Shown here one piece after another: positions 1 to 64,000 of a stretch of DNA of 64,000 nucleotides. The DNA lies in contig JAEOTF010000069.1 of the NCBI GenBank assembly GCA_016840025.1, positions 14,323 through 78,322 on the forward strand, in the 5' to 3' direction. Within the stretch, counting starts at the first letter, position 1; the number at the start of each line of letters is the position of its first letter. A model generated the notes under the pieces. That model searched no databases and had not been told where the DNA came from. It worked only from the letters and a program-made list of their open reading frames with translations. A program made the position numbers and the translations under genes. Origin of the DNA: Candidatus Hodarchaeota archaeon (GTDB lineage: Archaea > Asgardarchaeota > Heimdallarchaeia > Hodarchaeales > YT1-039).

Positions 1-485
1 AAGATATTAATCCGGATGTCACCTTGATTGACACGCCTGGTCAATTAGAAATTTTCGCTTATCGAGCAGTTGGGCCTTTGGTAGCGAAACATTTCTCTTA
101 CGATGACACAATTACTCTTTTTTTGCATGATTCTGCCCTAGTAAACAACCCTGTGGGATATATCTCTATCGCGCTACTAGGAACATCCGTTCAACTAAGA
201 TTACAGCTACCAATGATTGGAATTTTAACCAAATCCGACCTTTTGGCAGCTGATGAGATTGAAAAGATCGTAAATTGGTCAGAAATGTCAGAAATGCTTG
301 AAGCTAGTTTAGAAGAAGAACAGGGGATGATCAGAGAAATGTCACTTTCATTAGTGCCTACTCTTGATGATCTTGGGGTAAAATCCATACTTACTCCAGT
401 TTCTGCTTTAACCTCTGATGGAATCCCCGAGCTTGCTTCCAGATTATCTGTGATTGGAACGCGAGGTGAAGACTGGAAAATCTAG
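1..485 (+). CDS. GPN-loop GTPase, C-terminal part (left edge cuts it)
   Basis: The frame is open from base 3, so the gene starts outside the window. The visible part carries the G3 motif DTPGQLE right at its start and the G4 motif TKSD about 65 residues later, followed by an acidic helical stretch and the G5-like PVSA segment. DTPGQ(I/L)E is the hallmark of GPN-loop GTPases (archaeal PAB0955 and eukaryotic GPN1-3, which help assemble RNA polymerase II). The GPN tripeptide itself should lie upstream and cannot be seen. The role in polymerase assembly is known for the eukaryotic relatives and is only inferred here. It converges on the Trm1 gene. Confidence 0.85.
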   Translation, partial: DINPDVTLIDTPGQLEIFAYRAVGPLVAKHFSYDDTITLFLHDSALVNNPVGYISIALLGTSVQLRLQLPMIGILTKSDLLAADEIEKIVNWSEMSEMLEASLEEEQGMIREMSLSLVPTLDDLGVKSILTPVSALTSDGIPELASRLSVIGTRGEDWKI

Positions 486-536
486 ATAGGTCAACTATCC
501 ATAGGCACAAGCAATCAGCGGGTTTTTTTGTCTAAC

Positions 537-1751
537 TTAACTTAAAATATCACTTAATTCATTAACTTGGGCATTAGTCTTAATACTTTGACCAGAAAAA
601 TGCGTCTTACAAGCTTTAAAACCAGAATCTTCTAATTCTTGAATTATTTGTTTAGTAGATGGAGCAGAGACTTTCAAACGCTTAGCTAAGCGATGAAGAT
701 CATAGTACCACGGTACATTTATTTTGAATTCATCTTTTAATCTTTTGAGAAGCTTCTCAATTCTAATAAAGTTGTTTGAAAAACTTTCTATGGATTGGAC
801 AGAATCAGTAAATTTTGTTTTAACTTTATTAAGAAATAATAGGTTCTGAATGGAGCCTAACCATAATGGACCGATTAATTTAGTCTTGGAACTGCATAAT
901 GCACAATTAGAAATGTGTTGATTCAAACCAACTGTTTCTCTATGAGAACATACACTACAAATTGAGATAAAGCCGATTTTCTGATATAATAGACTTTTTT
1001 CTCCTTTCTTACGTCTGAAAACTACCCTTATATAATGATCGGCGTAAAAGGAGAGTTGAGGGACTAATAAAGCCGAATGCATAAGCGCTTGACGTTGAGC
1101 AGCTGCAATAAACAATCGAAGAGCTACCTCATGACAAAATTCTGTACGTAATATGTGGCTGACAAAGTATCGAGAAAAACACTTCTGTGGATATACACCC
1201 GTTAAAACAGCTAAATCTGTTGCCGTATAGCACAATAAACCATTTCTTTTGGTTGCCAGTGGAGTGGACAAAAAATAACGAGCTGGAGATCCAAAAGGAT
1301 CTATATCAATGATATCGGCCCAATTCTCATCAATTTTCAGTTGTAAAAGAAGGGAAAAGGCATCTTGGTTATTTAGGGTAATTTTAGAATCTGGAGAAAA
1401 ATGTGATTTGTTGAATTTGAGATTATGAGAGGTCAGTTGAACAGCAACAGGATTTATATCATTTAGAAGGATTTCTTCAGCATTAGCTTCAATGAGATAC
1501 CTTAATCCACGAAGCCCTGTGCCACAAAAAGGTTCACAAAGAGAGGGAGTTCGTCCTAATAACTCCATTTCAGCTAAATAAGTGAGGATAGCCATATCTC
1601 GATTAAAATGTTGACGAGGATTATAAAAAACAGCCTGCCGTTTTCTGGGAACTCCATCGGGTTCTGGAGGTAGATGAAAAAAAGTAGTTAGTCCTTCTCG
1701 TGCTTTGATGAGATCCTTTTCAAGAAAGCTCACTGGATACTCGCTTCTCAT
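537..1751 (-). CDS. trm1: tRNA (guanine26-N2)-dimethyltransferase Trm1
   Basis: Predicted to methylate G26 of tRNA using S-adenosylmethionine. The Rossmann SAM-binding motif FCGTGLRGLRY, the acidic LNDINP segment and the catalytic DIDPFGSPARYF motif are all present. A Cys4 zinc-binding region follows in the C-terminal half (CSVC...CALC), then a helical tRNA-binding domain. Total length is about 404 residues, normal for archaeal and eukaryotic Trm1. The open frame extends to 1811, but that extension runs into the tRNA-Ser gene, so I take the ATG at 1751 (MRSEYPVSF) as the start. It lies about 30 bases downstream of the tRNA on the same strand, so co-transcription is possible. Confidence 0.9.
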   Translation of the reverse strand: MRSEYPVSFLEKDLIKAREGLTTFFHLPPEPDGVPRKRQAVFYNPRQHFNRDMAILTYLAEMELLGRTPSLCEPFCGTGLRGLRYLIEANAEEILLNDINPVAVQLTSHNLKFNKSHFSPDSKITLNNQDAFSLLLQLKIDENWADIIDIDPFGSPARYFLSTPLATKRNGLLCYTATDLAVLTGVYPQKCFSRYFVSHILRTEFCHEVALRLFIAAAQRQALMHSALLVPQLSFYADHYIRVVFRRKKGEKSLLYQKIGFISICSVCSHRETVGLNQHISNCALCSSKTKLIGPLWLGSIQNLLFLNKVKTKFTDSVQSIESFSNNFIRIEKLLKRLKDEFKINVPWYYDLHRLAKRLKVSAPSTKQIIQELEDSGFKACKTHFSGQSIKTNAQVNELSDILS

Positions 1752-1783
1752 TCTTTTTAATCGAAAGTTAAAGGATAAAAGGC

Positions 1784-1933
1784 TGGCGCCGGGGGTGGGA
1801 TTTGAACCCACGCGTTTACCGATCTAATTGTGAGTCAATAGGATTCCCGGTAAGGACACTGACTCTCAAGGCCAGCGCCGTAATTTAGAAAAATGCCTAT
1901 TTCACGCATGATTGTCCACTTGGCTACCCCGGC
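1784..1933 (-). tRNA. tRNA-Ser(TGA) with two probable introns
   Basis: Read on the minus strand, the acceptor GCCGGGG (from 1933) pairs with CCCCGGC, followed by discriminator G (1787), as in serine tRNAs, and an encoded CCA (1786-1784). The anticodon arm is CTGGC-CTTGAGA-GTCAG with anticodon TGA, and the T arm is GTGGG-TTCAAAT-CCCAC. The gene is 147 bases without CCA, about 60 more than a class II tRNA. The excess sits in two places. The D-loop has roughly 30 extra bases between AAGTGGAC and the closing GGC, including an ATGC/GCAT hairpin. The variable arm has about 28 extra, with TTACCG and CGGTAA able to pair. Neither is the canonical anticodon-loop site. Exact splice points are not resolved. 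Confidence 0.85.
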
Positions 1934-1958
1934 CGCTTATTTTAGGTTGGGTAGAGCC

Positions 1959-2447
1959 TTATAAGCTCAAAAATGTCTTAACACCCTTTTCAGCAAGCAT
2001 TAATGAACCAGCAAGAGTTGCAACTGTGAGTAATGCAAGACCAACCACGAGGATTGAGGTTGATGAGCGGGCACTTTCTTCCATGGTTGCAGAATAACGA
2101 ACCAAGATAACCCCTATCGCACCAAGAGCGAAAAAGGTAGCTGCCACCAAGGATTCAATCAAAAACTGACCATTAAGATCAGGCTGGAGTAAAATAGGTT
2201 GTTGCAAGTTGTTAAAGCCCATGGGAATAGGATTTTCAGAGAGGTCATAAATAATACCTGCCATCAGTAGTACAGTAAATACTATCATTCCAGCCATCAC
2301 AAGGCGGTGAGGAAAGGCGGTAGGACGGGTAATTTTAGGCATTCGAAATGATACCTGAGGTTTACGGAATGTTTTGACCCAAGGAAGTTTAGGAATGTAC
2401 TTTGGTACACTCTCAATGGCCCGTTTCATGGGATACATAACTATCAC
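1959..2447 (-). CDS. OSTC-like oligosaccharyltransferase subunit (OST3/OST6 family), copy 1
   Basis: A 162-residue protein with a basic, proline-rich amphipathic N-terminus and three membrane segments (about 47-67, 97-117, 131-152). The pattern matches human OSTC/DC2: a conserved P-rich lead-in, GIIYD at the end of TM1, then an NGQF-IES motif entering TM2 with small and aromatic residues and G-rich spacing. OSTC bridges the eukaryotic oligosaccharyltransferase to the Sec translocon, and OST3/OST6-family proteins are known in Asgard genomes. Inference: it works with an AglB/STT3-type transferase in N-glycosylation at the membrane. The start could also be M7, which lines up with the paralog. 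Its C-terminal end lies 25 bases upstream of the tRNA-Ser gene on the same strand. Confidence 0.72.
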   Translation of the reverse strand: MIVMYPMKRAIESVPKYIPKLPWVKTFRKPQVSFRMPKITRPTAFPHRLVMAGMIVFTVLLMAGIIYDLSENPIPMGFNNLQQPILLQPDLNGQFLIESLVAATFFALGAIGVILVRYSATMEESARSSTSILVVGLALLTVATLAGSLMLAEKGVKTFLSL

Positions 2448-2775
2448 ACTTGTTTTAGCTTCATAATCGTTATAACATAAGAACCCATTGTGGTGCTTTA
2501 AGATTGTCCCAAAACCATGTGAATTAATGATAAGCAGACCTATTTATTGGCTTGACACCTTCCTTTTATATGTCCATTTCCTTAGTTAATGAGATTATGC
2601 TCTTTGTAGAGCTATATTTTAAGATAAGTGACCTTAATTACTGTTTATTAGGCTATCAGCTATCGGGGAGACGCCCCATAGCTATACCAAAACACTTCCC
2701 AGAAAAAATTAAATTAAACGAATTAAATCAGCCCATAAATTCTTTAAGGGTATTTATCTCCCATTCAATATCCAT
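2448..2775. other. 328-base gap between the OSTC-like paralogs
   Basis: Holds the promoter region of OSTC-like copy 1. A plus-strand frame of 75 codons (2552-2779) is open but has no recognisable domain, no convincing ribosome site, and overlaps the end of the second copy, so it is not called as a gene. No RNA or repeat is recognised. Confidence 0.4.
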
Positions 2776-3285
2776 TTAACTACCCCATAGCCATTTAGCC
2801 ACCCCTACTATAATACCTTTATCTCTAAGCATTATTAGTCCAGCAAAAGCTGTAACTACAATCAATGCAAGACCTGCCATGAAAACTGAGGTTGCTGAAT
2901 ACGTATTTTCTTTTATAGCTGCTGAATAACGGACTAACATAAACCCAAGAGCTCCAATGGCGAAAAAGGTCGCTGCTACCAAAGATTCGATCAAAAATTG
3001 ATCATTAAGTTCAGGATGTACCAATACAGGTTGATTCATTTCATTAAAACCCATTGGCTTTGTATATCTTCCTTCAGAATCAGGGGTGAGGTTATAAATA
3101 GCACCTGCCATCATTAAGACAGTAGAAACTATCATTCCAGCTATCAAAAACAGATGAGGAACACTAGCTGGACGAGTAATTTTAGGGGTTTGGAAAGATA
3201 CCTGAGGTTTACGGAATGCCTTGATCCAAGGAAGTTTAGGAATGTACTTTGGTACACTTTCAATAGTCTGTTTCATGGAATACAT
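2776..3285 (-). CDS. OSTC-like oligosaccharyltransferase subunit (OST3/OST6 family), copy 2
   Basis: A 169-residue paralog of the downstream gene. The first 45 residues are nearly identical in pattern (ESVPKYIPKLPW, FRKPQVSF, PKITRP), then come the GxIY end of TM1, a lumenal-type loop longer by about 8 residues (with SEGRYTK), and the DQFLIESLVAATFF entry to TM2 and TM3. NGQF of copy 1 is NDQF here. The C-terminus adds a tryptophan-containing tail (KWLWGS). The two copies are tandem and co-directional, about 330 bases apart, and look like an old lineage-specific duplication rather than a recent one. Same inferred role in N-glycosylation; specialised partners are possible, as with the eukaryotic OSTC versus OST3/OST6 alternatives. 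Confidence 0.7.
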   Translation of the reverse strand: MYSMKQTIESVPKYIPKLPWIKAFRKPQVSFQTPKITRPASVPHLFLIAGMIVSTVLMMAGAIYNLTPDSEGRYTKPMGFNEMNQPVLVHPELNDQFLIESLVAATFFAIGALGFMLVRYSAAIKENTYSATSVFMAGLALIVVTAFAGLIMLRDKGIIVGVAKWLWGS

Positions 3286-3331
3286 AATTACTACACTTCA
3301 TCTGGCTTTATAGGCAGAAATCTATAAGCAT

Positions 3332-3379
3332 ATTGGTACATACGCTTGTAGAAGTAGAAATTGGTACATACACTTGCAT
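3332..3379. repeat. Two direct copies of a 19-base element upstream of OSTC copy 2
   Basis: ATTGGTACATACGCTTGTA at 3332-3350 recurs as ATTGGTACATACACTTGCA at 3360-3378, a 28-base period. They lie 45-95 bases upstream of the start at 3285, in the expected promoter zone of the minus-strand gene. A paired operator is one reading; chance or decayed duplication is another. Confidence 0.5.
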
Positions 3380-3547
3380 ATTCGGATAGGTACAGGAAGA
3401 TAAGTATCTAATAGATGAAAAAACAGCAGAGAAGATTATTTGCTGAAACAATTACTGATTAACAGCAAAATAGTAAAGTGTTTGGAAATAAAGTGAATAA
3501 AAGCGGATTTTTAGGATATTAAACATCTAAAATAGCTTAACCATGGC

Positions 3548-4123
3548 TCAAGAATCACTAAAGTGATCCCAGTTAGGAATGAGTTTAGATTTAATTCCTA
3601 AACAACGTAATACACGTGTAACGACAAAATCAACTAGTTCTTGTATTGAGGTGGGTTTGTGCCAGAAAGCAGGACAAGCAGGAACAATATGAACTCCCAT
3701 TTGACTCAAAGTAAGCATATTTCGGAGATGAATTGAATTAAGGGGCATTTCTCGCGGAACAAGAACGAGAGGACGATGTTCTTTTAAAGTTACATCAGCA
3801 GCCCTTGTAATCAAGTTTCCACCATCGCCATGTGCGATAGCAGAGAGAGTATGCATAGAACATGGAATCACAACCATTGCGTCAATATCTGTAGATCCAC
3901 TGGCTATAATTGAATCCATCTTAGCGAAATCATGTACAACGTCTGCCTTTGCTAGAAAATCCTCATATGAAAGATCCAATTCGTATTGAATTATTTCAAC
4001 CCCGTGATCGGAAACTACTAAATGACTTTCAATTTTCTGTTGTTTCAGAGTTTCAAGAAGCCTTAAAGCATAAATTGCTCCAGATGCTCCTGTTACACCT
4101 ACAATAAATCGTTTAATTATCAT
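3548..4123 (-). CDS. ubiX: Flavin prenyltransferase UbiX
   Basis: Makes prenylated FMN from FMN and dimethylallyl phosphate, the cofactor of UbiD-type decarboxylases. The N-terminal Rossmann motif GVTGASGAIYA, the PCSMHTLSAIAHG segment with NLITRAADV, and the KEHRPLVLVPREMPL plus IHLRNML blocks are all diagnostic. At 191 residues it has the usual length. No ubiD lies in the window, so its partner must be elsewhere. The start at 4123 is supported by the motif beginning within nine residues. It diverges from the HAD phosphatase gene, with 138 bases between them for two promoters. Confidence 0.93.
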   Translation of the reverse strand: MIIKRFIVGVTGASGAIYALRLLETLKQQKIESHLVVSDHGVEIIQYELDLSYEDFLAKADVVHDFAKMDSIIASGSTDIDAMVVIPCSMHTLSAIAHGDGGNLITRAADVTLKEHRPLVLVPREMPLNSIHLRNMLTLSQMGVHIVPACPAFWHKPTSIQELVDFVVTRVLRCLGIKSKLIPNWDHFSDS

Positions 4124-4261
4124 AAGCCTCTCCTAACATTTTCAAGCTTATAATCCTTGATCTAAACGATGACAACCTTGATGAACTAAAGGTTTTTTCA
4201 GCTAACAACCTAGGCCGACAAAAATAATATTTATGGAATTAATGAAGATAGTGATAGCAAT

Positions 4262-5020
4262 ATGACAAAGTATGGCTTCCTATTTGATGTTGATGGTTGT
4301 ATAACCCCCAAAAACGCACAAGAGCTACATGCACATATTGATAGACAATTACTACCTTGGTTTCGACGTATTAAAGAAGAAGGTTATCCAATTGCGTATA
4401 TTACAGGACGTGCTTATCCCTTCATGAAAAAAACAGCCCCAGAGTTGTTTCAAGAAGAATATTTGTGTTTTTTTGAATATGGCTGGTGTAAAACCCAATT
4501 TGGGAAGCACCAAATCAATCCTGTGGCTCAACAATGGAGAAACCAGTATATAAAGAAATTGATCTCTACTTTAACTAAAGTATGTAAAACAACAAAAATA
4601 CCCTTTTCTCAGAAAGAAACAGTTTTAGCACCCGTTGATGGATCAATGTGGATAGAAAAGAAATATAGTATGATTTCAATAGCTGCAAACAGAAACGTGA
4701 CACCAATTAAAGTTCAATCAATTGTTGAAAGCGTCATACCCGAAGTTTTTGGTGAGAACCCGAAGTTTGTCTTGAATAAACATCACCTAGGGATTGACCT
4801 TTTACCACCTAAAAGTTCAAAAAGAATTGGGGCGTTAGAAGCAAGAAAAATACTGGATCCTAACAATGAAGTGAAAAAATGGTATATCTTCGGGGATTCT
4901 GATTTTGATAAAGAAATGTGTGAAGCATTTCCTGAAGAAGAAGCAGAATTCATATCAACACTGAATGGAGCAAGTTATGATGTATTAAAAAAACTTAAAG
5001 AATTATTTAAGAGAAATTGA
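4262..5020 (+). CDS. HAD-superfamily phosphatase (type IIB, phosphomannomutase/SPP-like)
   Basis: A 252-residue Mg-dependent phosphohydrolase. HAD motif I is FDVDGC near residue 8 (D9 nucleophile, D11 acid/base), motif II is ITGR near 48, motif III is the lysine in the SSKRIGAL stretch, and motif IV is FGDSDFDKEM. The segment between motifs II and III is an alpha/beta cap of IIB type. This resembles the Cof, sucrose-phosphatase and eukaryotic phosphomannomutase group; the substrate cannot be told from sequence. It is a single gene with no obvious operon partner. Confidence 0.75.
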   Translation: MTKYGFLFDVDGCITPKNAQELHAHIDRQLLPWFRRIKEEGYPIAYITGRAYPFMKKTAPELFQEEYLCFFEYGWCKTQFGKHQINPVAQQWRNQYIKKLISTLTKVCKTTKIPFSQKETVLAPVDGSMWIEKKYSMISIAANRNVTPIKVQSIVESVIPEVFGENPKFVLNKHHLGIDLLPPKSSKRIGALEARKILDPNNEVKKWYIFGDSDFDKEMCEAFPEEEAEFISTLNGASYDVLKKLKELFKRN

Positions 5021-5270
5021 TGCCCTGAATCTATAAATAAAGGAAATATTACCTTTTTGTTACAACCAGTCATAATGAATAAGGAATGATCATGCCTATG
5101 TACATCTAATTTTATTTTGCAAGATAGTTTGGTGTTTTAAGGTGATTTAATGCCGTATTTTAGGTTAAAAGAAGGTCTTTTCTAGTCTTTTTTCTGCCCT
5201 ATTTTCTTATTTATGAGATATGTAAATTTCAATCTCGATTTTTAGACGCTGCTAAGTCCTTTCCTTATCG

Positions 5271-5603
5271 TTAATCCTGTATTTTTCTAATTCCTTCCAG
5301 TAATATTCTTAAAAGTGCGGGATCATCATCTCTTGAGGAAAGAAACACAGAAACAATAGTTAATTGTCTGTTTTTTTGGGCCAAATGTTCTGCTAGAGCA
5401 CGACTCGTTAATTCATTTATTGAACCGAATATTTGGGTAATTATAGCTTCTCCACCAGTAGGAGAAGGTACAGCAAAAGCAATTGTGCCTAGTTGGCGTT
5501 TTTTCTCATAAATAACAACGATCCCCCCATTTTCAAACTTGTCACTCTCTATTTCGATCTCACGGTCTCCAAAAGAAATTTTTGAGTGCATTTGGATCAT
5601 CAA
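5271..5603 (-). CDS. Small alpha/beta protein, possibly PAC3-like proteasome assembly chaperone
   Basis: A 110-residue soluble protein. Layout: an N-terminal beta-hairpin (ISFGDREIEIES), a beta strand with GGIVVIYE, a LGTIAFAVPSP turn, a strand ending in IFG, a helix (ELTSRALAEHLAQK), a strand TIVSVFLSS, and a C-terminal helix. The order and several hydrophobic positions follow human PSMG3/PAC3, where a GTLVSLEPS turn, a LLG strand end and two helices occur at similar spacing. This is my own alignment by eye and is weak. The start could also be M5 or the ATG at residue 2. It precedes the large HEITH gene's end by 75 bases and is on the same strand. Confidence 0.4.
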   Translation of the reverse strand: MMIQMHSKISFGDREIEIESDKFENGGIVVIYEKKRQLGTIAFAVPSPTGGEAIITQIFGSINELTSRALAEHLAQKNRQLTIVSVFLSSRDDDPALLRILLEGIRKIQD

Positions 5604-5677
5604 AAATACATTCCCAAGATTAAGAAACTTTCCGTTATTGATGATTTATCTCATTATAAGATTCTTATTTCAGGTAT

Positions 5678-7222
5678 CTACTTCTTCTCTCTTAAAAAAG
5701 CTATTTCTTGATTTGGGTAAAGAATTAGTCCTGTTTGCTCTTTTAAACTGAGTTTTTTCCATATATCACTTGACTGGATTTCTCTAACTAAGCGGAGTAT
5801 CTTCTCCTCATTAGAAAAACCCTCATCTCCTGCAACCATGCTCAAAAATAGAACTCTTGATGTTGGAATTGGATTAAATCCATAATATTCAATAAAATTT
5901 TCCTGTTTGTCTTTTTTCAGGGATAACACATACATAATTAACGCGAAACTTTTGGCCTTAATATCTGGCGGTAAATCTAATACTTTTCTCCTCATATGGC
6001 TATCAATAGAAAAAGATCGAAATTCTCGAAAAGATACTGTTGATTTGCTCCAATCATATAAAGCTAACTCTCCAAGAATCTTTGGGACAAGTTCTGGTTC
6101 TGTTTTTGATAAGTTTAACAGACTTTTGGAATAATTTGTTAGGCATAAGACATCAAAAAACGCTTTATTAGATAATACGAAACCTAAAAACTCTTTCCCT
6201 TGGTATCCGAATTGGGAGATAAGTTCCAAAAGAAGAGGTACACTCGTCGCATATTCCTTTGACTTGGATCCGCCAAAACTAATTAATGTTTCACTAACTT
6301 TTTGGCAAACCTCTAAAGGATACCCATGTTCGCGTAATTTGGCAAAAACCTCTTTTGCACCTGTTGTTAATGTTTTATAGATAGTTTGAGCTTCATTTCT
6401 TTCAAAATGTATTTCAGTTTTACTAATCGCATCATTTAGGGTATAGCCGAGATTAATATGGTAAAAAGAGACTAAACCTCGAAAAGCACCGATCACGTCC
6501 TTTTTAGTCTGGGTGATTGATCTCAAAATAGTGTTTTGAGTGTCTCCAGTTATATTAAGCAAATATTCTGCAACTCTTGGGGTTAGACCTTGAAAATCAA
6601 CTAGGTAGTCCACAGCTGAATGGGATTTTTCAATGAAATATCCTCTTTCAATTTCGTCTATTAGCTGTTTCAGAGAGTTAATGAGTCTTTTTTGTGAAAT
6701 ATTATTGTTCCATTGTACAAGAAAATCCACAAGTTTCAGGCCTAATACTAAAGAAGCCTCTGTTATAATTTTACATAATATTTTATCTTTCTTAGAATAA
6801 GTACGGCTTCCTAAAAGAGAATCTAAAGCAAAATCAAAGTCACCTACGCATATAATCTCAAGGGCAAAAGCACCGGCTTCTGAGGAGAGAATAGTCTTCT
6901 TCAATCTAGGATTATTATGAGTTATTTCGTGGAGTAAAGTAGCGTAGTCCCAAGGTCGTATTAAGACAATATGATTCTGCCTATCCGCAACTCCAAAATA
7001 AGACGTGTCCGCCGCATTCCTTAATCTCTCTCCAACTTCAAAAATTTCATCTTGAAGACTGTCAAGATTCGGAAAATATTGAGCAATTCCCAGGTAATTG
7101 AGCCACGAATCAATACGCTTGATAAATTCCTCTTCAGGACTTTCAACATAAAATTGTTGTCCCATACCCATGTCGTTTGAAACCTGGGGAAAAGAAATCG
7201 AATGCTCATTTCCAAAAACCAT
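5678..7222 (-). CDS. Unknown 514-residue protein with HEITH motif, paralog A
   Basis: Mostly helical soluble protein. Near residue 98 there is HEITH, matching the HExxH zinc-protease signature, followed 13 residues after the second histidine by SSEAGAFALE. That glutamate could be a third ligand as in gluzincins, but the rest of the protein matches no protease I know. The C-terminal 300 residues are helical and may be repeat-like. The sister gene at 7990-9525 conserves HEITH, SSEAGAFALE and the ITQTKKDVIGAFRGLVSFYHINLGY-type block almost unchanged. Function unknown; zinc peptidase or minimal metal-binding scaffold are possible. The start may be the later ATG at MGMGQQFYV. Confidence 0.8.
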   Translation of the reverse strand: MVFGNEHSISFPQVSNDMGMGQQFYVESPEEEFIKRIDSWLNYLGIAQYFPNLDSLQDEIFEVGERLRNAADTSYFGVADRQNHIVLIRPWDYATLLHEITHNNPRLKKTILSSEAGAFALEIICVGDFDFALDSLLGSRTYSKKDKILCKIITEASLVLGLKLVDFLVQWNNNISQKRLINSLKQLIDEIERGYFIEKSHSAVDYLVDFQGLTPRVAEYLLNITGDTQNTILRSITQTKKDVIGAFRGLVSFYHINLGYTLNDAISKTEIHFERNEAQTIYKTLTTGAKEVFAKLREHGYPLEVCQKVSETLISFGGSKSKEYATSVPLLLELISQFGYQGKEFLGFVLSNKAFFDVLCLTNYSKSLLNLSKTEPELVPKILGELALYDWSKSTVSFREFRSFSIDSHMRRKVLDLPPDIKAKSFALIMYVLSLKKDKQENFIEYYGFNPIPTSRVLFLSMVAGDEGFSNEEKILRLVREIQSSDIWKKLSLKEQTGLILYPNQEIAFLREKK

Positions 7223-7989
7223 TTTATCACAGGCATTTCTCTGTGTTTTTTGTGAGCGTCTATTTGGAATTTTTTTGTTTGAAGTTAATGTACTTTTGGG
7301 TACTTGGTGTACTTAAATGTACTTTTATATTCCAGTTTAGATTATGGCAATTGTAAAGAATCTAGAGAAGTGAGCGATTCTTTGATATCAAGGTATGGTT
7401 ATAAGCAGAGCAAACTCAAATTTGGATTTATTATGCATACAACCTGAAACTAACCACCGTTATCTGCAATTGAACATTTTAACCGACTCTCTACTCGCCA
7501 TCTCATCATTGGGCTTTTATATAATAGAATCAGGATCCTACAAATGTAATATCTTTGTAATACGTTGATAAAACCACATAAATTAATCAAATGTGTTATT
7601 AAGTCTGTATCATTATTTGGATTAAGGATAGCCTAATAGAATAGAATGGGGAAATCCTAATGTTTAAGTTAATAAAATCTGTTGTAATTGCAACATATTT
7701 AGAGCATTTGTAATTCCTTTTTTACTTTAGAACAAGCTTCAATGCACTTTATTTAACGAATAAAATATTTTAGCCCATTTTAAAATTTATATGAGCTCCG
7801 AGAATAGGCCAAAGAATCGACTACTCGTTTTTATGGAATTAAAGTTGGGAAAACAATGTAAAAGAAGAATAGGGGTCTTTCATGTTAATAAAAGGGTAGA
7901 TATAAAGAAGATAAGTTCTTTTTCTTAGTAAAATCAGTTTTCTGAAGTTTCTATTTGTTTTCCTAAGGAAAAAGTTGTTTTTTCCTTTT
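7223..7989. other. 767-base gap between the two HEITH paralogs
   Basis: AT-rich, with no long frame on either strand and no tRNA-like or repeated structure that I can see. The part next to 7222 must hold the promoter of paralog A. A short stretch at 7284-7325 repeats TGTACTT three times (AATGTACTTTTGGG, GGTGTACTTAAATG, TGTACTTTTA). Confidence 0.4.
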
Positions 7990-9525
7990 TTATGGTTTCA
8001 AACGATGTTCTTTACGCGTATCCAGATGAGATCTTCTTTTAGAAGTCCACAAATTCATTTCTTTGACTAATCTAAGTATATTCTCTTCTTTTGGTGAAGT
8101 ACCATCCCCTAAAACCATTTTTGAAAAAAGAGCTCTAGAAGAAGAAGCAGGAGTAAGCTGGTGCTGGTTAATAAATTCCTTCCGATCTTCTTTACTTAGT
8201 GATAGAACGTACATAAAAAGAGCAAAGCTTTTGGCTTTTAGCTCAGGAGTTACGTCAAAAACATCTCGATGCATGTAAGAATCAAAGTAAAATGTTGAAA
8301 ATTCGGGAAAAAACACAGTAGATTGACTCCAGTCGTACTGTGCTAATTCTCCGAATAGAAATGGTACAAGCTCTGGCTCTGTGAGGGATAACTTTAAAAG
8401 CGCTTTAGAGTAACTTGTTAAGACTAAAACATCGAATAAATGTTTTTTAGACAAAACAAAACCCAGAATATCCTTCCCCGAAGGACCATATTGTGCCACC
8501 AATTCTAAAAATTGAGGAACTCCTGTAGCATATTCTAGGGAACGAGAACCACCAAAACTGATAATAGCCTCACTTATCAGTCGACAGGCTACTAAAGGAT
8601 AGCCGTATTCGCGTAATTTTGCAAAAACATCTTTAGCACCTGTTGTCAATGTTTTATAAATAGTCAGAGCTTCATCTTTGGCAAAAAGATCTTCAGTTTT
8701 ACTAACTGCATCATTTAGGGCATAACCGAGATTAATATGGTAGAAAGAGACTAAACCTCGGAAAGCACCGATCACGTCCTTCTTTGTCTGTGTTATGGAT
8801 CGCAAAACAGTCTTTTCAGTATCTCTGGTAATATTAACTAAATACTCTGCAACTTTTGGAGTTAGGCCATGGAAATCTGCCAAATAATCGTACGCAGAAT
8901 GACGTTGATTGATAAAATACTTTTTTTCTGTCTCATCGATAAGATTTCTTAATTTTGCAAGTAGTTTAGCTTCAGAAATCCCAGCCTTCTGATTAACAAG
9001 AAATTCTATGAGTGAAGTTCCCAATACCAAGGAGACTTCGGTGATGATTTTACCTAATCTTTTGTCTTGTCTCGAATAACTACGCCCATGTAAAAGAGAC
9101 TGAATAGTATAGTCGAAATCTCCCACACAAAGGATTTCAAGGGCAAAAGCACCAGCTTCTGATGAAAGAAGAGATTTTTTAAGTTTAGGATTATTATGAG
9201 TTATTTCGTGGAGTAAGGTAGCATAATCTCCTGGACGAATGAGGATGATTTGGCTTTGCTCGTCATTAATTCCAAAAAAAGAGCCATCACCCGAATCCCT
9301 CAATCTTGAGCTAACTTCCAGAATTTTATCCTTGAGGTCATCAAGATTGGGAAAATAGGCAGAAACTCCTAGATAGTTTAACCATGATTTGATATGGGCT
9401 ATGAATTCCTCTTCTGGATTTTCAACATAAAATTGCTGCCCAGCGCCAATCTTACTTTTATCTCTCATAAAATCCAGATAGTCTTGTTTTTTCCGAGTTA
9501 TGTTCTTGGAATGCTTTCGTTGCAT
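7990..9525 (-). CDS. Unknown 511-residue protein with HEITH motif, paralog B
   Basis: Clear full-length paralog of the neighbouring gene. HEITH lies near residue 106 and SSEAGAFALE 13 residues after its last histidine. N- and C-terminal ends diverge most: this copy has a basic start (KHSKNITRKKQ) and a basic tail (SKRRSHLDTRKEHR). The middle block around ITQTKKDVIGAFRGLVSFYHI is almost unchanged, so that region, not only the metal site, is under selection. Translation could begin at the inner methionine MRDKSKIG, which aligns better with paralog A. Function unknown; the conserved metal site suggests peptidase-like activity but this is inference. Confidence 0.8.
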   Translation of the reverse strand: MQRKHSKNITRKKQDYLDFMRDKSKIGAGQQFYVENPEEEFIAHIKSWLNYLGVSAYFPNLDDLKDKILEVSSRLRDSGDGSFFGINDEQSQIILIRPGDYATLLHEITHNNPKLKKSLLSSEAGAFALEILCVGDFDYTIQSLLHGRSYSRQDKRLGKIITEVSLVLGTSLIEFLVNQKAGISEAKLLAKLRNLIDETEKKYFINQRHSAYDYLADFHGLTPKVAEYLVNITRDTEKTVLRSITQTKKDVIGAFRGLVSFYHINLGYALNDAVSKTEDLFAKDEALTIYKTLTTGAKDVFAKLREYGYPLVACRLISEAIISFGGSRSLEYATGVPQFLELVAQYGPSGKDILGFVLSKKHLFDVLVLTSYSKALLKLSLTEPELVPFLFGELAQYDWSQSTVFFPEFSTFYFDSYMHRDVFDVTPELKAKSFALFMYVLSLSKEDRKEFINQHQLTPASSSRALFSKMVLGDGTSPKEENILRLVKEMNLWTSKRRSHLDTRKEHRLKP

Positions 9526-9694
9526 TATTTACACATGCATTTTAAGGCTTAAGAATAGGAGATACTTAATATCTCAGTACGCTTATTTTAGTCATTTATC
9601 CCCAATATATCCACTTACTCGCTCTAATAACCATTGGTATTAAAAATGGCATTGCTCATTGTGAAGCCTTCACTTAAGTTTCATTTTATCCTGG

Positions 9695-11704
9695 ATGAGA
9701 ATGAAAAGCATGAGAACTCCTTACCTCGGTAAAATTCGATTAAGACATTGTAATCAGTGTAACCTACCTGTTCTTGGTAAAAAATGCGGGATTTGTGATG
9801 AATCGACTAGAGAGGTAAGTATCACACCACCAGGCGACGCTCGACCGATTTTTGAAAAAGAATATGTCCTCATCGAACAAGCCATCCAAAATTCATTCGG
9901 TTCTGCAGTTGCGAGGGAGATAATTAATGCTCTCAAAGAAAGAATCGTTTTACTAAACAAAGCGCCTTATGAAGATAGGATGGATGAAATTATTGTTGAA
10001 GGAACAGTCATTGGAGTTATTCGCTTTGACCTAATACGGAATAGACTTGAATTTCACCCTAGATTAGATATTGCGCCATGGGTCTACAGCCGACCAGGAT
10101 TAGTGAAATTTAAAGGCTGGGTACTCGTAGATCCTGACCTAAAGAAATTACTAGCGAAGTCTAAAGTGTCTGTCCTAGCGCCTGGTGTCCTTCAAGCCGA
10201 CCCAGAAATTGAGATTGACGACCCAGTTTTTGTCCTTTGTAAAGATGAGATAATAGCAACTGGACTCGCCAAGATGACTGGTCTAGAAATGAATAAGGCA
10301 AGATCGAAAGGTACACGAGGTGTAGCTGTCAAGGTAAAATATTATAAATTTAAGAGACCAGTTCTTTCTTCATTAAAGGGAGAACAAACTTGGAATTGTG
10401 TCTTAAAGGCGAATAAACTCGTAATTACTGATTTCGAGCTTGAAGCCATTCAATTTATCAAAAGGGTAGAGAAAGAATTCGATCTTCATCCTGTAGTAGC
10501 ATATTCAGGTGGAAAAGACTCCTTAGCGGTTTTATTATTAGCACTCGACGCTATTAATTGTCGGGACATTATTTTCGCGGATACAGGCTTAGAGTTCCCA
10601 GAAACCCTAGAAAATATTGATATAGTCAAAAGAGAATTACATTTGAATGTTTTTACAGAAGCTGCATCAATAAAAGAATTTTGGGAACGTTTTGATCAAT
10701 TTGGCCCACCATCAAGATCAACCCGTTACTGCTGCAAGCGATCTAAACTCACCCCCATCAATCAAATAATTGAAAATGCGTTTCCCGATGGCGTCCTTGC
10801 CTTTATTGGCAGCCGGAGATACGAATCGCTGAGTAGGTCAAAAGAATCGCGCGTTTCAAAAAACCCTTGGATCCCAAAACAAACTATGGCAGCACCTATC
10901 AGGAATTGGACTGCTCTCCATGTATTTCTTTATATTAAGGCGAAGGAAGCAGAATACTTGCTTAATCCTATTTACAATAGAGTGGGGCTTGCAAGAATAG
11001 GATGTTGGCTTTGTCCTGCCTCAAATCAAGCGGATTTGCGGTTAATCGCAGATAATTACCCCGAATTATATAATGAACTTGAGCTACATATTGAACAATG
11101 GGAGCGTAAGAGAGGCTACCCTAAACTGTGGCGAACATTAGCCTTATGGCGTTGGAAAACAGTGCCAAAGAAGATACTAGACCTTCTTGAAAAAGCCAAT
11201 ATTTCTTATTCACCTCAATTTTTGGAGTTTAAACATGCTCTCTCTTTCGAAGTTGCATTAACACCCTCACCTTGTAAAGAAGGAGGGATTAGATTCACTT
11301 GTCAAGCTTCTGGTCCCCTTAACTTAGACAGAATAGCTGCACTTACCCCAATTATAGGAAAAACGAACCAAAACACTTCTTTAGGACTTCTCTTTATTCG
11401 GAACGGAGAAAATCGCATTCATATTTATGCGGACGGAACAATAAGTGCTCAAGGAAAACAAGAAGGGGAGTTACGGGAGATATTAGCTGCAACAATAGGA
11501 AACATTGTTCGTTCTGAATCATGCGATCAGTGTAGGACTTGTTTTGCTCAATGTAATCACGAAGCTTTGTCCTTTGACGAAAAAAGTCAAATAATAAAGG
11601 TAAATGAAAAATTATGTATAAAATGTGGTAAATGTATAGAATACTGCCCTACATGGAAATATGACTACCAAACAGTACGTGAGAAGATTTTAGCAAAATC
11701 CTGA
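9695..11704 (+). CDS. Zinc ribbon-PUA-PAPS reductase family-ferredoxin fusion
   Basis: A 669-residue fusion seen in archaea (MJ0066-like). Order: zinc ribbon with C19, C22, C31, C34; an N-terminal alpha/beta region; a PUA-like RNA-binding domain around 155-220 (PGVLQADPEIEIDDPVFV); an adenine-nucleotide alpha-hydrolase domain with the SGGKDS P-loop at 271-276, DTGLEFPETL and the later CCKRSK and GCWLCPAS cysteine motifs; and a C-terminal 2x[4Fe-4S] ferredoxin (C610, C613, C616, C620 and C641, C644, C647, C651). PAPS reductase-fold enzymes activate a substrate by adenylation or reduce sulfonucleotides. With a PUA domain, tRNA thiolation or another RNA modification is more likely than sulfate assimilation, but this is inference. 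Confidence 0.85.
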   Translation: MRMKSMRTPYLGKIRLRHCNQCNLPVLGKKCGICDESTREVSITPPGDARPIFEKEYVLIEQAIQNSFGSAVAREIINALKERIVLLNKAPYEDRMDEIIVEGTVIGVIRFDLIRNRLEFHPRLDIAPWVYSRPGLVKFKGWVLVDPDLKKLLAKSKVSVLAPGVLQADPEIEIDDPVFVLCKDEIIATGLAKMTGLEMNKARSKGTRGVAVKVKYYKFKRPVLSSLKGEQTWNCVLKANKLVITDFELEAIQFIKRVEKEFDLHPVVAYSGGKDSLAVLLLALDAINCRDIIFADTGLEFPETLENIDIVKRELHLNVFTEAASIKEFWERFDQFGPPSRSTRYCCKRSKLTPINQIIENAFPDGVLAFIGSRRYESLSRSKESRVSKNPWIPKQTMAAPIRNWTALHVFLYIKAKEAEYLLNPIYNRVGLARIGCWLCPASNQADLRLIADNYPELYNELELHIEQWERKRGYPKLWRTLALWRWKTVPKKILDLLEKANISYSPQFLEFKHALSFEVALTPSPCKEGGIRFTCQASGPLNLDRIAALTPIIGKTNQNTSLGLLFIRNGENRIHIYADGTISAQGKQEGELREILAATIGNIVRSESCDQCRTCFAQCNHEALSFDEKSQIIKVNEKLCIKCGKCIEYCPTWKYDYQTVREKILAKS

Positions 11705-11758
11705 ACAAACAAATTCTTTTTTAAAGTTATAACAACATAGTAGACATTGGTGAATCTA

Positions 11759-11905
11759 ATGGGAATGCGGAAATGTGCAAAATGTGGACAAACATATGAA
11801 CAGAAAATACGGACACGATCTGATCCAGATAAGTGTTCTCATTGTGGTTGGGCCCATTGGGATCCAGCGGGTCAGCTCAACCGTGATTGGAGACCGCCAG
11901 AGTAA
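11759..11905 (+). CDS. Small zinc-ribbon protein, 48 residues
   Basis: A short gene just downstream of the PAPS-reductase fusion on the same strand. It encodes MGMRKCAKCGQTYEQ at the N-terminus and a second knuckle CSHCGW, then a tryptophan-rich tail ending DWRPPE. The C-x2-C...C-x2-C pattern fits a rubredoxin-like zinc ribbon. A GGTGA ribosome site lies about 5 bases before the ATG, which supports translation. Its position suggests it is read through from the upstream gene. Function unknown. Confidence 0.7.
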   Translation: MGMRKCAKCGQTYEQKIRTRSDPDKCSHCGWAHWDPAGQLNRDWRPPE

Positions 11906-11962
11906 TAGTTCATTCCACTAAAGTAATTAGACCCTTCTTTGAAATAAAATTAGATTTAAAAG

Positions 11963-12110
11963 TGGCGCTGGGGGCGAGATTCGAACTCGCGAGTTTCTGC
12001 ATGGTGCATGTCACGCCATTGTCTCAGATGAGCACGGACTTAGCAGGCCCGCTCCATACCAGGCTTTTCCGTCCTTCTTTGGGAAATATTAGGACTTTGG
12101 ATACCCCAGC
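11963..12110 (-). tRNA. tRNA-Ser(GCT) with two probable introns
   Basis: On the minus strand the acceptor GCTGGGG (from 12110) pairs with CCCCAGC, then discriminator G (11966) and an encoded CCA (11965-11963). The anticodon arm is CGGGC-CTGCTAA-GTCCG, anticodon GCT, and the T arm is GCGAG-TTCGAAT-CTCGC. Removing about 33 bases (12061-12093), which contain a GTCCT/AGGAC hairpin, restores a normal serine D arm TCC-AAAGTGGTAT-GGA. A further 28 or so extra bases lie between the short variable stem CTC-ATCT-GAG and the T stem (about 11991-12022). The same two positions are interrupted in the tRNA-Ser(TGA) gene at 1784-1933. Confidence 0.87.
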
Positions 12111-12182
12111 CTGTTTCTTGACCTATCTCTTTTCTTCCTAGTTAAAAGATTTCTTTTCTAATTAGGTGAATATTTCATGGAC

Positions 12183-12665
12183 TCATTTTGAGCCCGTTTC
12201 TATCTGACTCTTTATGGCGTGGAGAGCAATACCCATCTGGGCAATCGGACCGATCTCGTATTTGCTGTCGACAATATAGGAAACATCCCCCATATCAAGT
12301 TCTCGGCGAGTAAGGCCAGGAGATGTTCCTCCAACAACAAGAAGAACTTTACCAGTCTTTGCTTCTTCAATAACTAATTGTGGTTCAAATTTTGTTTTCG
12401 CAAATTTCTTAGATATCAACAAAATTATTTTAGAAGGTTGGAGAATCTCTGAGGCATCCTTGAGGTTCTCTAGATAAAGAAGACTTGTTTTACCTTCTCT
12501 GGTCAACATTTTAACGGCAGCAGGTACACCTGTCGTAGCTGCTGCTCCCTTAGCTTGTGAAATTACACAACAAGGACAATTCATTCCTAAGGTCAATTGA
12601 GCAAATTCTCGAACACGTTGTGCAGAACTGACGTTGTGAAGCACAGGATAGACATTTCGATCCAT
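12183..12665 (-). CDS. SPOUT-like protein (COG4080-type archaeal family)
   Basis: A 160-residue protein. The N-terminus PVLHNVSSAQRVREFAQ, the KGAAATTGVPAAVKM segment, the mid-protein strand KIILLIS and the C-terminal VVGGTSPGLTRREL followed by a helix agree with the archaeal family listed as COG4080 (a SpoU-like RNA methylase fold, sometimes misnamed RecB-family nuclease). The C-terminal GGTSPGLTRREL resembles the SAM-binding trefoil knot of SPOUT methyltransferases. An RNA methyltransferase role is therefore plausible but the target is unknown. Its start lies 24 bases after the stop of the upstream zinc-finger protease gene, so they probably form one operon. Confidence 0.6.
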   Translation of the reverse strand: MDRNVYPVLHNVSSAQRVREFAQLTLGMNCPCCVISQAKGAAATTGVPAAVKMLTREGKTSLLYLENLKDASEILQPSKIILLISKKFAKTKFEPQLVIEEAKTGKVLLVVGGTSPGLTRRELDMGDVSYIVDSKYEIGPIAQMGIALHAIKSQIETGSK

Positions 12666-12689
12666 ATTTAATCTTCCATTCTCGTTTAT

Positions 12690-13703
12690 CTAATTTAAAA
12701 ATCCTAACATAGGCAGGCCAATGTATAGAAGCACGGCACAACCCATTAAAATACCCCATACAGTGGGGTTCCAAGCATAGACCTTTTTTCCATCAAGGGG
12801 ACCAAATGGAAGTAGATTAAATCCAGCCAACATGCCATTTATGAATGCAACAACTCCCATGATATAAGAAATACCAGGAAACACTGGTTCAAGACCAATA
12901 CCGACAATAAGACATACAATAGCAGAGAGGATATTCCAAGCAGGTCCTGCTGCAGAAACTCGCCCGTTAGTCTCACGATTGAGGAAACCCATCACCATGA
13001 CGAAACCAGGAGCAGCTAAACCTAAACCAAAGCCAACCATTATTAAAAACGCAGAAAATATAGTTATCATCATACCCTGTTTCCATAATACAAATCGGGC
13101 GGGAATACCAAAGTGTTGGGCAGAATATTTGTGTGCGAGTTCGTGACCGATAAAACCTGTAGCTGTAGCTAAGGTCATTGTTAATGCTAGCCCTATTAAA
13201 GCAGAAGCGCTTGTTTCCCCACGCCAAAAGATCCCTAGGGTGAAGAAAGCAATAAAAAGGCTCCCTATAAGAATATCATATAACTCCCGACCTGAACTCC
13301 AGAGACCCATTTGATCATAATAAGCTTGCATCATTCGGGGGTCAGTAGACGGTGTTTGTCGTGTTCTAGAAGTGTGTTGATATTGTTGAGGGATTCGCCA
13401 TCCATAAGAATCAGAGGAAGAGGATTGTGATTCTCGGGAAGGGGTTTCGAAAGATTTTGCGACTTTTCCTGCGCCTACAGCATCACAATTATGATTTTCG
13501 GGTAATCTATGTGTACTACAGAATGGTCTACCACAATAGGAACATTTGAAAGGCATTATTTGTTCCTTACCACAGACAACGCAAGCTCTTGGGGAGCGAA
13601 TAGGTGGACGAGAGGTAGGAATCGGTGTTCCGCACTGGATACAAAATTGTGTTCCTTCGTGGATTTGTGCGCCACAATTTCCACAATAAAGCTGTTTACT
13701 CAT
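12690..13703 (-). CDS. Zinc ribbon-AN1 zinc finger-site-2 protease (M50) fusion
   Basis: A 337-residue intramembrane metalloprotease. The N-terminus has a zinc ribbon (C7, C10, C21, C24) and then an AN1-type finger (C41, C44, C54, C57, C62, H65, H71, C73). A serine-rich linker leads to about six membrane helices. The first active-site motif is HELAH at 187-191, and the second, GPLDGKK with D304, supplies the third zinc ligand. Site-2 proteases cut transmembrane helices of regulators. The cytosolic AN1 finger is often linked to ubiquitin-like or stress recognition in eukaryotes; its use here is unknown. The start at 13703 is natural since the ribbon begins at residue 7. Confidence 0.88.
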   Translation of the reverse strand: MSKQLYCGNCGAQIHEGTQFCIQCGTPIPTSRPPIRSPRACVVCGKEQIMPFKCSYCGRPFCSTHRLPENHNCDAVGAGKVAKSFETPSRESQSSSSDSYGWRIPQQYQHTSRTRQTPSTDPRMMQAYYDQMGLWSSGRELYDILIGSLFIAFFTLGIFWRGETSASALIGLALTMTLATATGFIGHELAHKYSAQHFGIPARFVLWKQGMMITIFSAFLIMVGFGLGLAAPGFVMVMGFLNRETNGRVSAAGPAWNILSAIVCLIVGIGLEPVFPGISYIMGVVAFINGMLAGFNLLPFGPLDGKKVYAWNPTVWGILMGCAVLLYIGLPMLGFLN

Positions 13704-13823
13704 TGCTTGAGTTACCTTCTCATTAGTTTTCGACTTTATACCATCTTTATATCTATGATTTGCTTAAAATTATTTGTTAACGAATAAACAATACCATAAT
13801 AATAGTAGAAGAGTGGTATTTCT

Positions 13824-16800
13824 GTGAGAGATAACTCAGAAAGTATGGATTGTTCGGATGTTAACATTGCAAAAGAACGATTACCGACCGTTAGTTATCT
13901 TTCTGAGTTTAGTAAACAGAATAGAAGCAAGAAGAAGGAGGAAGATCTTCTAGAAGACATCAATAAATGGTATATCCTTTTAGTGAACGGAATCCACCAG
14001 AGGGGGAAGGATGTAAATTTTGCAAAAAAACTCCTATTCTGTTTTCTATTTGTACGATTGTTGGAAATCAACCAAATACTTGCTCCAAAATGGATGTTAC
14101 CGATCTATTTTCATGATAAGAAAGAGAAAGCAAACGTTCCAAACGGAAAACACACTCTAAGAATCGCTCTCCAGGAAATGTTTGATGATTATGGTATTGA
14201 TTTGTTTACTGAGAGTTTAACCACATTAGATGACTTGCCTAATGAAATTCTTTTAGAAATTCTAAAAGAATCTGATGTCTCTTCTCTAGCAATTGAAAAA
14301 ATATACAAATCACATGGTTTGCCAAGTAGAACGGTGAATTTAGGGATATATGGACACAACACTCAAGCTTTCTCTTTAGACACCCTTAATGCTGCTTATG
14401 AAGAATTATTTCATTACGATCTTGATAAGAAGACAGATAGAAGCAAAAAAAGCCCGATCGATAGTAAAAAGAAACAAACTCAGCGGAAGAGCAAAGGAGC
14501 ATACTTTACTCCTAGAGATTTTGCCGAATTTTTGGTAGAAATAACCCTTAAACCGCGATTAACCAAACTAAAGAATTCTATATTGAAGGAACTTGAAAAT
14601 GAAGATAATTCTAAAGTATTAGCGATTTTTAAGAAAATTCACGATATAAAGATTTTAGACCCTGCTTGTGGTAACGGCGTTTTCCTAACAGCAGCATATA
14701 GGGAAACGTGGAATTTCTATAAAGATCTTAAAAAGAAAATAAAAGAAAGAAGACAGTTTCACGTAGTCTCAGATGAATTTGTGGGGATTGGACAAAGGAT
14801 TCTATTAAACAATATATTTGGAGTAGATAAGGATCCCCAAGCTGTCGAAATAACAAAACTAAATCTCTGGCTACATTTACTTGTATCTGAACAAACCCGT
14901 TATGATATTCGGAGAAAAGAGGAAAAAACAATCAAACTCCCTCCATTGGATAGCAATATTCTAATAGCTAACTCAATTTGGCACCCAAAAACCACTATTC
15001 ATACCATAGATCAAAATTTAAGGGAAAAACTGTTTAGTTATCGAAAAGCCTATCAAAACAAACTAATTGAGAGTTACAAGATAAGAGATATTGATAACAG
15101 AGAAAAATTGCGGGAAGAAGCAAGTACCCTTGAAAAGAAACTCCAAAAAGTAAGGAAAAAATGCTGGGAGAATGAAGCTCAAAAGATAGCAATATCTGGA
15201 CTAGAAGAAGGAAAACCGATTGTTTGGCCTTTAGTATTTCCTGAAGTTTTTTTTCGTTCTAATTCAGGTTTTGACATTATACTGACCAACCCCCCCTTTC
15301 TAGCTTATCATAGCCGGCAAACTCAATCTATTTCCCCTGAATTACTCACCCTTTTCCTGCAACTTTATCCAGTTTTAGGTCAAAGGAGACCGAATAGTTA
15401 TCTGTTTTTTCTAGAACTTAGTTTTAGCTATTTACTTAGAAAATCGGGACGAATCGGACTCATCGTGGATCAAGCGCTAAGAGATTTACCTGCTTATAAG
15501 CATGTGCGGGAATTCATGCTGAATAACCTTTACATAGAAACAATAATACCCCAAGTTGAATTTCCTGGGGCTACAGTAGATGTTACTTTAATTGTGGCCG
15601 AGCTTCCTGACACGACTGGGATTTTAAAGCAGCCTATCAAATGGATGGCCACACTATTCGATTATCCTTCGCCCATCCTACTAGAAAAAGCGTATTTCTC
15701 CACTAAACCAAACTGTGAATTCATCTTTAGTACACAAGAGCATTTACTCAGGAAGATTGAGAAGCATCCCTCAATTCCTCTCGGAGGAAAAGAAGGACTC
15801 TGTGATTTAGCCTGTGGTCTCGAATATAGTGTTTTGTTGAAGAAACATTTTCTATCGTCATTTAAGGAAGATAAGACTTTCCATCCTGCTGTGGATGGCG
15901 CAACTGACATTCCAAACCGTTATACTCTTGCTTGGTATCCTAAGAAGGGAAACAAGGCCTATGTAAGATTTGATAAAAGTTTTGAAGAAAAACTTATCAT
16001 TGAAGGAAAGAACCTAAGCAATACAGGGAAGACTGTAATCTTTGTTTCAGGAAATGAAACTCGTTATAAAAAGCCCAAAATCATCTTAAGACAGACATGT
16101 ACCGAATTTTGTGGAATACTGGATGAAAATAAAGATCCCTATGGTTCCTACTATAGTCTGAGAAATACCCATGTGATCAATCTTAAAGAAAATAGCCCAG
16201 TAACTCTTCCGTACATTCTAGGAATTCTCAACTCACATTTAATCGCGCTTTACGGGCGAGAAAAAAATATTATTAGAACAACAGGAAAAAATAGGCAACC
16301 ACAAATCCGTATCCGGGATTTAGAACGGATTCCTCTTGTTCTTCCACCTATCGCACTTCGTGAACAGTGTTTTCACTTTTTTGATAAGTATGTAAAACGA
16401 CTAAGTGCCCTTAAGCGAACTATCGCGCTTCTTGGCATTTATTATGGACAACAAATCACCGATAGAAAAAAATTTGATTTTCAGGACTTTATTTCTTTAG
16501 ATAATTTATTAAAATCCCACAATGAAGTTTTAGAAGCTTTATGGATCAATTTAAAGCAAAGCAGAAAAATTAAAAAAACCGAAATGCAAATACCGCGTTA
16601 TTATAAAACTATTTTTGCAAATGAATATACAATAAAACTCATTTGCAAGAATGCAGATAAAAAAGAAACCACAATAGTACAAGTTAATTTCGATCCAGGT
16701 TGTCCAAATTGGGTAAAAGATTTTCTTTACTTAACCCTTTCATCAAAATCGGGAAAAACAAGCTATAAATCCAAGGTTTCATTACAAATACCACTTAAAA

Positions 16801-17036
16801 AACGATTTAATATTCCTATACCGGTGTATGAAGAAATATCAAAGCTGAGGAACATTTATTCAAGTTTTATCTCCCTTTTATGGGCTAAAGTAGCTGAGGA
16901 AACAAAAATACAATCTACGAGCGCCTTTGCGATTCTTCATGAAGCAAGCCAGATCGATGACAAAATTGAACAAGTTGTTCGAGCATTATATGGAATAGAG
17001 GGAGATCTTTCACAAATTCTAACAATATTATCTTGA
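13824..17036 (+). CDS. Adenine-specific DNA methyltransferase, type IIG (Eco57I-like) restriction-modification protein
   Basis: A 1070-residue protein. Methylase motifs are in the gamma order: motif X with KGAYFTPRDFAEFL near 224-237, motif I LDPACGNGVF at 278-287, FGVDKDPQAVEITKLNLWL at 332-350, and motif IV TNPPF at 488-492. The 500-residue C-terminal part looks like a TaqI-type target-recognition and specificity domain (AYGREKNIIR..., RIRDLERIPLVLPP). The first 200 residues are helical and lack a clear PD-(D/E)xK nuclease, so cleavage activity is not shown. It is probably the modification or combined restriction-modification enzyme of a small islet with the cytosine methylase 73 bases downstream. 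Confidence 0.85.
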   Translation: MRDNSESMDCSDVNIAKERLPTVSYLSEFSKQNRSKKKEEDLLEDINKWYILLVNGIHQRGKDVNFAKKLLFCFLFVRLLEINQILAPKWMLPIYFHDKKEKANVPNGKHTLRIALQEMFDDYGIDLFTESLTTLDDLPNEILLEILKESDVSSLAIEKIYKSHGLPSRTVNLGIYGHNTQAFSLDTLNAAYEELFHYDLDKKTDRSKKSPIDSKKKQTQRKSKGAYFTPRDFAEFLVEITLKPRLTKLKNSILKELENEDNSKVLAIFKKIHDIKILDPACGNGVFLTAAYRETWNFYKDLKKKIKERRQFHVVSDEFVGIGQRILLNNIFGVDKDPQAVEITKLNLWLHLLVSEQTRYDIRRKEEKTIKLPPLDSNILIANSIWHPKTTIHTIDQNLREKLFSYRKAYQNKLIESYKIRDIDNREKLREEASTLEKKLQKVRKKCWENEAQKIAISGLEEGKPIVWPLVFPEVFFRSNSGFDIILTNPPFLAYHSRQTQSISPELLTLFLQLYPVLGQRRPNSYLFFLELSFSYLLRKSGRIGLIVDQALRDLPAYKHVREFMLNNLYIETIIPQVEFPGATVDVTLIVAELPDTTGILKQPIKWMATLFDYPSPILLEKAYFSTKPNCEFIFSTQEHLLRKIEKHPSIPLGGKEGLCDLACGLEYSVLLKKHFLSSFKEDKTFHPAVDGATDIPNRYTLAWYPKKGNKAYVRFDKSFEEKLIIEGKNLSNTGKTVIFVSGNETRYKKPKIILRQTCTEFCGILDENKDPYGSYYSLRNTHVINLKENSPVTLPYILGILNSHLIALYGREKNIIRTTGKNRQPQIRIRDLERIPLVLPPIALREQCFHFFDKYVKRLSALKRTIALLGIYYGQQITDRKKFDFQDFISLDNLLKSHNEVLEALWINLKQSRKIKKTEMQIPRYYKTIFANEYTIKLICKNADKKETTIVQVNFDPGCPNWVKDFLYLTLSSKSGKTSYKSKVSLQIPLKKRFNIPIPVYEEISKLRNIYSSFISLLWAKVAEETKIQSTSAFAILHEASQIDDKIEQVVRALYGIEGDLSQILTILS

Positions 17037-17109
17037 ATTAGTAAGCTTTTTTTGTAATCTTATTGATATTTTGAGAGAATTTTTTAACAGGCTCCTCTAA
17101 TTTTCAAGT

Positions 17110-18060
17110 ATGCCCACTGTTATTGATCTGTTCTGTGGTGGTGGTGGTTTTAGCTGCGGTTTTGAACAAATGGGATTCTCTACCACACTAACAGTGGATA
17201 ATGATTATTATGCTTGTCAAACCTATGCTCATAACTTCCCAAACACATCTGTTCTACGGAGAGATATTCGGGAACTTCATTCGCTTGAAATATTAGAGAT
17301 AACGGCTGCACCAGACGTTGTTCTCGCCAGTCCACCATGTGAATCCTTCTCCCGGGCTAACCCCAAACGAAAGAAGAATCCTTTGGATCGGGTTTTTGAT
17401 GAAGACTCATCGGGGAATTTACTCCTTCATGCTATCAGACTTATCGGTGATCTTGCTCCAAAGTTCTTCATTATTGAAAATGTTACCCCAGCAATTGAGG
17501 GAAAATTAGGGGGATTAATCCAAGACCAATTCTCGTTAGCTGGATATGATGAAGTTTTTTTTAATATTATTGACGCGGAATGGCATGGAGTTCCTAGTAT
17601 AAGACGACGTGTGTTCATCTCGAATGTGCAATTTGATTTAAAGCCTTCTAATTCCATAAAAACAGTTGAAGAGGCATTTATTGATCTTCCACCACCTGAA
17701 AAACCACATGAATTGGTAAATCACTATGAAATTGCGATATCATGGAGATATGAGAAAAAACTACCTACACTCACATGGGGGAAGGGATTGGTATCGTTTG
17801 GGGGAGCTGGAGGAAAAAGTTACTGGAATTGGACTCGATTAGATCCTACTAAGCCATCTCCAACAGTGATGGGACTTTCTCAGTTTATTCACCCCTACGA
17901 AGATCGAGCATGTACTGTACGAGAACATGCACGTTTGATGGGATTTTCCGACCAACATATCTTTTTAGGACGGACAAGGAATCAGTATAATCAAGTAGGA
18001 GAAGCAGTACCACCGCCAATCGCCTATAAACTGGCAAAAATTCTCAAAGAATTAATTTGA
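17110..18060 (+). CDS. C5-cytosine DNA methyltransferase
   Basis: A 316-residue SAM-dependent methylase. Motif I is DLFCGGGGFSCGFEQMG at the N-terminus; motif IV is PPCES with catalytic C77 (a glutamate replaces the usual glutamine); motif VI is ENV at 123-125; motif VIII is SIRRRVF near 163; motifs IX and X are the REHARLMGF and NQVGEAVPPPIA blocks. The target-recognition region between VIII and IX is short (about 60-70 residues). It follows the adenine methylase gene on the same strand. Together they could modify two positions of one asymmetric site or protect against one nuclease; no separate restriction endonuclease is recognised nearby. Confidence 0.9.
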   Translation: MPTVIDLFCGGGGFSCGFEQMGFSTTLTVDNDYYACQTYAHNFPNTSVLRRDIRELHSLEILEITAAPDVVLASPPCESFSRANPKRKKNPLDRVFDEDSSGNLLLHAIRLIGDLAPKFFIIENVTPAIEGKLGGLIQDQFSLAGYDEVFFNIIDAEWHGVPSIRRRVFISNVQFDLKPSNSIKTVEEAFIDLPPPEKPHELVNHYEIAISWRYEKKLPTLTWGKGLVSFGGAGGKSYWNWTRLDPTKPSPTVMGLSQFIHPYEDRACTVREHARLMGFSDQHIFLGRTRNQYNQVGEAVPPPIAYKLAKILKELI

Positions 18061-18186
18061 TGGGAGTTTGTCGAGAGATTTATTACTCTAATGATAATCT
18101 AAAATCTCTCGGAATTTAGCTAGCTAAATTTTTTGAAGTGGTCGAAATTAGATGCCTTAATCCTTTTTTCTTTCTCAGGTGAGATA

Positions 18187-18612
18187 ATGAGGGATGATCC
18201 ATTTGAAAACTATCCACTGGAGTCAGCAACCTTACAGAAGTGGATTTCTGAAGGCTCAGAAGGTATCCATCTGGAATTCAAACGGATAATTTCTATTTCA
18301 GAACCTAAATCCAAAGCTGAATTCATTCGAGACATGCTTAGCCTTGCAAATATGGCTTGGAGCCATAAAAAACCTTCTTATTTAGTGGTTGGTGTGCTTG
18401 ATTCTGGTGAGGTTGTTGACAGTTCTGAATCGATGGTTGATGAGGCAACATACCAGCAAATTTTCAATACCTTTGTCAGTCCACCAATTGACTTTGCTCT
18501 TCGAAGAGAATTTATCCAGAATGTACCTATTTATGTTTTTGTTGTATTACCAGTCAGGAATTTTCATAAAGTAAAAAAAACAATTCGAAACATTAGTAGG
18601 TTATCTCATTGA
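18187..18612 (+). CDS. Stand-alone AlbA_2 (Schlafen-type) domain protein
   Basis: About 141 residues from the ATG at 18187 (MRDDPFENYP); the open frame continues upstream to 18133 but the family begins near the later methionine. It has the AlbA_2 layout: a leading helix, SEGIHLEFKR, a helix around EFIRDMLSLANMAW, a strand YLVVGV and a final strand VYVFVVLPV. The usual last part (YYIRxGS type) is missing, and a run of eight A just before the end suggests a truncation or frameshift. AlbA_2 domains bind nucleic acid and are frequent in defence islands; here it sits next to two methylases. Confidence 0.6.
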   Translation: MRDDPFENYPLESATLQKWISEGSEGIHLEFKRIISISEPKSKAEFIRDMLSLANMAWSHKKPSYLVVGVLDSGEVVDSSESMVDEATYQQIFNTFVSPPIDFALRREFIQNVPIYVFVVLPVRNFHKVKKTIRNISRLSH

Positions 18613-18637
18613 ATTTTAACCCCAAGGAGAATAGAAC

Positions 18638-19507
18638 ATGAAAGAGGAAGATATCAAATCAATAATAGCTATGATCATAATATTGATCATTGCAGCAGTG
18701 CTTGCTCTGGCTGGAAGTCAAGAAAGCGTGAAGGTTTTTGGAGGAATTCCACTTTTTGCTCTTGGAGTAGCTGTTGCCTTTATAATCCAATGGATTGCCT
18801 TTATTCCAGCTTATCTTAAAAGAACAGAGAAATTCTATGACCTAACGGGCACTCTAGCCTATATTAGCGTCATTATTCTAGCAGTAGCTATGAGTCCTGA
18901 AATTGATACACGTTCCATTATACTAACCTTATTGGTCATGATATGGACTTTAAGACTTGGTATATTCTTATTCAGGCGTGTCATGAGAGCGGGGGAAGAC
19001 AAACGTTTCGAGGAGCTCAAAAAATCGTTTTCAAGATTTCTGGTGACATGGACACTTCAGGGTCTATGGGTGAGTTTTACTGTAGCAGCAGCATTAGCAG
19101 CAATAACAACAGAACAAAAAGAAGAATTTGGGATTATTGGTATAATTGGTCTACTGGTTTGGATCCTAGGCTTTGGATTCGAAGCGATAGCAGATCATCA
19201 AAAGAATAAATTCAGATCAATCCCCGAGAACAAAGGAAAATTCATTAATACAGGCTTATGGTCAATTTCACGACACCCAAATTATTTTGGAGAGATTCTT
19301 CTATGGATAGGGATAGCTATAATAGCAATACCAGCACTTCAAGGCTGGGGACTACTTACATTGGTATCTCCTGTATTTGTCACATTGCTTTTGGCTAAAG
19401 TAAGTGGTATTCCACTTCTTGAAAAACGTGCTGATGAGAAATGGGGTGGTCAAGAAGATTATGAGAAATACAAGAAAAATACACCAGTTTTAATCCCACG
19501 ACCATAG
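18638..19507 (+). CDS. DUF1295-family integral membrane protein (steroid 5-alpha reductase-like)
   Basis: A 289-residue protein with about seven membrane helices. The motifs RLGIFLFRRV, LWSISRHPNYFGEILLW and the C-terminal KRADEKWGGQEDYEKYKKNTP are typical of DUF1295, which shares the fold of steroid 5-alpha reductases and isoprenylcysteine methyltransferases. The RHPNYFGE block would bind NADPH or SAM. The natural substrate is unknown; lipid or isoprenoid reduction is a guess. A strong AAGGAG ribosome site lies 11 bases before the ATG. It follows the AlbA_2 gene by 25 bases, on the same strand. Confidence 0.85.
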   Translation: MKEEDIKSIIAMIIILIIAAVLALAGSQESVKVFGGIPLFALGVAVAFIIQWIAFIPAYLKRTEKFYDLTGTLAYISVIILAVAMSPEIDTRSIILTLLVMIWTLRLGIFLFRRVMRAGEDKRFEELKKSFSRFLVTWTLQGLWVSFTVAAALAAITTEQKEEFGIIGIIGLLVWILGFGFEAIADHQKNKFRSIPENKGKFINTGLWSISRHPNYFGEILLWIGIAIIAIPALQGWGLLTLVSPVFVTLLLAKVSGIPLLEKRADEKWGGQEDYEKYKKNTPVLIPRP

Positions 19508-19560
19508 TTTAAAAGTAAAGGAAATTTCAGAAAAAAATGAGATTGGGGAGGAATTTTCTC

Positions 19561-20418
19561 TCATCCGAAAAATAATCCCATAAAAACGATCCAGCCGAGA
19601 CTAGATTTTGCAAATAAACTAAGCAATTGATACCAGCGTTCTCCATAAAGATAATCTTTCCATGGACCTACTTTTTTATACTGCAAGAACATATTTACGG
19701 CAAAACTGTTGAAGAAAATGAAATACATTGCAAAAGCTACATAAACAAATGTAGGAACTTCACGTCCCGCAGTATTGATGTTGATAAGATTATCAAATAT
19801 GATAACCCAAGGTGCTGCCCCGGCTATCCAGCCTAAAAAATATGGAGTCCAATCAGTTTTCTCTGTATATTGATTAAGTTTTTCCATCATCAGACCAAAC
19901 ATATTCATAAGACCATTCAAAACAAAAATGGCAAACATGAGCCAAAAACTGAGAATTCCAAAAGCTAGCGCAATGAAAATAATCATCACGGAACTTGAAA
20001 ACGCATATTCATACCATCTCAAAGGATTCATCTTTTTCCGTAAATTAGTCTCATAATAGTCATTTAATGGAAAAGCAATCAAGAGATGAGCAAGTGCAGA
20101 CATGAGAAGGAAGGTAGAAAGTAAAATGCCTGCTATATTTTGAAAAGTAAAAAAGACTTCAGGTTCAGGCTCAAAGAGTGGTGGACCATCTTGACGCAAT
20201 TCTTTTATCCCTAGATAAAAGGTATAAATGTCGATTGAAAAATCACGGACATTTTCAACAACTATACCTAGAGTTAGAATAAGAAGCCCTTGTATCAAGT
20301 GCAAGATACCCATAGCTAGGTTAAATTTTCTAAGATATGCAAAGGTTATTTTAGAGTCTTCTACATTGGCGGACAAAATAAAAACCCCTTGAATCAAGTA
20401 GAAAATTAGTTTTTTCAA
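19561..20418 (-). CDS. Heliorhodopsin
   Basis: A 285-residue seven-helix protein. The diagnostic TM3 motif NPLRWYEYAFSSS (131-143) contains E137, the expected counterion, and the TM7 motif SLFAKSSLGW holds K271, which should bind retinal. Other heliorhodopsin marks are RKFNLAMGILHLIQG in TM1, NMFLQYKKVG and DYLYGE before TM7. Heliorhodopsins have an inverted topology (N-terminus inside) and no known proton pumping; signalling or regulation is proposed. They occur in several Asgard lineages. Translation may start inside, as about 20 extra residues precede the family's normal start. It follows a co-directional membrane protein gene by 64 bases. Confidence 0.92.
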   Translation of the reverse strand: MKKLIFYLIQGVFILSANVEDSKITFAYLRKFNLAMGILHLIQGLLILTLGIVVENVRDFSIDIYTFYLGIKELRQDGPPLFEPEPEVFFTFQNIAGILLSTFLLMSALAHLLIAFPLNDYYETNLRKKMNPLRWYEYAFSSSVMIIFIALAFGILSFWLMFAIFVLNGLMNMFGLMMEKLNQYTEKTDWTPYFLGWIAGAAPWVIIFDNLININTAGREVPTFVYVAFAMYFIFFNSFAVNMFLQYKKVGPWKDYLYGERWYQLLSLFAKSSLGWIVFMGLFFG

Positions 20419-20482
20419 AAACTCTTGGTCAATCAGATTTGACCAACATCCTAAAATGAACTGAATTCTTCTAAGTCCTTAT

Positions 20483-21058
20483 TTAGCCATTTGAAATACG
20501 ATTCTTGATTGTCAAAATGAAGTAAACTATGTATGCGATTATTATAGTCGAATATTCAATTATCACGATAAACCATTTAATAGATGAAGTATTGTAAAGC
20601 AATGGAATCAAGTAGCCAGAATAAGAATCAGAATTGGTATAAATCAATAATCCCCATAAATTCTCCAAAGCATCTGATAAACGTGAAAGAATTGTTAGAA
20701 TAATACCTAATATTGGGAGATATTCAAGCTTACCTTGATTCTCAAACTTGTGAATAAGTATCGAGTTAAGAGATACAAATAACATAAAACCTGCAACGAT
20801 AAAAACGTAATCCCAAACAGTGAGTCGGAAAGCAACGTCAGTATAATTTTCCCAAGCAATTAGGATCTTATCTACTTCTTTTCTTGATGTAGCTTCCTGA
20901 AGATCACTCGTCGTATAACCTGACTTTAATAATTCATTATTTGTTACGATAAAACCAAATAAAATGACAGAAGTATAAATTATAAAACTAATAAGTGCTA
21001 TTAGTCCATGAAATCGCACTGGTTGGTTAATTGCATAGCGTCGGATTAATTGAAACAT
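20483..21058 (-). CDS. Four-helix membrane protein upstream of heliorhodopsin
   Basis: A 191-residue protein with hydrophobic segments near 17-38, 81-102, 112-128 and 160-184. The first loop is long (about 45 residues) and contains charged and threonine-rich sequence; a conserved-looking stretch KLEYLPILGIILTILSRLSDALEN lies in the middle. I do not recognise a family. It is directly upstream and on the same strand as heliorhodopsin, so the pair is probably transcribed together. A signalling partner of the photoreceptor is an attractive guess, but only position supports it. Confidence 0.7.
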   Translation of the reverse strand: MFQLIRRYAINQPVRFHGLIALISFIIYTSVILFGFIVTNNELLKSGYTTSDLQEATSRKEVDKILIAWENYTDVAFRLTVWDYVFIVAGFMLFVSLNSILIHKFENQGKLEYLPILGIILTILSRLSDALENLWGLLIYTNSDSYSGYLIPLLYNTSSIKWFIVIIEYSTIIIAYIVYFILTIKNRISNG

Positions 21059-21157
21059 TTTATTCTTTCATTTCCCTATAGTCATGGTTTTGGCGTGGAG
21101 ATATTTACAAGTCAAAGAAAATTTTCCGAAAATATGGATAACAATTTCACTAAGATG

Positions 21158-21613
21158 TTATGGACATGGCTTTGGCTTTATCTCAGGTAGTGCATCCTTC
21201 ATACGCTTACTGAAATTCCAAGAAAAGATTTTCACGGGAGAGAGTTCAATTGCTACCTCTTGATCGACCTGTGAGAGTAATGTTTTTGCTAAAGTTGATT
21301 CTTCAGAACCAAGGTAGCGGTTAATTAGAGCCCTTAGAGTCTCTTCTCCTTTATCTTCATTAATTTTAGCTTTAGCATATCCTCTCACACCACAATATGG
21401 AGGTAAATCTGAAGCAATCTCAAAAGCACATTTTTGATTATTCTCAATATAGCCAACAACTTTAGCATTGGCTTTAGTTGCACAGTATAATTTATTGTCT
21501 TTATAAACAAACCACAAAGATAGAACCATGGGCCAACCAGATTCAGTAACACATGTCAGTCTAATTGGAATCCGCACATCTTCAAAATAATTTTTTATTT
21601 TGTCCGTAAGCAT
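21158..21613 (-). CDS. Pyridoxamine 5'-phosphate oxidase-like flavin/F420-binding protein
   Basis: A 151-residue split-barrel protein. LTCVTESGWPMVLSLWFVYKDNKLYCATKANAKVVGYIENNQKCAFEIA follows the PNPOx-like pattern: first strand, a dinucleotide or flavin contact, then a strand-loop after YC(A/T)T. The later GVRGYAKA and EVAIELSPVKIFSW strands complete the barrel. Such proteins bind FMN, F420 or heme, and the activity cannot be chosen from sequence. The C-terminal KPKPCP tail is short. It may be co-transcribed with the ligase fragment just upstream (9 bases). Confidence 0.75.
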   Translation of the reverse strand: MLTDKIKNYFEDVRIPIRLTCVTESGWPMVLSLWFVYKDNKLYCATKANAKVVGYIENNQKCAFEIASDLPPYCGVRGYAKAKINEDKGEETLRALINRYLGSEESTLAKTLLSQVDQEVAIELSPVKIFSWNFSKRMKDALPEIKPKPCP

Positions 21614-21622
21614 TTGATCACC

Positions 21623-21838
21623 TTAATTTTCATTTCTAAGTGCTTTTCGATCGATTTTACCTATACCTGTTTTTGGTAATTCTTTTTTAAAAGCAATCTG
21701 TCGAGGTACTTTATATTTTGCGATTTTTCCTTCTATTTTATCTTTAATATCGTTTTCAGTTAAATTTTTATCTTCTTTAAGGACAATAAATGCCTTGGGA
21801 ATTTCGCCACGGTATTCATCAGGACTCAAACTATCCAT
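21623..21838 (-). pseudogene. C-terminal remnant of an AMP-forming acyl-CoA synthetase
   Basis: Only about 71 residues remain, matching the C-terminal lid domain: a GEIPKAFIVLKE strand, helix, AKYKVPRQIAF, and the terminal GKIDRKALR with the catalytic lysine region of the family. The missing 430-450 residues are not upstream: the frame beyond 21838 stays open for a while but carries no ligase sequence. It is best read as a decayed fragment rather than a working gene, though translation as a short peptide is possible. Confidence 0.7.
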
Positions 21839-21905
21839 TGTTTTGTGAAATTTGAAAGGACGAACATCACGTAAATCCTTTTGACATCTGGGATTAGGGG
21901 TAGTA

Positions 21906-21988
21906 AGTGCAAAACTATGGGTATTAAAATAACTATTACTTGAATAGTTTTTGGGAAAAGAATGTGTTCCAGTGCAAAACTATGGGTA
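21906..21988. repeat. Two direct copies of an 18-base element
   Basis: AGTGCAAAACTATGGGTA occurs at 21906-21923 and again at 21971-21988, 65 bases apart, in the intergenic region beside the ligase remnant. A short imperfect duplication or a recombination scar are both possible. There are only two copies, so it is not a CRISPR array. Confidence 0.6.
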
Positions 21989-22051
21989 CTGTAACAGTGT
22001 AGGGTGTTGCAACCGTCTCAAATAACTTCATATAACTACATATATCTTTCT

Positions 22052-22726
22052 CTAAGTGCATTTTGGTTTCTTTTTACCGATTCGACTTACTCCAATTAAG
22101 ATAGTGAGAAAGATTAATGGAGTGACTATCCAAAGATCTCCTTCAGAGACTGTGTCATTAATAACTAGCTCAGGAGCCATCCCAGACTCACGCATTGTAA
22201 TATTTGCATGCCTTCCTCCAACTATATTATGATTAAAGAAAACTCCGTAGTTCTGACTAGGATTATCGACCCAAAAAGATGCAAGATCAATTATATCAAA
22301 CTCATACCAATAGAAAGTAGACGAGCTAGCACCTTGAGAGTCTTCATATGTTGCATTATAAGATGGTTGATTTTCCCATGTAACAGTCATTTCTTCCCAA
22401 TCTTCATAGATTCTATGAACCGTTATGGTATAGCTGGTGGATCCATAATACCAATCAGCTTGTTGAATCCTTAATGTGGCTTGACCTACTTGAGTAATCC
22501 CTGTTAAATCAAATTTAATTAAAAGGCAATATTTATAGCCTCCTCCATTGACTCCTAAATAACTAAATTCCTCAGAACCATAGTTTGTGCCTGTATAGAG
22601 AGGGGGGTTTAGGTTATATGCAAAAATTTTACTATCTTCACTTGCATATAGAGTTGTAATAGCACGGGATGCTTGTGCAGAGTTCACAGACAAAAAAACT
22701 ACAATGATTAGGATTAAATTGCTCAT
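22052..22726 (-). CDS. Surface-anchored protein with DNRLRE-type (CBM-like) domain
   Basis: About 224 residues from the ATG at 22726, which begins a signal peptide (SNLILIIVVFLSVNSAQA); the open frame continues to 22816 but that extension is hydrophilic and unlikely. The body has the DNRLRE pattern: ASEDSKIFAYN, G-tyr rich NYGSEEFSYLGV, LIKFDLTGI, then EDWEEMTVTWENQPSY and a WYEFDI strand. These domains form beta-sandwiches on extracellular proteins. The C-terminus is a membrane helix followed by a basic tail (GKKKPK), so it is anchored with the sandwich outside. Role unknown; adhesion or glycan binding are plausible. Confidence 0.75.
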   Translation of the reverse strand: MSNLILIIVVFLSVNSAQASRAITTLYASEDSKIFAYNLNPPLYTGTNYGSEEFSYLGVNGGGYKYCLLIKFDLTGITQVGQATLRIQQADWYYGSTSYTITVHRIYEDWEEMTVTWENQPSYNATYEDSQGASSSTFYWYEFDIIDLASFWVDNPSQNYGVFFNHNIVGGRHANITMRESGMAPELVINDTVSEGDLWIVTPLIFLTILIGVSRIGKKKPKCT

Positions 22727-22896
22727 TTTCTGGAAATTAAGGTGGGATTTCAAGGTTAAACACTCCAAATTCTCTTTACCGTTCTTTTCATCATAGTCAA
22801 ATATTAACACTTGCAATAACCGATGTAGTAGGTGTACTTGTAGATTGTAAAGGAATTGAAGTATTTATTATTACGTGTTTCGATTTAAAATTAGTT

Positions 22897-23481
22897 TTAT
22901 GGCGCTAATAGGAATATAAAGTCATTGACGAATTTTTTGATCTGATCCCAATCCCGAAAATCATTTTTTCCTTCGTAATTAATAGTATCTTCCTTTCCTT
23001 GTTTTTTTGCTTCTTCTCTATAACCTACTTTTGCCATTTTTTTCTCGAGAAAACCCATTCGGGAGTCCTTTGAGAAGTCCATAATCCCGCCAAATGCATC
23101 AGTTAATACTGGTTCGAGGCCTAATTTCTCAAAAGTTTTGTCAAGATAATCTTTCCGAGCTTTAGGTATTTCGGCTGGATCTGCTGCTGTAGCACAACAT
23201 ACAAAAGCGCCGAGTTTAATTTTTTCGTTCTTAATGTTCTCTCTATTCTTTTTCAGAAAATTGAGCGGTTCTTTTGTCCATCTTCCTATTTTAATACTCG
23301 AGCCTACTATCAATCCGTCATATACATCAATTGGTGGCCATTTTTTTGATTTTACTTTCTTAAGATCAATTATATCTGTCTTTAATCCATTCTCATTAAG
23401 AATCTTAGCTATTTCTTGAGAAACTTCCTCAGTACTACCAAAACGTGTTCCGTAAACGATCAATACTTTCTTCTCGTTCAT
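22897..23481 (-). CDS. Flavodoxin-domain protein (HemG/protoporphyrinogen oxidase-like)
   Basis: A 194-residue flavodoxin. The FMN phosphate loop is YGTRFGSTEEVSQEIA near 10-25; YDGLIVGSSIKIGRWTKEPLNFLK and KLGAFVCCATAADP follow, all typical of the FAD/FMN-dependent protoporphyrinogen oxidase (HemG) and related family. No heme biosynthesis gene lies nearby, so a generic electron carrier is at least as likely. It is followed downstream on the same strand by another gene only after 80 bases. Confidence 0.75.
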   Translation of the reverse strand: MNEKKVLIVYGTRFGSTEEVSQEIAKILNENGLKTDIIDLKKVKSKKWPPIDVYDGLIVGSSIKIGRWTKEPLNFLKKNRENIKNEKIKLGAFVCCATAADPAEIPKARKDYLDKTFEKLGLEPVLTDAFGGIMDFSKDSRMGFLEKKMAKVGYREEAKKQGKEDTINYEGKNDFRDWDQIKKFVNDFIFLLAP

Positions 23482-23567
23482 TATTAGTCCCAGAACACAT
23501 TAGAAGGCATTAGTTTTTAATTTATGCTAGAAAAAGTGTTAAAGAGTTACTAGCTTCTTAGTACTTT

Positions 23568-24152
23568 TTAACTAAGGCTTTGACCTACTTCAAAAGCTTG
23601 AAGCATTACGCCTTCCTTTTTGTCAACAGTATCTTCTTCAGTTAGTCCTACTTTAGGAACAACTAATCTGTCAATGACAGGTATTTCTAAAACTTTCATT
23701 ACTACATTAATGGGCTCAATGGTCTCTTGGAACAATTCAGTGCACCCTTGTACGATAATGACGGCTTTCTTGCCGCTTGGCACACGGGATCGCATAGTTA
23801 CTTGTCCTTGATCATCCACCTCGTAAATCAACTGGCTTGTACAAAAACGATCTAGCCAATTCTTCATATAGCCTGTAACTGATCGGTTGAAGGAAGGTGT
23901 TGCAACGATTAATACATCCGCTTCAAAAAGCTGTTGGAGATGTTCTTGGAAGCCATCATCAATTGGACAGACACCTGTTTCATAACAGGATCCACACCAA
24001 TTACAGTAATCCAAGTGGAGATCTATTAGATGAATAATCTCGCATAGATGGTTGTTTTCACTGGTTCCACGGAATATTTCACTAATTAACTTGTAAGTAT
24101 TCCCGTTCTTGTGAGGACTCCCGTTAATCGCTAATACCTTCATTTGAATCAT
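23568..24152 (-). CDS. NADPH-dependent FMN reductase / iron-sulfur flavoprotein-like
   Basis: A 194-residue flavodoxin-fold protein. The N-terminal strand-loop LAINGSPHKNGNTYKLI binds FMN phosphate. A cysteine cluster CNWCGSCYETGVC near 47-59 follows, then ATPSFNRSVTGYMKNWLDRF. The compact cysteine motif (CxxCxxC...C) resembles archaeal Isf-like flavoproteins that carry a [4Fe-4S] cluster, but it is shorter, and whether a cluster binds is not known. The start is either M1 or the ATG three codons on. Confidence 0.75.
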   Translation of the reverse strand: MIQMKVLAINGSPHKNGNTYKLISEIFRGTSENNHLCEIIHLIDLHLDYCNWCGSCYETGVCPIDDGFQEHLQQLFEADVLIVATPSFNRSVTGYMKNWLDRFCTSQLIYEVDDQGQVTMRSRVPSGKKAVIIVQGCTELFQETIEPINVVMKVLEIPVIDRLVVPKVGLTEEDTVDKKEGVMLQAFEVGQSLS

Positions 24153-24171
24153 CCTTCATTTTTCCATTCAA

Positions 24172-25671
24172 TTATATATTTGCTGTATTTTCAATCATCC
24201 ACCTTTTTAAATGCCATAATGCCATCACATCATCCATATTATAACTGAGAATCCCATTTAAATCATTTTTATCCCGTTGTTCGTTGTTTAAATATTCTAA
24301 ATACTGTACTATAGCATCTCGTCCACTCATATCCTGCATTCTCCATTGAAAACCGACATACTGGGCCAGTGATTTAAGTGAACGGGAAGGTAAGGGAACT
24401 ATGAGGCATTCCTTCATCACTGATCGTAAATCTACCAACCGCGATAAGATTTTGTTAGCATAAGTCTCCAAACCGTAATTTTCAGCATGTTTTCTTATCT
24501 GTGACCGTTCATATGACCCCCAATGATAAATTGACACTTCAGGGATGGATTCGAGGAATTTAAGAAAGTCAAGCAAGACTTTCTTACATTCTTCAGCATC
24601 ATACGGATTATAAATTACAAAACTGTGATAGATTGCGTCCTTTTCATCGACAACTAAAGCACCATATAAAAAATCAATAGGTTGTAATTTTTCAGGTGTT
24701 AAAGTTGGATCTAGACCTTCTAAATCAATGTATATTTCAGGTGGGTGAAAAGGTAGATCTATTGGTTTAATGCAAATCGTTTCCTCTTGATTAAGTGCTT
24801 TGGCCCAATGACGTATTGAAGAAGCCTTTTTTTGTCCAATTCCCTTAACTTGAGTCAATTCACTTATATCTGACCCATTGATTTTTTCTATTGAATCAAA
24901 ACCATTTTTAATTAGTCCATCACGAATTTTCTCACCAATATCTGGGATTATAGTAAGATCATGGGTTTTAAGGGCTTCTTTATCGCTAAAACGGGTCCAT
25001 GGAAAGAGATCGAGACCATAAACTGGTCGTGGGATATGTTGTTGCTCCCAAATTGTCCTAATTTCATCCAAAACCTGATCTAATTGTGGTGAATAGGTAT
25101 TATAGTCATAGCTTGTTTCCTGCCCTTCTCCATTAATTAAAAAAAACTTGGGAGGGATATATTGTTGAATATGGCCAATTAAACGATTATAAAATGCTGC
25201 TTGCAAAATATGAGGTTTTTTAATATGCTTCGCGAGCTTAATCTCTATTATTTCATAGTGGTGGTTTCCAAAAATTGAAGCATGGGCATCATTTCTACGT
25301 AAAACGTCAATAAATCCTTCGAACTTCAACGTGCCATAATACATAGGGAAATTCGCAAAACTATTAGCCCCTTTCATCATTCCAGCAATCGCGAAACCGA
25401 ATGCTTCAACTGGATCCTCGAATTGGTTGGAATATGCTCTTGGAAAAACAGAGGCCACAATTTCTTCTTCGTGAGAGTTTCCTTTTTCCGCAAGGAGAGA
25501 AAGATAACGGTTTTCAGGATCCTTTTCTTCGTCAGATACAAATTTATTACAGTAAGTAATGAAAGGGGACTTTACATGATCTCTAATTATTGAACCTGTG
25601 ATTTTTTCATCCTGTAATCCATCTATACACCTTTCGATGATTGCACTCGATTTTTCATTTAAATAGCTCAA
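24172..25671 (-). CDS. TM0106-family RecB-like nuclease with HhH and RNase H-like domains
   Basis: A 499-residue protein. The N-terminal PD-(D/E)xK region has the pattern GFID (near 118) and EIIEIKLAK (E and K), the RecB-type active site. A helix-hairpin-helix pair follows (PDIGEKIRDGL, VKGIGQKKASSI, about 240-285). The C-terminal third is an RNase H-like exonuclease (IYIDLEGLD with D and E, ... HWGSYERSQI, ... SYNMDDVMALWHL with D and D). This architecture is the TM0106 family, probably in DNA repair or defence. No CRISPR or helicase gene is next to it. Confidence 0.85.
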   Translation of the reverse strand: MSYLNEKSSAIIERCIDGLQDEKITGSIIRDHVKSPFITYCNKFVSDEEKDPENRYLSLLAEKGNSHEEEIVASVFPRAYSNQFEDPVEAFGFAIAGMMKGANSFANFPMYYGTLKFEGFIDVLRRNDAHASIFGNHHYEIIEIKLAKHIKKPHILQAAFYNRLIGHIQQYIPPKFFLINGEGQETSYDYNTYSPQLDQVLDEIRTIWEQQHIPRPVYGLDLFPWTRFSDKEALKTHDLTIIPDIGEKIRDGLIKNGFDSIEKINGSDISELTQVKGIGQKKASSIRHWAKALNQEETICIKPIDLPFHPPEIYIDLEGLDPTLTPEKLQPIDFLYGALVVDEKDAIYHSFVIYNPYDAEECKKVLLDFLKFLESIPEVSIYHWGSYERSQIRKHAENYGLETYANKILSRLVDLRSVMKECLIVPLPSRSLKSLAQYVGFQWRMQDMSGRDAIVQYLEYLNNEQRDKNDLNGILSYNMDDVMALWHLKRWMIENTANI

Positions 25672-26212
25672 ATCCTTTTTTCCATCCTAAAATCTGCTTA
25701 GAAAGGTTTTGGAAAAATGCCTGATACTTTTCTCAGTTATTAATAAGAATGATTCCTTTTTGTGTAATAGGACACTTCTCCTAATAAAATTATAGTCCTA
25801 AATAAAAAAATTTCCTAAAATATTGGTTTTCCATATTTTTTGGCTATCCAAAATGATAGAAATATTATAGAAGCTAAGAAAAATATGTTATATTATCCTT
25901 ATTTGGTGTTATGTTTTATAAATTGTCTTATCAAATTAATTTTCTGATCAATACTGTTGCTTGCCTTAGTAAGAAATATGGTAAAACGCATTTTTTTAAG
26001 CTCTAAAACCAATCCTAGATTTTTTCTTCCTTTTAATAGAATTTAAGAACTGATCAGAGCAATTGATCAAGAAGCCATTAGCTCTTCATGATGTACTCAA
26101 CCTGTCCAGCGGAGAAAGGCAAGTTTAGGGACTTAAAAAATTGTATGAGGACAATATACCAGGCAAAGAATGAACAGAATTAACTTTGTTTCCTTTGTTG
26201 AAGGCAAAATAC
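25672..26212. other. 540-base gap upstream of the unknown 26.2 kb gene
   Basis: AT-rich, no coding frame or RNA that I recognise. It separates the divergent nuclease gene and the next gene and must carry promoters for both. Confidence 0.4.
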
Positions 26213-26851
26213 ATGCTTACAGATAAATTGATCGTTGCAACCCCTCATACGGAAGAAGAACAACTTGTTCAAGAACTGATGCAAAATTACTCTATTGAAG
26301 ATCTTCCTTCACTTAAAATGACACAAGAACAAAGACAGGCAATTATGTTATGCATTCCTCATCCTCATACGGTAGCCCTAAATGAAAAAGAATTTGCCCT
26401 CCGCTTTTGGACTGCAATAAAAAAATTCCAAGAACAACATTCTAAAGAGAGTATAACCCATAGAATTGCCGCTTTAGCAAGATATTGTTGTGAACAAGCA
26501 GGTATTAATCCTAAAAGTTTTCCTGGATATGATTGGTATATAGGAGGAGCGCTAGCACAAGGATATGCCACCTTAAATGGTACAATTGATATTTTATTAC
26601 TCTTAGAAGAATATCCGGTGGATAGACATGGAAATGAGTGGGCAGGAGGTCTGTACATACGGAAAATGACAGGATATGCCAGAGAAATTGGACACGAATT
26701 CACTATTACCTTTTATAGCCTTCAATCCTTCCCTCCCCACCAAAAACATTTCTCATGGGGTGATCTCAGGCGACAACAATGGTTACTAAAGACTGCATGG
26801 CAACAATACCAACAACAAATAGCTTTGACAAAGAAAGCCAAAATTCAGTAG
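26213..26851 (+). CDS. Unknown protein with a degenerate nucleotidyltransferase-like motif
   Basis: About 212 residues from the ATG at 26213 (MLTDKLIVATP); the frame continues back to 26186. The centre has YIGGALAQGYATLNGTIDILLLLEEYP, which resembles the minimal nucleotidyltransferase signature GS-x9-SDxDL, but the first serine is G and the first aspartate is replaced by threonine-isoleucine, leaving only one acidic residue. An inactive or divergent enzyme is possible. The C-terminus is glutamine-rich. No neighbour on the same strand helps. Confidence 0.5.
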   Translation: MLTDKLIVATPHTEEEQLVQELMQNYSIEDLPSLKMTQEQRQAIMLCIPHPHTVALNEKEFALRFWTAIKKFQEQHSKESITHRIAALARYCCEQAGINPKSFPGYDWYIGGALAQGYATLNGTIDILLLLEEYPVDRHGNEWAGGLYIRKMTGYAREIGHEFTITFYSLQSFPPHQKHFSWGDLRRQQWLLKTAWQQYQQQIALTKKAKIQ

Positions 26852-26960
26852 AGCGGATGAATTATCAACGATACTGGAGCTCCCAAAGAAATATAATTAA
26901 TCTGCTCCCAATATGAACTAATGCCTTGAAATACCACTAGATATTTCAGGGGGAAAACAG

Positions 26961-27641
26961 ATGAACAAAAAACTAACCTTATTACTTTTAGTACCGCTAT
27001 TTATGATTACTGCGGCAACCGCAGTACCTAATGCTATTTTAGAACCACCTAATGGAGATTTCGAATCGTGGTCAACAGGTAGGCCTGTAAATTGGAGTTA
27101 TAATGATCTTGAATTTTGGGTGAATGAAGAAAATACATATGTCCACGGCGATTCTTCGAGTGCAAATATTAATCTTATATCGGGCACCAGCACTGGCTCT
27201 TTTTTCAATGACTGGCAAACATCCGAAATAGTAGCAGGGAACACTTATACATTCTCTATTTGGATTTTAGATATAGATCTAGAGGGAGTACCCCCATATT
27301 TTCATCCAACTGGGAAGTATGGTAATGCAACGCTAGAGATTGAATTAAGAGATGGTGCCAATTCTCAGGTTCTAGCTAGTGCTTCCTCTGCCACCTCTGT
27401 TACCCAGAATGATTGGCAAGAATTGACTTGTACTATCGGTTCTGCTCCAAGCGGTGTTGGGTATGTACATTTCTCAGTCTATTGCACAAAATGGACTGAT
27501 GAAGCAATAATTTATGTAGATGACGCCTCTGTGAGCGGGATATTTGCCGATGAATTTGCTTTCACCAATCTAGTGTTCATCGGCTCAATTTTAATAGTAG
27601 CCACCATTGTTTCTCTAATTTTCAAGAAGAAAAACCGATAA
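26961..27641 (+). CDS. Membrane-anchored surface protein with CBM-like domain
   Basis: A 226-residue secreted protein with a signal peptide (KKLTLLLLVPLFMITAATA), a beta-rich domain with NGDFESWSTGRPVNW at its N-terminus and YVDDASVSG at its end, both typical of carbohydrate-binding module CBM4/9-type sandwiches, and a C-terminal helix with KKKNR. It would display a glycan-binding domain on the cell surface. A GGGGG-containing ribosome site precedes the ATG. The C-terminal anchor and basic tail match the surface protein at 22052-22726. Confidence 0.78.
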   Translation: MNKKLTLLLLVPLFMITAATAVPNAILEPPNGDFESWSTGRPVNWSYNDLEFWVNEENTYVHGDSSSANINLISGTSTGSFFNDWQTSEIVAGNTYTFSIWILDIDLEGVPPYFHPTGKYGNATLEIELRDGANSQVLASASSATSVTQNDWQELTCTIGSAPSGVGYVHFSVYCTKWTDEAIIYVDDASVSGIFADEFAFTNLVFIGSILIVATIVSLIFKKKNR

Positions 27642-27742
27642 TAGGCAGCAAATATCTTAGCTTCTCCTCCCTAATTTTTTTCATCAGTTAACCATAATTC
27701 GTCGGAGAGTTCACTACATTTTAAGAAAGAGATTTGAATTCA

Positions 27743-28678
27743 ATGACGTTCTATGAAGAAACAAATCCAGCGGACATCCCTTTAGTTACTGTCAAGAAGC
27801 TACTTAGGAAACATTTTCCTACAATAGGCGATGAAGAAATAAGGTTCTTCTACCATGGGACATACAATGTTTTTGAAGTGAAGAATGAGTTCATTTTCCG
27901 CTTCCCCGATAGAGCATTTTATGGGGAGAAAGGATTTCAGTTGATTCAACGTGAACAGGAAGTACTTGAGCTACTTCGCCCTCATCTTCCCATAAAAATC
28001 CCTACATATCTATATTTCTCATCTGACCCTAAAAATCCCTACGTAGGTTATAAAAAAATTCGGGGACAATCCTTATCACGCTGTTTTCACCGAGCAATAG
28101 AAGAACAAAAGATTGTTATTGCAAAAAAGATAGGTGAAATACTTTCAGCCCTTCATTCCCCAGAAGTTCTCCATTTATTTGAAACAAAATGGAAAACAGA
28201 CTTTACGCCAGAAACCTATCTGCAAAATTGGCAAGAATTTTTTATTCAAGTCCAAAAAAAGCTCTATCCTTTGTTTACACCAGCACAAAAAGAGTGGGTA
28301 GAACAATTATTTGATGACTTCTTAGGAGCAGATGAGAATTTCCAATTTGTTCCAAGAGTCGTGCACGGGGATTTTGACATAACCAATATTCTAGTCGATC
28401 CTGAGTCATTTCAAGTCACTGGGGTTATTGATTTCGAAGAGACAAACGTTTATGACCCCGCAGCTGACTTATTGTTTTTTGATGAGGGGCAATTCTTTCA
28501 AAACCAAGTCTTGAAAAGTTACAAGGGGATCAAAGATCCAACCCTCATGGAAAGGATGAAATTCCTAATGAATCGGTGTGGATTAATCTATATTAAGTGG
28601 GGATTAGAGCATGAAAGACCCCGTATGGTCGACGCAGGCTTTGAAATGTTGAAGAAGGCGATGACGACTAACTACTGA
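27743..28678 (+). CDS. Aminoglycoside phosphotransferase-family kinase
   Basis: About 311 residues from the ATG at 27743 (MTFYEETNPAD); a TTG three codons earlier also opens the frame. The catalytic loop VVHGDFDITN and the metal-binding GVIDFEETNVYDPAADL are clear APH-family marks, with an N-terminal lobe before them. Family members phosphorylate antibiotics, choline, homoserine or sugars; the substrate here is unknown and resistance should not be assumed. Confidence 0.85.
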   Translation: MTFYEETNPADIPLVTVKKLLRKHFPTIGDEEIRFFYHGTYNVFEVKNEFIFRFPDRAFYGEKGFQLIQREQEVLELLRPHLPIKIPTYLYFSSDPKNPYVGYKKIRGQSLSRCFHRAIEEQKIVIAKKIGEILSALHSPEVLHLFETKWKTDFTPETYLQNWQEFFIQVQKKLYPLFTPAQKEWVEQLFDDFLGADENFQFVPRVVHGDFDITNILVDPESFQVTGVIDFEETNVYDPAADLLFFDEGQFFQNQVLKSYKGIKDPTLMERMKFLMNRCGLIYIKWGLEHERPRMVDAGFEMLKKAMTTNY

Positions 28679-28797
28679 GAAGTGGTAAGAATGCGTTTGT
28701 TTCGATAAAAAGAAAACGATATATTCTTACATTGTCTTTAAAGTCTTGATCTATAACTTCAGTCCCCATTATTTTAGTGAAATTCGACCTAAAAAAT

Positions 28798-29277
28798 CTA
28801 TTTTCGTCGTAAATCTAACAGTTCTTTCTCTTTCCGCTTAGTAATATTCTTCATCTGTCTTAATTTTCTAGCAAACTGATATAATTCTTTTGAAGTCAGA
28901 TAACCTTTCTGATAAAGCGCTCCAAAATAATCTCCTAACTGAATTAAATTATTTCTGTCTGTTACTGCTTCTTCTAGCATTTTATGATCTTCGGTGATGA
29001 TTTGAAAGTCCTTTTTCTCACCATATTCTAATAGAGAAATATCTGCTTCATCAAATCCTAAAGAAGAATAATGATGATAGGCAGTACCTAGGGAAGGTAG
29101 AACAGCGGCATAACGAAAAAAATCTTCTTCATTAGGATAACGATGTAGCAACTCCTCTTGAACCTCATATGTGATAAAAAAGTTGCCATGCTTAAGAATC
29201 TCTATAATCAAATCTTTCTCCCCAGTATCTCGAAAATATAAAAGCTTTGACCAAGAAAAGGTATCGATTCCGATCAT
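28798..29277 (-). CDS. PIN-domain nuclease, probable toxin
   Basis: A 159-residue protein with the PIN pattern: MIGIDTFSW with D5 at the N-terminus, helical middle, EADISLLEYG with an acidic residue and IITEDHKMLEE with a further acidic pair near the C-terminal half. These acidic residues form the Mg site for RNA cleavage in VapC-type toxins. It is read divergently from a small gene that looks like a UPF0175 antitoxin, only 53 bases away, forming a toxin-antitoxin locus. The highly charged C-terminus (KRKEKELLDLRRK) is unusual. Confidence 0.75.
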   Translation of the reverse strand: MIGIDTFSWSKLLYFRDTGEKDLIIEILKHGNFFITYEVQEELLHRYPNEEDFFRYAAVLPSLGTAYHHYSSLGFDEADISLLEYGEKKDFQIITEDHKMLEEAVTDRNNLIQLGDYFGALYQKGYLTSKELYQFARKLRQMKNITKRKEKELLDLRRK

Positions 29278-29330
29278 AATGAAAAATCCTAACTAAAGTT
29301 TTATAAGAATAAGGTTTGGAAAATTAGGTT
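29278..29330. promoter_or_regulatory. Divergent promoter region of the PIN/antitoxin pair
   Basis: Only 53 bases separate the two starts, so the promoters must overlap or face each other. The AT-rich core AGTTTTATAAGAATAAGG contains a TTTATAAG box A on the plus strand. Autoregulation by the antitoxin, usual in these systems, would act here; this is inference. Confidence 0.45.
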
Positions 29331-29711
29331 ATGGGACAAATCAGTTTCAAGTTACCAGAAGAAGAAATGGAATTCCTTCGTTGGATGGCAAAACAATCTG
29401 CACAGCCTGTAAGTAGTATCTATCGAAATGTAACATTAGAAGCTTTCCGGGAATGGAAAATCCAAGCACTATTAAAAGAATACCAAAAAGGAACTATCGG
29501 TTTAAAGGAACTTTGTCGCATTGGTAATTTTTCTTTCCGAGAATGTTCACTGCTCCTCGAAAAAAACAATATAGAACCACCAATAACCGCGTTGATGGAC
29601 TTGAAAAGTGCATTACAACGTGATAGGCTTACAGTGCAGCAGATGTTTAAAGATGGTAAGGTACCAAGACGACAAACTATAGAAAAATCTGAATCATTGA
29701 ATTCTATATAG
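29331..29711 (+). CDS. UPF0175-like antitoxin (RHH-type N-terminus)
   Basis: A 126-residue protein. The N-terminal GQISFKLPEEEMEFLRWMAK looks like a ribbon-helix-helix DNA-binding segment. The block LKEYQKGTIGLKELCRIGNFSFRECSLLLEKNNIEPPI matches the UPF0175 family, whose members accompany PIN toxins. A glycine-lysine rich C-terminus would bind the partner. Its start is 53 bases from the divergent PIN gene. Confidence 0.7.
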   Translation: MGQISFKLPEEEMEFLRWMAKQSAQPVSSIYRNVTLEAFREWKIQALLKEYQKGTIGLKELCRIGNFSFRECSLLLEKNNIEPPITALMDLKSALQRDRLTVQQMFKDGKVPRRQTIEKSESLNSI

Positions 29712-29838
29712 TACCACTTGCTGTTTTTCTTCGAAACGGATCTGTACTCTGATTGAACGTAGAAATCTATGAAGAGGTTCAAAAATTCTTAGGCTCGTGG
29801 GAAGTTCCGTCCTATAGAATGGACAGTACAGCGATTGC

Positions 29839-30339
29839 CTATGTAGAGATTGTCTTTAGTTCACCTAGGAAATAATCTTTGTCTTCTTTCTTTTCGATTC
29901 TTTCCCCTGCTTCTTTGGCTAGATCAAGATATTTCTGAAGTTCATCCTTTTTATCACTTATAAGTGAATAAGCCCGAGCCACTGCCTCATAGGCAAAAGC
30001 GATGTCAAAATCACCAATATTATTCGCTTTACAAATATCAAGGCATCTTTGAGCATGATAAAGAGCGGGTTCATGTCTTTTCAAAACCGAATAGACTCTC
30101 GAGATTTGCCATTCCCCACGTTCAAGATTAATGGGACCAGCATTAGGATCCTTACCAGCAGCAACCACAGCACCCCAATGATACCTTGACGAATGTGCAG
30201 AATGAATCATTTCATCATTTTCTTCAACGGTTCTTTCCTTTTTGTCAAGTAAATTCCACGTCTGATTATATAATTGTGCAGCCATCTTTCTATGCCATTC
30301 AGAGGTGGTATGTTTCTCATCTTCGGCGGACATTTTCAT
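29839..30339 (-). CDS. TPR-like helical protein of a widespread bacterial-type family
   Basis: A 166-residue all-helical protein. The N-terminal stretch MAAQLYNQTWNLLDKKERTVEENDEMIHSAHSSRYHWGAV recalls a conserved bacterial hypothetical family, and the latter half (ALYHAQRCLDICKANNIGDFDIAFAYEAVARAYS) reads as two TPR hairpins. No catalytic motif. A bacterial origin by transfer is possible but not shown by the sequence. Function unknown. Confidence 0.65.
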   Translation of the reverse strand: MKMSAEDEKHTTSEWHRKMAAQLYNQTWNLLDKKERTVEENDEMIHSAHSSRYHWGAVVAAGKDPNAGPINLERGEWQISRVYSVLKRHEPALYHAQRCLDICKANNIGDFDIAFAYEAVARAYSLISDKKDELQKYLDLAKEAGERIEKKEDKDYFLGELKTIST

Positions 30340-30565
30340 TTCACCTTTTGTGTTAAACTTTATTCCGTTCTCGTTGTTTTCTTACTTTGTTTGAAAGTAA
30401 TTTATCAGCTTATATTCGGGAAACACACTGTAAAAAAGATTCTATTGTAATTCCGATTGAAATTATTATCGATAGCTGCTCATAAGTTCTAGAAATGAAT
30501 CAATTGGCGGAGAATCAGCCTATGAGGGGGAATAGATATGTAAAAGGGGAGAGAAATTAGAGAAC

Positions 30566-31450
30566 CTAACGAGCCGTCTTCAATTTTTTACGAATGTAGT
30601 GAATCGCAGTGGAGAGCATGGTCTTAAAGGTGGGATTGGTGGTTGTGACTAAGGTACGCTTTCCTGTAGCCTTTTTATAGGCCATTTCTACGATAGCATG
30701 GGCATAAACTTCAGGATCTTTGGGAACAATGTGCCGGTATTCCAAAAAAGCACACAATTGTTTGGCCAACTCAAGAATTTCACGTTTTTTACCGGAAGAC
30801 ACTGGAAGGGAAGGAATAAGCATCGCAATTTTGCCACGCATGACGTTAAAGGTGTCACCATTAGCAGGGCGTTGATCCCACCGTGAAAAAGCACCTACCT
30901 GGAGCGCTTTGAACCGATACTCGGAAATCATCGGTTTGGTGAGATTCACCTCTAATTCCTCATTGATCTGCCAAATTGTATCCCACGGAATGGTCCGACA
31001 ACGGACGCGGAGAGCACATTCAAGAAACCCTAGGATTCGAGCAAGGCAGGTTTCATCCCCGATTACCTTGGAAAGGTTCGCTCGGTTCATTTCGGCGATA
31101 ACTTCATCAAGTAATTTCACAGGGAACCATTGCTGAAGTTTAACGACGAAGCTCACATTTCGTTGAGCAGTACGAGAAGCAAAAGATCCATCCTTGTTGG
31201 TAATATTGTTGTGGAGAGATGCAAGCTTGGTAAACTTCTTATCAGCAGCCCACGAAAAGGTACTGCCTAAACCCCACCGATGGGGATGCATCTCATCGGA
31301 AGAAGAAACGGGGGTTTCAAAAGCACGGTCAGACTCTTTATAAGAGCTATCAAGGTCATTATTAGGTGAAGAAGAAAAGGAAGCTGCGTCTTCCTGATTA
31401 CCAGAAAGACGAGCGACCAAATCAACCTCTTTCCTTTCGATTTCACTCAT
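30566..31450 (-). CDS. Divergent TFB-like (transcription factor B) protein without zinc ribbon
   Basis: A 294-residue protein. After a 55-residue disordered acidic/serine-rich N-terminus, the sequence HRWGLGSTFSWAADKKFTKLASLHNN parallels the GLGT...R linker of TFB, and SRTAQRNVSFVVKLQ parallels the RNL(A)F cyclin start. The segment LTKPMISEYRFKALQVG resembles the end of TFB's first cyclin repeat (T...IxxxYRFLxREL). A second helical domain follows. The N-terminal zinc ribbon needed for RNA polymerase contact is absent, so it may be a regulator rather than a general factor. The family assignment is by eye and moderate. Confidence 0.45.
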   Translation of the reverse strand: MSEIERKEVDLVARLSGNQEDAASFSSSPNNDLDSSYKESDRAFETPVSSSDEMHPHRWGLGSTFSWAADKKFTKLASLHNNITNKDGSFASRTAQRNVSFVVKLQQWFPVKLLDEVIAEMNRANLSKVIGDETCLARILGFLECALRVRCRTIPWDTIWQINEELEVNLTKPMISEYRFKALQVGAFSRWDQRPANGDTFNVMRGKIAMLIPSLPVSSGKKREILELAKQLCAFLEYRHIVPKDPEVYAHAIVEMAYKKATGKRTLVTTTNPTFKTMLSTAIHYIRKKLKTAR

Positions 31451-31943
31451 GGAGAGTTCCTCTTTCCTCTAAAAAGAATAGTAACTGAGGAAAGAAATTT
31501 CTTCATGCATCTCTAGAAGTATTTAAAGACTTATAAAGTATTTATATTATTATATATAATTATAGACTCTAAACCTCCCATAAGTCCTTTGGTATATTTT
31601 TCTATTTTTCTCAGCCTAAACAGGGGCTTCGATTTTTGTCAGGAATAGCCGTCCAAACAAAGCGATTATTACGATTATTTCGTCTACATGAGAAAAATAC
31701 ATGTGTTATCTCTTATTATTGGTATCTTCATCTATATATCCTCGTTCCACTTTTTAAACTCAAAAAAGCTGGTTTCTTATACCTTTAAGAAGTAACTTTC
31801 AAAAAAGAGAGAGCTGCTTAAATTCGGGGTGTTTGCCTATAATGACTACTCACGATATTGATATTATTCAGAATAATCCCAAACTGATCAGTATAACACT
31901 ACAAGATGGATGTCTCCATAGAAATAAGTAGATAGGTGATAAT
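31451..31943. promoter_or_regulatory. 493-base gap with probable TATA box for the TFB-like gene
   Basis: The stretch 31520-31565 is strongly AT-rich (TATTTATATTATTATATATA) and on the minus strand reads as tandem box A-like sequences 80-110 bases upstream of the TFB-like start. The right part holds an AGGTGAT ribosome site 5 bases before the next gene. No RNA gene or repeat is seen. Confidence 0.4.
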
Positions 31944-32708
31944 ATGCAAGTTACTCTTGATTCATCACGGTTAAATGATTGGAAATGGTCTTGGTTTCCA
32001 ATTATAACTACTCCTGCCATTTTTATGGCCAATGGATTTAGTTTTCTAACCTTTCTTCTTTCTGATGAAAGATATGAGTACAATGAAACAATACTTATTC
32101 AGGTTTATGTAACCCTATCCGTTATAACGTTGATTACTGCGGTTTATCTTTTTTTCATACGCTTAGATCATCTTGCAGGGCTGGTTACTGCAGTTTTTTC
32201 GAGTAATTTCGTCTTCATCCTCATTACTTATCAAAACATGGAACCAGGCTATAATACCCCCCATAAACATCCTTTCGAATGCATGGGAATAGCTTTAGCA
32301 ATCTGGTCAATAATCGCTTGCCTTTTAAATGTCAGTCCGGGGGTTGTAAGGGTGTCAAGGAAGGCTTTTTTTCGCTCTAATTCAGATGAAAATAGAAAAA
32401 TAAAAATTGTTCTGATTTTAGGAGTAATTTTCGTTTCTATCCCAGTTTTTACCTTCTCTTTTCGTTTTATTGAACAAATAACCCTTTCAAGAACTGTAAA
32501 AACATTCCTTAGGATTGAATTCTGGTTATTTTACCTACCAGTCGTATTTATTGTTCTTCTTGGGATAGCGTGGGCAATTGGTAGACCTTATCCAGAAGAG
32601 GCCTTAAAAATAAGCACATGGGCTAAAGCCTTAATGACAATTTATTTTCTGAACTTTCTAAGTCTCTTATTTTCATTAGCTGCTATCTACGCTCATAATG
32701 ACTTTTGA
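31944..32708 (+). CDS. Seven-helix membrane protein of unknown function
   Basis: A 254-residue protein with hydrophobic stretches near 18-40, 50-70, 78-95, 112-128, 152-170, 190-210 and 225-248. There is no signal peptide, no lysine in the last helix as would be needed for a rhodopsin, and no motif I recognise. An AGGTGAT ribosome site precedes the ATG. Neither neighbour suggests a role. Confidence 0.7.
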   Translation: MQVTLDSSRLNDWKWSWFPIITTPAIFMANGFSFLTFLLSDERYEYNETILIQVYVTLSVITLITAVYLFFIRLDHLAGLVTAVFSSNFVFILITYQNMEPGYNTPHKHPFECMGIALAIWSIIACLLNVSPGVVRVSRKAFFRSNSDENRKIKIVLILGVIFVSIPVFTFSFRFIEQITLSRTVKTFLRIEFWLFYLPVVFIVLLGIAWAIGRPYPEEALKISTWAKALMTIYFLNFLSLLFSLAAIYAHNDF

Positions 32709-32927
32709 GGTTTAATAATAGAATTGCAAAGAATGATGATAACGCCTATTTAAACGAGTAGCCCCCATTTTTGTCTTCTTGGATTTGGATTCAGGAGCTA
32801 TTATCGCAGGTGAAGTAAGGTATAGACTATCTATATTTCTCCATAGGTAATTAGGAGCAGAAGATAAAGCAGGAAAATTGACTGTAGCTTTTTGTAAAAA
32901 TTAGGAACTGAAATTCCTTTATCATCT

Positions 32928-34535
32928 CTAATAGCGATCCAGATATTTCACTAATTCCAACGTGAAAAAATTAATTAAAGCAGTACTTGTCTTTTTTATG
33001 GACAGAATGTTGATAATAGCTGGGATAAGATAAATTTCGTGTTTTATTTCATAATAGATTGAGGTTTTTTTCGCTTTTTGCAATACAAATAGGGATTCTT
33101 CTTCTATTATATTAGTAAATGGTTTTAAAAGCCCAAAAACGGTAGTATTTTTGTCTTTATTATAAAAGGGATAGTTAGATAGTCCCTCTAAAATAATTCG
33201 AGGAAAAGCTTGTAGAGTAGCCCCAATCATCGCTAAGTCTGAAATTAAAGTCATACAAAGGCGCTCATAATTGGTTTCAAGATTCTCTTTGAACATATCT
33301 ATTAGATTATTACCACCTAGTATGTTTTCTAGATATTCACAGATACAACATTCATACTTTTCCCCTACTCCCCAATTCACAATGTGATTATTTAATAAGT
33401 AGTTTAGATTAATTTTCTCGAGGATAGGCATTATATTATCCACAATATCTTCTAAATTAATGATATCCGACAGTTCAGCTAGATTACTAGACTCACAGGT
33501 AATTTCTTGAAGTGTGTCCGTTAGAAATCTCAACGGTATATCGTAGTAAAATACAAGGGAATCAGCGCCCATGGCGGTTGCCAACGGACGCCATATCTTC
33601 TCAAGCAATGTGGGCCATAGCGAGGAACATTTCATACTAACCACATTGTCCCGTAACGAGTCAATGTTGTCAACGCGCTTCTTAAGATGGATATGCTGTG
33701 ACAAGCGGAAAAACAACGGCCACCACGTCTTCAGGAAGTACCATGCGATAAATTCTTGCAGGTATACCATAATCGCGTCCTGTTCATCTGACGAGTTGAT
33801 CTCTCGTCCGATAGCCTTGCCTATCTCGAATGAAACCCCTATTACATCATCTGCGGGATAACGATCTTCCCACGTATCGGGACCGCAGAGACATTCTATT
33901 ACTATTTTCCAGAAGAAACTCGCAATACTACCGCCTGTCGGGGGGTCTGCTAGGGTATGAAAACCCTGCCATGGGTCACCGTGTGTAAAGAGCGCTCTAT
34001 TGATATAATTGTTATCGGTCATGAGCCGATCCAGATACGCGCGGGTGTCAGGCGGAAGAACCTCTTTTAACAGCGTGAATCGCTTCTCGTTGGACGGACG
34101 GGTCTTATCATCGGGAAGATAGGCTTGGACAAGATGGGAGCGGCACGTAAAGACGATATGCAGTTCCGAGGCGAGGGTACCGTCCTTTGCAATCTGTGCC
34201 CACTGGATGGGCAGTTTCAGGAGTGCTGCCTTGACCTCTTGACATAATATCTCTTCCACTCGTTGTAAGGTGAATTGAGCACTGCATTTCTCTTCATAGT
34301 GGAGCTTATACGCATTTTGTATTAAATTCGGAAAACTATCCACCCCATGAAATTCAATCTGTTCCGTAATTTGGTACGCGAAGTTTCCATGAATAACATG
34401 TAAAGGAATTCTATCTAATACGAGTGAACGTTCATTTGGAGTAAGGGGGACAGATAAATCCATGGGAATGGTGATCCCTAATGATTCTGTTTCTTTTGGG
34501 TCTATTTTCATCAGCTTCTGGTCTTTTTTCATCAT
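32928..34535 (-). CDS. Large protein of unknown function with mosaic base composition
   Basis: A 535-residue, mostly helical protein; no domain recognised. The first 330 residues (coding 33550-34535) contain a stretch with clearly higher GC (about 33560-34300, with words such as CGGTTGCCAACGGACGCC), while the last 190 residues (32930-33540) are AT-rich like the rest of the window. The open frame crosses the boundary without a break. This suggests the N-terminal part was acquired or fused. It precedes, on the same strand, a gene with a HEPN-like motif (34596-35648), so the two may form an accessory unit. Confidence 0.6.
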   Translation of the reverse strand: MMKKDQKLMKIDPKETESLGITIPMDLSVPLTPNERSLVLDRIPLHVIHGNFAYQITEQIEFHGVDSFPNLIQNAYKLHYEEKCSAQFTLQRVEEILCQEVKAALLKLPIQWAQIAKDGTLASELHIVFTCRSHLVQAYLPDDKTRPSNEKRFTLLKEVLPPDTRAYLDRLMTDNNYINRALFTHGDPWQGFHTLADPPTGGSIASFFWKIVIECLCGPDTWEDRYPADDVIGVSFEIGKAIGREINSSDEQDAIMVYLQEFIAWYFLKTWWPLFFRLSQHIHLKKRVDNIDSLRDNVVSMKCSSLWPTLLEKIWRPLATAMGADSLVFYYDIPLRFLTDTLQEITCESSNLAELSDIINLEDIVDNIMPILEKINLNYLLNNHIVNWGVGEKYECCICEYLENILGGNNLIDMFKENLETNYERLCMTLISDLAMIGATLQAFPRIILEGLSNYPFYNKDKNTTVFGLLKPFTNIIEEESLFVLQKAKKTSIYYEIKHEIYLIPAIINILSIKKTSTALINFFTLELVKYLDRY

Positions 34536-34595
34536 TTTTTATATCGATTCTTAAAACCTGAATCAAGAGCAGTTATAATTGCGAGAAAAGTTATT

Positions 34596-35648
34596 TTAGA
34601 GAAGGGGAAGTTTATTTTTATGATATGACATGAGCCCATCAACTAATGCTAGATAACGGAGACAACCTTTTCCTATTTTCTGTAAAAAGAGAATGACTTC
34701 AAAATAATCCAGTAAAGAGGTAATTATTTCTTCTAAAAAGGAAGGGAGTTTTTGGTCTATGATTTCAGCTTTCCATTGATCCAATTCCTTATGTACTTCA
34801 GCGGAATACTGGGGAAAAGTCGTCTGTAACAATTCAAGTGACACAATGGGATCTTGGTGTGCAGCACCATTCCTAATTTCCTTTAATCTCTTAATTGTCT
34901 TCTCATGAACTCTCCACTTTTTTTGTCTAAGAACAGAATTAAGTGCTTCCAAAGATCCTGGGTTATTCTTTTCTAATTCCTTCAAACCCCATTTTATGCC
35001 AACAACAGGATTTTGTTTTGCCTGATCAAAATTCTGTGTATTATAGACCCGCTTTTGGGGAATTGTCGAAATTACATCAATAATGAAGCCTTTACTGTAA
35101 AAATCTATTATAGCATAAAGAGATAATACAAAACTAGCATTAACCCGTTGAATGTAGTCTATTTCTTCCAAGAAGTCAACTAAATTTGTTTCATCAAGAT
35201 CCTCTTCTGCTCTCTCTGTCTTATCATTAACAATGTTATTGAACTCATTGGAGAGATGTTGTAGTTCCTCAGTTTTTTCTTTACCAAGTTGTATCATTGC
35301 ATCGATACAGTTTGTAATCTTTGCTGCAATATCCTCAGCATTACGCTTTCTTTTACCTGTAATTTCTGCCTTAATAATTGTATAATTAAGTAGTTCGTCA
35401 ATATAATTACTTATTTTATTGGGTTCCTCCATTAGTTTTTTAATGCGTTTAAATGGATTAATTAGCGCTGGTAATATGTTATTTATGTTGATATAACCCA
35501 TTATACCTATATATTGATCATAGAAACCGACCCCATATTGAGAAGAAAATACTACTTCTTCTTCCTTTTCTAAATTATCTTCGAGCTTTCCGATTAGTCC
35601 TAATAAATAGCTTTGAAGCTCATTATTGTTCGGCCTTTTCCCTTTCAT
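34596..35648 (-). CDS. Helical protein with HEPN-like motif
   Basis: A 350-residue helical protein. Near residue 259 it has EIRNGAAHQDP, with R259 and H264 in the R-x4-H arrangement of HEPN nucleases, after a helical bundle. N-terminal half has acidic coiled-coil-like segments (EEKTEELQHLSNEFNNIVNDKTERAEEDLDET region). HEPN proteins are RNases frequent in abortive-infection and toxin systems. No antitoxin is recognised beside it; the 535-residue gene 60 bases downstream could be a partner. Moderate confidence in the motif only. Confidence 0.5.
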   Translation of the reverse strand: MKGKRPNNNELQSYLLGLIGKLEDNLEKEEEVVFSSQYGVGFYDQYIGIMGYININNILPALINPFKRIKKLMEEPNKISNYIDELLNYTIIKAEITGKRKRNAEDIAAKITNCIDAMIQLGKEKTEELQHLSNEFNNIVNDKTERAEEDLDETNLVDFLEEIDYIQRVNASFVLSLYAIIDFYSKGFIIDVISTIPQKRVYNTQNFDQAKQNPVVGIKWGLKELEKNNPGSLEALNSVLRQKKWRVHEKTIKRLKEIRNGAAHQDPIVSLELLQTTFPQYSAEVHKELDQWKAEIIDQKLPSFLEEIITSLLDYFEVILFLQKIGKGCLRYLALVDGLMSYHKNKLPLL

Positions 35649-35966
35649 TTTACTATCTCCCAGAATTTGTGATCTAGATTTCTCTTTATGATTCCTTCAC
35701 ATTTAAATTCTCCCATACCTCACTCTTTTAATGGAAATGGAACATAAATCGTTTTGAATTATATTGGATGCGAATAATAGACTGCATCATCGTTTCATTC
35801 ATCTTTTCCTTCTCTTTTTATGTTTCGATGATCGCCTTTTTGCATATTTTAGAATTATCGGATGTAAAAAGATTGGAGAATGTTCGAAAATTACCAAAAA
35901 TCTTTAAAGCGCTTTATTTTAACAGAGAGAGAACTACTTCAGGTGCTATATCTATTCTCCCGCCCG

Positions 35967-36593
35967 TTATATCTTTCTAAATCGCTCCACAAGGTATGCG
36001 AGAGCCATTCCTCCTAACAGTGCTGCAATGGCACTCATTAAAAACATAAACGGTTTTGACTCTAATACTAGCAAATATAAGGCTCTTTGTGAGGTTTTTG
36101 TAGCGGAGAATTGATTGGAAAGAGAAGATGTTTCTGCTGAAGAAGTAGGCTCCGATTTTGGAGTTACCGTAATTATTGTTGTCGCTGAAGCGCTTTCCCC
36201 TGTGGCATATTGGTTCACAAAGGTGTAATTGTGAGTGCCGACCGGTAAGCCATCAATATCGAGATAATAATCCCCCGCCATAACCACCACTGGACCATCC
36301 TCCGCTTTCCAAGCATCTAATAATTCTATAAAAACACCGTTAAGATAAGCGGTGACATTACCAGAGCTATTGCTGGCGCAAGTATATCCTATCTCAATCT
36401 CATATACACTTTCCCCTTCTACATAGGTGTCTTGAAAAGGTTCAGCAGAAATAGTTGGTCCGTAATAATCGTTACCAATGTTACCATGACCGTTTGCACT
36501 CACATTCATTAGCAAAGTAAAGCTTAATAGCAGAAAGACCGCACAAAAGCTTCGATACTTGACCCTCACGTTTATCCCGTACCTACTTTTCAT
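35967..36593 (-). CDS. Membrane-anchored surface protein with beta-sandwich domain
   Basis: A 208-residue protein with a signal peptide (a hydrophobic stretch FCAVFLLLSFTLLMNVSA near residues 16-33 after a basic start), a beta-rich domain (ISAEPFQDTYVEGESVYEIEIGYTC, AYLNGVFIELLDAW, GDYYLDIDGLPVGTHNYTF) in the style of archaeal Ig-like extracellular repeats, a serine/threonine-rich stalk (about 145-170), and a C-terminal membrane helix with a basic tail. It belongs to the same style of anchored surface proteins as the 22 kb and 27 kb genes. Confidence 0.7.
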   Translation of the reverse strand: MKSRYGINVRVKYRSFCAVFLLLSFTLLMNVSANGHGNIGNDYYGPTISAEPFQDTYVEGESVYEIEIGYTCASNSSGNVTAYLNGVFIELLDAWKAEDGPVVVMAGDYYLDIDGLPVGTHNYTFVNQYATGESASATTIITVTPKSEPTSSAETSSLSNQFSATKTSQRALYLLVLESKPFMFLMSAIAALLGGMALAYLVERFRKI

Positions 36594-36666
36594 CTATCAA
36601 ATAAAAAACTATCGATTTATGACGGATTCCTGTTGGATAAACACCAATAAATGAAAAGGGGAAAAA

Positions 36667-36864
36667 CTAGCTTCTCTTTCGTGCTAAACATATGACGGAG
36701 GAGAAAGTAATAATTAAAGTTAAAGCAACTACAATTATGGGAACGGGGAGATCATTGGGAATAATACCTAAATCAGTTCTAGATGCTTTTTTCACCTCGA
36801 ACTTATTGAGTAGTAGGTTGGGGAGTAAGGAATAATTTCCAACGGGATTAAAGAATATCACCAC
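36667..36864 (-). CDS. Short C-terminal membrane-anchor fragment
   Basis: A 65-residue frame whose last 35 residues are a membrane helix and basic tail (VPIIVVALTLIITFSSVICLARKRS), like the end of a surface protein, but no signal peptide or domain lies upstream. It may be the remnant of a longer surface gene or a small membrane protein. The 24-base repeat at 36880 lies immediately upstream. Confidence 0.35.
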   Translation of the reverse strand: MVIFFNPVGNYSLLPNLLLNKFEVKKASRTDLGIIPNDLPVPIIVVALTLIITFSSVICLARKRS

Positions 36865-37014
36865 TCTTTAGGATCCTTCATTTTAACAAAGAGAGAACTA
36901 CTTAAAAAAAACAGAAGCCTTTGGGATGTTAAAATGCACTTTCTTGAAACCCATTGCTCAAAAGTGACTTGGCTCTTTTTGTAGCTTTGATGGGTTTATT
37001 CTATATAATTACCG

Positions 37015-37055
37015 AATAAAGTCGTTAAATAGTTGTACAACATCAATAAAGTCGT
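37015..37055. promoter_or_regulatory. Palindrome between two direct repeats upstream of the ParB-radical SAM operon
   Basis: AATAAAGTCGT at 37015-37025 and again at 37045-37055 flank the perfect 10-base palindrome GTTGTACAAC at 37032-37041. The array lies 120-160 bases upstream of the small gene that starts at 37176. A ParB-type binding site or operator is a reasonable hypothesis since ParB proteins bind short palindromes; nothing more is shown. Confidence 0.5.
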
Positions 37056-37121
37056 GTTATAAAATTAAGTATGCTATCGCTATGCCATGGCTTGTTAAAA
37101 CCCAAGAAGTGGAAGAAGGTA

Positions 37122-37165
37122 TTTATAACTGATCTATCCCTATCCAATCAAGTTATCAAAGAGGT
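37122..37165 (+). promoter_or_regulatory. Probable box A and ribosome site for the ParB operon
   Basis: TTTATAAC at 37122-37129 fits an archaeal TATA element about 50 bases before the ATG at 37176. AGAGGT at 37158-37163 is a likely ribosome site, 12 bases before the start. Confidence 0.4.
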
Positions 37166-37175
37166 ATAATATCTA

Positions 37176-37421
37176 ATGTCTATCCAACGCTTGAAGATTG
37201 AAAGTGGGAAATTCTATATTGTCCAAGCGGGAAAAACCCAATGGATCCACGCGGACAAAGAGAGTGCTATTGGAACCCTCACGGAAATTATCCGTGAAGA
37301 CAATACCATCAACCCCGAAAAGACCCAGATCCTCGAAGTTGATACGGTCAAGGAGAAATGGAGTATGACGGCAGTTCCATGGGCAGAAGTAGCCTTTGGA
37401 CTGATCAGGAAGGGAAAATAG
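37176..37421 (+). CDS. Small protein preceding the ParB-radical SAM gene
   Basis: An 81-residue soluble alpha/beta protein (SIQRLKIESGKFYIVQAG, EIIREDNTINPEK, SMTAVPWAEVAFGLI). Family unknown. The stop codon is followed directly by the GTG of the next gene with no gap, so translation is coupled, and the two proteins probably work together. Confidence 0.7.
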   Translation: MSIQRLKIESGKFYIVQAGKTQWIHADKESAIGTLTEIIREDNTINPEKTQILEVDTVKEKWSMTAVPWAEVAFGLIRKGK

Positions 37422-39311
37422 GTGCCTATAGCGAAAAGAGTGTCAATTAATGCTATTCGTCCTAGTCCATTCCAACCTCGTCAATATTTCGATGAAGACA
37501 AATTAGAAGAATTAGCGAAATCTATTTCAGAAGTCGATTTAATCGAACCTATTGTTCTCCGCAAAAAAAATCAATCAGAATCCTATGAACTCATAGCAGG
37601 CGAACGGCGGTGGCGCGCCTGTCAAAAAGCAGGGCTTAAAGAGATAGACGCGGTGATTTATGAGAATATCAACGATTTCGAGGCCTTATTACTATCAGGC
37701 ACAGAAAATCTCCATCGTGAAGATTTGACCAGTATCGAACGAGAGAATCTAATTTATCACTTATGGGAACTAGGGAGAGAAGCAGGTGAAATAAGGGAAG
37801 GACATGGGAGTTATACTGATTTAGCACGTAAATTAGGCCTTACAACCCCAGCTATCCAACAAACTATTAAGGCTAAAGAATTTCGAGATGCCAGTTCCTT
37901 CAGTGATAAAGTTTCTACCTTCTCAATCGCCCAGACAAAAAGTTTACCTCCAGAAGAACGCACTAAGATCTTAGAACGAGTGGAAAAGGAAGAGATTGCT
38001 CCCAGTAAAGTTCAAACATTCGTCCGTACGATGAAACAAGTCTCTAAGCCTGTCAAAGAGGCTATGCTCAAGTCACAATCCAAAATTACTCCTGAGGTAG
38101 CTCACGAAATTGAACAAAAGATCCCTACTAAAACAGGAAGGAAAGAAGCCATTGTACAAATTGAGGGGAGCGCCTTTCCAGCAACTGAACCAGCCGTTGG
38201 CACTATAATTGAAGAAATAGGAGCTAAAGAACATCGTAAACAACTCGTCCTTACAGAATTCATTGATGAAGATCAAAAGGAAGAGAGGCCAGAAATTAGG
38301 GAGAAGGAAGTAACCATTGAAAAAGAGATCCCCGGGAGTCTTTCGATTCAATTTTATCCGTACACTTATCTAGACGGTTCTAAGGCGTGGCGGGGTAGGA
38401 GAGTAGGGGATGGCTCAATTATTGAGATCTTTGACGCAACTCCTGCACCCAAATCACAGATTGATGTAATTTGTCCCCATTTTATGCAACTCAAGTGGGC
38501 TACAGGTTGTCCTTTTGACTGTGCTTGGTGTTACCTCCAAGGAACACTCCCCCTTCTGGATGGAGAGACAAAGCCAAACTATAAAGATAGGAAAAAAATC
38601 GCTCGACATATCGAATGTTTTGTGCAAAGTACCGCGCGCCCTGAGATCCTTAATACAGGTGAATTAAGTGATAGTCTCATGGGTGAGAGAGAGAAAGGAA
38701 AAAAACCCTTTAGTAAGTTTATCATCGATTTGGTGAAAAAACACCGCCGAATCAATCGAACTAAACACAAAATCCTATTTCTCACTAGATCGGACTATAT
38801 AGAACATCTTCTGGAAGCTAATGGTCAAGATGTAGCGATTTGTAGTATTACAGTGAATGCGCTTGAAGTCGCTAGACGGTGGGAAGCCAAGGTTCCTTCT
38901 GTTCAGAACCGGTTAGAAGCAGCCAGGAAGTTAAAGGACGCTGGTTATGAGGTACGCCTGCGAATTGATCCCATGGTGCCTATAGAAAATTGGGAAGAGG
39001 AATATCTCGACCTGATCGATCTGATCTTCAAATATCTAATACCGGATCGGATTACGTTGGGATCACCCAGAGGGCTTCAATCTACACTGGATAACGCTAA
39101 GAATAAGGCTTGGGCTAAATACCTTAGTGAACGTACTGATCGGGGTCTGGGGGTTCCGTTTGATGCCCGTTATGCGGTGTATAAAGCCGTCATTGACAAA
39201 CTTCGCAAAAAATACATCTATATGTCTGTTAGTCTCTGCAAGGAAACCCTCGCTATGTGGACTAAACTCGGTATGGACTTTTCCTACCCTATGTGTAACT
39301 GTATTGCATAG
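37422..39311 (+). CDS. ParB-radical SAM (spore photoproduct lyase-like) fusion
   Basis: A 629-residue fusion. The N-terminus is a ParB/Spo0J CTPase-type domain: GERRWRA (60-66) and ENLHRED (95-101), the two CTP-binding motifs, then a helix-turn-helix near 130-150. A 100-residue linker (about 200-300) leads to a radical SAM domain with C363-x3-C367-x2-C370, the spore photoproduct lyase-like block LNTGELSDSL, RIDPMVP and ITLGSPRG, and a C-terminal MCNC. The start is the GTG at 37422, directly after the upstream stop. Separate families are known for both halves; I know of no characterised protein combining them. A DNA-bound repair or modification enzyme loaded by ParB sliding is a hypothesis. 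Confidence 0.85.
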   Translation: MPIAKRVSINAIRPSPFQPRQYFDEDKLEELAKSISEVDLIEPIVLRKKNQSESYELIAGERRWRACQKAGLKEIDAVIYENINDFEALLLSGTENLHREDLTSIERENLIYHLWELGREAGEIREGHGSYTDLARKLGLTTPAIQQTIKAKEFRDASSFSDKVSTFSIAQTKSLPPEERTKILERVEKEEIAPSKVQTFVRTMKQVSKPVKEAMLKSQSKITPEVAHEIEQKIPTKTGRKEAIVQIEGSAFPATEPAVGTIIEEIGAKEHRKQLVLTEFIDEDQKEERPEIREKEVTIEKEIPGSLSIQFYPYTYLDGSKAWRGRRVGDGSIIEIFDATPAPKSQIDVICPHFMQLKWATGCPFDCAWCYLQGTLPLLDGETKPNYKDRKKIARHIECFVQSTARPEILNTGELSDSLMGEREKGKKPFSKFIIDLVKKHRRINRTKHKILFLTRSDYIEHLLEANGQDVAICSITVNALEVARRWEAKVPSVQNRLEAARKLKDAGYEVRLRIDPMVPIENWEEEYLDLIDLIFKYLIPDRITLGSPRGLQSTLDNAKNKAWAKYLSERTDRGLGVPFDARYAVYKAVIDKLRKKYIYMSVSLCKETLAMWTKLGMDFSYPMCNCIA

Positions 39312-39708
39312 AACCTGGGGTAGGAGAGGAAAGCAATGGAGGAATGTTGAATTGAGGTAAGTTTTTAGAATGGATGAAGAATATTTTACGTCTTATAAAG
39401 AGCCTGTGACTAGAAAAAGTCACTAAGTCCATTTATGATGGTTTTTAATAGATAAGTTACAAATAGAGCCTTTTTTTGGGTTATATTGCAGGTTTTTTGC
39501 TGGAATTAGGGAGGGAATACTTATGAGAAGTGTTTACAATTGAGACTGGGGATTATAGGGGTATTATCAAAAGTATATGAGGGAGAATGCCCAACAATAG
39601 AATAAGAAGCTAAGAGTGTAGATTTGCTGCTAAAACTGACTCTTCTTAGACTGTTTGACGAGAAGTTAGGGTTTTCGTAAATTAATCTAAATTTGGTGAA
39701 TTACTAAC
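39312..39708. other. 397-base gap
   Basis: No frame or RNA recognised. A GGTGA ribosome site lies about 11 bases before the ATG at 39709. Confidence 0.4.
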
Positions 39709-41160
39709 ATGTCTGCGGTTAAAAGGGTTGACAAGTTCCGAGAAGCCATCTGGTTATTTGTAGCTAAGACTCTACCTAAAATGCCTGTAGAACTTCAACC
39801 CTCATTAGCGGATATGGCTTGGTTGATGGCTAATCACTTTTTTTCTCCTGAGGTAAGCCAAAAACTGTATCTTAGACTTCAAAAAATCTGGTTAAATCGA
39901 TCTCTTGAATCAAACAACCAAGTAGAATTATTAGCATATTGTGCTTGGAAACTACAACTTTATCTCACATTTAATCAGCCAGAAATCGCCTTCAGTCTAT
40001 TTCAAGAAATAATTAAGGTCATTCGGTACAATGATCATAAACTAGAGACTAATTTGGAGCTATGCTGTATACCTAACTCTAAGAAATTCCCTTTACCCAG
40101 AATTCCAGAGGAGGATATGAAATTTTTATTTGGAATAAGTCAAGCCTGTCAACAGTCGCAAAGTAACTTAACAATCAATTATCTAGCAAACAAGATGGCT
40201 TGCTCCCAAAAAGATCTCATTTGGTATCTTAATAAGATTAAAATGGTTATTGGATCCCTGGTTGCATTTGAAGCTCTTGGATTATATATGTTAAGAGTAG
40301 AAATTGAAATTAGCTCTAATCAAAACTGGCCTCAACTCTTAGAAAGAATCAAACCTATTATCTATAGATGTGAAGCGCATACTTCACCTTCTAAGACTCC
40401 AAAAGAGAATGATCTCTATCCTACACAGCTTTCTATGGAATTTCTGTACCCAATTTCACAAGAAAAACCGCTATTCAAATGGGCTGCCAGAAATAAAATA
40501 AGAGTACTTCGTAAAGTCGAACAATATCTCTACCAGAACTTTAATGTGCTATATAAAGATCAATGGGATCCTTTAGGTACTACTCGTCTAAAGTCAAAAG
40601 GGTCAAGAACTTCTATTATAATTACTTCCAATAAGCTTGAAGTGAATAAGAGACTTCTTAGGATTACTGAAACATATCTGAAGCCTGCAGCTTTTCTTGG
40701 AAATAGAAAAGCAGAAACTGCTGATTGTCTTCTTCCATTTCATAGGCTAGGGTCATATCTGAAAATGAGGGAGAAATGGGCGCACAAAACAGCCGCTGAG
40801 CTTTTTCAAAAACGAATATTAGTTCCATTTTTATATAGTGAGCTTCTTAGATTCGACCCTGAATTTATTCTGGAAGGTGAAGAGCTAACGCTTCAGGATA
40901 AAGCAAAAAGCTATCTATATACCCGTGGAGAAATGCTTCAACCATTTAATGTAGAAAAACAAGCTTGGAATCAGCACCAAAAGGTATTCCGTCTATATGT
41001 ACCCAAGGTTTCTGTGAGCGATTTTGAAGAATTTGAAGTCAGATCTCTTAAACGACTTTATTGGGCTTCACCACGGCCTTTGATTCAGGTAAACATGTAT
41101 GATTTTAAAAAATCATCCTGGAAATGCCCTAAACTTCCAGATCTACATGATTTTCAATAA
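39709..41160 (+). CDS. Unknown protein with winged-helix domain, paralog A
   Basis: A 483-residue protein. The N-terminal 110 residues are a helical bundle. Around 160-190 a winged-helix segment reads LTINYLANKMACSQKDLIWYLNKIKM, in the position of an Lrp/ArsR-like recognition helix. The C-terminal half is alpha/beta with tryptophan- and arginine-rich stretches (KTAAELFQKRILVPFLYSELLRFDPEFILEG). The paralog at 42191-43615 has the same layout. Together with the ParB fusion nearby it could regulate or belong to an accessory element; function unknown. Confidence 0.7.
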   Translation: MSAVKRVDKFREAIWLFVAKTLPKMPVELQPSLADMAWLMANHFFSPEVSQKLYLRLQKIWLNRSLESNNQVELLAYCAWKLQLYLTFNQPEIAFSLFQEIIKVIRYNDHKLETNLELCCIPNSKKFPLPRIPEEDMKFLFGISQACQQSQSNLTINYLANKMACSQKDLIWYLNKIKMVIGSLVAFEALGLYMLRVEIEISSNQNWPQLLERIKPIIYRCEAHTSPSKTPKENDLYPTQLSMEFLYPISQEKPLFKWAARNKIRVLRKVEQYLYQNFNVLYKDQWDPLGTTRLKSKGSRTSIIITSNKLEVNKRLLRITETYLKPAAFLGNRKAETADCLLPFHRLGSYLKMREKWAHKTAAELFQKRILVPFLYSELLRFDPEFILEGEELTLQDKAKSYLYTRGEMLQPFNVEKQAWNQHQKVFRLYVPKVSVSDFEEFEVRSLKRLYWASPRPLIQVNMYDFKKSSWKCPKLPDLHDFQ

Positions 41161-42190
41161 TTTAGTACTTCAATAACAAGTCATTCAAACTAGGCATTCA
41201 ACTGAAAAAAAAAGAAGAGAGAAAGGAAGAATACGAGATCAGGCCTTAATTAGGAGGTTGTCCTCCGCCTTGTCCCGAACCTGGCGGTAAATTCATTTTC
41301 TGACACCTTATAGATCTATTATTCGCCACCCCCCTTTCTAATGTGCTTTTCCCCCACTATTCGTCGAAAGTGTTCTCTTTTAGCTATACTATCCTTTTGG
41401 TAACTACTTCCGACATTCTTGCACATATTATAATGTTATTAAAAACATTTATAAGTTACTAAGCTTATTCAATGAAACCAAGTGGATAAAGGAGAATAAA
41501 ACAAATTTAGGAGAGAGATAGAGCTTAACGAATGTGATAATCATATCACACGGGAATTAATTGTCTTTAGGTTGCGATTCATTGTCTAATACTATAATAT
41601 AACCCTGCCGCCCCATAATAACCCTTACATCCACAAGGATTTATTATTTCTGATATAACTTTATAAAAGCTTATTAAACCTCTTGAATGCAAAGGTTAAT
41701 ATATAAAAGGGGGAAAGGTAGAGAGAGCAGAATATAAGTGAAAAAAATGAGTAGAATATAAGCTCCCCAATTTCTTCCATAAGATATATACTCATACAAG
41801 TTTCTCAAACTATTTATATATCCCTAAATTAAAATTGGGGCTAAGATGGTATGGGTGAAGTGAAAGTGATGTCCAATAAAAGACGAATGCAATGAAGTGG
41901 ATTTCTCTTCTTCAGACCTTTATAAAGCGAGTGAGGGAAAAGATAGGTGAGGCTCCATTTATCAGAGTTAAGAATCACCTCGCTGATTTCTATTATTCAT
42001 CCCTTCCTTTGAAGCTAGCTGCGTCCAACACTTATATCTGATCAATATTTTAACATCAAAGGAGCTAGAATTAACTATAATGAAAAAAATCATCATAACG
42101 ACTAGGTAGTGTTTAAGAATAGCTATATGGAAAAGATAATGGATATCGATTGGATTACCTCCTTTATCAAAAGAGAGGGATTTAATTACC
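41161..42190. other. 1,030-base apparently noncoding region between the paralogs
   Basis: Contains no long frame on either strand except a weak 74-codon one at 41968-42192 that overlaps the next start. On the minus strand at 41252-41302 a 16-codon frame (MNLPPGSGQGGGQPPN) could be the end of a lost gene. Several TTTATATA-like boxes (near 41697, 41812, 41920) show promoter potential. A structural RNA is possible but no fold was recognised. Confidence 0.5.
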
Positions 42191-43615
42191 ATGTTACCTG
42201 CGGATAGGCTAAGTGACTTGCGAACCGCGTTATGGAAACTTACAACCGATATTATTCCTCAAACTCCCGAGAATCTGCAACCAGCATTAGCGAACATGGT
42301 GCGGTTACTGGGGAATCATTTATTAGACCCCGAAGAAAGTTATAAAATATTCACCGAGATTAGAGAAATTTGGGACATCGATTCTCTTGAACTGGATCCG
42401 CGTATTAATATTTTAGCTCTTTGCACATGGAAGATGCGACTTTATCTCATTTTTAACCTTGCAGAATCTGCCTTCCAATTATTTAGACGAGTCATGCAAG
42501 TTGTTCGCACTGGGGGTCCCGATTATGAGGAACTTCAATTTGTAGCTCGCCCTCACTCGGCAGAATTTCCATTCCCTTTAATTCCTGACGAAGATATAGA
42601 ATTTCTCAATACGGTGGGTTATGCGATTCAGGAATATAGTGATGTCAGCATTAGAAAATTAGCTAAACTGAGCGACCTATCTCAACAAAAAACTCTATCC
42701 CGTTTAAAGAAATTTGAAATGGTCTTCGGATATATGGTTGCAGTGGAAACTCTCGGTTTGAATTGGGTCCGTGCTGAGATCGAATTACGGTCTGCTGATA
42801 GACTTTCCTTATTATTAGAAAAATTCAAACCTTTTGCGTACCGCTGTGAACTACATTCTCCTAATCATGAAAAATTATTTCCCGCTCGTTTCTCCGTGGA
42901 ATTTCTCTATCCCGTTGACCAACAAAAACAGTTAAAGGAATGGGGGAAGAGAAATAATGGCCAATTATACCAGCAGGTGGGACAACACATCTATCAAAAC
43001 TATAATGCGCTCAATAAAGGACAGTGGTATGACAAAGAAACCACTCAACCAAAAAGAGGAGTGCATCAATCAGTACTAAGAAACGTGCATAAACAAATTA
43101 AATTAACGAGAGACCTTCTTAGAGTCCTTGAAAGCTGTCGTCAGGGGGTAAGATTTAGGAGTGATTTAGTCACCGAAAACAGAGAAAAACCTGCTCCCGA
43201 TTACCAATTAAGATTACAGTTCATGTTAAAAGAAGATTGGATGTGGAAGTTAGCAGGGAATCTTTTCAAACAAGGGATTCTAGTACCCTATTTCTTTAGT
43301 AACCTTCTTCTTTGGAGACCTGAGTATGTGGTTGAAGGAGATAACCTAAAATTTCACACAGAGGGAATAAAGTTCCTGTATGCCCGCCAGGAAACTTTAA
43401 AATCCATTGAAGAGCCAGATGATGGTGTAAATCTAACAAAATCTCGTTTATATGTACCTGAAGTCACACCAGAACTACAATACCAGAAAGAATTTAGGCG
43501 GGTTAAACGTATCCACTACAGTCCTAATGAGGTGTTAACTCGAATGAGTCAGTATAGTTTTGAGGGAGCATGCTGGAAAGCCCCAAATCTACCCACTATT
43601 CGTGAATTCCTGTGA
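42191..43615 (+). CDS. Unknown protein with winged-helix domain, paralog B
   Basis: A 474-residue paralog of the 39709 gene. The same three blocks occur: helical N-terminus (LQPALANMVRLLGNHLLDPEESYKIF), winged helix (SIRKLAKLSDLSQQKTLSRLKKFEMVFG), and a C-terminal half with KLAGNLFKQGILVPYFFSNLLLWRPEYVVEG. Similarity is moderate (many substitutions) so the duplication is old. A T9 run at 43617-43625, immediately after the stop, would end its transcript. Confidence 0.7.
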   Translation: MLPADRLSDLRTALWKLTTDIIPQTPENLQPALANMVRLLGNHLLDPEESYKIFTEIREIWDIDSLELDPRINILALCTWKMRLYLIFNLAESAFQLFRRVMQVVRTGGPDYEELQFVARPHSAEFPFPLIPDEDIEFLNTVGYAIQEYSDVSIRKLAKLSDLSQQKTLSRLKKFEMVFGYMVAVETLGLNWVRAEIELRSADRLSLLLEKFKPFAYRCELHSPNHEKLFPARFSVEFLYPVDQQKQLKEWGKRNNGQLYQQVGQHIYQNYNALNKGQWYDKETTQPKRGVHQSVLRNVHKQIKLTRDLLRVLESCRQGVRFRSDLVTENREKPAPDYQLRLQFMLKEDWMWKLAGNLFKQGILVPYFFSNLLLWRPEYVVEGDNLKFHTEGIKFLYARQETLKSIEEPDDGVNLTKSRLYVPEVTPELQYQKEFRRVKRIHYSPNEVLTRMSQYSFEGACWKAPNLPTIREFL

Positions 43616-43616
43616 A

Positions 43617-43625
43617 TTTTTTTTT
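43617..43625 (+). terminator. T9 tract ending the winged-helix paralog B transcript
   Basis: Nine consecutive T directly after the stop codon fit the archaeal type of factor-independent termination on a U-tract. Confidence 0.5.
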
Positions 43626-43728
43626 CGGCAGAAATACTTCAAATAATGCCTTATGAATAGCAGAAACAAAAAAAGTAGAGAAAAGAATAGCTCAACTAAA
43701 TTTCATTTCTATAAATGATACGGGATTA

Positions 43729-44214
43729 ATGATGACTACTTTCACATACATTCCAATTGGCGTAATTAGAACACCTTTCAAGTTGGCTAAGGGCATCCCT
43801 ATTCAATCGGCCTTTTCGGATGAACAGGGGACGATAGAGCTTTTCCCTCAGTTTAAGGAAGGTTTGAAAGATCTTGATGGGTTTTCTCACATCATTTTAC
43901 TCTATCATTTCCATCAAACTACAGAATGGAAGCCTTTAGTTCGTCCTTTTCTCGATAAAGAAGAGCATGGGATCTTTGCTGTAAGAGCACCACCCAGACC
44001 TAACCCTATAGGACTTTCAACAGTACGGCTTGAGAAAATTGAGGATACAACTCTCTTTGTTCGTGGGGTTGATGTAATCGATGGCACCCCTCTCCTTGAC
44101 ATCAAGCCATACGTCCCCAAGTTTGATAATTTTAGTGAAGCTACTGAAGGCTGGCTCCCTAAAACAGAGAATAAAACTGAGCCGCCTCTCGCAGATGAGC
44201 GCTTTAGTAAATGA
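43729..44214 (+). CDS. trmO: tRNA-methyltransferase O family (TrmO/TsaA)
   Basis: A 161-residue protein that in bacteria adds a methyl group to t6A37 of tRNA-Thr(GGU). Motifs: IPIGVIRTPFKLAKGIPIQSAF, the DLDGFSHIILLYHFHQ strand, and APPRPNPIGLSTVRL, all conserved in the family, plus DVIDGTPLLDIKPYVP. The start is ATG at 43729 or the next ATG one codon on. It converges on the cysteine hydrolase gene with essentially no gap (1 base). Confidence 0.88.
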   Translation: MMTTFTYIPIGVIRTPFKLAKGIPIQSAFSDEQGTIELFPQFKEGLKDLDGFSHIILLYHFHQTTEWKPLVRPFLDKEEHGIFAVRAPPRPNPIGLSTVRLEKIEDTTLFVRGVDVIDGTPLLDIKPYVPKFDNFSEATEGWLPKTENKTEPPLADERFSK

Positions 44215-44215
44215 A

Positions 44216-44737
44216 TCAGAATTGAATCTCACTTTCTTCCTTCACTGTGGTAAACGCGCCGAGTACATCATTATGATGTGCGATAATTTGTGAAGCTGTA
44301 AGAACAGAGGAATCCCACGTGCTATGCGCATTTTTCACTAAATTAACTTCATATCCTAAGCTGAAAGCACGGCGACAAGTTGTATCCACGCAATATTCGG
44401 TCTGTAGCCCCGCAATAATTAGTTTTTTAGCCCCTTGAGCATCTAATTCGCTTTTTAAGTTTGTATTATTGAAAGAATCGGGAGTTTTTTTTTGGATCAC
44501 TACATCTTCCTTAACTGGAGCAATGGAAGGATGGATTTCCCACCCGGGTGTCCCTGGTTCGTCAGGATCACCGCTACCGCCACAATTCTGAATATAGATT
44601 ATTGGTACTTTAGCTGAACGGGCTTTACCTATTAAACTGCTGATTTTTGTAAGGAGATTATCTCCTGCATAGATGGGATCTGAGCCTATGAAATTCCCTA
44701 CCTGCATGTCTATAACTAATAGTACTGTGTCATTCAT
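44216..44737 (-). CDS. Isochorismatase/nicotinamidase-like cysteine hydrolase
   Basis: A 173-residue cysteine hydrolase. LLVIDMQVGN with catalytic aspartate D10, a lysine in VVIQKKTPDSF, and the nucleophile cysteine in GLQTEYCVDTTCRRAFSLGY near 118 form the usual triad. The substrate is not specified by sequence (nicotinamide, isochorismate, ureas and others are possible). Confidence 0.85.
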   Translation of the reverse strand: MNDTVLLVIDMQVGNFIGSDPIYAGDNLLTKISSLIGKARSAKVPIIYIQNCGGSGDPDEPGTPGWEIHPSIAPVKEDVVIQKKTPDSFNNTNLKSELDAQGAKKLIIAGLQTEYCVDTTCRRAFSLGYEVNLVKNAHSTWDSSVLTASQIIAHHNDVLGAFTTVKEESEIQF

Positions 44738-44769
44738 GTTTCTTTGTTGGAAAGAAGTAGAAATAAGTT

Positions 44770-45384
44770 TTATGATTCTTTAAAAATCTCAATTGCCTTT
44801 TTTTGTCCTTCTTGAAAAGCTTTAATATTCAATTCAATAAATTTTTCTTTAACTGTTGTTTTTAAGGCCTTCATAAGCTCTTCTTCAGGAATAGGGAAGT
44901 TTGGAACAGTAGATAGAGCACCGAGAATAACTACATTTTGAGCAACAGCAGCACCCAACTCTTGAGCGATTTTTGTAGCATCAAAGGCTATTAGATTAGA
45001 TGTAAACTCTTTAACGTTTTCTAAAACATTGTTCAATTCGGGATAAGGCTCTTTGGTTATCGTAACACTCGGAGGAACGATAGGATATAGATTAGTGATG
45101 ATATGCCCATCTGGTTGGATATACGTTGCATAACGTAACGCTTCTACAGGCTCAAAACTAGCAATCACATCAGCACATCTCTCAGAAATTAAAGGAGCAT
45201 AAACATGTTCTTTCGCTATACGGAGATAGGAAACAACTGAGCCTCCTCGTTGGGCCATACCATGTGTTTCAGCTCCACGGATTTGGAGTCCCATATTATT
45301 AGCTGCTTCACAGAGTATATCGGAGATTGTGAGAATTCCTTGACCCCCAACGCCGCATAAAAGAATTTCATATGGTTTTTCCAT
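44770..45384 (-). CDS. iorB: Indolepyruvate ferredoxin oxidoreductase, beta subunit
   Basis: A 204-residue protein whose N-terminus CGVGGQGILT is the gamma/PorC-like signature, followed by AETHGMAQRGGSVVSYLRI. With IorA it oxidatively decarboxylates aryl or branched 2-oxo acids to acyl-CoAs, reducing ferredoxin. It directly follows iorA on the same strand (15 bases apart). Confidence 0.92.
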   Translation of the reverse strand: MEKPYEILLCGVGGQGILTISDILCEAANNMGLQIRGAETHGMAQRGGSVVSYLRIAKEHVYAPLISERCADVIASFEPVEALRYATYIQPDGHIITNLYPIVPPSVTITKEPYPELNNVLENVKEFTSNLIAFDATKIAQELGAAVAQNVVILGALSTVPNFPIPEEELMKALKTTVKEKFIELNIKAFQEGQKKAIEIFKES

Positions 45385-45399
45385 CTTTTTTCCTCCAGG

Positions 45400-47328
45400 T
45401 TACTTCTTACGGTCTTTTCCTCTTATAGCTCCTGTTGGACAGACTTGGACGCAGACCCCACAGGGCTCACAAATAGTCGGATCGATTTTCGGGATCATTT
45501 TGCCTTTATCCGTCTTTTTATCGGACCATGAGATAGCAGGGCAAGCAAGTCTCGTAGCACAAGTTGCACATCCTATACAAACTGATGGAGAGATGTAATA
45601 TTCGTCGGCAACGGCGTGGTACGGATAAAACTCACCAGCACGCTTTTTCATACGTTTTTTAATTTGACAAATACCTTCTGAAATTACGACAGAGATGCCT
45701 TCATGAGCAATAGCTTCTTTCAAAGCCTCTGTGGTCTCCTTTACATTAAAAGCGTGAGTAACTTTTATATATTCAAGGCCGAGGCCCCACATTACATTCC
45801 GTATGGACAAGGGATGCACAGATTCTCCAGAAGCCAATTTTCCTGTTGAGGGATGTTCCTGCATCCCGGTCATTGCGGTGGTAAAGTTATCAAGTACAAG
45901 GAGGGTCATATTTGACCTATTATAAATTGCCGATACTAATCCCGCTAACCCAGCATGCCAAAATGTACTGTCGCCAATGACAGCAATAATATCCTCTTTA
46001 AGCCCAGAATGGCTCCAACCGATTGCAACACCGATAGATGCGCCCATACAGACGCAAGAGTCACCTATATGTAATGGGGGCATAAAGCCAAGGGTGTAAC
46101 AACCGATATCTGTGGCAATGATAGTATTTTTCCTTCTTCGCGTAGTTTTATTTAATGCATAGAAAGTAGATCGATGGGGGCAGCCCGGACAAAGAATTGG
46201 AGGCCTATCCACGACATTCTCGGGTTTAATGCTAGGTACCTCTTTTGTGCCATTATTCAAGGATATTGCTAAAGTAAGACCCTTTACTACCTCTCTCGTG
46301 TCTAACTCACCTGTATAGGGCGTTATGCCTTCATTTTTTCCGTAAACTTTCGTTGAAAGTTCTTCAGCATTAACAATAGCTCGTACACCCAATTCCAAGA
46401 CTGGCTCATTTTCTTCAATAAGAATAAGCCTATCTAGTTTATAACCATTAATAAAATCGATGATTTTCTTTTTAGGTAATGGATGATCTATTCCTATCTT
46501 TAGGACAGGACAATTGAGGGGCAACTCTCGACGAGCTTCCATAACATAGGTAAAACTAACCCCTGAGGTGATAATTCCAACGTTACCAGTACCCTCAATG
46601 ATTTGATTGTATTTACATGTATTAGCCCATTCTTCGACTTCTTTTAGCTTGTCTAGGACTTTAACATGATTGATTCGGGCGTTTATTGGTAAAGAGACAA
46701 ATCGTTGTGGATCTCTTTCGAAACTACGACCGGGATTCTGATGGGGATAGGTCTGTTTCATGAGCTCTCCTAATGAAACATTGCTTCGACTATGATTAAC
46801 TCGTGTGGTAGTTCTAAGCAAAATAGGAAGTCCAAATTGTTCACTAATGTCAAAGGCTTCACGAGTAAACTCCAAGGCTTCTTGTGCGTCACTAGGGGTT
46901 AGGATGAGAAGATTGCCAAAACGTCCAAGCCAACGATTGTCTTGTTCATTTTGTGAGGACCACATTCCAGGATCGTCGGCGGAAATAATCACCATTCCCC
47001 CACGGACACCCATATACGCTGCTGACATCAGGGCATCCATTGCTACATTGAGGCCAACATGTTTGGCAATAAAGAGAGACCGAATTCCACTCATAGCTGC
47101 CGCGAAAGCACCTTCCATGGCTATCTTTTCATTGGCTGAGAACTCCGCATAGTAGCCAACCTCTTTTGATAGAGCAGCTAATGTATTCATAATTTCACTC
47201 GAGGGAGTACCAGGATAGGAAAAGACAGTTTGTACACCACCCTCAAGAACACCACGAGCAATCGCTTCATTTCCAAGAACAACGATGGATTTACCTACTG
47301 TCTCATCAAGTAGTTCTTTTGGATTCAT
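45400..47328 (-). CDS. iorA: Indolepyruvate ferredoxin oxidoreductase, alpha subunit
   Basis: A 642-residue protein with the full IorA layout: pyrimidine-binding domain with FSYPGTPSSEIM, TPP-binding domain with CPGCPHRSTFYAL, TDIGCYTLGFMPP and GDSTFWHAGL, and a C-terminal 2x[4Fe-4S] ferredoxin (CIGCATCATRLACPA, CEPCGVCVQVCPTG). It would oxidise aryl pyruvates from Phe, Tyr, Trp. The acyl-CoAs could feed the downstream benzoyl-CoA-reductase-like pathway, which is an inference from neighbourhood. Confidence 0.93.
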   Translation of the reverse strand: MNPKELLDETVGKSIVVLGNEAIARGVLEGGVQTVFSYPGTPSSEIMNTLAALSKEVGYYAEFSANEKIAMEGAFAAAMSGIRSLFIAKHVGLNVAMDALMSAAYMGVRGGMVIISADDPGMWSSQNEQDNRWLGRFGNLLILTPSDAQEALEFTREAFDISEQFGLPILLRTTTRVNHSRSNVSLGELMKQTYPHQNPGRSFERDPQRFVSLPINARINHVKVLDKLKEVEEWANTCKYNQIIEGTGNVGIITSGVSFTYVMEARRELPLNCPVLKIGIDHPLPKKKIIDFINGYKLDRLILIEENEPVLELGVRAIVNAEELSTKVYGKNEGITPYTGELDTREVVKGLTLAISLNNGTKEVPSIKPENVVDRPPILCPGCPHRSTFYALNKTTRRRKNTIIATDIGCYTLGFMPPLHIGDSCVCMGASIGVAIGWSHSGLKEDIIAVIGDSTFWHAGLAGLVSAIYNRSNMTLLVLDNFTTAMTGMQEHPSTGKLASGESVHPLSIRNVMWGLGLEYIKVTHAFNVKETTEALKEAIAHEGISVVISEGICQIKKRMKKRAGEFYPYHAVADEYYISPSVCIGCATCATRLACPAISWSDKKTDKGKMIPKIDPTICEPCGVCVQVCPTGAIRGKDRKK

Positions 47329-47625
47329 TTTGATTTCACCAATTATTTTTCAGCTATAATAATAACTAAATAAGCGTAAGCGGGGAACAGTAGGGTTAAA
47401 ATTCCCAAAACGTTAAATGATAGAAACTAAAAACGATCCCGATAAAGCTTTGATAAAAATTTGTTAACAAAATACTGCTACATCTCTTTCTTCTCCTTTT
47501 TCCCATCAAATAAAATTCAAAAATTGGTCGATACTTCGTATCGCCACAGGTCGAGAATCGACTAAACTCAAAAAAGAATTTAGAATAAGGTTTTTAAGCA
47601 AAAACTTCAATAATTGGTGTAGCTT
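47329..47625. promoter_or_regulatory. Divergent promoter region of iorA and acyl-CoA dehydrogenase
   Basis: About 297 bases. On the plus strand TTTTTAAGCA at 47591-47600 lies 35 bases before the ATG at 47626, a good box A distance for a leaderless transcript. No RNA or other gene seen. Confidence 0.45.
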
Positions 47626-48819
47626 ATGGCTTTTCAGTTTACTGAAGAACAAGAAATGTTTAGAGAAAGTGTAAGAGACTTTTGTGAAAGGAAAATTGCG
47701 CCTATTGCGCTTGAAATGGAAGAAACCAAAGAGATACCTCAGGATATAAAGAAAGGCATGGCGGAACTTGGCCTTCTTGCCTGTACAGCCGATCCAGAAT
47801 ACGGTGGCTCAGGATTGGACGCTGTGAGCGCTGGAGTCATCGCCGAAGAGCTGGGAAAAGTAGATATGACTGGAAGTATCCCCGTCTATTATCTGGTTCA
47901 AGCATCTTGGGGATTTCTCTTCAATAAATATGGTACTGAAGAAGCAAAAAAGGAAATATTCCCAAATGTAGTTAATGGGGATTGGTTTCTAGGGATAGCA
48001 ACCACCGAGAGTGATGCGGGTTCAGATGTAGTCGGTAGTACAATGACGATAAAAAAAGACGGTGATGGATTCGTTGTTGATGGTGAAAAGATGTACATAA
48101 GCGGGGTACGAGAATCTGCAACAGGCGGTGGAGGACATGTTACAATTGCACATCAGACACCTGAACGTGGTAGCAGGGGAATGACAATGTTTTACCTGCC
48201 GTTAACCGCTGAAGGAATTACCCCAACGTATATCTCCGATTTAGGCAGAGAAGGAATCTCCTGCGGTGGCTTTTCCGCAGATAAGGTAAAAATCCCAGCA
48301 CATTATATCATTGGAGAAGAAAATAAAGGATTTTACATCGTTCATGAAGGATATGAATATGCAAGGGCATTGATATCGGTAATATGCGCAGCAGCAGGTC
48401 TAAAATCTCTGGAAAATGGCATGGCATATGTGAAAGAGCGAAAAGTTTTCGGCACTGCTCTCGGAAAATTCGAGGAGATAAATTTCCGATTGGCAGAACA
48501 CTATACACGGCTCAGTGCATTAAGAGATATGGGATATAAGGCATTATGGCTTATTGACAGAGAACAGGAAGGCAAGGCAGGCAGATTTGAAGTAAGCAAA
48601 GCTGTAGCGATGGCAAAAATGTTCGCATCAGATTGGGCATGCAATGCGATTAATGACGTAATGCAATGGCAAGGTGCCTTTGGTTATTCGAGAGAGTGCC
48701 CCGATCAGGCTGCATGGAGAGCTGTTAGATCATTTTCACTTGCTGAGGGTTCAAGAGAAATTATGAAGATGATTGTTGCAAGAGAACTACTCGGCAAAGA
48801 TTTCATCGCTTACAAATAA
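47626..48819 (+). CDS. Acyl-CoA dehydrogenase
   Basis: A 397-residue flavoenzyme: N-terminal helical domain (FTEEQEMFRESVRDFCERKIAPIA), the FAD-contact block GIATTESDAGSDV, the KMYISGVRE strand, and the C-terminal catalytic glutamate in SLAEGSREIMKMIVARELLG. It oxidises an acyl-CoA at C2-C3 and passes electrons to Etf, whose subunit genes follow. Substrate chain or ring type cannot be told. A TTT-rich end (48829-48843) may terminate it. Confidence 0.92.
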   Translation: MAFQFTEEQEMFRESVRDFCERKIAPIALEMEETKEIPQDIKKGMAELGLLACTADPEYGGSGLDAVSAGVIAEELGKVDMTGSIPVYYLVQASWGFLFNKYGTEEAKKEIFPNVVNGDWFLGIATTESDAGSDVVGSTMTIKKDGDGFVVDGEKMYISGVRESATGGGGHVTIAHQTPERGSRGMTMFYLPLTAEGITPTYISDLGREGISCGGFSADKVKIPAHYIIGEENKGFYIVHEGYEYARALISVICAAAGLKSLENGMAYVKERKVFGTALGKFEEINFRLAEHYTRLSALRDMGYKALWLIDREQEGKAGRFEVSKAVAMAKMFASDWACNAINDVMQWQGAFGYSRECPDQAAWRAVRSFSLAEGSREIMKMIVARELLGKDFIAYK

Positions 48820-48828
48820 AAAAACACC

Positions 48829-48843
48829 CTTTTTCTTTTTTTT
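48829..48843 (+). terminator. T-rich tract after acyl-CoA dehydrogenase
   Basis: CCCTTTTTC then eight T, shortly after the stop; a possible partial terminator before etfB. Confidence 0.35.
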
Positions 48844-48883
48844 AATACACTTTTAAGCCGTCAAATATACAAAAAACCTATAT

Positions 48884-49678
48884 GTGATGATTGTGAGATT
48901 CATAGTTTGTGTGAAACAGGTTCCCGATACCACCGAGGTCAAAGTCGATCCCGAGACCAATACGTTAGTCAGAGAAGGGGTTCCAAGCATTTTAAACCCT
49001 TTTGACCAGTTCGCCCTTGAGGAAGCTGTTAGAATGAAAAAAGAGGGAGATGAAATTGTTGCTATTTCGATGGGTCCTCCTCAAGCAAAGAAAGAACTAA
49101 TGAAATGTCTTGCACTGGGTGCTGACAAGGCAATCTTGCTCAGTGATAGAGCCCTAGCAGGAGCAGATACATGGGCCACAGCCTACACACTTACTCAAGC
49201 TATCAAAAAGATCGGAGACTTTGATCTAATATTCTGCGGTTATCAAGCAATCGATGGGGACACAGCGCAAGTTGGACCAGAAATAGCTGCTCAACTCGGT
49301 ATTCCACAAGTTACATACGTGGAAAGTGTTGAAGAAATTAAGCCAAAAAGACTGGTGGCCAAAGCCCAAACGGAGGATGGATATAAAATTGTGGAAGCTA
49401 AACTGCCTGCGCTTCTAACAGGAATTACTCCATCCTCATTTGAACCTACAAATCCTCCCTTGCCGAAAATAATTGGAGCAAAGAAGAAACCTTTCATCAC
49501 TTGGAATGCGGATGACCTCGGCGGTGAAAAAGACAATTATGGGTTAGCAGGCTCGCTGACACAGGTTATTAAGGTTTATAGTCCTCCTGTGAAAGAGAAA
49601 GGCGTTGTGATTACCGATGAGCCCAAAGCTGCAGTTAAGAAACTGATGGAATTACTATCTAAGGATCAGGTGATTTAA
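48884..49678 (+). CDS. etfB: Electron transfer flavoprotein, beta subunit
   Basis: A 264-residue protein. Motifs: VCVKQVPDTTEVKVD at the start, LSDRALAGADTWATAYTL, GYQAIDGDTAQVGPEIAAQLGIPQ near the NAD/AMP site, and the C-terminal KDQVI tail. The LSDRALAGADT and AIDGDTAQVGP blocks resemble those of bifurcating Etf proteins. Its partner etfA lies 2 kb downstream with another gene between them, on the other strand, which is unusual. Confidence 0.92.
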   Translation: MMIVRFIVCVKQVPDTTEVKVDPETNTLVREGVPSILNPFDQFALEEAVRMKKEGDEIVAISMGPPQAKKELMKCLALGADKAILLSDRALAGADTWATAYTLTQAIKKIGDFDLIFCGYQAIDGDTAQVGPEIAAQLGIPQVTYVESVEEIKPKRLVAKAQTEDGYKIVEAKLPALLTGITPSSFEPTNPPLPKIIGAKKKPFITWNADDLGGEKDNYGLAGSLTQVIKVYSPPVKEKGVVITDEPKAAVKKLMELLSKDQVI

Positions 49679-49757
49679 AAAGATCTACCAATCATTTTAA
49701 ATCTTTAGATTTAATTTTATTTTTATTTTAGGACAAATTTTACCTCTTTTTATTGCT

Positions 49758-50885
49758 CTATTTTGACTGATTTTTGGTTTTTGTTAATGTACACCATTTC
49801 CAAGCGAGTAAAATGAATATTGAAGAAATTCCACAAATTAAAACCAATACAAAGACGATATTGGAAAAATCTTCACTAATTTTTATGCTTCCGCCAACTG
49901 TGGTCATTAGGCTCCTTTCTTTGCGATACCATACTGCCCATCCATGATTCTTATTAGCAAAGGTAATGTGTTGAGGCCCTGAAGTATGTGGAATTTTGTA
50001 CCATGAGTTACCCCCATTCTCCGAGTAATAAATCCCACTACCAACAGCCCAACCCTTGGATTCAGAAATAAAAAATACATCAGTAAATCCGCGTCCAGAA
50101 GCGAAAAGACCTCGATATACATGTTGAGTGTACCAGTGCATTCCACCATCTGTTGTGGCTAGAATTATGCTTTTATCACCTACTACCCATCCTTTCTGCT
50201 CGTTCCAGAAAAAAATCCCATAAAAAGGCTGTAAAACATCAGATTTCTGTTGTTCCCATGTTTGCCACCCATCTTGCGTTCGTACAATTACACCATTGCT
50301 ACCTGTTGCCCAACCATGTGTGTGATTTATCATAGCTAGGCTAAAAAGAGAAAGAGATAACTCGGATACAAGCGTCCAATTATCTCCAGGAATATCAATT
50401 CTATAAAATCTTCCCATACATCCTAACGCCCAAGCGTTATTGGAATCACAAATCATTACGTCCCAAAGTAATTTGCAGTCTGTATTTTCCAACGATCTCC
50501 ATGTTATCCCCCCATTTTCTGTCACAAAAATATGATTTTCTTTACTTATTGCAATACCTACTTGTGCATTATAAAAGTCCAGAGCTTGAATAGTTGTTCT
50601 AATTCCAGAAGTTTGGTTTTCCCATGTGTTTCCTCCGTCCTTGGTTGTCATAATAAAGCCATTTTCTCCACCTAACCAACCATGATAGGAGTTTACAAAG
50701 TCAATAGCGGTCACACCCACCTCAGGATATGTATCAGCGGTAATACTATGCCATGGATTAGGTGAAAGTTCAAGTGCTATCCGATATGGTGCCCCGAAAT
50801 AGAATCCTCCTACTAAAATAACTGACCATAGGAGAAGAATTACTATAGTTACGAGAAACCGGTTTTTTGTGATACAGCGTTTCAA
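49758..50885 (-). CDS. YCF48/BNR-type repeat protein with membrane anchors
   Basis: A 375-residue protein of the YCF48-like beta-propeller family: repeated GGNTWENQTSG, GGITWRSLENTDC, GGMHWYTQ, GGNSWYKIP motifs with VGGENGFIMTTKDGG-like lead-ins. An N-terminal membrane helix (residues 9-31) and a C-terminal helix (about 340-362) put the propeller outside the cell. In plants and cyanobacteria YCF48 helps assemble photosystem II, but in archaea the family is generic and binding roles are unknown. It interrupts the etfB-etfA pair in the opposite orientation. Confidence 0.8.
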   Translation of the reverse strand: MKRCITKNRFLVTIVILLLWSVILVGGFYFGAPYRIALELSPNPWHSITADTYPEVGVTAIDFVNSYHGWLGGENGFIMTTKDGGNTWENQTSGIRTTIQALDFYNAQVGIAISKENHIFVTENGGITWRSLENTDCKLLWDVMICDSNNAWALGCMGRFYRIDIPGDNWTLVSELSLSLFSLAMINHTHGWATGSNGVIVRTQDGWQTWEQQKSDVLQPFYGIFFWNEQKGWVVGDKSIILATTDGGMHWYTQHVYRGLFASGRGFTDVFFISESKGWAVGSGIYYSENGGNSWYKIPHTSGPQHITFANKNHGWAVWYRKERSLMTTVGGSIKISEDFSNIVFVLVLICGISSIFILLAWKWCTLTKTKNQSK

Positions 50886-51690
50886 ATGCTGAAGCCATTC
50901 CCGAATCAGTTGTTACAGCCGCCTTTGCTCCATTCTATTAGTTCTTTTTAAATGAATTCAATAAATCGAATGTATGTCCCGACATTTTTTTGATGGTGAT
51001 TCTGTTTCTAAGAAATAACTATAACGCTATGGTGGGATGACGTCACTTTTTCTCAGAAAAGGCACGAATTTCCACGGAAAAAGCGATTTAGCTATGAGGA
51101 GATCATCTGTGGGCGCCATTGAAATATAGTCAAAAAGATGTTTAATAGATCCTTGTTGAAAAAAAGAGACATATATGATATTAAACGACAGTTCGTTGAT
51201 GAGAATTGGCTGCAAACGTTTTTAGATCTATTAGAACAAGTTGGGGTTAATCTTACCGACAGAATTAGCCAGTTACACCATTTATTTCCATGAAAATCCT
51301 CTTTAAAACTCTTAAAAGAAAAAACAGTATCTAGTAGAGTGTTCTAAAGGCTTAGAACTTCAGGTAATTATATTCTCTATCTTTTTCCTTTCACTCAATA
51401 GGCAGAATCTGTACTACGAATTATCTAATTCTCATAGTATCTCATATATTTTATTTAGGTTACTGCTTTTTTTTATAAGCAGATCTAGGAGATTACACAT
51501 AGAAAGGCTATTTCTCAGGTGATTGAGAATTATGCATTGGAAGGTAGTTTCACGGGTTGTCTGACCTCTCCCTAGGCAACATCCTCAGAACACTCAAAAA
51601 AATTAAATACTGAACCAATTGAAACACACTTAATCAGAAAAAACCACGCAATCCAATAAGCTACCCTTCAACTGAAGTTAAGGTGATCTG
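50886..51690. other. 805-base gap upstream of etfA
   Basis: Mostly AT-rich with no accepted gene; a 62-codon frame on the minus strand (51027-51215) has no recognisable protein. A strong ribosome site GGTGATC at 51682-51688 directly precedes the ATG of etfA, so etfA starts its own transcript in this region. Confidence 0.5.
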
Positions 51691-52878
51691 ATGATAAGAC
51701 TCAATGAAGAACTCTGCACTGGCTGTGGAAACTGTATAAAAGCCTGCCCTTTTGGTGCTATAACAATCATAAATAAGATTGCGGTAATTGGAGACACTTG
51801 TAACTATTGCGGCGCCTGTGTGGAGGTTTGCAGGGACTCTGCTATCGAAATTGAAAGAAAAGAGAGAAAAGATATTGATTTTTCACGTTACAAAGATGTT
51901 TGGGTCTTTGCAGAGGTAAAAGATGATCAACTAAGAAACGTTACTTTTGAATTACTTGGAAAGGCTAGACAGCTGGCAAATGAACTGAAACAGGGTGTTA
52001 GTGCGGTTCTTGTCGGCAGTCATATCAAGAAATTCTGTAAAGAGCTCGCATCTTATGGCGCAGACAAAATATACCTTGCTGAGGATGAAGTCCTTAAGGA
52101 ATATAATACAGACCCTTATAATTCTGTCCTTGTCGGCATGATACAGAAATACGAGCCCAATATAGTAATTTATCCCGCTACAAAGCTTGGAAGAGACTTA
52201 GCCCCTAGGGTAGCTGCGACACTGGAACTTGGTCTCACAGCTGACTGTACTGGGTTATCCATATTAGATGGAAAATTACTACAGAGTAGACCTGCATTTG
52301 GCGGTAATATAATGGCAGATATAATATCTGTAACTAGACCCCAAATGGCCACAGTTCGACCTAATGTGATGGAGAGGGGAGACCCAGATCATAATAGGAT
52401 TGCTGAAATTATTGAAATGCCTGTAAAAATAGACCCTCGAGGAATAAGAACAGTAACAAAAGAAATGATCAGCATGGAATGTGATGACACAGTACCAATC
52501 TGTGAGGCGGACGTTATTGTCTCGGGGGGTAGAGGTGTAATGGATGAAGAGCATTTTAGACTCATAGAAGAATTAGCAGGGGTACTAAACGCTTCAGTAG
52601 GTGCTAGTAGAGCAGCAGTCGATTTAGGCTGGAAACCGAAATCAATCCAGGTTGGACAGAGCGGTCAAACTGTCTCACCGACAATCTATATCGCATGTGG
52701 GATCTCAGGAAAAATCCAGCATCTCGTAGGAATGTCGGGATCCGACGTTATAATCGCAATTAATAAAGATCCTAATGCTCCAATTTTCAATGTGGCAAAC
52801 TATGGTATTGTTGGGGATCTAAAGAAAGTCGTTCCTATATTAACAAAGGCTCTCCGGGAAAAACTCGCTGCTTGCTAA
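51691..52878 (+). CDS. etfA: Electron transfer flavoprotein, alpha subunit with N-terminal ferredoxin
   Basis: A 395-residue protein. Residues 1-55 form a 2x[4Fe-4S] ferredoxin (C9, C12, C15, C19; C37, C40, C43, C47). The EtfA body follows, with SGGRGVMDEEHFRLIEELAG, GASRAAVDLGW and the C-terminal FAD block QVGQSGQTVSPTIYIACGISGKIQHLVGM. Such fused ferredoxins occur in CarE of caffeyl-CoA reductase and in other bifurcating Etf proteins. That suggests, with the etfB sequence, flavin-based electron bifurcation between NADH, ferredoxin and an acyl-CoA. Confidence 0.92.
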   Translation: MIRLNEELCTGCGNCIKACPFGAITIINKIAVIGDTCNYCGACVEVCRDSAIEIERKERKDIDFSRYKDVWVFAEVKDDQLRNVTFELLGKARQLANELKQGVSAVLVGSHIKKFCKELASYGADKIYLAEDEVLKEYNTDPYNSVLVGMIQKYEPNIVIYPATKLGRDLAPRVAATLELGLTADCTGLSILDGKLLQSRPAFGGNIMADIISVTRPQMATVRPNVMERGDPDHNRIAEIIEMPVKIDPRGIRTVTKEMISMECDDTVPICEADVIVSGGRGVMDEEHFRLIEELAGVLNASVGASRAAVDLGWKPKSIQVGQSGQTVSPTIYIACGISGKIQHLVGMSGSDVIIAINKDPNAPIFNVANYGIVGDLKKVVPILTKALREKLAAC

Positions 52879-53000
52879 TAAAATTCTTATACAACTCCTT
52901 TTCTTTTTCCCTATCCCTGAATTTGCCGTTGATGAAAAAATCTATATACTATGGTGCTAATTACTGGGCTACATCAATTTATGAATAGGAGAGTGAAAGA

Positions 53001-53288
53001 ATGAAATATATAGCCTTTTGGGAATTCAACCCTGAAGATATGGATACGGTACTGAAAAAATGGATGGATTTTAGAGCAAAAAGCGAAAAGAGTCCTGATG
53101 ACTATCCGAAATCATTCTCTGATAGCTTTTCAATGGCAGGACAATTCAAGGGGTTTCAGTTAACGGAAGCCGATGACCCTGAGAAACTATCCAAGATGGT
53201 TTTACACTATATGCCTGAATTGGAGTTTGAAATTGTTCCTATATTTGACGCGGCAAAGACTGCAGAACTCTATCAGAAAATGAAGTAA
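53001..53288 (+). CDS. DUF3303-like small protein
   Basis: A 95-residue protein (MKYIAFWEFNPEDMD... YPKSFSDSFSMAGQFKGFQLTEADDPEKLSKMVLHYMPELEFEIVPI) typical of the DUF3303 dimeric alpha/beta-barrel type family. Function unknown. It follows etfA and precedes the reductase genes. A terminator lies after it. Confidence 0.75.
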   Translation: MKYIAFWEFNPEDMDTVLKKWMDFRAKSEKSPDDYPKSFSDSFSMAGQFKGFQLTEADDPEKLSKMVLHYMPELEFEIVPIFDAAKTAELYQKMK

Positions 53289-53355
53289 TAATAAGAGACA
53301 TCATTCAAATCTTAGAATTTTCAACCATCAGCGAGAAAGTTTTAGAGACGGGTAC

Positions 53356-53381
53356 GGGAGGCTTATGCCTTCCTTTTTTTT
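53356..53381 (+). terminator. Hairpin followed by T8, terminator
   Basis: The hairpin GGAGGC-TTAT-GCCTTCC (one bulge) at about 53356-53373 is followed by eight T at 53374-53381, the clearest terminator in the window. It ends the transcript of the DUF3303-like gene. Confidence 0.6.
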
Positions 53382-53614
53382 AATTCCCTCTAGTTAGGAG
53401 ATTAAAACTAATTTATAGCAATTTTTAATCTTCAAAGAGTGTAAAATCTGAAGAAATGCGAATAGTTTTCTAGTACTCCATTTAATTGGCGATATTCCTT
53501 CTTTGGGGTAAAAATATAATATGGGGAGAGAAAAAAAGTTGTAAGAGTTCGAAAAGATATTTCTTCTATCAGGATAAAGAAAGAAAAGAAGGCAAATTTT
53601 TGGTGATAATTGCA

Positions 53615-54841
53615 TTGAGCAAACGTAAGCCCATACATTCAACGAAAAAACTTAGGGAAATATCTACCAGCTATTATCAAGATTTAGATAAAGCCGCAAA
53701 AGATCCTACTCAGAAAGTGGCTTGGTGTTCCAGTGTAGGACCAGCTGAACTACTTTTAGCTATGAATTTTAAGGTATATTACCCTGAAAACCATTCGGCT
53801 ATGCTTGGTTCTAGTCGTAGAGCAAATGATTACATTCCTATAGCTATCGCTCAGGGTTACTCACCAGAGATTTGTTCTTACCTGACAAGCGATGTTGGGG
53901 CATTTTTGAGAAAAGAAACACCCTTAACTAAGGCTTATGGAATAGATGAAGTTCCTAAGCCCGATGTACTTGTCTATAATACCAATCAGTGCAGGGATGT
54001 TCAAGACTGGTTTGCTTACTATGCACGAAGATTCAATGTCCCCTTTGTAGGGGTTAATTCACCAAAAGCGATTGATGAAACCAATCAGAGTCAGATTCGT
54101 TATGTGGAAGACCAACTTAAACAAATGATTGAACCATTGGAAAAAATATCGGAATATAGTTTTGAGAGGAAGAAGTTAGAAAAAACAGTGCAACTCTCAC
54201 AGGAATGCTCTAACCTTTGGTTGGAAGTTTTAGAGACAGCCACCGCAGTCCCTTCCCCATTAACCTTCTTTGATGGCTGTATCCATATGCTACCTGCAGT
54301 TTGTTTGAGAGGAGAACAAGTTGCAGTCGATTATTACAAACAACTAAAACAAGAACTTGAAGAACGAATAGAAAATAGGGTTGCAGCAGTAGAAAACGAA
54401 AAATACCGCCTTTACTGGGATGGAATGCCTATCTGGGGAAAATTAAGAGCCCTTTCAGAGCTTTTCTTAGAATTAAAGACATGTATTGTTGCATCTACAT
54501 ATTGTAATAGCTGGATTTTTAGCGATTTTAATTCTAATGAGCCTCTTGCCAGTATGGCGAAAGCATATACGAAATTATTTGTCAACCTCTCAGAAGCTAG
54601 TAAAGAGAAATATATGCAGGACATGATCGAGAAGTTCAAAATCGGTGGAATCATTTATCATAACGCTCGGACCTGCCCTAATAATTCAAATGCGAGTTAT
54701 GGAATGCCTAGACGTTTAACGAATCAGAATAATGTACCTAACCTAGTAATAGATGCAGACCTTAATGACTTAAGCGTCTACAGTGAAGAACAAACAAAAA
54801 CAAATATTGAAGCATTCGTTGAACAGCTAGCAGGAATTTAA
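53615..54841 (+). CDS. 2-hydroxyacyl-CoA dehydratase / benzoyl-CoA reductase family subunit (HgdB/BcrC type)
   Basis: About 408 residues. The open frame continues back to 53486 but that extension is basic and unlike the family; a GGTGAT ribosome site at 53602-53607 precedes a TTG at 53615, which I take as the start. The body has VAWCSSVGPAELLLAM, NHSAMLGSSRRANDYIPIA, SPEICSYLTSDVGAFL and YNTNQCRDVQDWFAYYARRFNVPFVG, with conserved cysteines that hold an [4Fe-4S] or double-cubane cluster. It is followed 372 bases on by its own activator ATPase. One subunit plus activator also fits double-cubane cluster proteins; so the substrate is open. Confidence 0.8.
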   Translation: MSKRKPIHSTKKLREISTSYYQDLDKAAKDPTQKVAWCSSVGPAELLLAMNFKVYYPENHSAMLGSSRRANDYIPIAIAQGYSPEICSYLTSDVGAFLRKETPLTKAYGIDEVPKPDVLVYNTNQCRDVQDWFAYYARRFNVPFVGVNSPKAIDETNQSQIRYVEDQLKQMIEPLEKISEYSFERKKLEKTVQLSQECSNLWLEVLETATAVPSPLTFFDGCIHMLPAVCLRGEQVAVDYYKQLKQELEERIENRVAAVENEKYRLYWDGMPIWGKLRALSELFLELKTCIVASTYCNSWIFSDFNSNEPLASMAKAYTKLFVNLSEASKEKYMQDMIEKFKIGGIIYHNARTCPNNSNASYGMPRRLTNQNNVPNLVIDADLNDLSVYSEEQTKTNIEAFVEQLAGI

Positions 54842-55213
54842 CTAAATTTTGTTCCACAATTTAAAATTCTAGCCTTTTTTTTTAATCCATTATTGCTAAC
54901 TGAAAATAAGAGAATTACGTTGTTTATGAGAAAAAACTCCGATTATCGCAATTAATAGAGAGAAAGAAATAAAGAAAAGAGAGAGAAAAAGAAAATAAGA
55001 AAAAGTAGTTATGATTACTATTTTTTGGATATCCTAAATAAAGGGAATATTGAGAATACATTACCATATTAATTAAAATCATGTTAGATTTTGTCAAAAT
55101 GATGTTAGGTTTTTTGTCTAATATTACCAAAAAAGGGGTTAGGAGAGGAAGAAAAAATAAAGAATGAAGAATCATCAATAAATTTGTGCACAAAAAGAAT
55201 CGGAGAAAAGAAT
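54842..55213. other. 372-base gap with T9 tract and polypurine run
   Basis: A T9 tract at 54875-54883 ends the reductase transcript. Positions 54955-55008 on the plus strand are almost all A and G, a polypurine run of unknown meaning. Confidence 0.5.
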
Positions 55214-56002
55214 GTGTCACTCTTTGCTGGAATTGATATAGGATCTTCTTTCACGAAAGCAGTTATAATAGACCAAGCTAAACATATTTGTGGTTCAAAT
55301 ATTCGCTATTCTGCAACAGATTTACGAAGCGCTGCTGAACAGGCACTTCGGGCAGCTTTAACAGATAAATACAATATTTCAGACATTAAAAGGGTAGTTA
55401 CAACTGGTTATGGACGAAAAAACGTTCAGAATCTGCCAATGTCCATTTCTTCTATTACAGAGATAAGTTGCTCGGCAAAGGCTGCCTATTTCCTCTTTTC
55501 TGATCATAAAACCTTAACTATAGTTGACATCGGTGGACAGGACTCAAAAATAATTAAGACGCGGGATGGAAAACGAACTGGCTTTAAAATGAATAGAAAA
55601 TGTGCAGCAGGTACTGGAACATTCCTAGAAGAACTTGCTTTGAAACTTAGAGTCGAACTTGCTGATTTAGATAGGCTAGCAAAACAATCAAGCAATCCCA
55701 GTCAAATTGGGAGCTATTGCACTGTATTTGCGGCAACAGAAATGCTAAGCCGGATTAGAGAAGGAGAATCTCTTGAAGATATTGTACGAGGGGCATTTGT
55801 ATCTATATCCAGACGAGTTCTAGAGATAGATGTTCTAGACAACGAAGTTGTTCTAACAGGTGGTGTGGTAGCTCATAACCCTACTATCGTAGAGATATTC
55901 GAACAGGAATTGAATAAGGCAGTCCTTGTACCTTCTTCCCCTCAGCTCTTTGTAGCCTTGGGTGCAGCCCTATATGCTTTAGAAGAGGACGTATTCAGTT
56001 AA
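55214..56002 (+). CDS. Activator ATPase of 2-hydroxyacyl-CoA dehydratase/BCR (BadF/BadG/BcrA/BcrD family)
   Basis: About 262 residues from the GTG at 55214 (with GGAG ribosome sequence a dozen bases before it); the frame opens at 55184. It has the acetate/sugar kinase-like ATPase fold with GIDIGSSFTKAVII, TTGYGRKNV, VDIGGQDSKII, the cluster cysteines in NRKCAAGTGTFLEE and SYCTVFAATEM, and VVLTGGVVAHN. A single [4Fe-4S] cluster at the dimer interface drives electrons into the reductase with ATP hydrolysis. It directly follows the HgdB/BcrC-like gene on the same strand. Confidence 0.9.
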   Translation: MSLFAGIDIGSSFTKAVIIDQAKHICGSNIRYSATDLRSAAEQALRAALTDKYNISDIKRVVTTGYGRKNVQNLPMSISSITEISCSAKAAYFLFSDHKTLTIVDIGGQDSKIIKTRDGKRTGFKMNRKCAAGTGTFLEELALKLRVELADLDRLAKQSSNPSQIGSYCTVFAATEMLSRIREGESLEDIVRGAFVSISRRVLEIDVLDNEVVLTGGVVAHNPTIVEIFEQELNKAVLVPSSPQLFVALGAALYALEEDVFS

Positions 56003-56193
56003 TTTATTTTTAGAAAGAGCAAAATAACTCAGAATATTACTATTTTACATTAATCCGCTCGCTTCTTCAACCCATACTCACTCTCTAAGTAAGAACATAA
56101 TTCATTTAAGTCAATGAATGATAGACGTATCTATTATTACATTGCAACGTTCTGGATTCTAACGACCTACAGAGAGAAAAGGACGGACCACTC

Positions 56194-57759
56194 GTGTCTT
56201 GGTTGCACTTGCATGATATTGTAAAAGTACATGCTCAAATAAGACCAAATGAATTAGCTTTCAAGGACCGAAGACGATCTATTACCTTTAAAGACTTTGA
56301 TGAGCGAACTACCAAGCTCGCTAATGCTTTTTTGGACTTGGGTCTGAAAAAGGGTGATCGTATCGCTACAGTGCTAAACAATTGCATTGAATTCGTAGAG
56401 ATCTATGTTGCTGCGGGTAAAGCGGGTGTAGTAATTGTCCCGATCAATTTTCGGTTAACACCACGGGAAGGGCTCTATATTTGCCAAAATTCCGACGCTA
56501 AAATGATGATCACCGAGAAAAGATACGCAGATGATATTAACACTACACGGGAAGAGTTAACAAAACTTTTTGAGAATAAATTCTTTATTATAGACGATGA
56601 TTCAAGAGATGACTGGCAGTACTTTGAAGCTTTGATAGAAAAAGCTTCAAACCAGCTCCCAGCGATAAAAATTGAAGATGAGGATCCTTGGATAATCTTG
56701 TACACTTCAGGGACTACAGGCGTTCCTAAAGGAGTGGTACGATCTCATCGCTCGTACACTGCTTTCTTTTTAATAAATGCAACCGATTATAGTTTTACGC
56801 CCAATGATCATGCGCTAATCATTATGCCACTTGCGCATGTCAATTCGACGTTCTACACATTTGTCTTTACATATATAGGAGCAAGTGCCTATTTGGGAAA
56901 GGAATGGGGATTTGAGCCAGAGCATTTCTTAAAATTAGTGGATCGGGAACTCCCAACTTTTACATCCTTAGTCCCCACCCATTATACTCTTATATTGAAC
57001 CTTCCTGAAGAGATCACTTCTAAATATAGCAGATCCTCTCTCAAGCAACTCCTAACATCCTCTGCTCCAGTTCGAAGAAAAACAAAGCTCCAAATCCTAG
57101 AATTTTTCCCTAATGCAAGACTTTTTGAGGCATACGGGTCCACTGAAGCAGGTCTGGTTACAATTTTGAGACCTGAAGAACAAATTGAGAAAGCGGGTTC
57201 TATTGGGCGGGAATGTTGTGGTTCAGACCGAATTAGGCTGCTTCATCCGGATACTCGTGAAGCTGTACCTGAAGGTGAAGTAGGAGAATTATTCTCACGT
57301 AGTCCTATGTTATTCACTGAGTACTTAAAAATGCCAGAAAAAACTGCTCAAAGTACGCATGGAGAATTTTTCAGCGCCAGGGATATGGCTAGAAGGGATA
57401 ACGATGGATATTACTATTTAGTTGACAGAAAAGACAACATGATTATCACAGGGGGAGAACATGTCTATCCGTCAGAAGTAGAAGAAAGTATCTCCGAAGT
57501 CCCAGGTGTATTTGACGTTGCGGTCATTGGTGTCCCTCATGAGGTTTGGGGTGAGGCTGTAAAAGCAGTTGTCATTCCTCAGGATGACGTGACTATAACT
57601 GAACAACAAATAATAGAACATTGTGCTAATTGTTTAGCTAGGTTCAAAAAACCGAAAAGTGTTGATTTTATCTCAAAAGACGAAATGCCGAGGACACCGA
57701 CTGGAAAAATACTGCATCGAAGATTGAGAGAGAGATATTCAGACATTATTGATGAATAA
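56194..57759 (+). CDS. AMP-forming acyl-CoA synthetase (ligase)
   Basis: A 521-residue adenylating enzyme starting at GTG 56194. Motifs: YTSGTTGVPKGVVRSH, the EAYGSTEAG block, YYLVDRKDNMIITGGEHVYPSEVE and the C-terminal lysine in GKILHRRLR. It activates a free carboxylic acid with ATP and CoA. In this neighbourhood, an aromatic or branched acid is plausible but not certain. Its end is copied as a remnant in the tandem duplication that follows. Confidence 0.9.
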   Translation: MSWLHLHDIVKVHAQIRPNELAFKDRRRSITFKDFDERTTKLANAFLDLGLKKGDRIATVLNNCIEFVEIYVAAGKAGVVIVPINFRLTPREGLYICQNSDAKMMITEKRYADDINTTREELTKLFENKFFIIDDDSRDDWQYFEALIEKASNQLPAIKIEDEDPWIILYTSGTTGVPKGVVRSHRSYTAFFLINATDYSFTPNDHALIIMPLAHVNSTFYTFVFTYIGASAYLGKEWGFEPEHFLKLVDRELPTFTSLVPTHYTLILNLPEEITSKYSRSSLKQLLTSSAPVRRKTKLQILEFFPNARLFEAYGSTEAGLVTILRPEEQIEKAGSIGRECCGSDRIRLLHPDTREAVPEGEVGELFSRSPMLFTEYLKMPEKTAQSTHGEFFSARDMARRDNDGYYYLVDRKDNMIITGGEHVYPSEVEESISEVPGVFDVAVIGVPHEVWGEAVKAVVIPQDDVTITEQQIIEHCANCLARFKKPKSVDFISKDEMPRTPTGKILHRRLRERYSDIIDE

Positions 57760-57772
57760 ATGGTGAAAAAAA

Positions 57773-58861
57773 ATGGATATTAAGGATTGGAAAGTCGCGA
57801 TTGTAGGAGCAGGACCTGCTGGCGGAATATTAGGAACTTATTTAATTAAAGAAAATATTGATGTCACTTTGGTGGATATCTGGAAAGATCACATGAAAGC
57901 AATCCAAGAAAACGGATTACAAGTTAGTGGAGTGGATAGTCTTGTTGGGCATTTTGATGCTGATCACCTGAAGTTAGCAATTTCAGAGTTGAAGGAGATT
58001 GAACCAGATCTTGTTTTCATAGCTACCAAAACATCCTTTTTAGAACCAGTTGCTAGTGAGCTAAAAAAGGTTCTTCCCAATAAATCTCTTATTATTAGCC
58101 ACCAAAATGGAGCTGGAAATGAGGAAATTCTGACAAAGTATTTTGGGGACGAAAGAGTATTTCGTGTTGTGATCAACTACGCAGGAAACATAACTGAACC
58201 TGGGAAGGTGGATATGACTTTTTTTAATCCCCCTAATATTATTGGTGCAGTTTCATCGAAAAACCACGCTATGGCTAAAGCAATAGCCGAATTGATGTCT
58301 AAAACTGGATTAACGACAGAGTTTCAAGAAAATTTCCAATCTGCAGTTTGGAAAAAGGTCATTTTGAATGCTGCTCTAGGCACATTGTGTGCTATTACAG
58401 GTATGACTATGAGGGAAGCTATGGACTTCCCAAATACACGTGACATTGTTAGTTATACCTTAAAAGAAGGCTTAGCAGTTGCAGAGAAGATTGGTTTTAC
58501 TTATGAACCAGATTTTCATGACAAATGCATAGCATATTTATCCAAAGGTGGGCATCATAAACCTAGTACGCTTATTGACGTGGAAACACGAAAACCAACC
58601 GAAATAGACTTCTTAAATGGAATAGTTGTGGAAAAAGGTAAAAAGCATGGTGTCCCAGTCCCATTCAATGAAGCTATTACAGCTCTTTTGAAAGCGCTAG
58701 ACCTCTTAAATGAGCGAGACCAGGATTATGTCAAAACTAAAGCTGTGGAAAGAGGATTAGAAGAGAGTTGCCTTGATTGCTACTATGCTAAAGACTGTAT
58801 TGATGTATTCCATTATTGTCCGTACAGCGGTAAAGAAATTTCATCAACAATAGGCTCATAA
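57773..58861 (+). CDS. Ketopantoate reductase-like protein (PanE/ApbA family) with C-terminal cysteine tail
   Basis: A 362-residue NAD(P)-dependent enzyme. The Rossmann motif is VGAGPAGGILGTYL near 10-22, followed by ATKTSFLEPVASELKK, ISHQNGAGNEEIL and the catalytic lysine in WKKVILNAALGTL; a helical C-terminal domain ends in HGVPVPFNEAITALLKAL. The tail CLDCYYAKDCIDVFHYCPYSG is unusual for the family and preserved in the duplicate. A role as a dehydrogenase of acyl-CoA pathway intermediates is possible, since panE-type genes serve other oxo acids too. Confidence 0.85.
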   Translation: MDIKDWKVAIVGAGPAGGILGTYLIKENIDVTLVDIWKDHMKAIQENGLQVSGVDSLVGHFDADHLKLAISELKEIEPDLVFIATKTSFLEPVASELKKVLPNKSLIISHQNGAGNEEILTKYFGDERVFRVVINYAGNITEPGKVDMTFFNPPNIIGAVSSKNHAMAKAIAELMSKTGLTTEFQENFQSAVWKKVILNAALGTLCAITGMTMREAMDFPNTRDIVSYTLKEGLAVAEKIGFTYEPDFHDKCIAYLSKGGHHKPSTLIDVETRKPTEIDFLNGIVVEKGKKHGVPVPFNEAITALLKALDLLNERDQDYVKTKAVERGLEESCLDCYYAKDCIDVFHYCPYSGKEISSTIGS

Positions 58862-58898
58862 ATGTGCTTTCTTCTCTTATTACTTAGTAAACGCCAGA

Positions 58899-59061
58899 CC
58901 ATAACTGAGCAGCAAGTAATAGAACATTATGCCAATCATTAGCCAAGTTTAAAAACCAAAATGTATTGATTTCATTTCAAAAGACGAAATGCCGAGGACA
59001 CCGACTGGAAAGATACTGCATCGAAAATTGAGAGAGAGATACGGACAGTATTGATGAATAA
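58899..59061 (+). pseudogene. Remnant of the acyl-CoA synthetase 3' end (duplicated)
   Basis: Matches the last 160 bases of the synthetase gene (including the GCCGAGGACACCGACTGGAAA stretch) but is frameshifted and lacks the rest, so it is a duplication scar. Its first in-frame stop comes early. Confidence 0.8.
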
Positions 59062-59074
59062 ATGGCGAAAAAAA

Positions 59075-60163
59075 ATGAGTGGTAAGGATTGGAAGGTTGT
59101 GATTGTAGGAGCAGGTCCTGCTGGCGGAATATTAGGAAATTATCTAATTAAAGAAAATATTGACGTCACTCTGGTGGATATCTGGAAAGATCACATGAAA
59201 GCAATCCAAGAAAACGGATTACAAGTTAGTGGAGTGGATAATCTCATTGGACATTTTGATGCTGATCACCTGAAGTTAGCAATTTCAGAGTTGAAGGGTG
59301 TCGACCCGGATCTTGTTTTCATAGCTACCAAAACATCCTCTTTAGAACCAGTTGCTAATGAGCTAAAAAAGGTTCTTCCCAATAAATCTCTTATTATTAG
59401 CCACCAAAATGGTGTGGGGAATGAGGAAATTCTGACAAAGATTTTTGGGGACGAAAGAGTATTTCGTGTTGTGATCAACTACGCAGGAAACATAATTGAG
59501 CCTGGGAAGGTGGATATGACTCTTTTTATTCCCCCTAATATTATCGGTGCAGTTTCATCGAAGAATCACGCTATGGCTAAAGCAATAGCCGAATTGATGT
59601 CTAAAACCGGATAGACGACAGAATTTCAAGAAAAATTTCAATCCGCAGTCTGGAAAAAGGTTGTTCTGAATGCTGCTATGGGTACATTGTGTGCTATTAC
59701 CGGTATGACTGTGGGAGAAGCGATGGATTTCCCAAATACTCGTGACATTGTTAGTTATACCTTAAAAGAAGCCCTAGCAGTTGCAGAGAAGATTGGCTTT
59801 GTTTACGAACCAGATTTTCATGACAAATGCATGGCATATTTATCTAAAGGTGGTCGTCATAAACCTAGTACGCTTATTGACGTGGAAACACGAAAACCAA
59901 CCGAAATAGACTTTTTGAATGGAGCAATCATAGAAGTAGGTAAAAAACATGGTGTCCCAGTCCCATTCAATGAAGCGACTACGGCTCTTTTAAAAGCTTT
60001 AGATCTCTTAAATAAGCGAGATCAGGAATATATTAATACTAAAGCTGCAGAAAGAGGGTTAGGAGAGAATTGCCTTGATTGTTATCATGCTAAAGACTGT
60101 ATTGATGTCTTCCATTACTGCCCCTATAGTGGTAAAGAGATCCTGTCTAAATTGGGTTCATAA
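59075..60163 (+). pseudogene. Second PanE-like copy, interrupted by one amber codon
   Basis: From the ATG at 59075 (MSGKDWKVVIVGAGPAGG) the frame is intact to a single TAG at 59612-59614, where the first copy has a TTA leucine. The same frame then continues cleanly to 60163, including the cysteine tail CLDCYHAKDCIDVFHYCP. The first half alone would lack the catalytic lysine; the second half could only start at an inner ATG (59678). It is either a young pseudogene or a read-through gene. The amino-acid substitutions against the first copy are mostly conservative. Confidence 0.75.
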
Positions 60164-60175
60164 AAATCTTTTTCC

Positions 60176-60406
60176 CTATTTTTTTGGCTCAGTTTCCTTC
60201 TTTCGTGTATAAACCATCTTAAATTTATCGCAGCTGTCCTGATAACACATACTACAGTCTGCGCCTAAATCGCCAGGATTTACAGGTTCAAGTATTACTT
60301 CAAACCCAAGAGATGTGTAAAGTTCAACTACTTCGCTAAGACGAGGCTCTTCTAACGCTGATCTTTTATTCCAACCATTTTTTCTTAGTTCCTCTTCACG
60401 ATTCAT
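60176..60406 (-). CDS. Small cysteine-containing protein after the BzdV-like gene
   Basis: About 76 residues from the ATG at 60406 (MNREEELRKNGW); the open frame to 60538 overlaps the previous gene. It ends in GADCSMCYQDSCDKFKMVYTRK, with a C-x2-C-Y-x3-C pattern that resembles the cysteine tail of the PanE-like proteins next door. Role unknown. Its start overlaps the end of the large flavoprotein gene by a small gap (17 bases), so it belongs to the same operon. Confidence 0.6.
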   Translation of the reverse strand: MNREEELRKNGWNKRSALEEPRLSEVVELYTSLGFEVILEPVNPGDLGADCSMCYQDSCDKFKMVYTRKKETEPKK

Positions 60407-60422
60407 GAAAATAACAGCCTTT

Positions 60423-62966
60423 CTAGAAGAGATCGTCATCGAGCTCCGACTCATTTCCTTTTGGAAGAGATCCATGAGCCTGAAGGAATTGTTGAAGTAA
60501 TTCACTTTCTCGTTTTGTGTACATCTCATCTTCTTCATAAATGAAAAAGTGTGCTTCGTCGTTCGACGAAAATAAGTCTAACAATGTGGATCGTAAATCC
60601 ATGGTTCCTTGAATAAGAAAAACTTCTTTGTTCTCATTTAAGAGTTGAATAACACCACTGCTCTGAGGAACTGCCATTATTTCCTCCTCTTCAAAAGACA
60701 ACCATTTCTCAGGTGGAAGCTGAATTGGGGAAATATGAAGCCTTAGGTCACACTGTAAGCATCTTTTCGCTTCATTAACCGCGGTTTTCTTATCGAAACC
60801 GAGTTCTATTTCATCAAAATTTGTAACCCGCTCATTCACGGGGATTTTGGGCATTGTTGATCGAGAGAGAGCTGCAAACCCTTCTATTCGACCAATATGG
60901 GGGTTTGGAGTTCCTAACTCAATTAAAGGTACGAAAATGTCACCGCTGCCACCTAAATATTTGTCAATTGTAATAGCTGCCTTTTCACCTGCATCTATAG
61001 CCTCCACAACTGAGAGAGGACCACTGGTGACTTCTCCTCCAGCGAAAATCCCTGGAGCTGTCGTTTCCATAGTTCCTTCATTGATTTTAACGGTATTCCA
61101 TGAAGTGATTTCAACTGTCTGAGGTAAATCTATAGCTGAAAGATCGGCAGTCTGACCGATCGCTAGAATTACTGTATCGCCTTTAAGCTCTTGAGTAGTA
61201 TTTTCATCAAATTTTGGAGAAAATTCACCTTTATCATTAAAAACAGAAGTACAACGAATCAATTCAACGCCTGTAACTTTTCCATCTTGCTGAAGAATCT
61301 GTTTAGGTCCCCAAGAGCAGTGAATAGAAGTATGTTCTTCTAAAGCTTCTTCAATTTCCCATTCATGAGCTGGCATCTCTTCTCTTGATTCAAGACATGC
61401 CATTTGTACGCTTTGGGCATTCAGGCGGAACGCTGACAAAGCTGCATCGATTGCAACTCCTCCTCCTCCAATCACTATAACATTCTCTCCAATTTGAGGC
61501 GGATGTCCTTCCTTTACTTTTTTTAAGAAATCAGTCCCCCAGTAGACATCAGCTAGATCTGAACCAGAAATGTTTAATTTCTTGCTCACCTGAGCACCAA
61601 TACCAAGAAAAACCGCTGAATAATTGTCTGACAAGATTTCTGAAAGTGATAAATCCGTACCTACCTTAACACCAGTTCTGAAATCAATTCCAGTCGCCTT
61701 TATTATGTTTAGATCTCTTTCTAGAGCTTTTGTAGGGAGACGAAAGCTTGGAAGGGCAGTTCGGAGTAGCCCACCGATTTCATTTTCAGCTTCATAAACT
61801 ACGACTTCATGACCCTTTTTCCTCAAGAAATAGGCAGTGGTAAGACCAGTCGGACCAGCACCAATAACAGCTACTTTTTTCCCTGTTGATGGCAAGATCT
61901 GGATTTTCTTTTCCCAAGGGGTTTGATCCATCTCTGTTATAAATCTTTTTAAACCGCAGATAGCAATTGGTTCATTGAGCTGACCTCTTCGACATTCTTG
62001 TTCACAGGGATGAAAGCAAACCCGACCAAGTACAGATGGAAACGGTGTACGTTCTAAAATGATCGCTAACGCGTCGGAATACTGTTCTTTTTGAATAAAT
62101 CGGATATATTGAGGAACATCAGTACCTAAGCTGCATGTATATTTGCATGGAACTAGAGACTGTTCGCGTGATTTACCAGGATCTAGTTTCCTATCTTGGA
62201 GAGCTCCAGTAGGACACACCTCAACACAGGCAGTGCAATATCGACATCCTGACTCACTAAGTGTTGTTGCTATGCTCCCTATAACCCGTTTTCCATCTAC
62301 GTACGTATACCCAAGCGCGTTTACTCCTCGTAGATTATTACAGACCCTTACACATCGAGTACAACCGATACATAGTTCATAGTTCCGAATAAAAAGTGGT
62401 TCATCATCGATTACTGGAGTTTTTTGTGGGACGTATCTTGGTGTATAATCTGGGATTCCAATATAGTCACATATCTCCTCGAGTTCACAATTACCAAGCA
62501 AAGGACAACAACGTTCCTCAACGGGGACATTTGATGAACATGGTTCACGGGCACACCCTTCTCGTTGAGCACAGGTAAGACATGCATGAGGATGGGTTTC
62601 TAATATCTTTGCAAGGCGACGTTGACGATGCTCCTTAATTTCTGGCGATTCTGTGGAAATAATCATACCACTTCTTACCTGAGTGGAGCATGCTGCAATC
62701 AGCTCAGATTCGCCTCCTAGCTGAACGACACATAGGCGACAGCCCTCATGATCTTCAGGTTTTTCTCCCCTTGGGCTTCCATTGAAAACTCTTATCCCTT
62801 GATATACCTCATGAACCCCTTCAGTGGTTTCAAGGGAGGGAAGGTCGGGATGACTACATAAATGTGGGATATATATTCCTGCTTTGAGGGCTGCGTCAAG
62901 TATAGTAGTTTCTTGAGAGACTTGTATGTTTTCTCCATCTATTGTGATCTTAATTTGCTGTGACAA
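60423..62966 (-). CDS. FeS-flavoprotein NAD(P)H:ferredoxin oxidoreductase, BzdV-like
   Basis: An 847-residue modular electron carrier. N-terminal [2Fe-2S] domain (C37, C76, C79, C93) with a NuoG-like [FeS] helical region (CLTCAQREGCAREPC near 129-143), two [4Fe-4S] sites (CIGCTRCVRVC near 199-209; CRYCTACVEVC near 241-251), then a GltD-like part: FAD site GAGPTG at 369-374 and NAD(P) site GGGGVA at 499-504. In class I benzoyl-CoA reductase operons of Azoarcus type, BzdV has this build and regenerates reduced ferredoxin. The genes upstream on the same strand (ferredoxin, BcrA/D-type ATPase) fit this role. Confidence 0.85.
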   Translation of the reverse strand: MSQQIKITIDGENIQVSQETTILDAALKAGIYIPHLCSHPDLPSLETTEGVHEVYQGIRVFNGSPRGEKPEDHEGCRLCVVQLGGESELIAACSTQVRSGMIISTESPEIKEHRQRRLAKILETHPHACLTCAQREGCAREPCSSNVPVEERCCPLLGNCELEEICDYIGIPDYTPRYVPQKTPVIDDEPLFIRNYELCIGCTRCVRVCNNLRGVNALGYTYVDGKRVIGSIATTLSESGCRYCTACVEVCPTGALQDRKLDPGKSREQSLVPCKYTCSLGTDVPQYIRFIQKEQYSDALAIILERTPFPSVLGRVCFHPCEQECRRGQLNEPIAICGLKRFITEMDQTPWEKKIQILPSTGKKVAVIGAGPTGLTTAYFLRKKGHEVVVYEAENEIGGLLRTALPSFRLPTKALERDLNIIKATGIDFRTGVKVGTDLSLSEILSDNYSAVFLGIGAQVSKKLNISGSDLADVYWGTDFLKKVKEGHPPQIGENVIVIGGGGVAIDAALSAFRLNAQSVQMACLESREEMPAHEWEIEEALEEHTSIHCSWGPKQILQQDGKVTGVELIRCTSVFNDKGEFSPKFDENTTQELKGDTVILAIGQTADLSAIDLPQTVEITSWNTVKINEGTMETTAPGIFAGGEVTSGPLSVVEAIDAGEKAAITIDKYLGGSGDIFVPLIELGTPNPHIGRIEGFAALSRSTMPKIPVNERVTNFDEIELGFDKKTAVNEAKRCLQCDLRLHISPIQLPPEKWLSFEEEEIMAVPQSSGVIQLLNENKEVFLIQGTMDLRSTLLDLFSSNDEAHFFIYEEDEMYTKRESELLQQFLQAHGSLPKGNESELDDDLF

Positions 62967-63004
62967 GCGACATCCACCTTTCTTAACTTAATTGGAGTTC
63001 TAGG

Positions 63005-63292
63005 TTACCAAGAATGGGAGATGGCATTTTGAGGACAGGCTTCAACACATGGCAGTTTCACGTCCTGCGTGGGTTTGCAGGGCATACAGGAATACTTGAT
63101 CTTCTTTCTGTGTTCTTCGGTAACAACTGCTGCCATTTCGTCGCCCAACGGATCGAGCTCATCTTCAACGACTTCAAGTACGCTGGCGGGGCAAGCTTGG
63201 ACGCAATCAGCGCATCCATCGCACAGATCAGTGTCAATACGTATAAAAAAATCCCCCGAGCCATCCTTGTAACCGTAGTTAGCGATAGGCAT
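63005..63292 (-). CDS. 2x[4Fe-4S] ferredoxin (BzdM-like)
   Basis: About 95 residues from the ATG at 63292 (MPIANYGY); the frame opens three codons earlier. The first cluster is CDGCADCVQACPAS; the second is split (CMPCKPTQDVKLPCVEACP). It sits between the ATPase and the flavoprotein genes, in the place of BzdM in the bzd operon, and would deliver electrons to the reductase ATPase subunits. Confidence 0.85.
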   Translation of the reverse strand: MPIANYGYKDGSGDFFIRIDTDLCDGCADCVQACPASVLEVVEDELDPLGDEMAAVVTEEHRKKIKYSCMPCKPTQDVKLPCVEACPQNAISHSW

Positions 63293-63307
63293 TTTTCGCA
63301 CTCACTA

Positions 63308-64000
63308 TTAAGCCTTACCAGCTTTTTTTCGCGCTTTTTTGACAAGAGCTTCCGCAAAGAGAGCGGCTCCAAGACCCCCTGCGATTTGAGGATCAAGTTC
63401 ACCTGGATTCATCGATTTAACATTCAGTTCTTTCTCTAGACGTTTTACCACACCTATGTTTTTTGAGATCCCACCAGTGATCGCGAATTCAGGAACCATC
63501 TCTACACGTTCTAAAAGTGTAACAACTCTGTGTGCCATAGCACTACAATAGGCAGCTAGAACTTCATTCTTAGACCAACCTTTCCGAAGAAGTGCGGTTG
63601 CTTCTGACTTAGCGAAAACAACACAGGTACTTGAAACTGGTGGGGGTTCTTTATCAACCTCAAAAGACATTTCGCCAACTTTCTCAATATGAACACCAAG
63701 AAGGTCGGAAAACACTTCCATACCTCTTCCAGTTCCCGCAGCACATTTATCATTCATTAAAAAAGCAGTAACCTTTCCACGATGGTCACAGTTTATTGCT
63801 TTGCAGTCTTGTCCACCCATATCAAGGACAGTTCTCACTTTTGGACCGTAGATATAATTAGCTCCACGGGCATGACACGCAATCTCTGTTATTGCTTTGT
63901 TAGCAAAAGGAATATTCACTCTACCATATCCTGTTGCTACAAGATACTGGAGATTATCCCTGGTCAGACCATCAAATCCTTTCAATGCCCAATCCAATGC
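63308..64000 (-). CDS. Benzoyl-CoA reductase-type ATPase subunit (BcrA/BcrD, BadF/G family), right edge cuts it
   Basis: The 5' end lies outside the window; about 231 residues are visible. The ATPase motifs are VATGYGRVNI, VLDMGGQDCKAI, the cluster cysteine in NDKCAAGTGRGMEVFSDLLG and SSTCVVFAKSEATALL, and FAITGGISKNIGVVKRLE. It resembles class I BCR ATPase subunits more than the stand-alone activator at 55214. The ferredoxin gene follows after 6-15 bases, so transcription is coupled. Catalytic subunits BcrB/C should lie upstream, off the edge. Confidence 0.85.
   Translation of the reverse strand, partial: ALDWALKGFDGLTRDNLQYLVATGYGRVNIPFANKAITEIACHARGANYIYGPKVRTVLDMGGQDCKAINCDHRGKVTAFLMNDKCAAGTGRGMEVFSDLLGVHIEKVGEMSFEVDKEPPPVSSTCVVFAKSEATALLRKGWSKNEVLAAYCSAMAHRVVTLLERVEMVPEFAITGGISKNIGVVKRLEKELNVKSMNPGELDPQIAGGLGAALFAEALVKKARKKAGKA

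Follow-up and report, generated by a model that had tools for sequence, protein, structure and literature searches.

A ParB protein joined to a spore-photoproduct-lyase-like radical SAM domain in a Hodarchaeota archaeon

What does a radical enzyme do at the C-terminus of a ParB protein? The question is raised by an open reading frame (ORF) in a 64,000-nucleotide stretch of a Candidatus Hodarchaeota contig, which we analysed as a whole and refer to as the window. The first-pass annotation of this DNA described a fusion of ParB to a spore photoproduct lyase (SPL)-like radical SAM domain, and suggested that it loads on DNA as a clamp and delivers DNA repair or base modification at chosen sites. 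We present here the parts of the protein and its relatives, the family to which the enzymatic domain belongs, the sequences around the gene and the partners of related enzymes elsewhere.

The fusion protein and its relatives

The fusion gene and its parts, all on the + strand, are:

37422..39311, +, ParB–SPL-like radical SAM fusion, 629 aa (ORF, Pfam, structure model)
37434..37715, +, ParB_N CTPase fold (residues 5–98), with GERR at 60–63 and ENLHR at 95–99 (Pfam, motifs, fold match)
37806..37895, +, helix-turn-helix, HTH (residues 129–158; AF2 secondary structure, weak Pfam HTH matches)
38247..38333, +, disordered linker (residues 276–304; pLDDT <50 in the AF2 model)
38346..39308, +, SPL-like radical SAM domain (residues 309–629; Pfam, structure and fold comparison)
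38472..38474, +, Cys351, invariant extra cysteine (143 of 143 aligned rows)
38508..38531, +, CxxxCxxC radical SAM motif, C363, C367 and C370 (sequence and alignment)
38661..38663, +, Glu414, equivalent of the SPL catalytic Cys140 (alignment to solved SPL, family alignment)
39237..39239, +, Cys606, invariant extra cysteine (family alignment)
39294..39302, +, C-terminal Cys-Asn-Cys, C625 and C627, invariant extra cysteines (family alignment)

The start codon is GTG, and an earlier start is impossible because an in-frame TAG (37419–37421), the stop codon of an 81-residue ORF, lies directly before it. The annotated architecture is borne out: Pfam matches ParB_N at residues 5–98 (E 2.6e-26) and SPL at residues 359–539 (E 1.1e-14), Radical_SAM (PF04055) scores 29.5 bits, exactly at its cut-off of 29.5, and the GERR, ENLHR and three-cysteine motifs are all at the positions claimed. 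The HTH is seen in the AF2 model as helices at residues 129–138 and 142–158.

An assembly chimera is ruled out, since nine other ParB–SPL fusions exist in the databases. At least ten fusions, including the window protein, are found among the best 120 of 364 protein-search matches listed, and the other nine are 43–64% identical to the window protein: P0002 from Promethearchaeota (an archaeal phylum) at 64%, another at 57%, six at 45–47% and P0010 at 43%. No new fusion is present among the best 120 of 2778 profile-search matches listed, which recover nine of the ten known ones (P0004 is absent). Among phages with names, 74 records match the fusion, none of them over 80% of it; of the 20 records listed, the match is to the ParB half in 19 and to the SPL half in one.

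The nucleotide-binding residues on which the annotation relied are conserved in the ten fusions: G60, E61, R63, E95, N96 and R99 are invariant and R62 is replaced once, by Met. C351, C363, C367, C370, C606, C625, C627 and E414 are invariant as well. A quick ParB tree places P0010 on a long branch, separately from the other nine, and this protein is 33% identical to the window protein in the ParB half against 52% in the SPL half; these two observations make two separate fusion events likely. The SPL tree does not settle the position of P0010.

A seven-cysteine family related to spore photoproduct lyase

The C-terminal domain shares with spore photoproduct lyase (SplB; TIGR04070, PDB 4fhc and kin) the CxxxCxxC motif and the AdoMet-radical barrel, as indicated by the sequence, the AF2 model and a fold match, and to this extent the description "SPL-like radical SAM" stands. 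SPL-like chemistry is not supported: Cys140 of the solved enzyme (Cys in wild-type 4fhc, Ser or Ala in the C140S and C140A mutants), which we take to be the catalytic H-atom-donor cysteine, aligns with Glu414, the Glu of a conserved N-x-G-E motif. The window protein also differs from SplB in that it has four extra invariant cysteines, its match to SPL stops at residue 607, before the C-terminal CNC, and its score for the NCBIfam SPL equivalog TIGR04070 (59.7 bits) is far under the family cut-off of 400.

We aligned 143 SPL domains, of which 123 are from database proteins (out of 220 fetched) and 20 from virus contigs and genomes. Left out were L125, which does not have the selection motif, duplicate or near-copy viral loci, and the SPL-family protein P0030, in which an intein-like insertion (PF14528, PF14890) splits the CxxxCxxC motif. 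C351, C606, C625, C627 and the three motif cysteines are invariant in 143 of 143 rows; since the rows were picked by a CxxxCxxC[YF]L motif, only the first four are independent of the selection. The Glu414 position is Glu in all 123 database proteins and, among the 20 virus and genome rows, Glu in 17 and Asn in three (L122 and L123 among these), one viral scan pattern having contained GEL and so favouring Glu among the viral rows.

Because the alignment shows Glu414 in place of the catalytic Cys140, we conclude that this domain is no spore photoproduct lyase but a member of another, larger family. Three of its cysteines would serve the radical SAM cluster, and the other four could bind an auxiliary Fe-S cluster or a zinc, four being the number needed by one auxiliary [4Fe-4S] cluster or one zinc. 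These features bear directly on the repair function that the annotation had offered. A DNA repair lyase would reverse a pyrimidine lesion as SPL does, with ParB concentrating the enzyme on the chromosome; the invariable Glu in place of Cys140 in the database proteins, the low SPL score and the four cysteines that have no counterpart in the aligned stretch of SPL all argue against such an enzyme, which we consider quite unlikely.

Many family members are also found on virus contigs, and the family occurs in archaea and in bacteria. Judging by size and Pfam domains, most of the SPL entries among the best 120 of 2778 matches listed look stand-alone and free of a DNA-binding domain, including those of Methanoperedens; they count against a DNA-directed function. 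The first genome search returned only a 29% identical SPL relative (L001), and a census of the window's phylum gives a match at E 1e-30 in 7 of 387 genomes. The SPL protein of virus contig L011 has no match in phages with names at E 1e-5 and six distant ones on plasmids (24–29% identity).

The ParB half and the sequences around the gene

Like the CTP-dependent clamps ParB, Noc and KorB, the N-terminal half of the fusion has the ParB_N fold, the C motif (GERR), the P motif (ENxxR) and an HTH, and it passes TIGR00180 (ParB/Spo0J family) with 104.4 bits against a cut-off of 58.45. It differs from them in having an enzyme at its C-terminus and no detected C-terminal dimerisation domain: Pfam gives no match to PF23552 or PF17762 in the fusion up to E 1, and none to the HTH_ParB model. 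Since the dimerisation domain is not found, clamp closure is doubtful, and the annotated loading on DNA as a clamp is not supported; a closed sliding clamp may not form, and another dimer interface would be possible. Nucleotide-gated DNA binding by the ParB half is plausible. No ParA is present among the 36 window ORFs scanned with Pfam, which are the 81-residue ORF and 35 of the 59 ORFs of at least 110 aa, the nearest on either side included.

The closest relatives of the ParB half, among the matches listed and in the ParB tree, are stand-alone ParBs and ParB–DUF488 fusions. The latter (P0047, P0053 and kin) are ParBs related to that of the window which carry a second kind of domain, and the quick ParB tree requires at least two changes for them. 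Fusions of ParB to enzymes are already known. According to the main text of Kaljevic et al. 2025 (PMC12704722), many of these have been surveyed, with methyltransferase, HNH, acetyltransferase, CBS, DUF488 and others as partners; an archaeal DUF488–HTH ParB fusion binds CTP, and the nucleotide specificity of ParB folds is not reliably predictable from sequence. The window protein follows the same plan of ParB fold plus enzyme, with ParB–DUF488 proteins as near kin, and differs in its radical SAM partner; "radical" and "spore photoproduct" are absent from that main text. No fusion is described in the consulted passages of the ParB and radical SAM literature, including PMC10853773 and PMC5379612. 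In the open-access literature, outside which most subscription papers lie, we found no publication on a ParB–SPL fusion or on the seven-cysteine family, and no open-access paper on TcmP with radical SAM.

Upstream of the fusion the following features are found:

37002..37009, +, and 37057–37066, TATA-like strings, possible archaeal promoters (string match only)
37015..37025, +, direct repeat AATAAAGTCGT, copy 1 (exact 11-nt match)
37032..37041, no strand, palindrome GTTGTACAAC, possible operator or parS-like site (from the sequence)
37045..37055, +, direct repeat AATAAAGTCGT, copy 2 (exact 11-nt match)
37176..37421, +, 81-aa small ORF with its stop codon directly before the fusion's GTG (ORF list, sequence)

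As annotated, the small gene ends exactly where the fusion begins (GTG at 37422). Its protein belongs to no NCBIfam family, its Pfam match is at chance level (E 0.21) and its AF2 model is poor and uninformative (pLDDT 59.7). Two database relatives are found, P0122 (83% identical, from a 10,671-base contig) and P0123 (81%, from a 1375-base contig), and the former is probably on the same contig as the 64% identical fusion P0002. Conservation of the small gene holds in part: the gene probably lies beside fusion P0002, and no counterpart was found for the remaining eight fusions.

The annotated palindrome does lie between direct repeats, exact 11-nt copies starting at 37015 and 37045, and also between the two TATA-like strings. 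It occurs once in the window. Palindromes of 10 bp are ordinary (57 in the window against about 78 in simulations). The full layout, in which the same exact 11-mer lies within 40 bp of a palindrome on both of its sides, is found once in the window and was reproduced in 2 of 100 first-order Markov simulations; this layout test was chosen after the motif was seen. From its sequence and position, the palindrome could reasonably be an operator or a loading site.

The arrangement invites a regulatory reading, in which the ParB half would act on its own promoter in the manner of KorB or Noc and the enzyme on RNA or protein, with the 81-aa protein as a possible substrate. In its favour, RNA and peptides are common substrates of radical SAM enzymes, the small gene directly adjoins the fusion and shows the higher conservation of the two (83% in P0122 against 64% in P0002), and the palindrome lies upstream. 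However, the 81-aa protein has only those two database relatives, and the TcmP-, ParB- and HTH-linked forms of the enzyme described below point to a nucleic-acid target, most simply DNA; we therefore regard a regulator as improbable.

Downstream of the fusion are two paralogous genes of an unassigned family (39709–41160 and 42191–43615, +; mutual E about 1e-95), the second with a weak winged-HTH match, followed by TrmO and then by metabolic genes, among them those for acyl-CoA dehydrogenase and electron-transfer flavoprotein. Apart from the fusion itself, no virus- or plasmid-typical Pfam families are present among the scanned window ORFs. Further upstream the window contains a PUA–PAPS-reductase–ferredoxin domain protein of 669 aa (9695–11704, +), possibly a thiolation or sulfur-transfer enzyme, and a heliorhodopsin gene (19561–20418, −; PF18761, E 3e-84). 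At 13824–18060 (+) an Eco57I-type methylase (1070 aa) is directly followed by a C5-cytosine DNA methylase, a probable restriction-modification locus.

Partners of the enzyme and its probable target

The annotated coupling of a radical enzyme to DNA finds support in other members of the family, in which the SPL-like domain is joined to DNA-binding or methyltransferase-like partners. Two of these recur: ParB, either fused to the enzyme or encoded next to it (in two virus contigs), and TcmP, which is likewise fused or adjacent. A single member, P0029, is fused to an HTH. At least 13 long proteins among the best 120 of 364 matches listed look like SPL–TcmP fusions, and the two tested, P0011 and P0012, are both above the TIGR04474 cut-off. 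We read TcmP as methyltransferase-like from its sequence and name. In virus contig L011 overlapping ORFs for ParB, SPL and TcmP follow in that order on one strand; in L028 the SPL gene is directly followed by a ParB gene; in L008 two SPL genes adjoin a TcmP gene on the opposite strand. The two in L008 (7980–8945 and 8998–10110) are different SPL-like radical SAM genes side by side, and L010 has a similar pair. Compared with the TcmP (TIGR04474) cassette, in which TcmP is the recurrent partner of the same enzyme family, the window protein has ParB in the place of TcmP, and L011 has both.

The partners are not universal. No match to a purpose-built TcmP profile is found among window ORFs of at least 60 aa. 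In the regions around five of the seven census genes TcmP is beside the enzyme in one (L121, where the TcmP and SPL ORFs overlap), ParB in none, and the remaining four have neither partner adjacent; both results count against a DNA-directed enzyme. A ParB-started viral scan (80 of 217 loci kept) gives one weak SPL-like gene nearby (L105, E 1e-4), which on inspection by eye resembles a different type of radical SAM protein.

Of the 14 virus records that carry the enzyme, 8 also encode an N6/N4 DNA methylase (PF01555), against 4 of 30 ParB-bearing controls (one-sided Fisher p 0.004); three of the four control matches are above the curated cut-off. The 14 records are 18 distinct contigs minus L009, L018 and L025 (near copies by score) and L012 (family motif absent); mean record size is 66 kb in the SPL set and 50 kb in the controls, with medians of 43 and 42 kb. 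Because the 30 controls were chosen by the analyst out of 80, we take this co-occurrence as support, not proof. A local DNA-methylase count (5 of 14 vs 2 of 80) was rejected as circular, its queries having been taken from SPL loci.

DNA is the probable substrate mainly on account of the partners: those fused to the enzyme or encoded beside it either bind DNA (ParB, HTH) or resemble methyltransferases (TcmP). RNA or protein would be possible alternatives. On this basis we give a probability of about one half to a DNA-directed, probably base-modifying radical SAM enzyme that is brought to DNA by a nucleotide-switched ParB module. The C-terminal domain, an SPL-type AdoMet-radical barrel from which the H-atom-donor cysteine is gone and which may hold an auxiliary Fe-S cluster or zinc, would most likely install or complete a DNA base modification, not split spore photoproduct. 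The ParB fold and HTH would bind nucleotide (probably CTP) and DNA, and would keep the enzyme on DNA close to particular sites, the upstream palindrome perhaps among them, where binding would also make the fusion self-regulating. Of the two activities first proposed, base modification is our best explanation, and repair of the SPL type the less likely one.

An enzyme that alters invading or own DNA could also be an effector or marker of anti-virus defence, with TcmP, ParB and DUF488 as interchangeable parts. The TcmP parts match the PADLOC candidates PDC-M30A or PDC-M41A, the ParB–DUF488 protein P0053 matches PDC-M19A and PDC-M45, a TcmP gene is listed beside the Hna defence gene in the S. meliloti gene table of PMC12445080, and the window has the two methylases at 13824–18060. 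These are, however, about 20 kb from the fusion; for the window protein itself the only PADLOC match is a weak one, to a type II methylase model, in the ParB region, and the many family members on virus contigs would suit counter-defence equally. We therefore hold a defence role to be rather unlikely.

The base-modifying reading can be carried further, with a similarly low expectation, to a new DNA-modifying class of radical SAM enzymes with an auxiliary Fe-S cluster, which would be steered by interchangeable ParB, TcmP or HTH modules and place an epigenetic mark. Sulfur or another group may then be inserted into DNA bases, microbes and viruses alike would steer the enzyme by a CTP-switched ParB, TcmP or an HTH, and these archaea would mark their DNA around sites such as the palindrome.

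ParB folds are general nucleotide switches, and a radical enzyme on a ParB would couple a DNA-binding switch to chemistry on bases. The greater find may be the seven-cysteine family: seen on virus contigs, in archaea and in bacteria, with links to TcmP and to DNA methylases, it looks like an unstudied source of DNA modification, and the fusion offers a single-protein handle on it.
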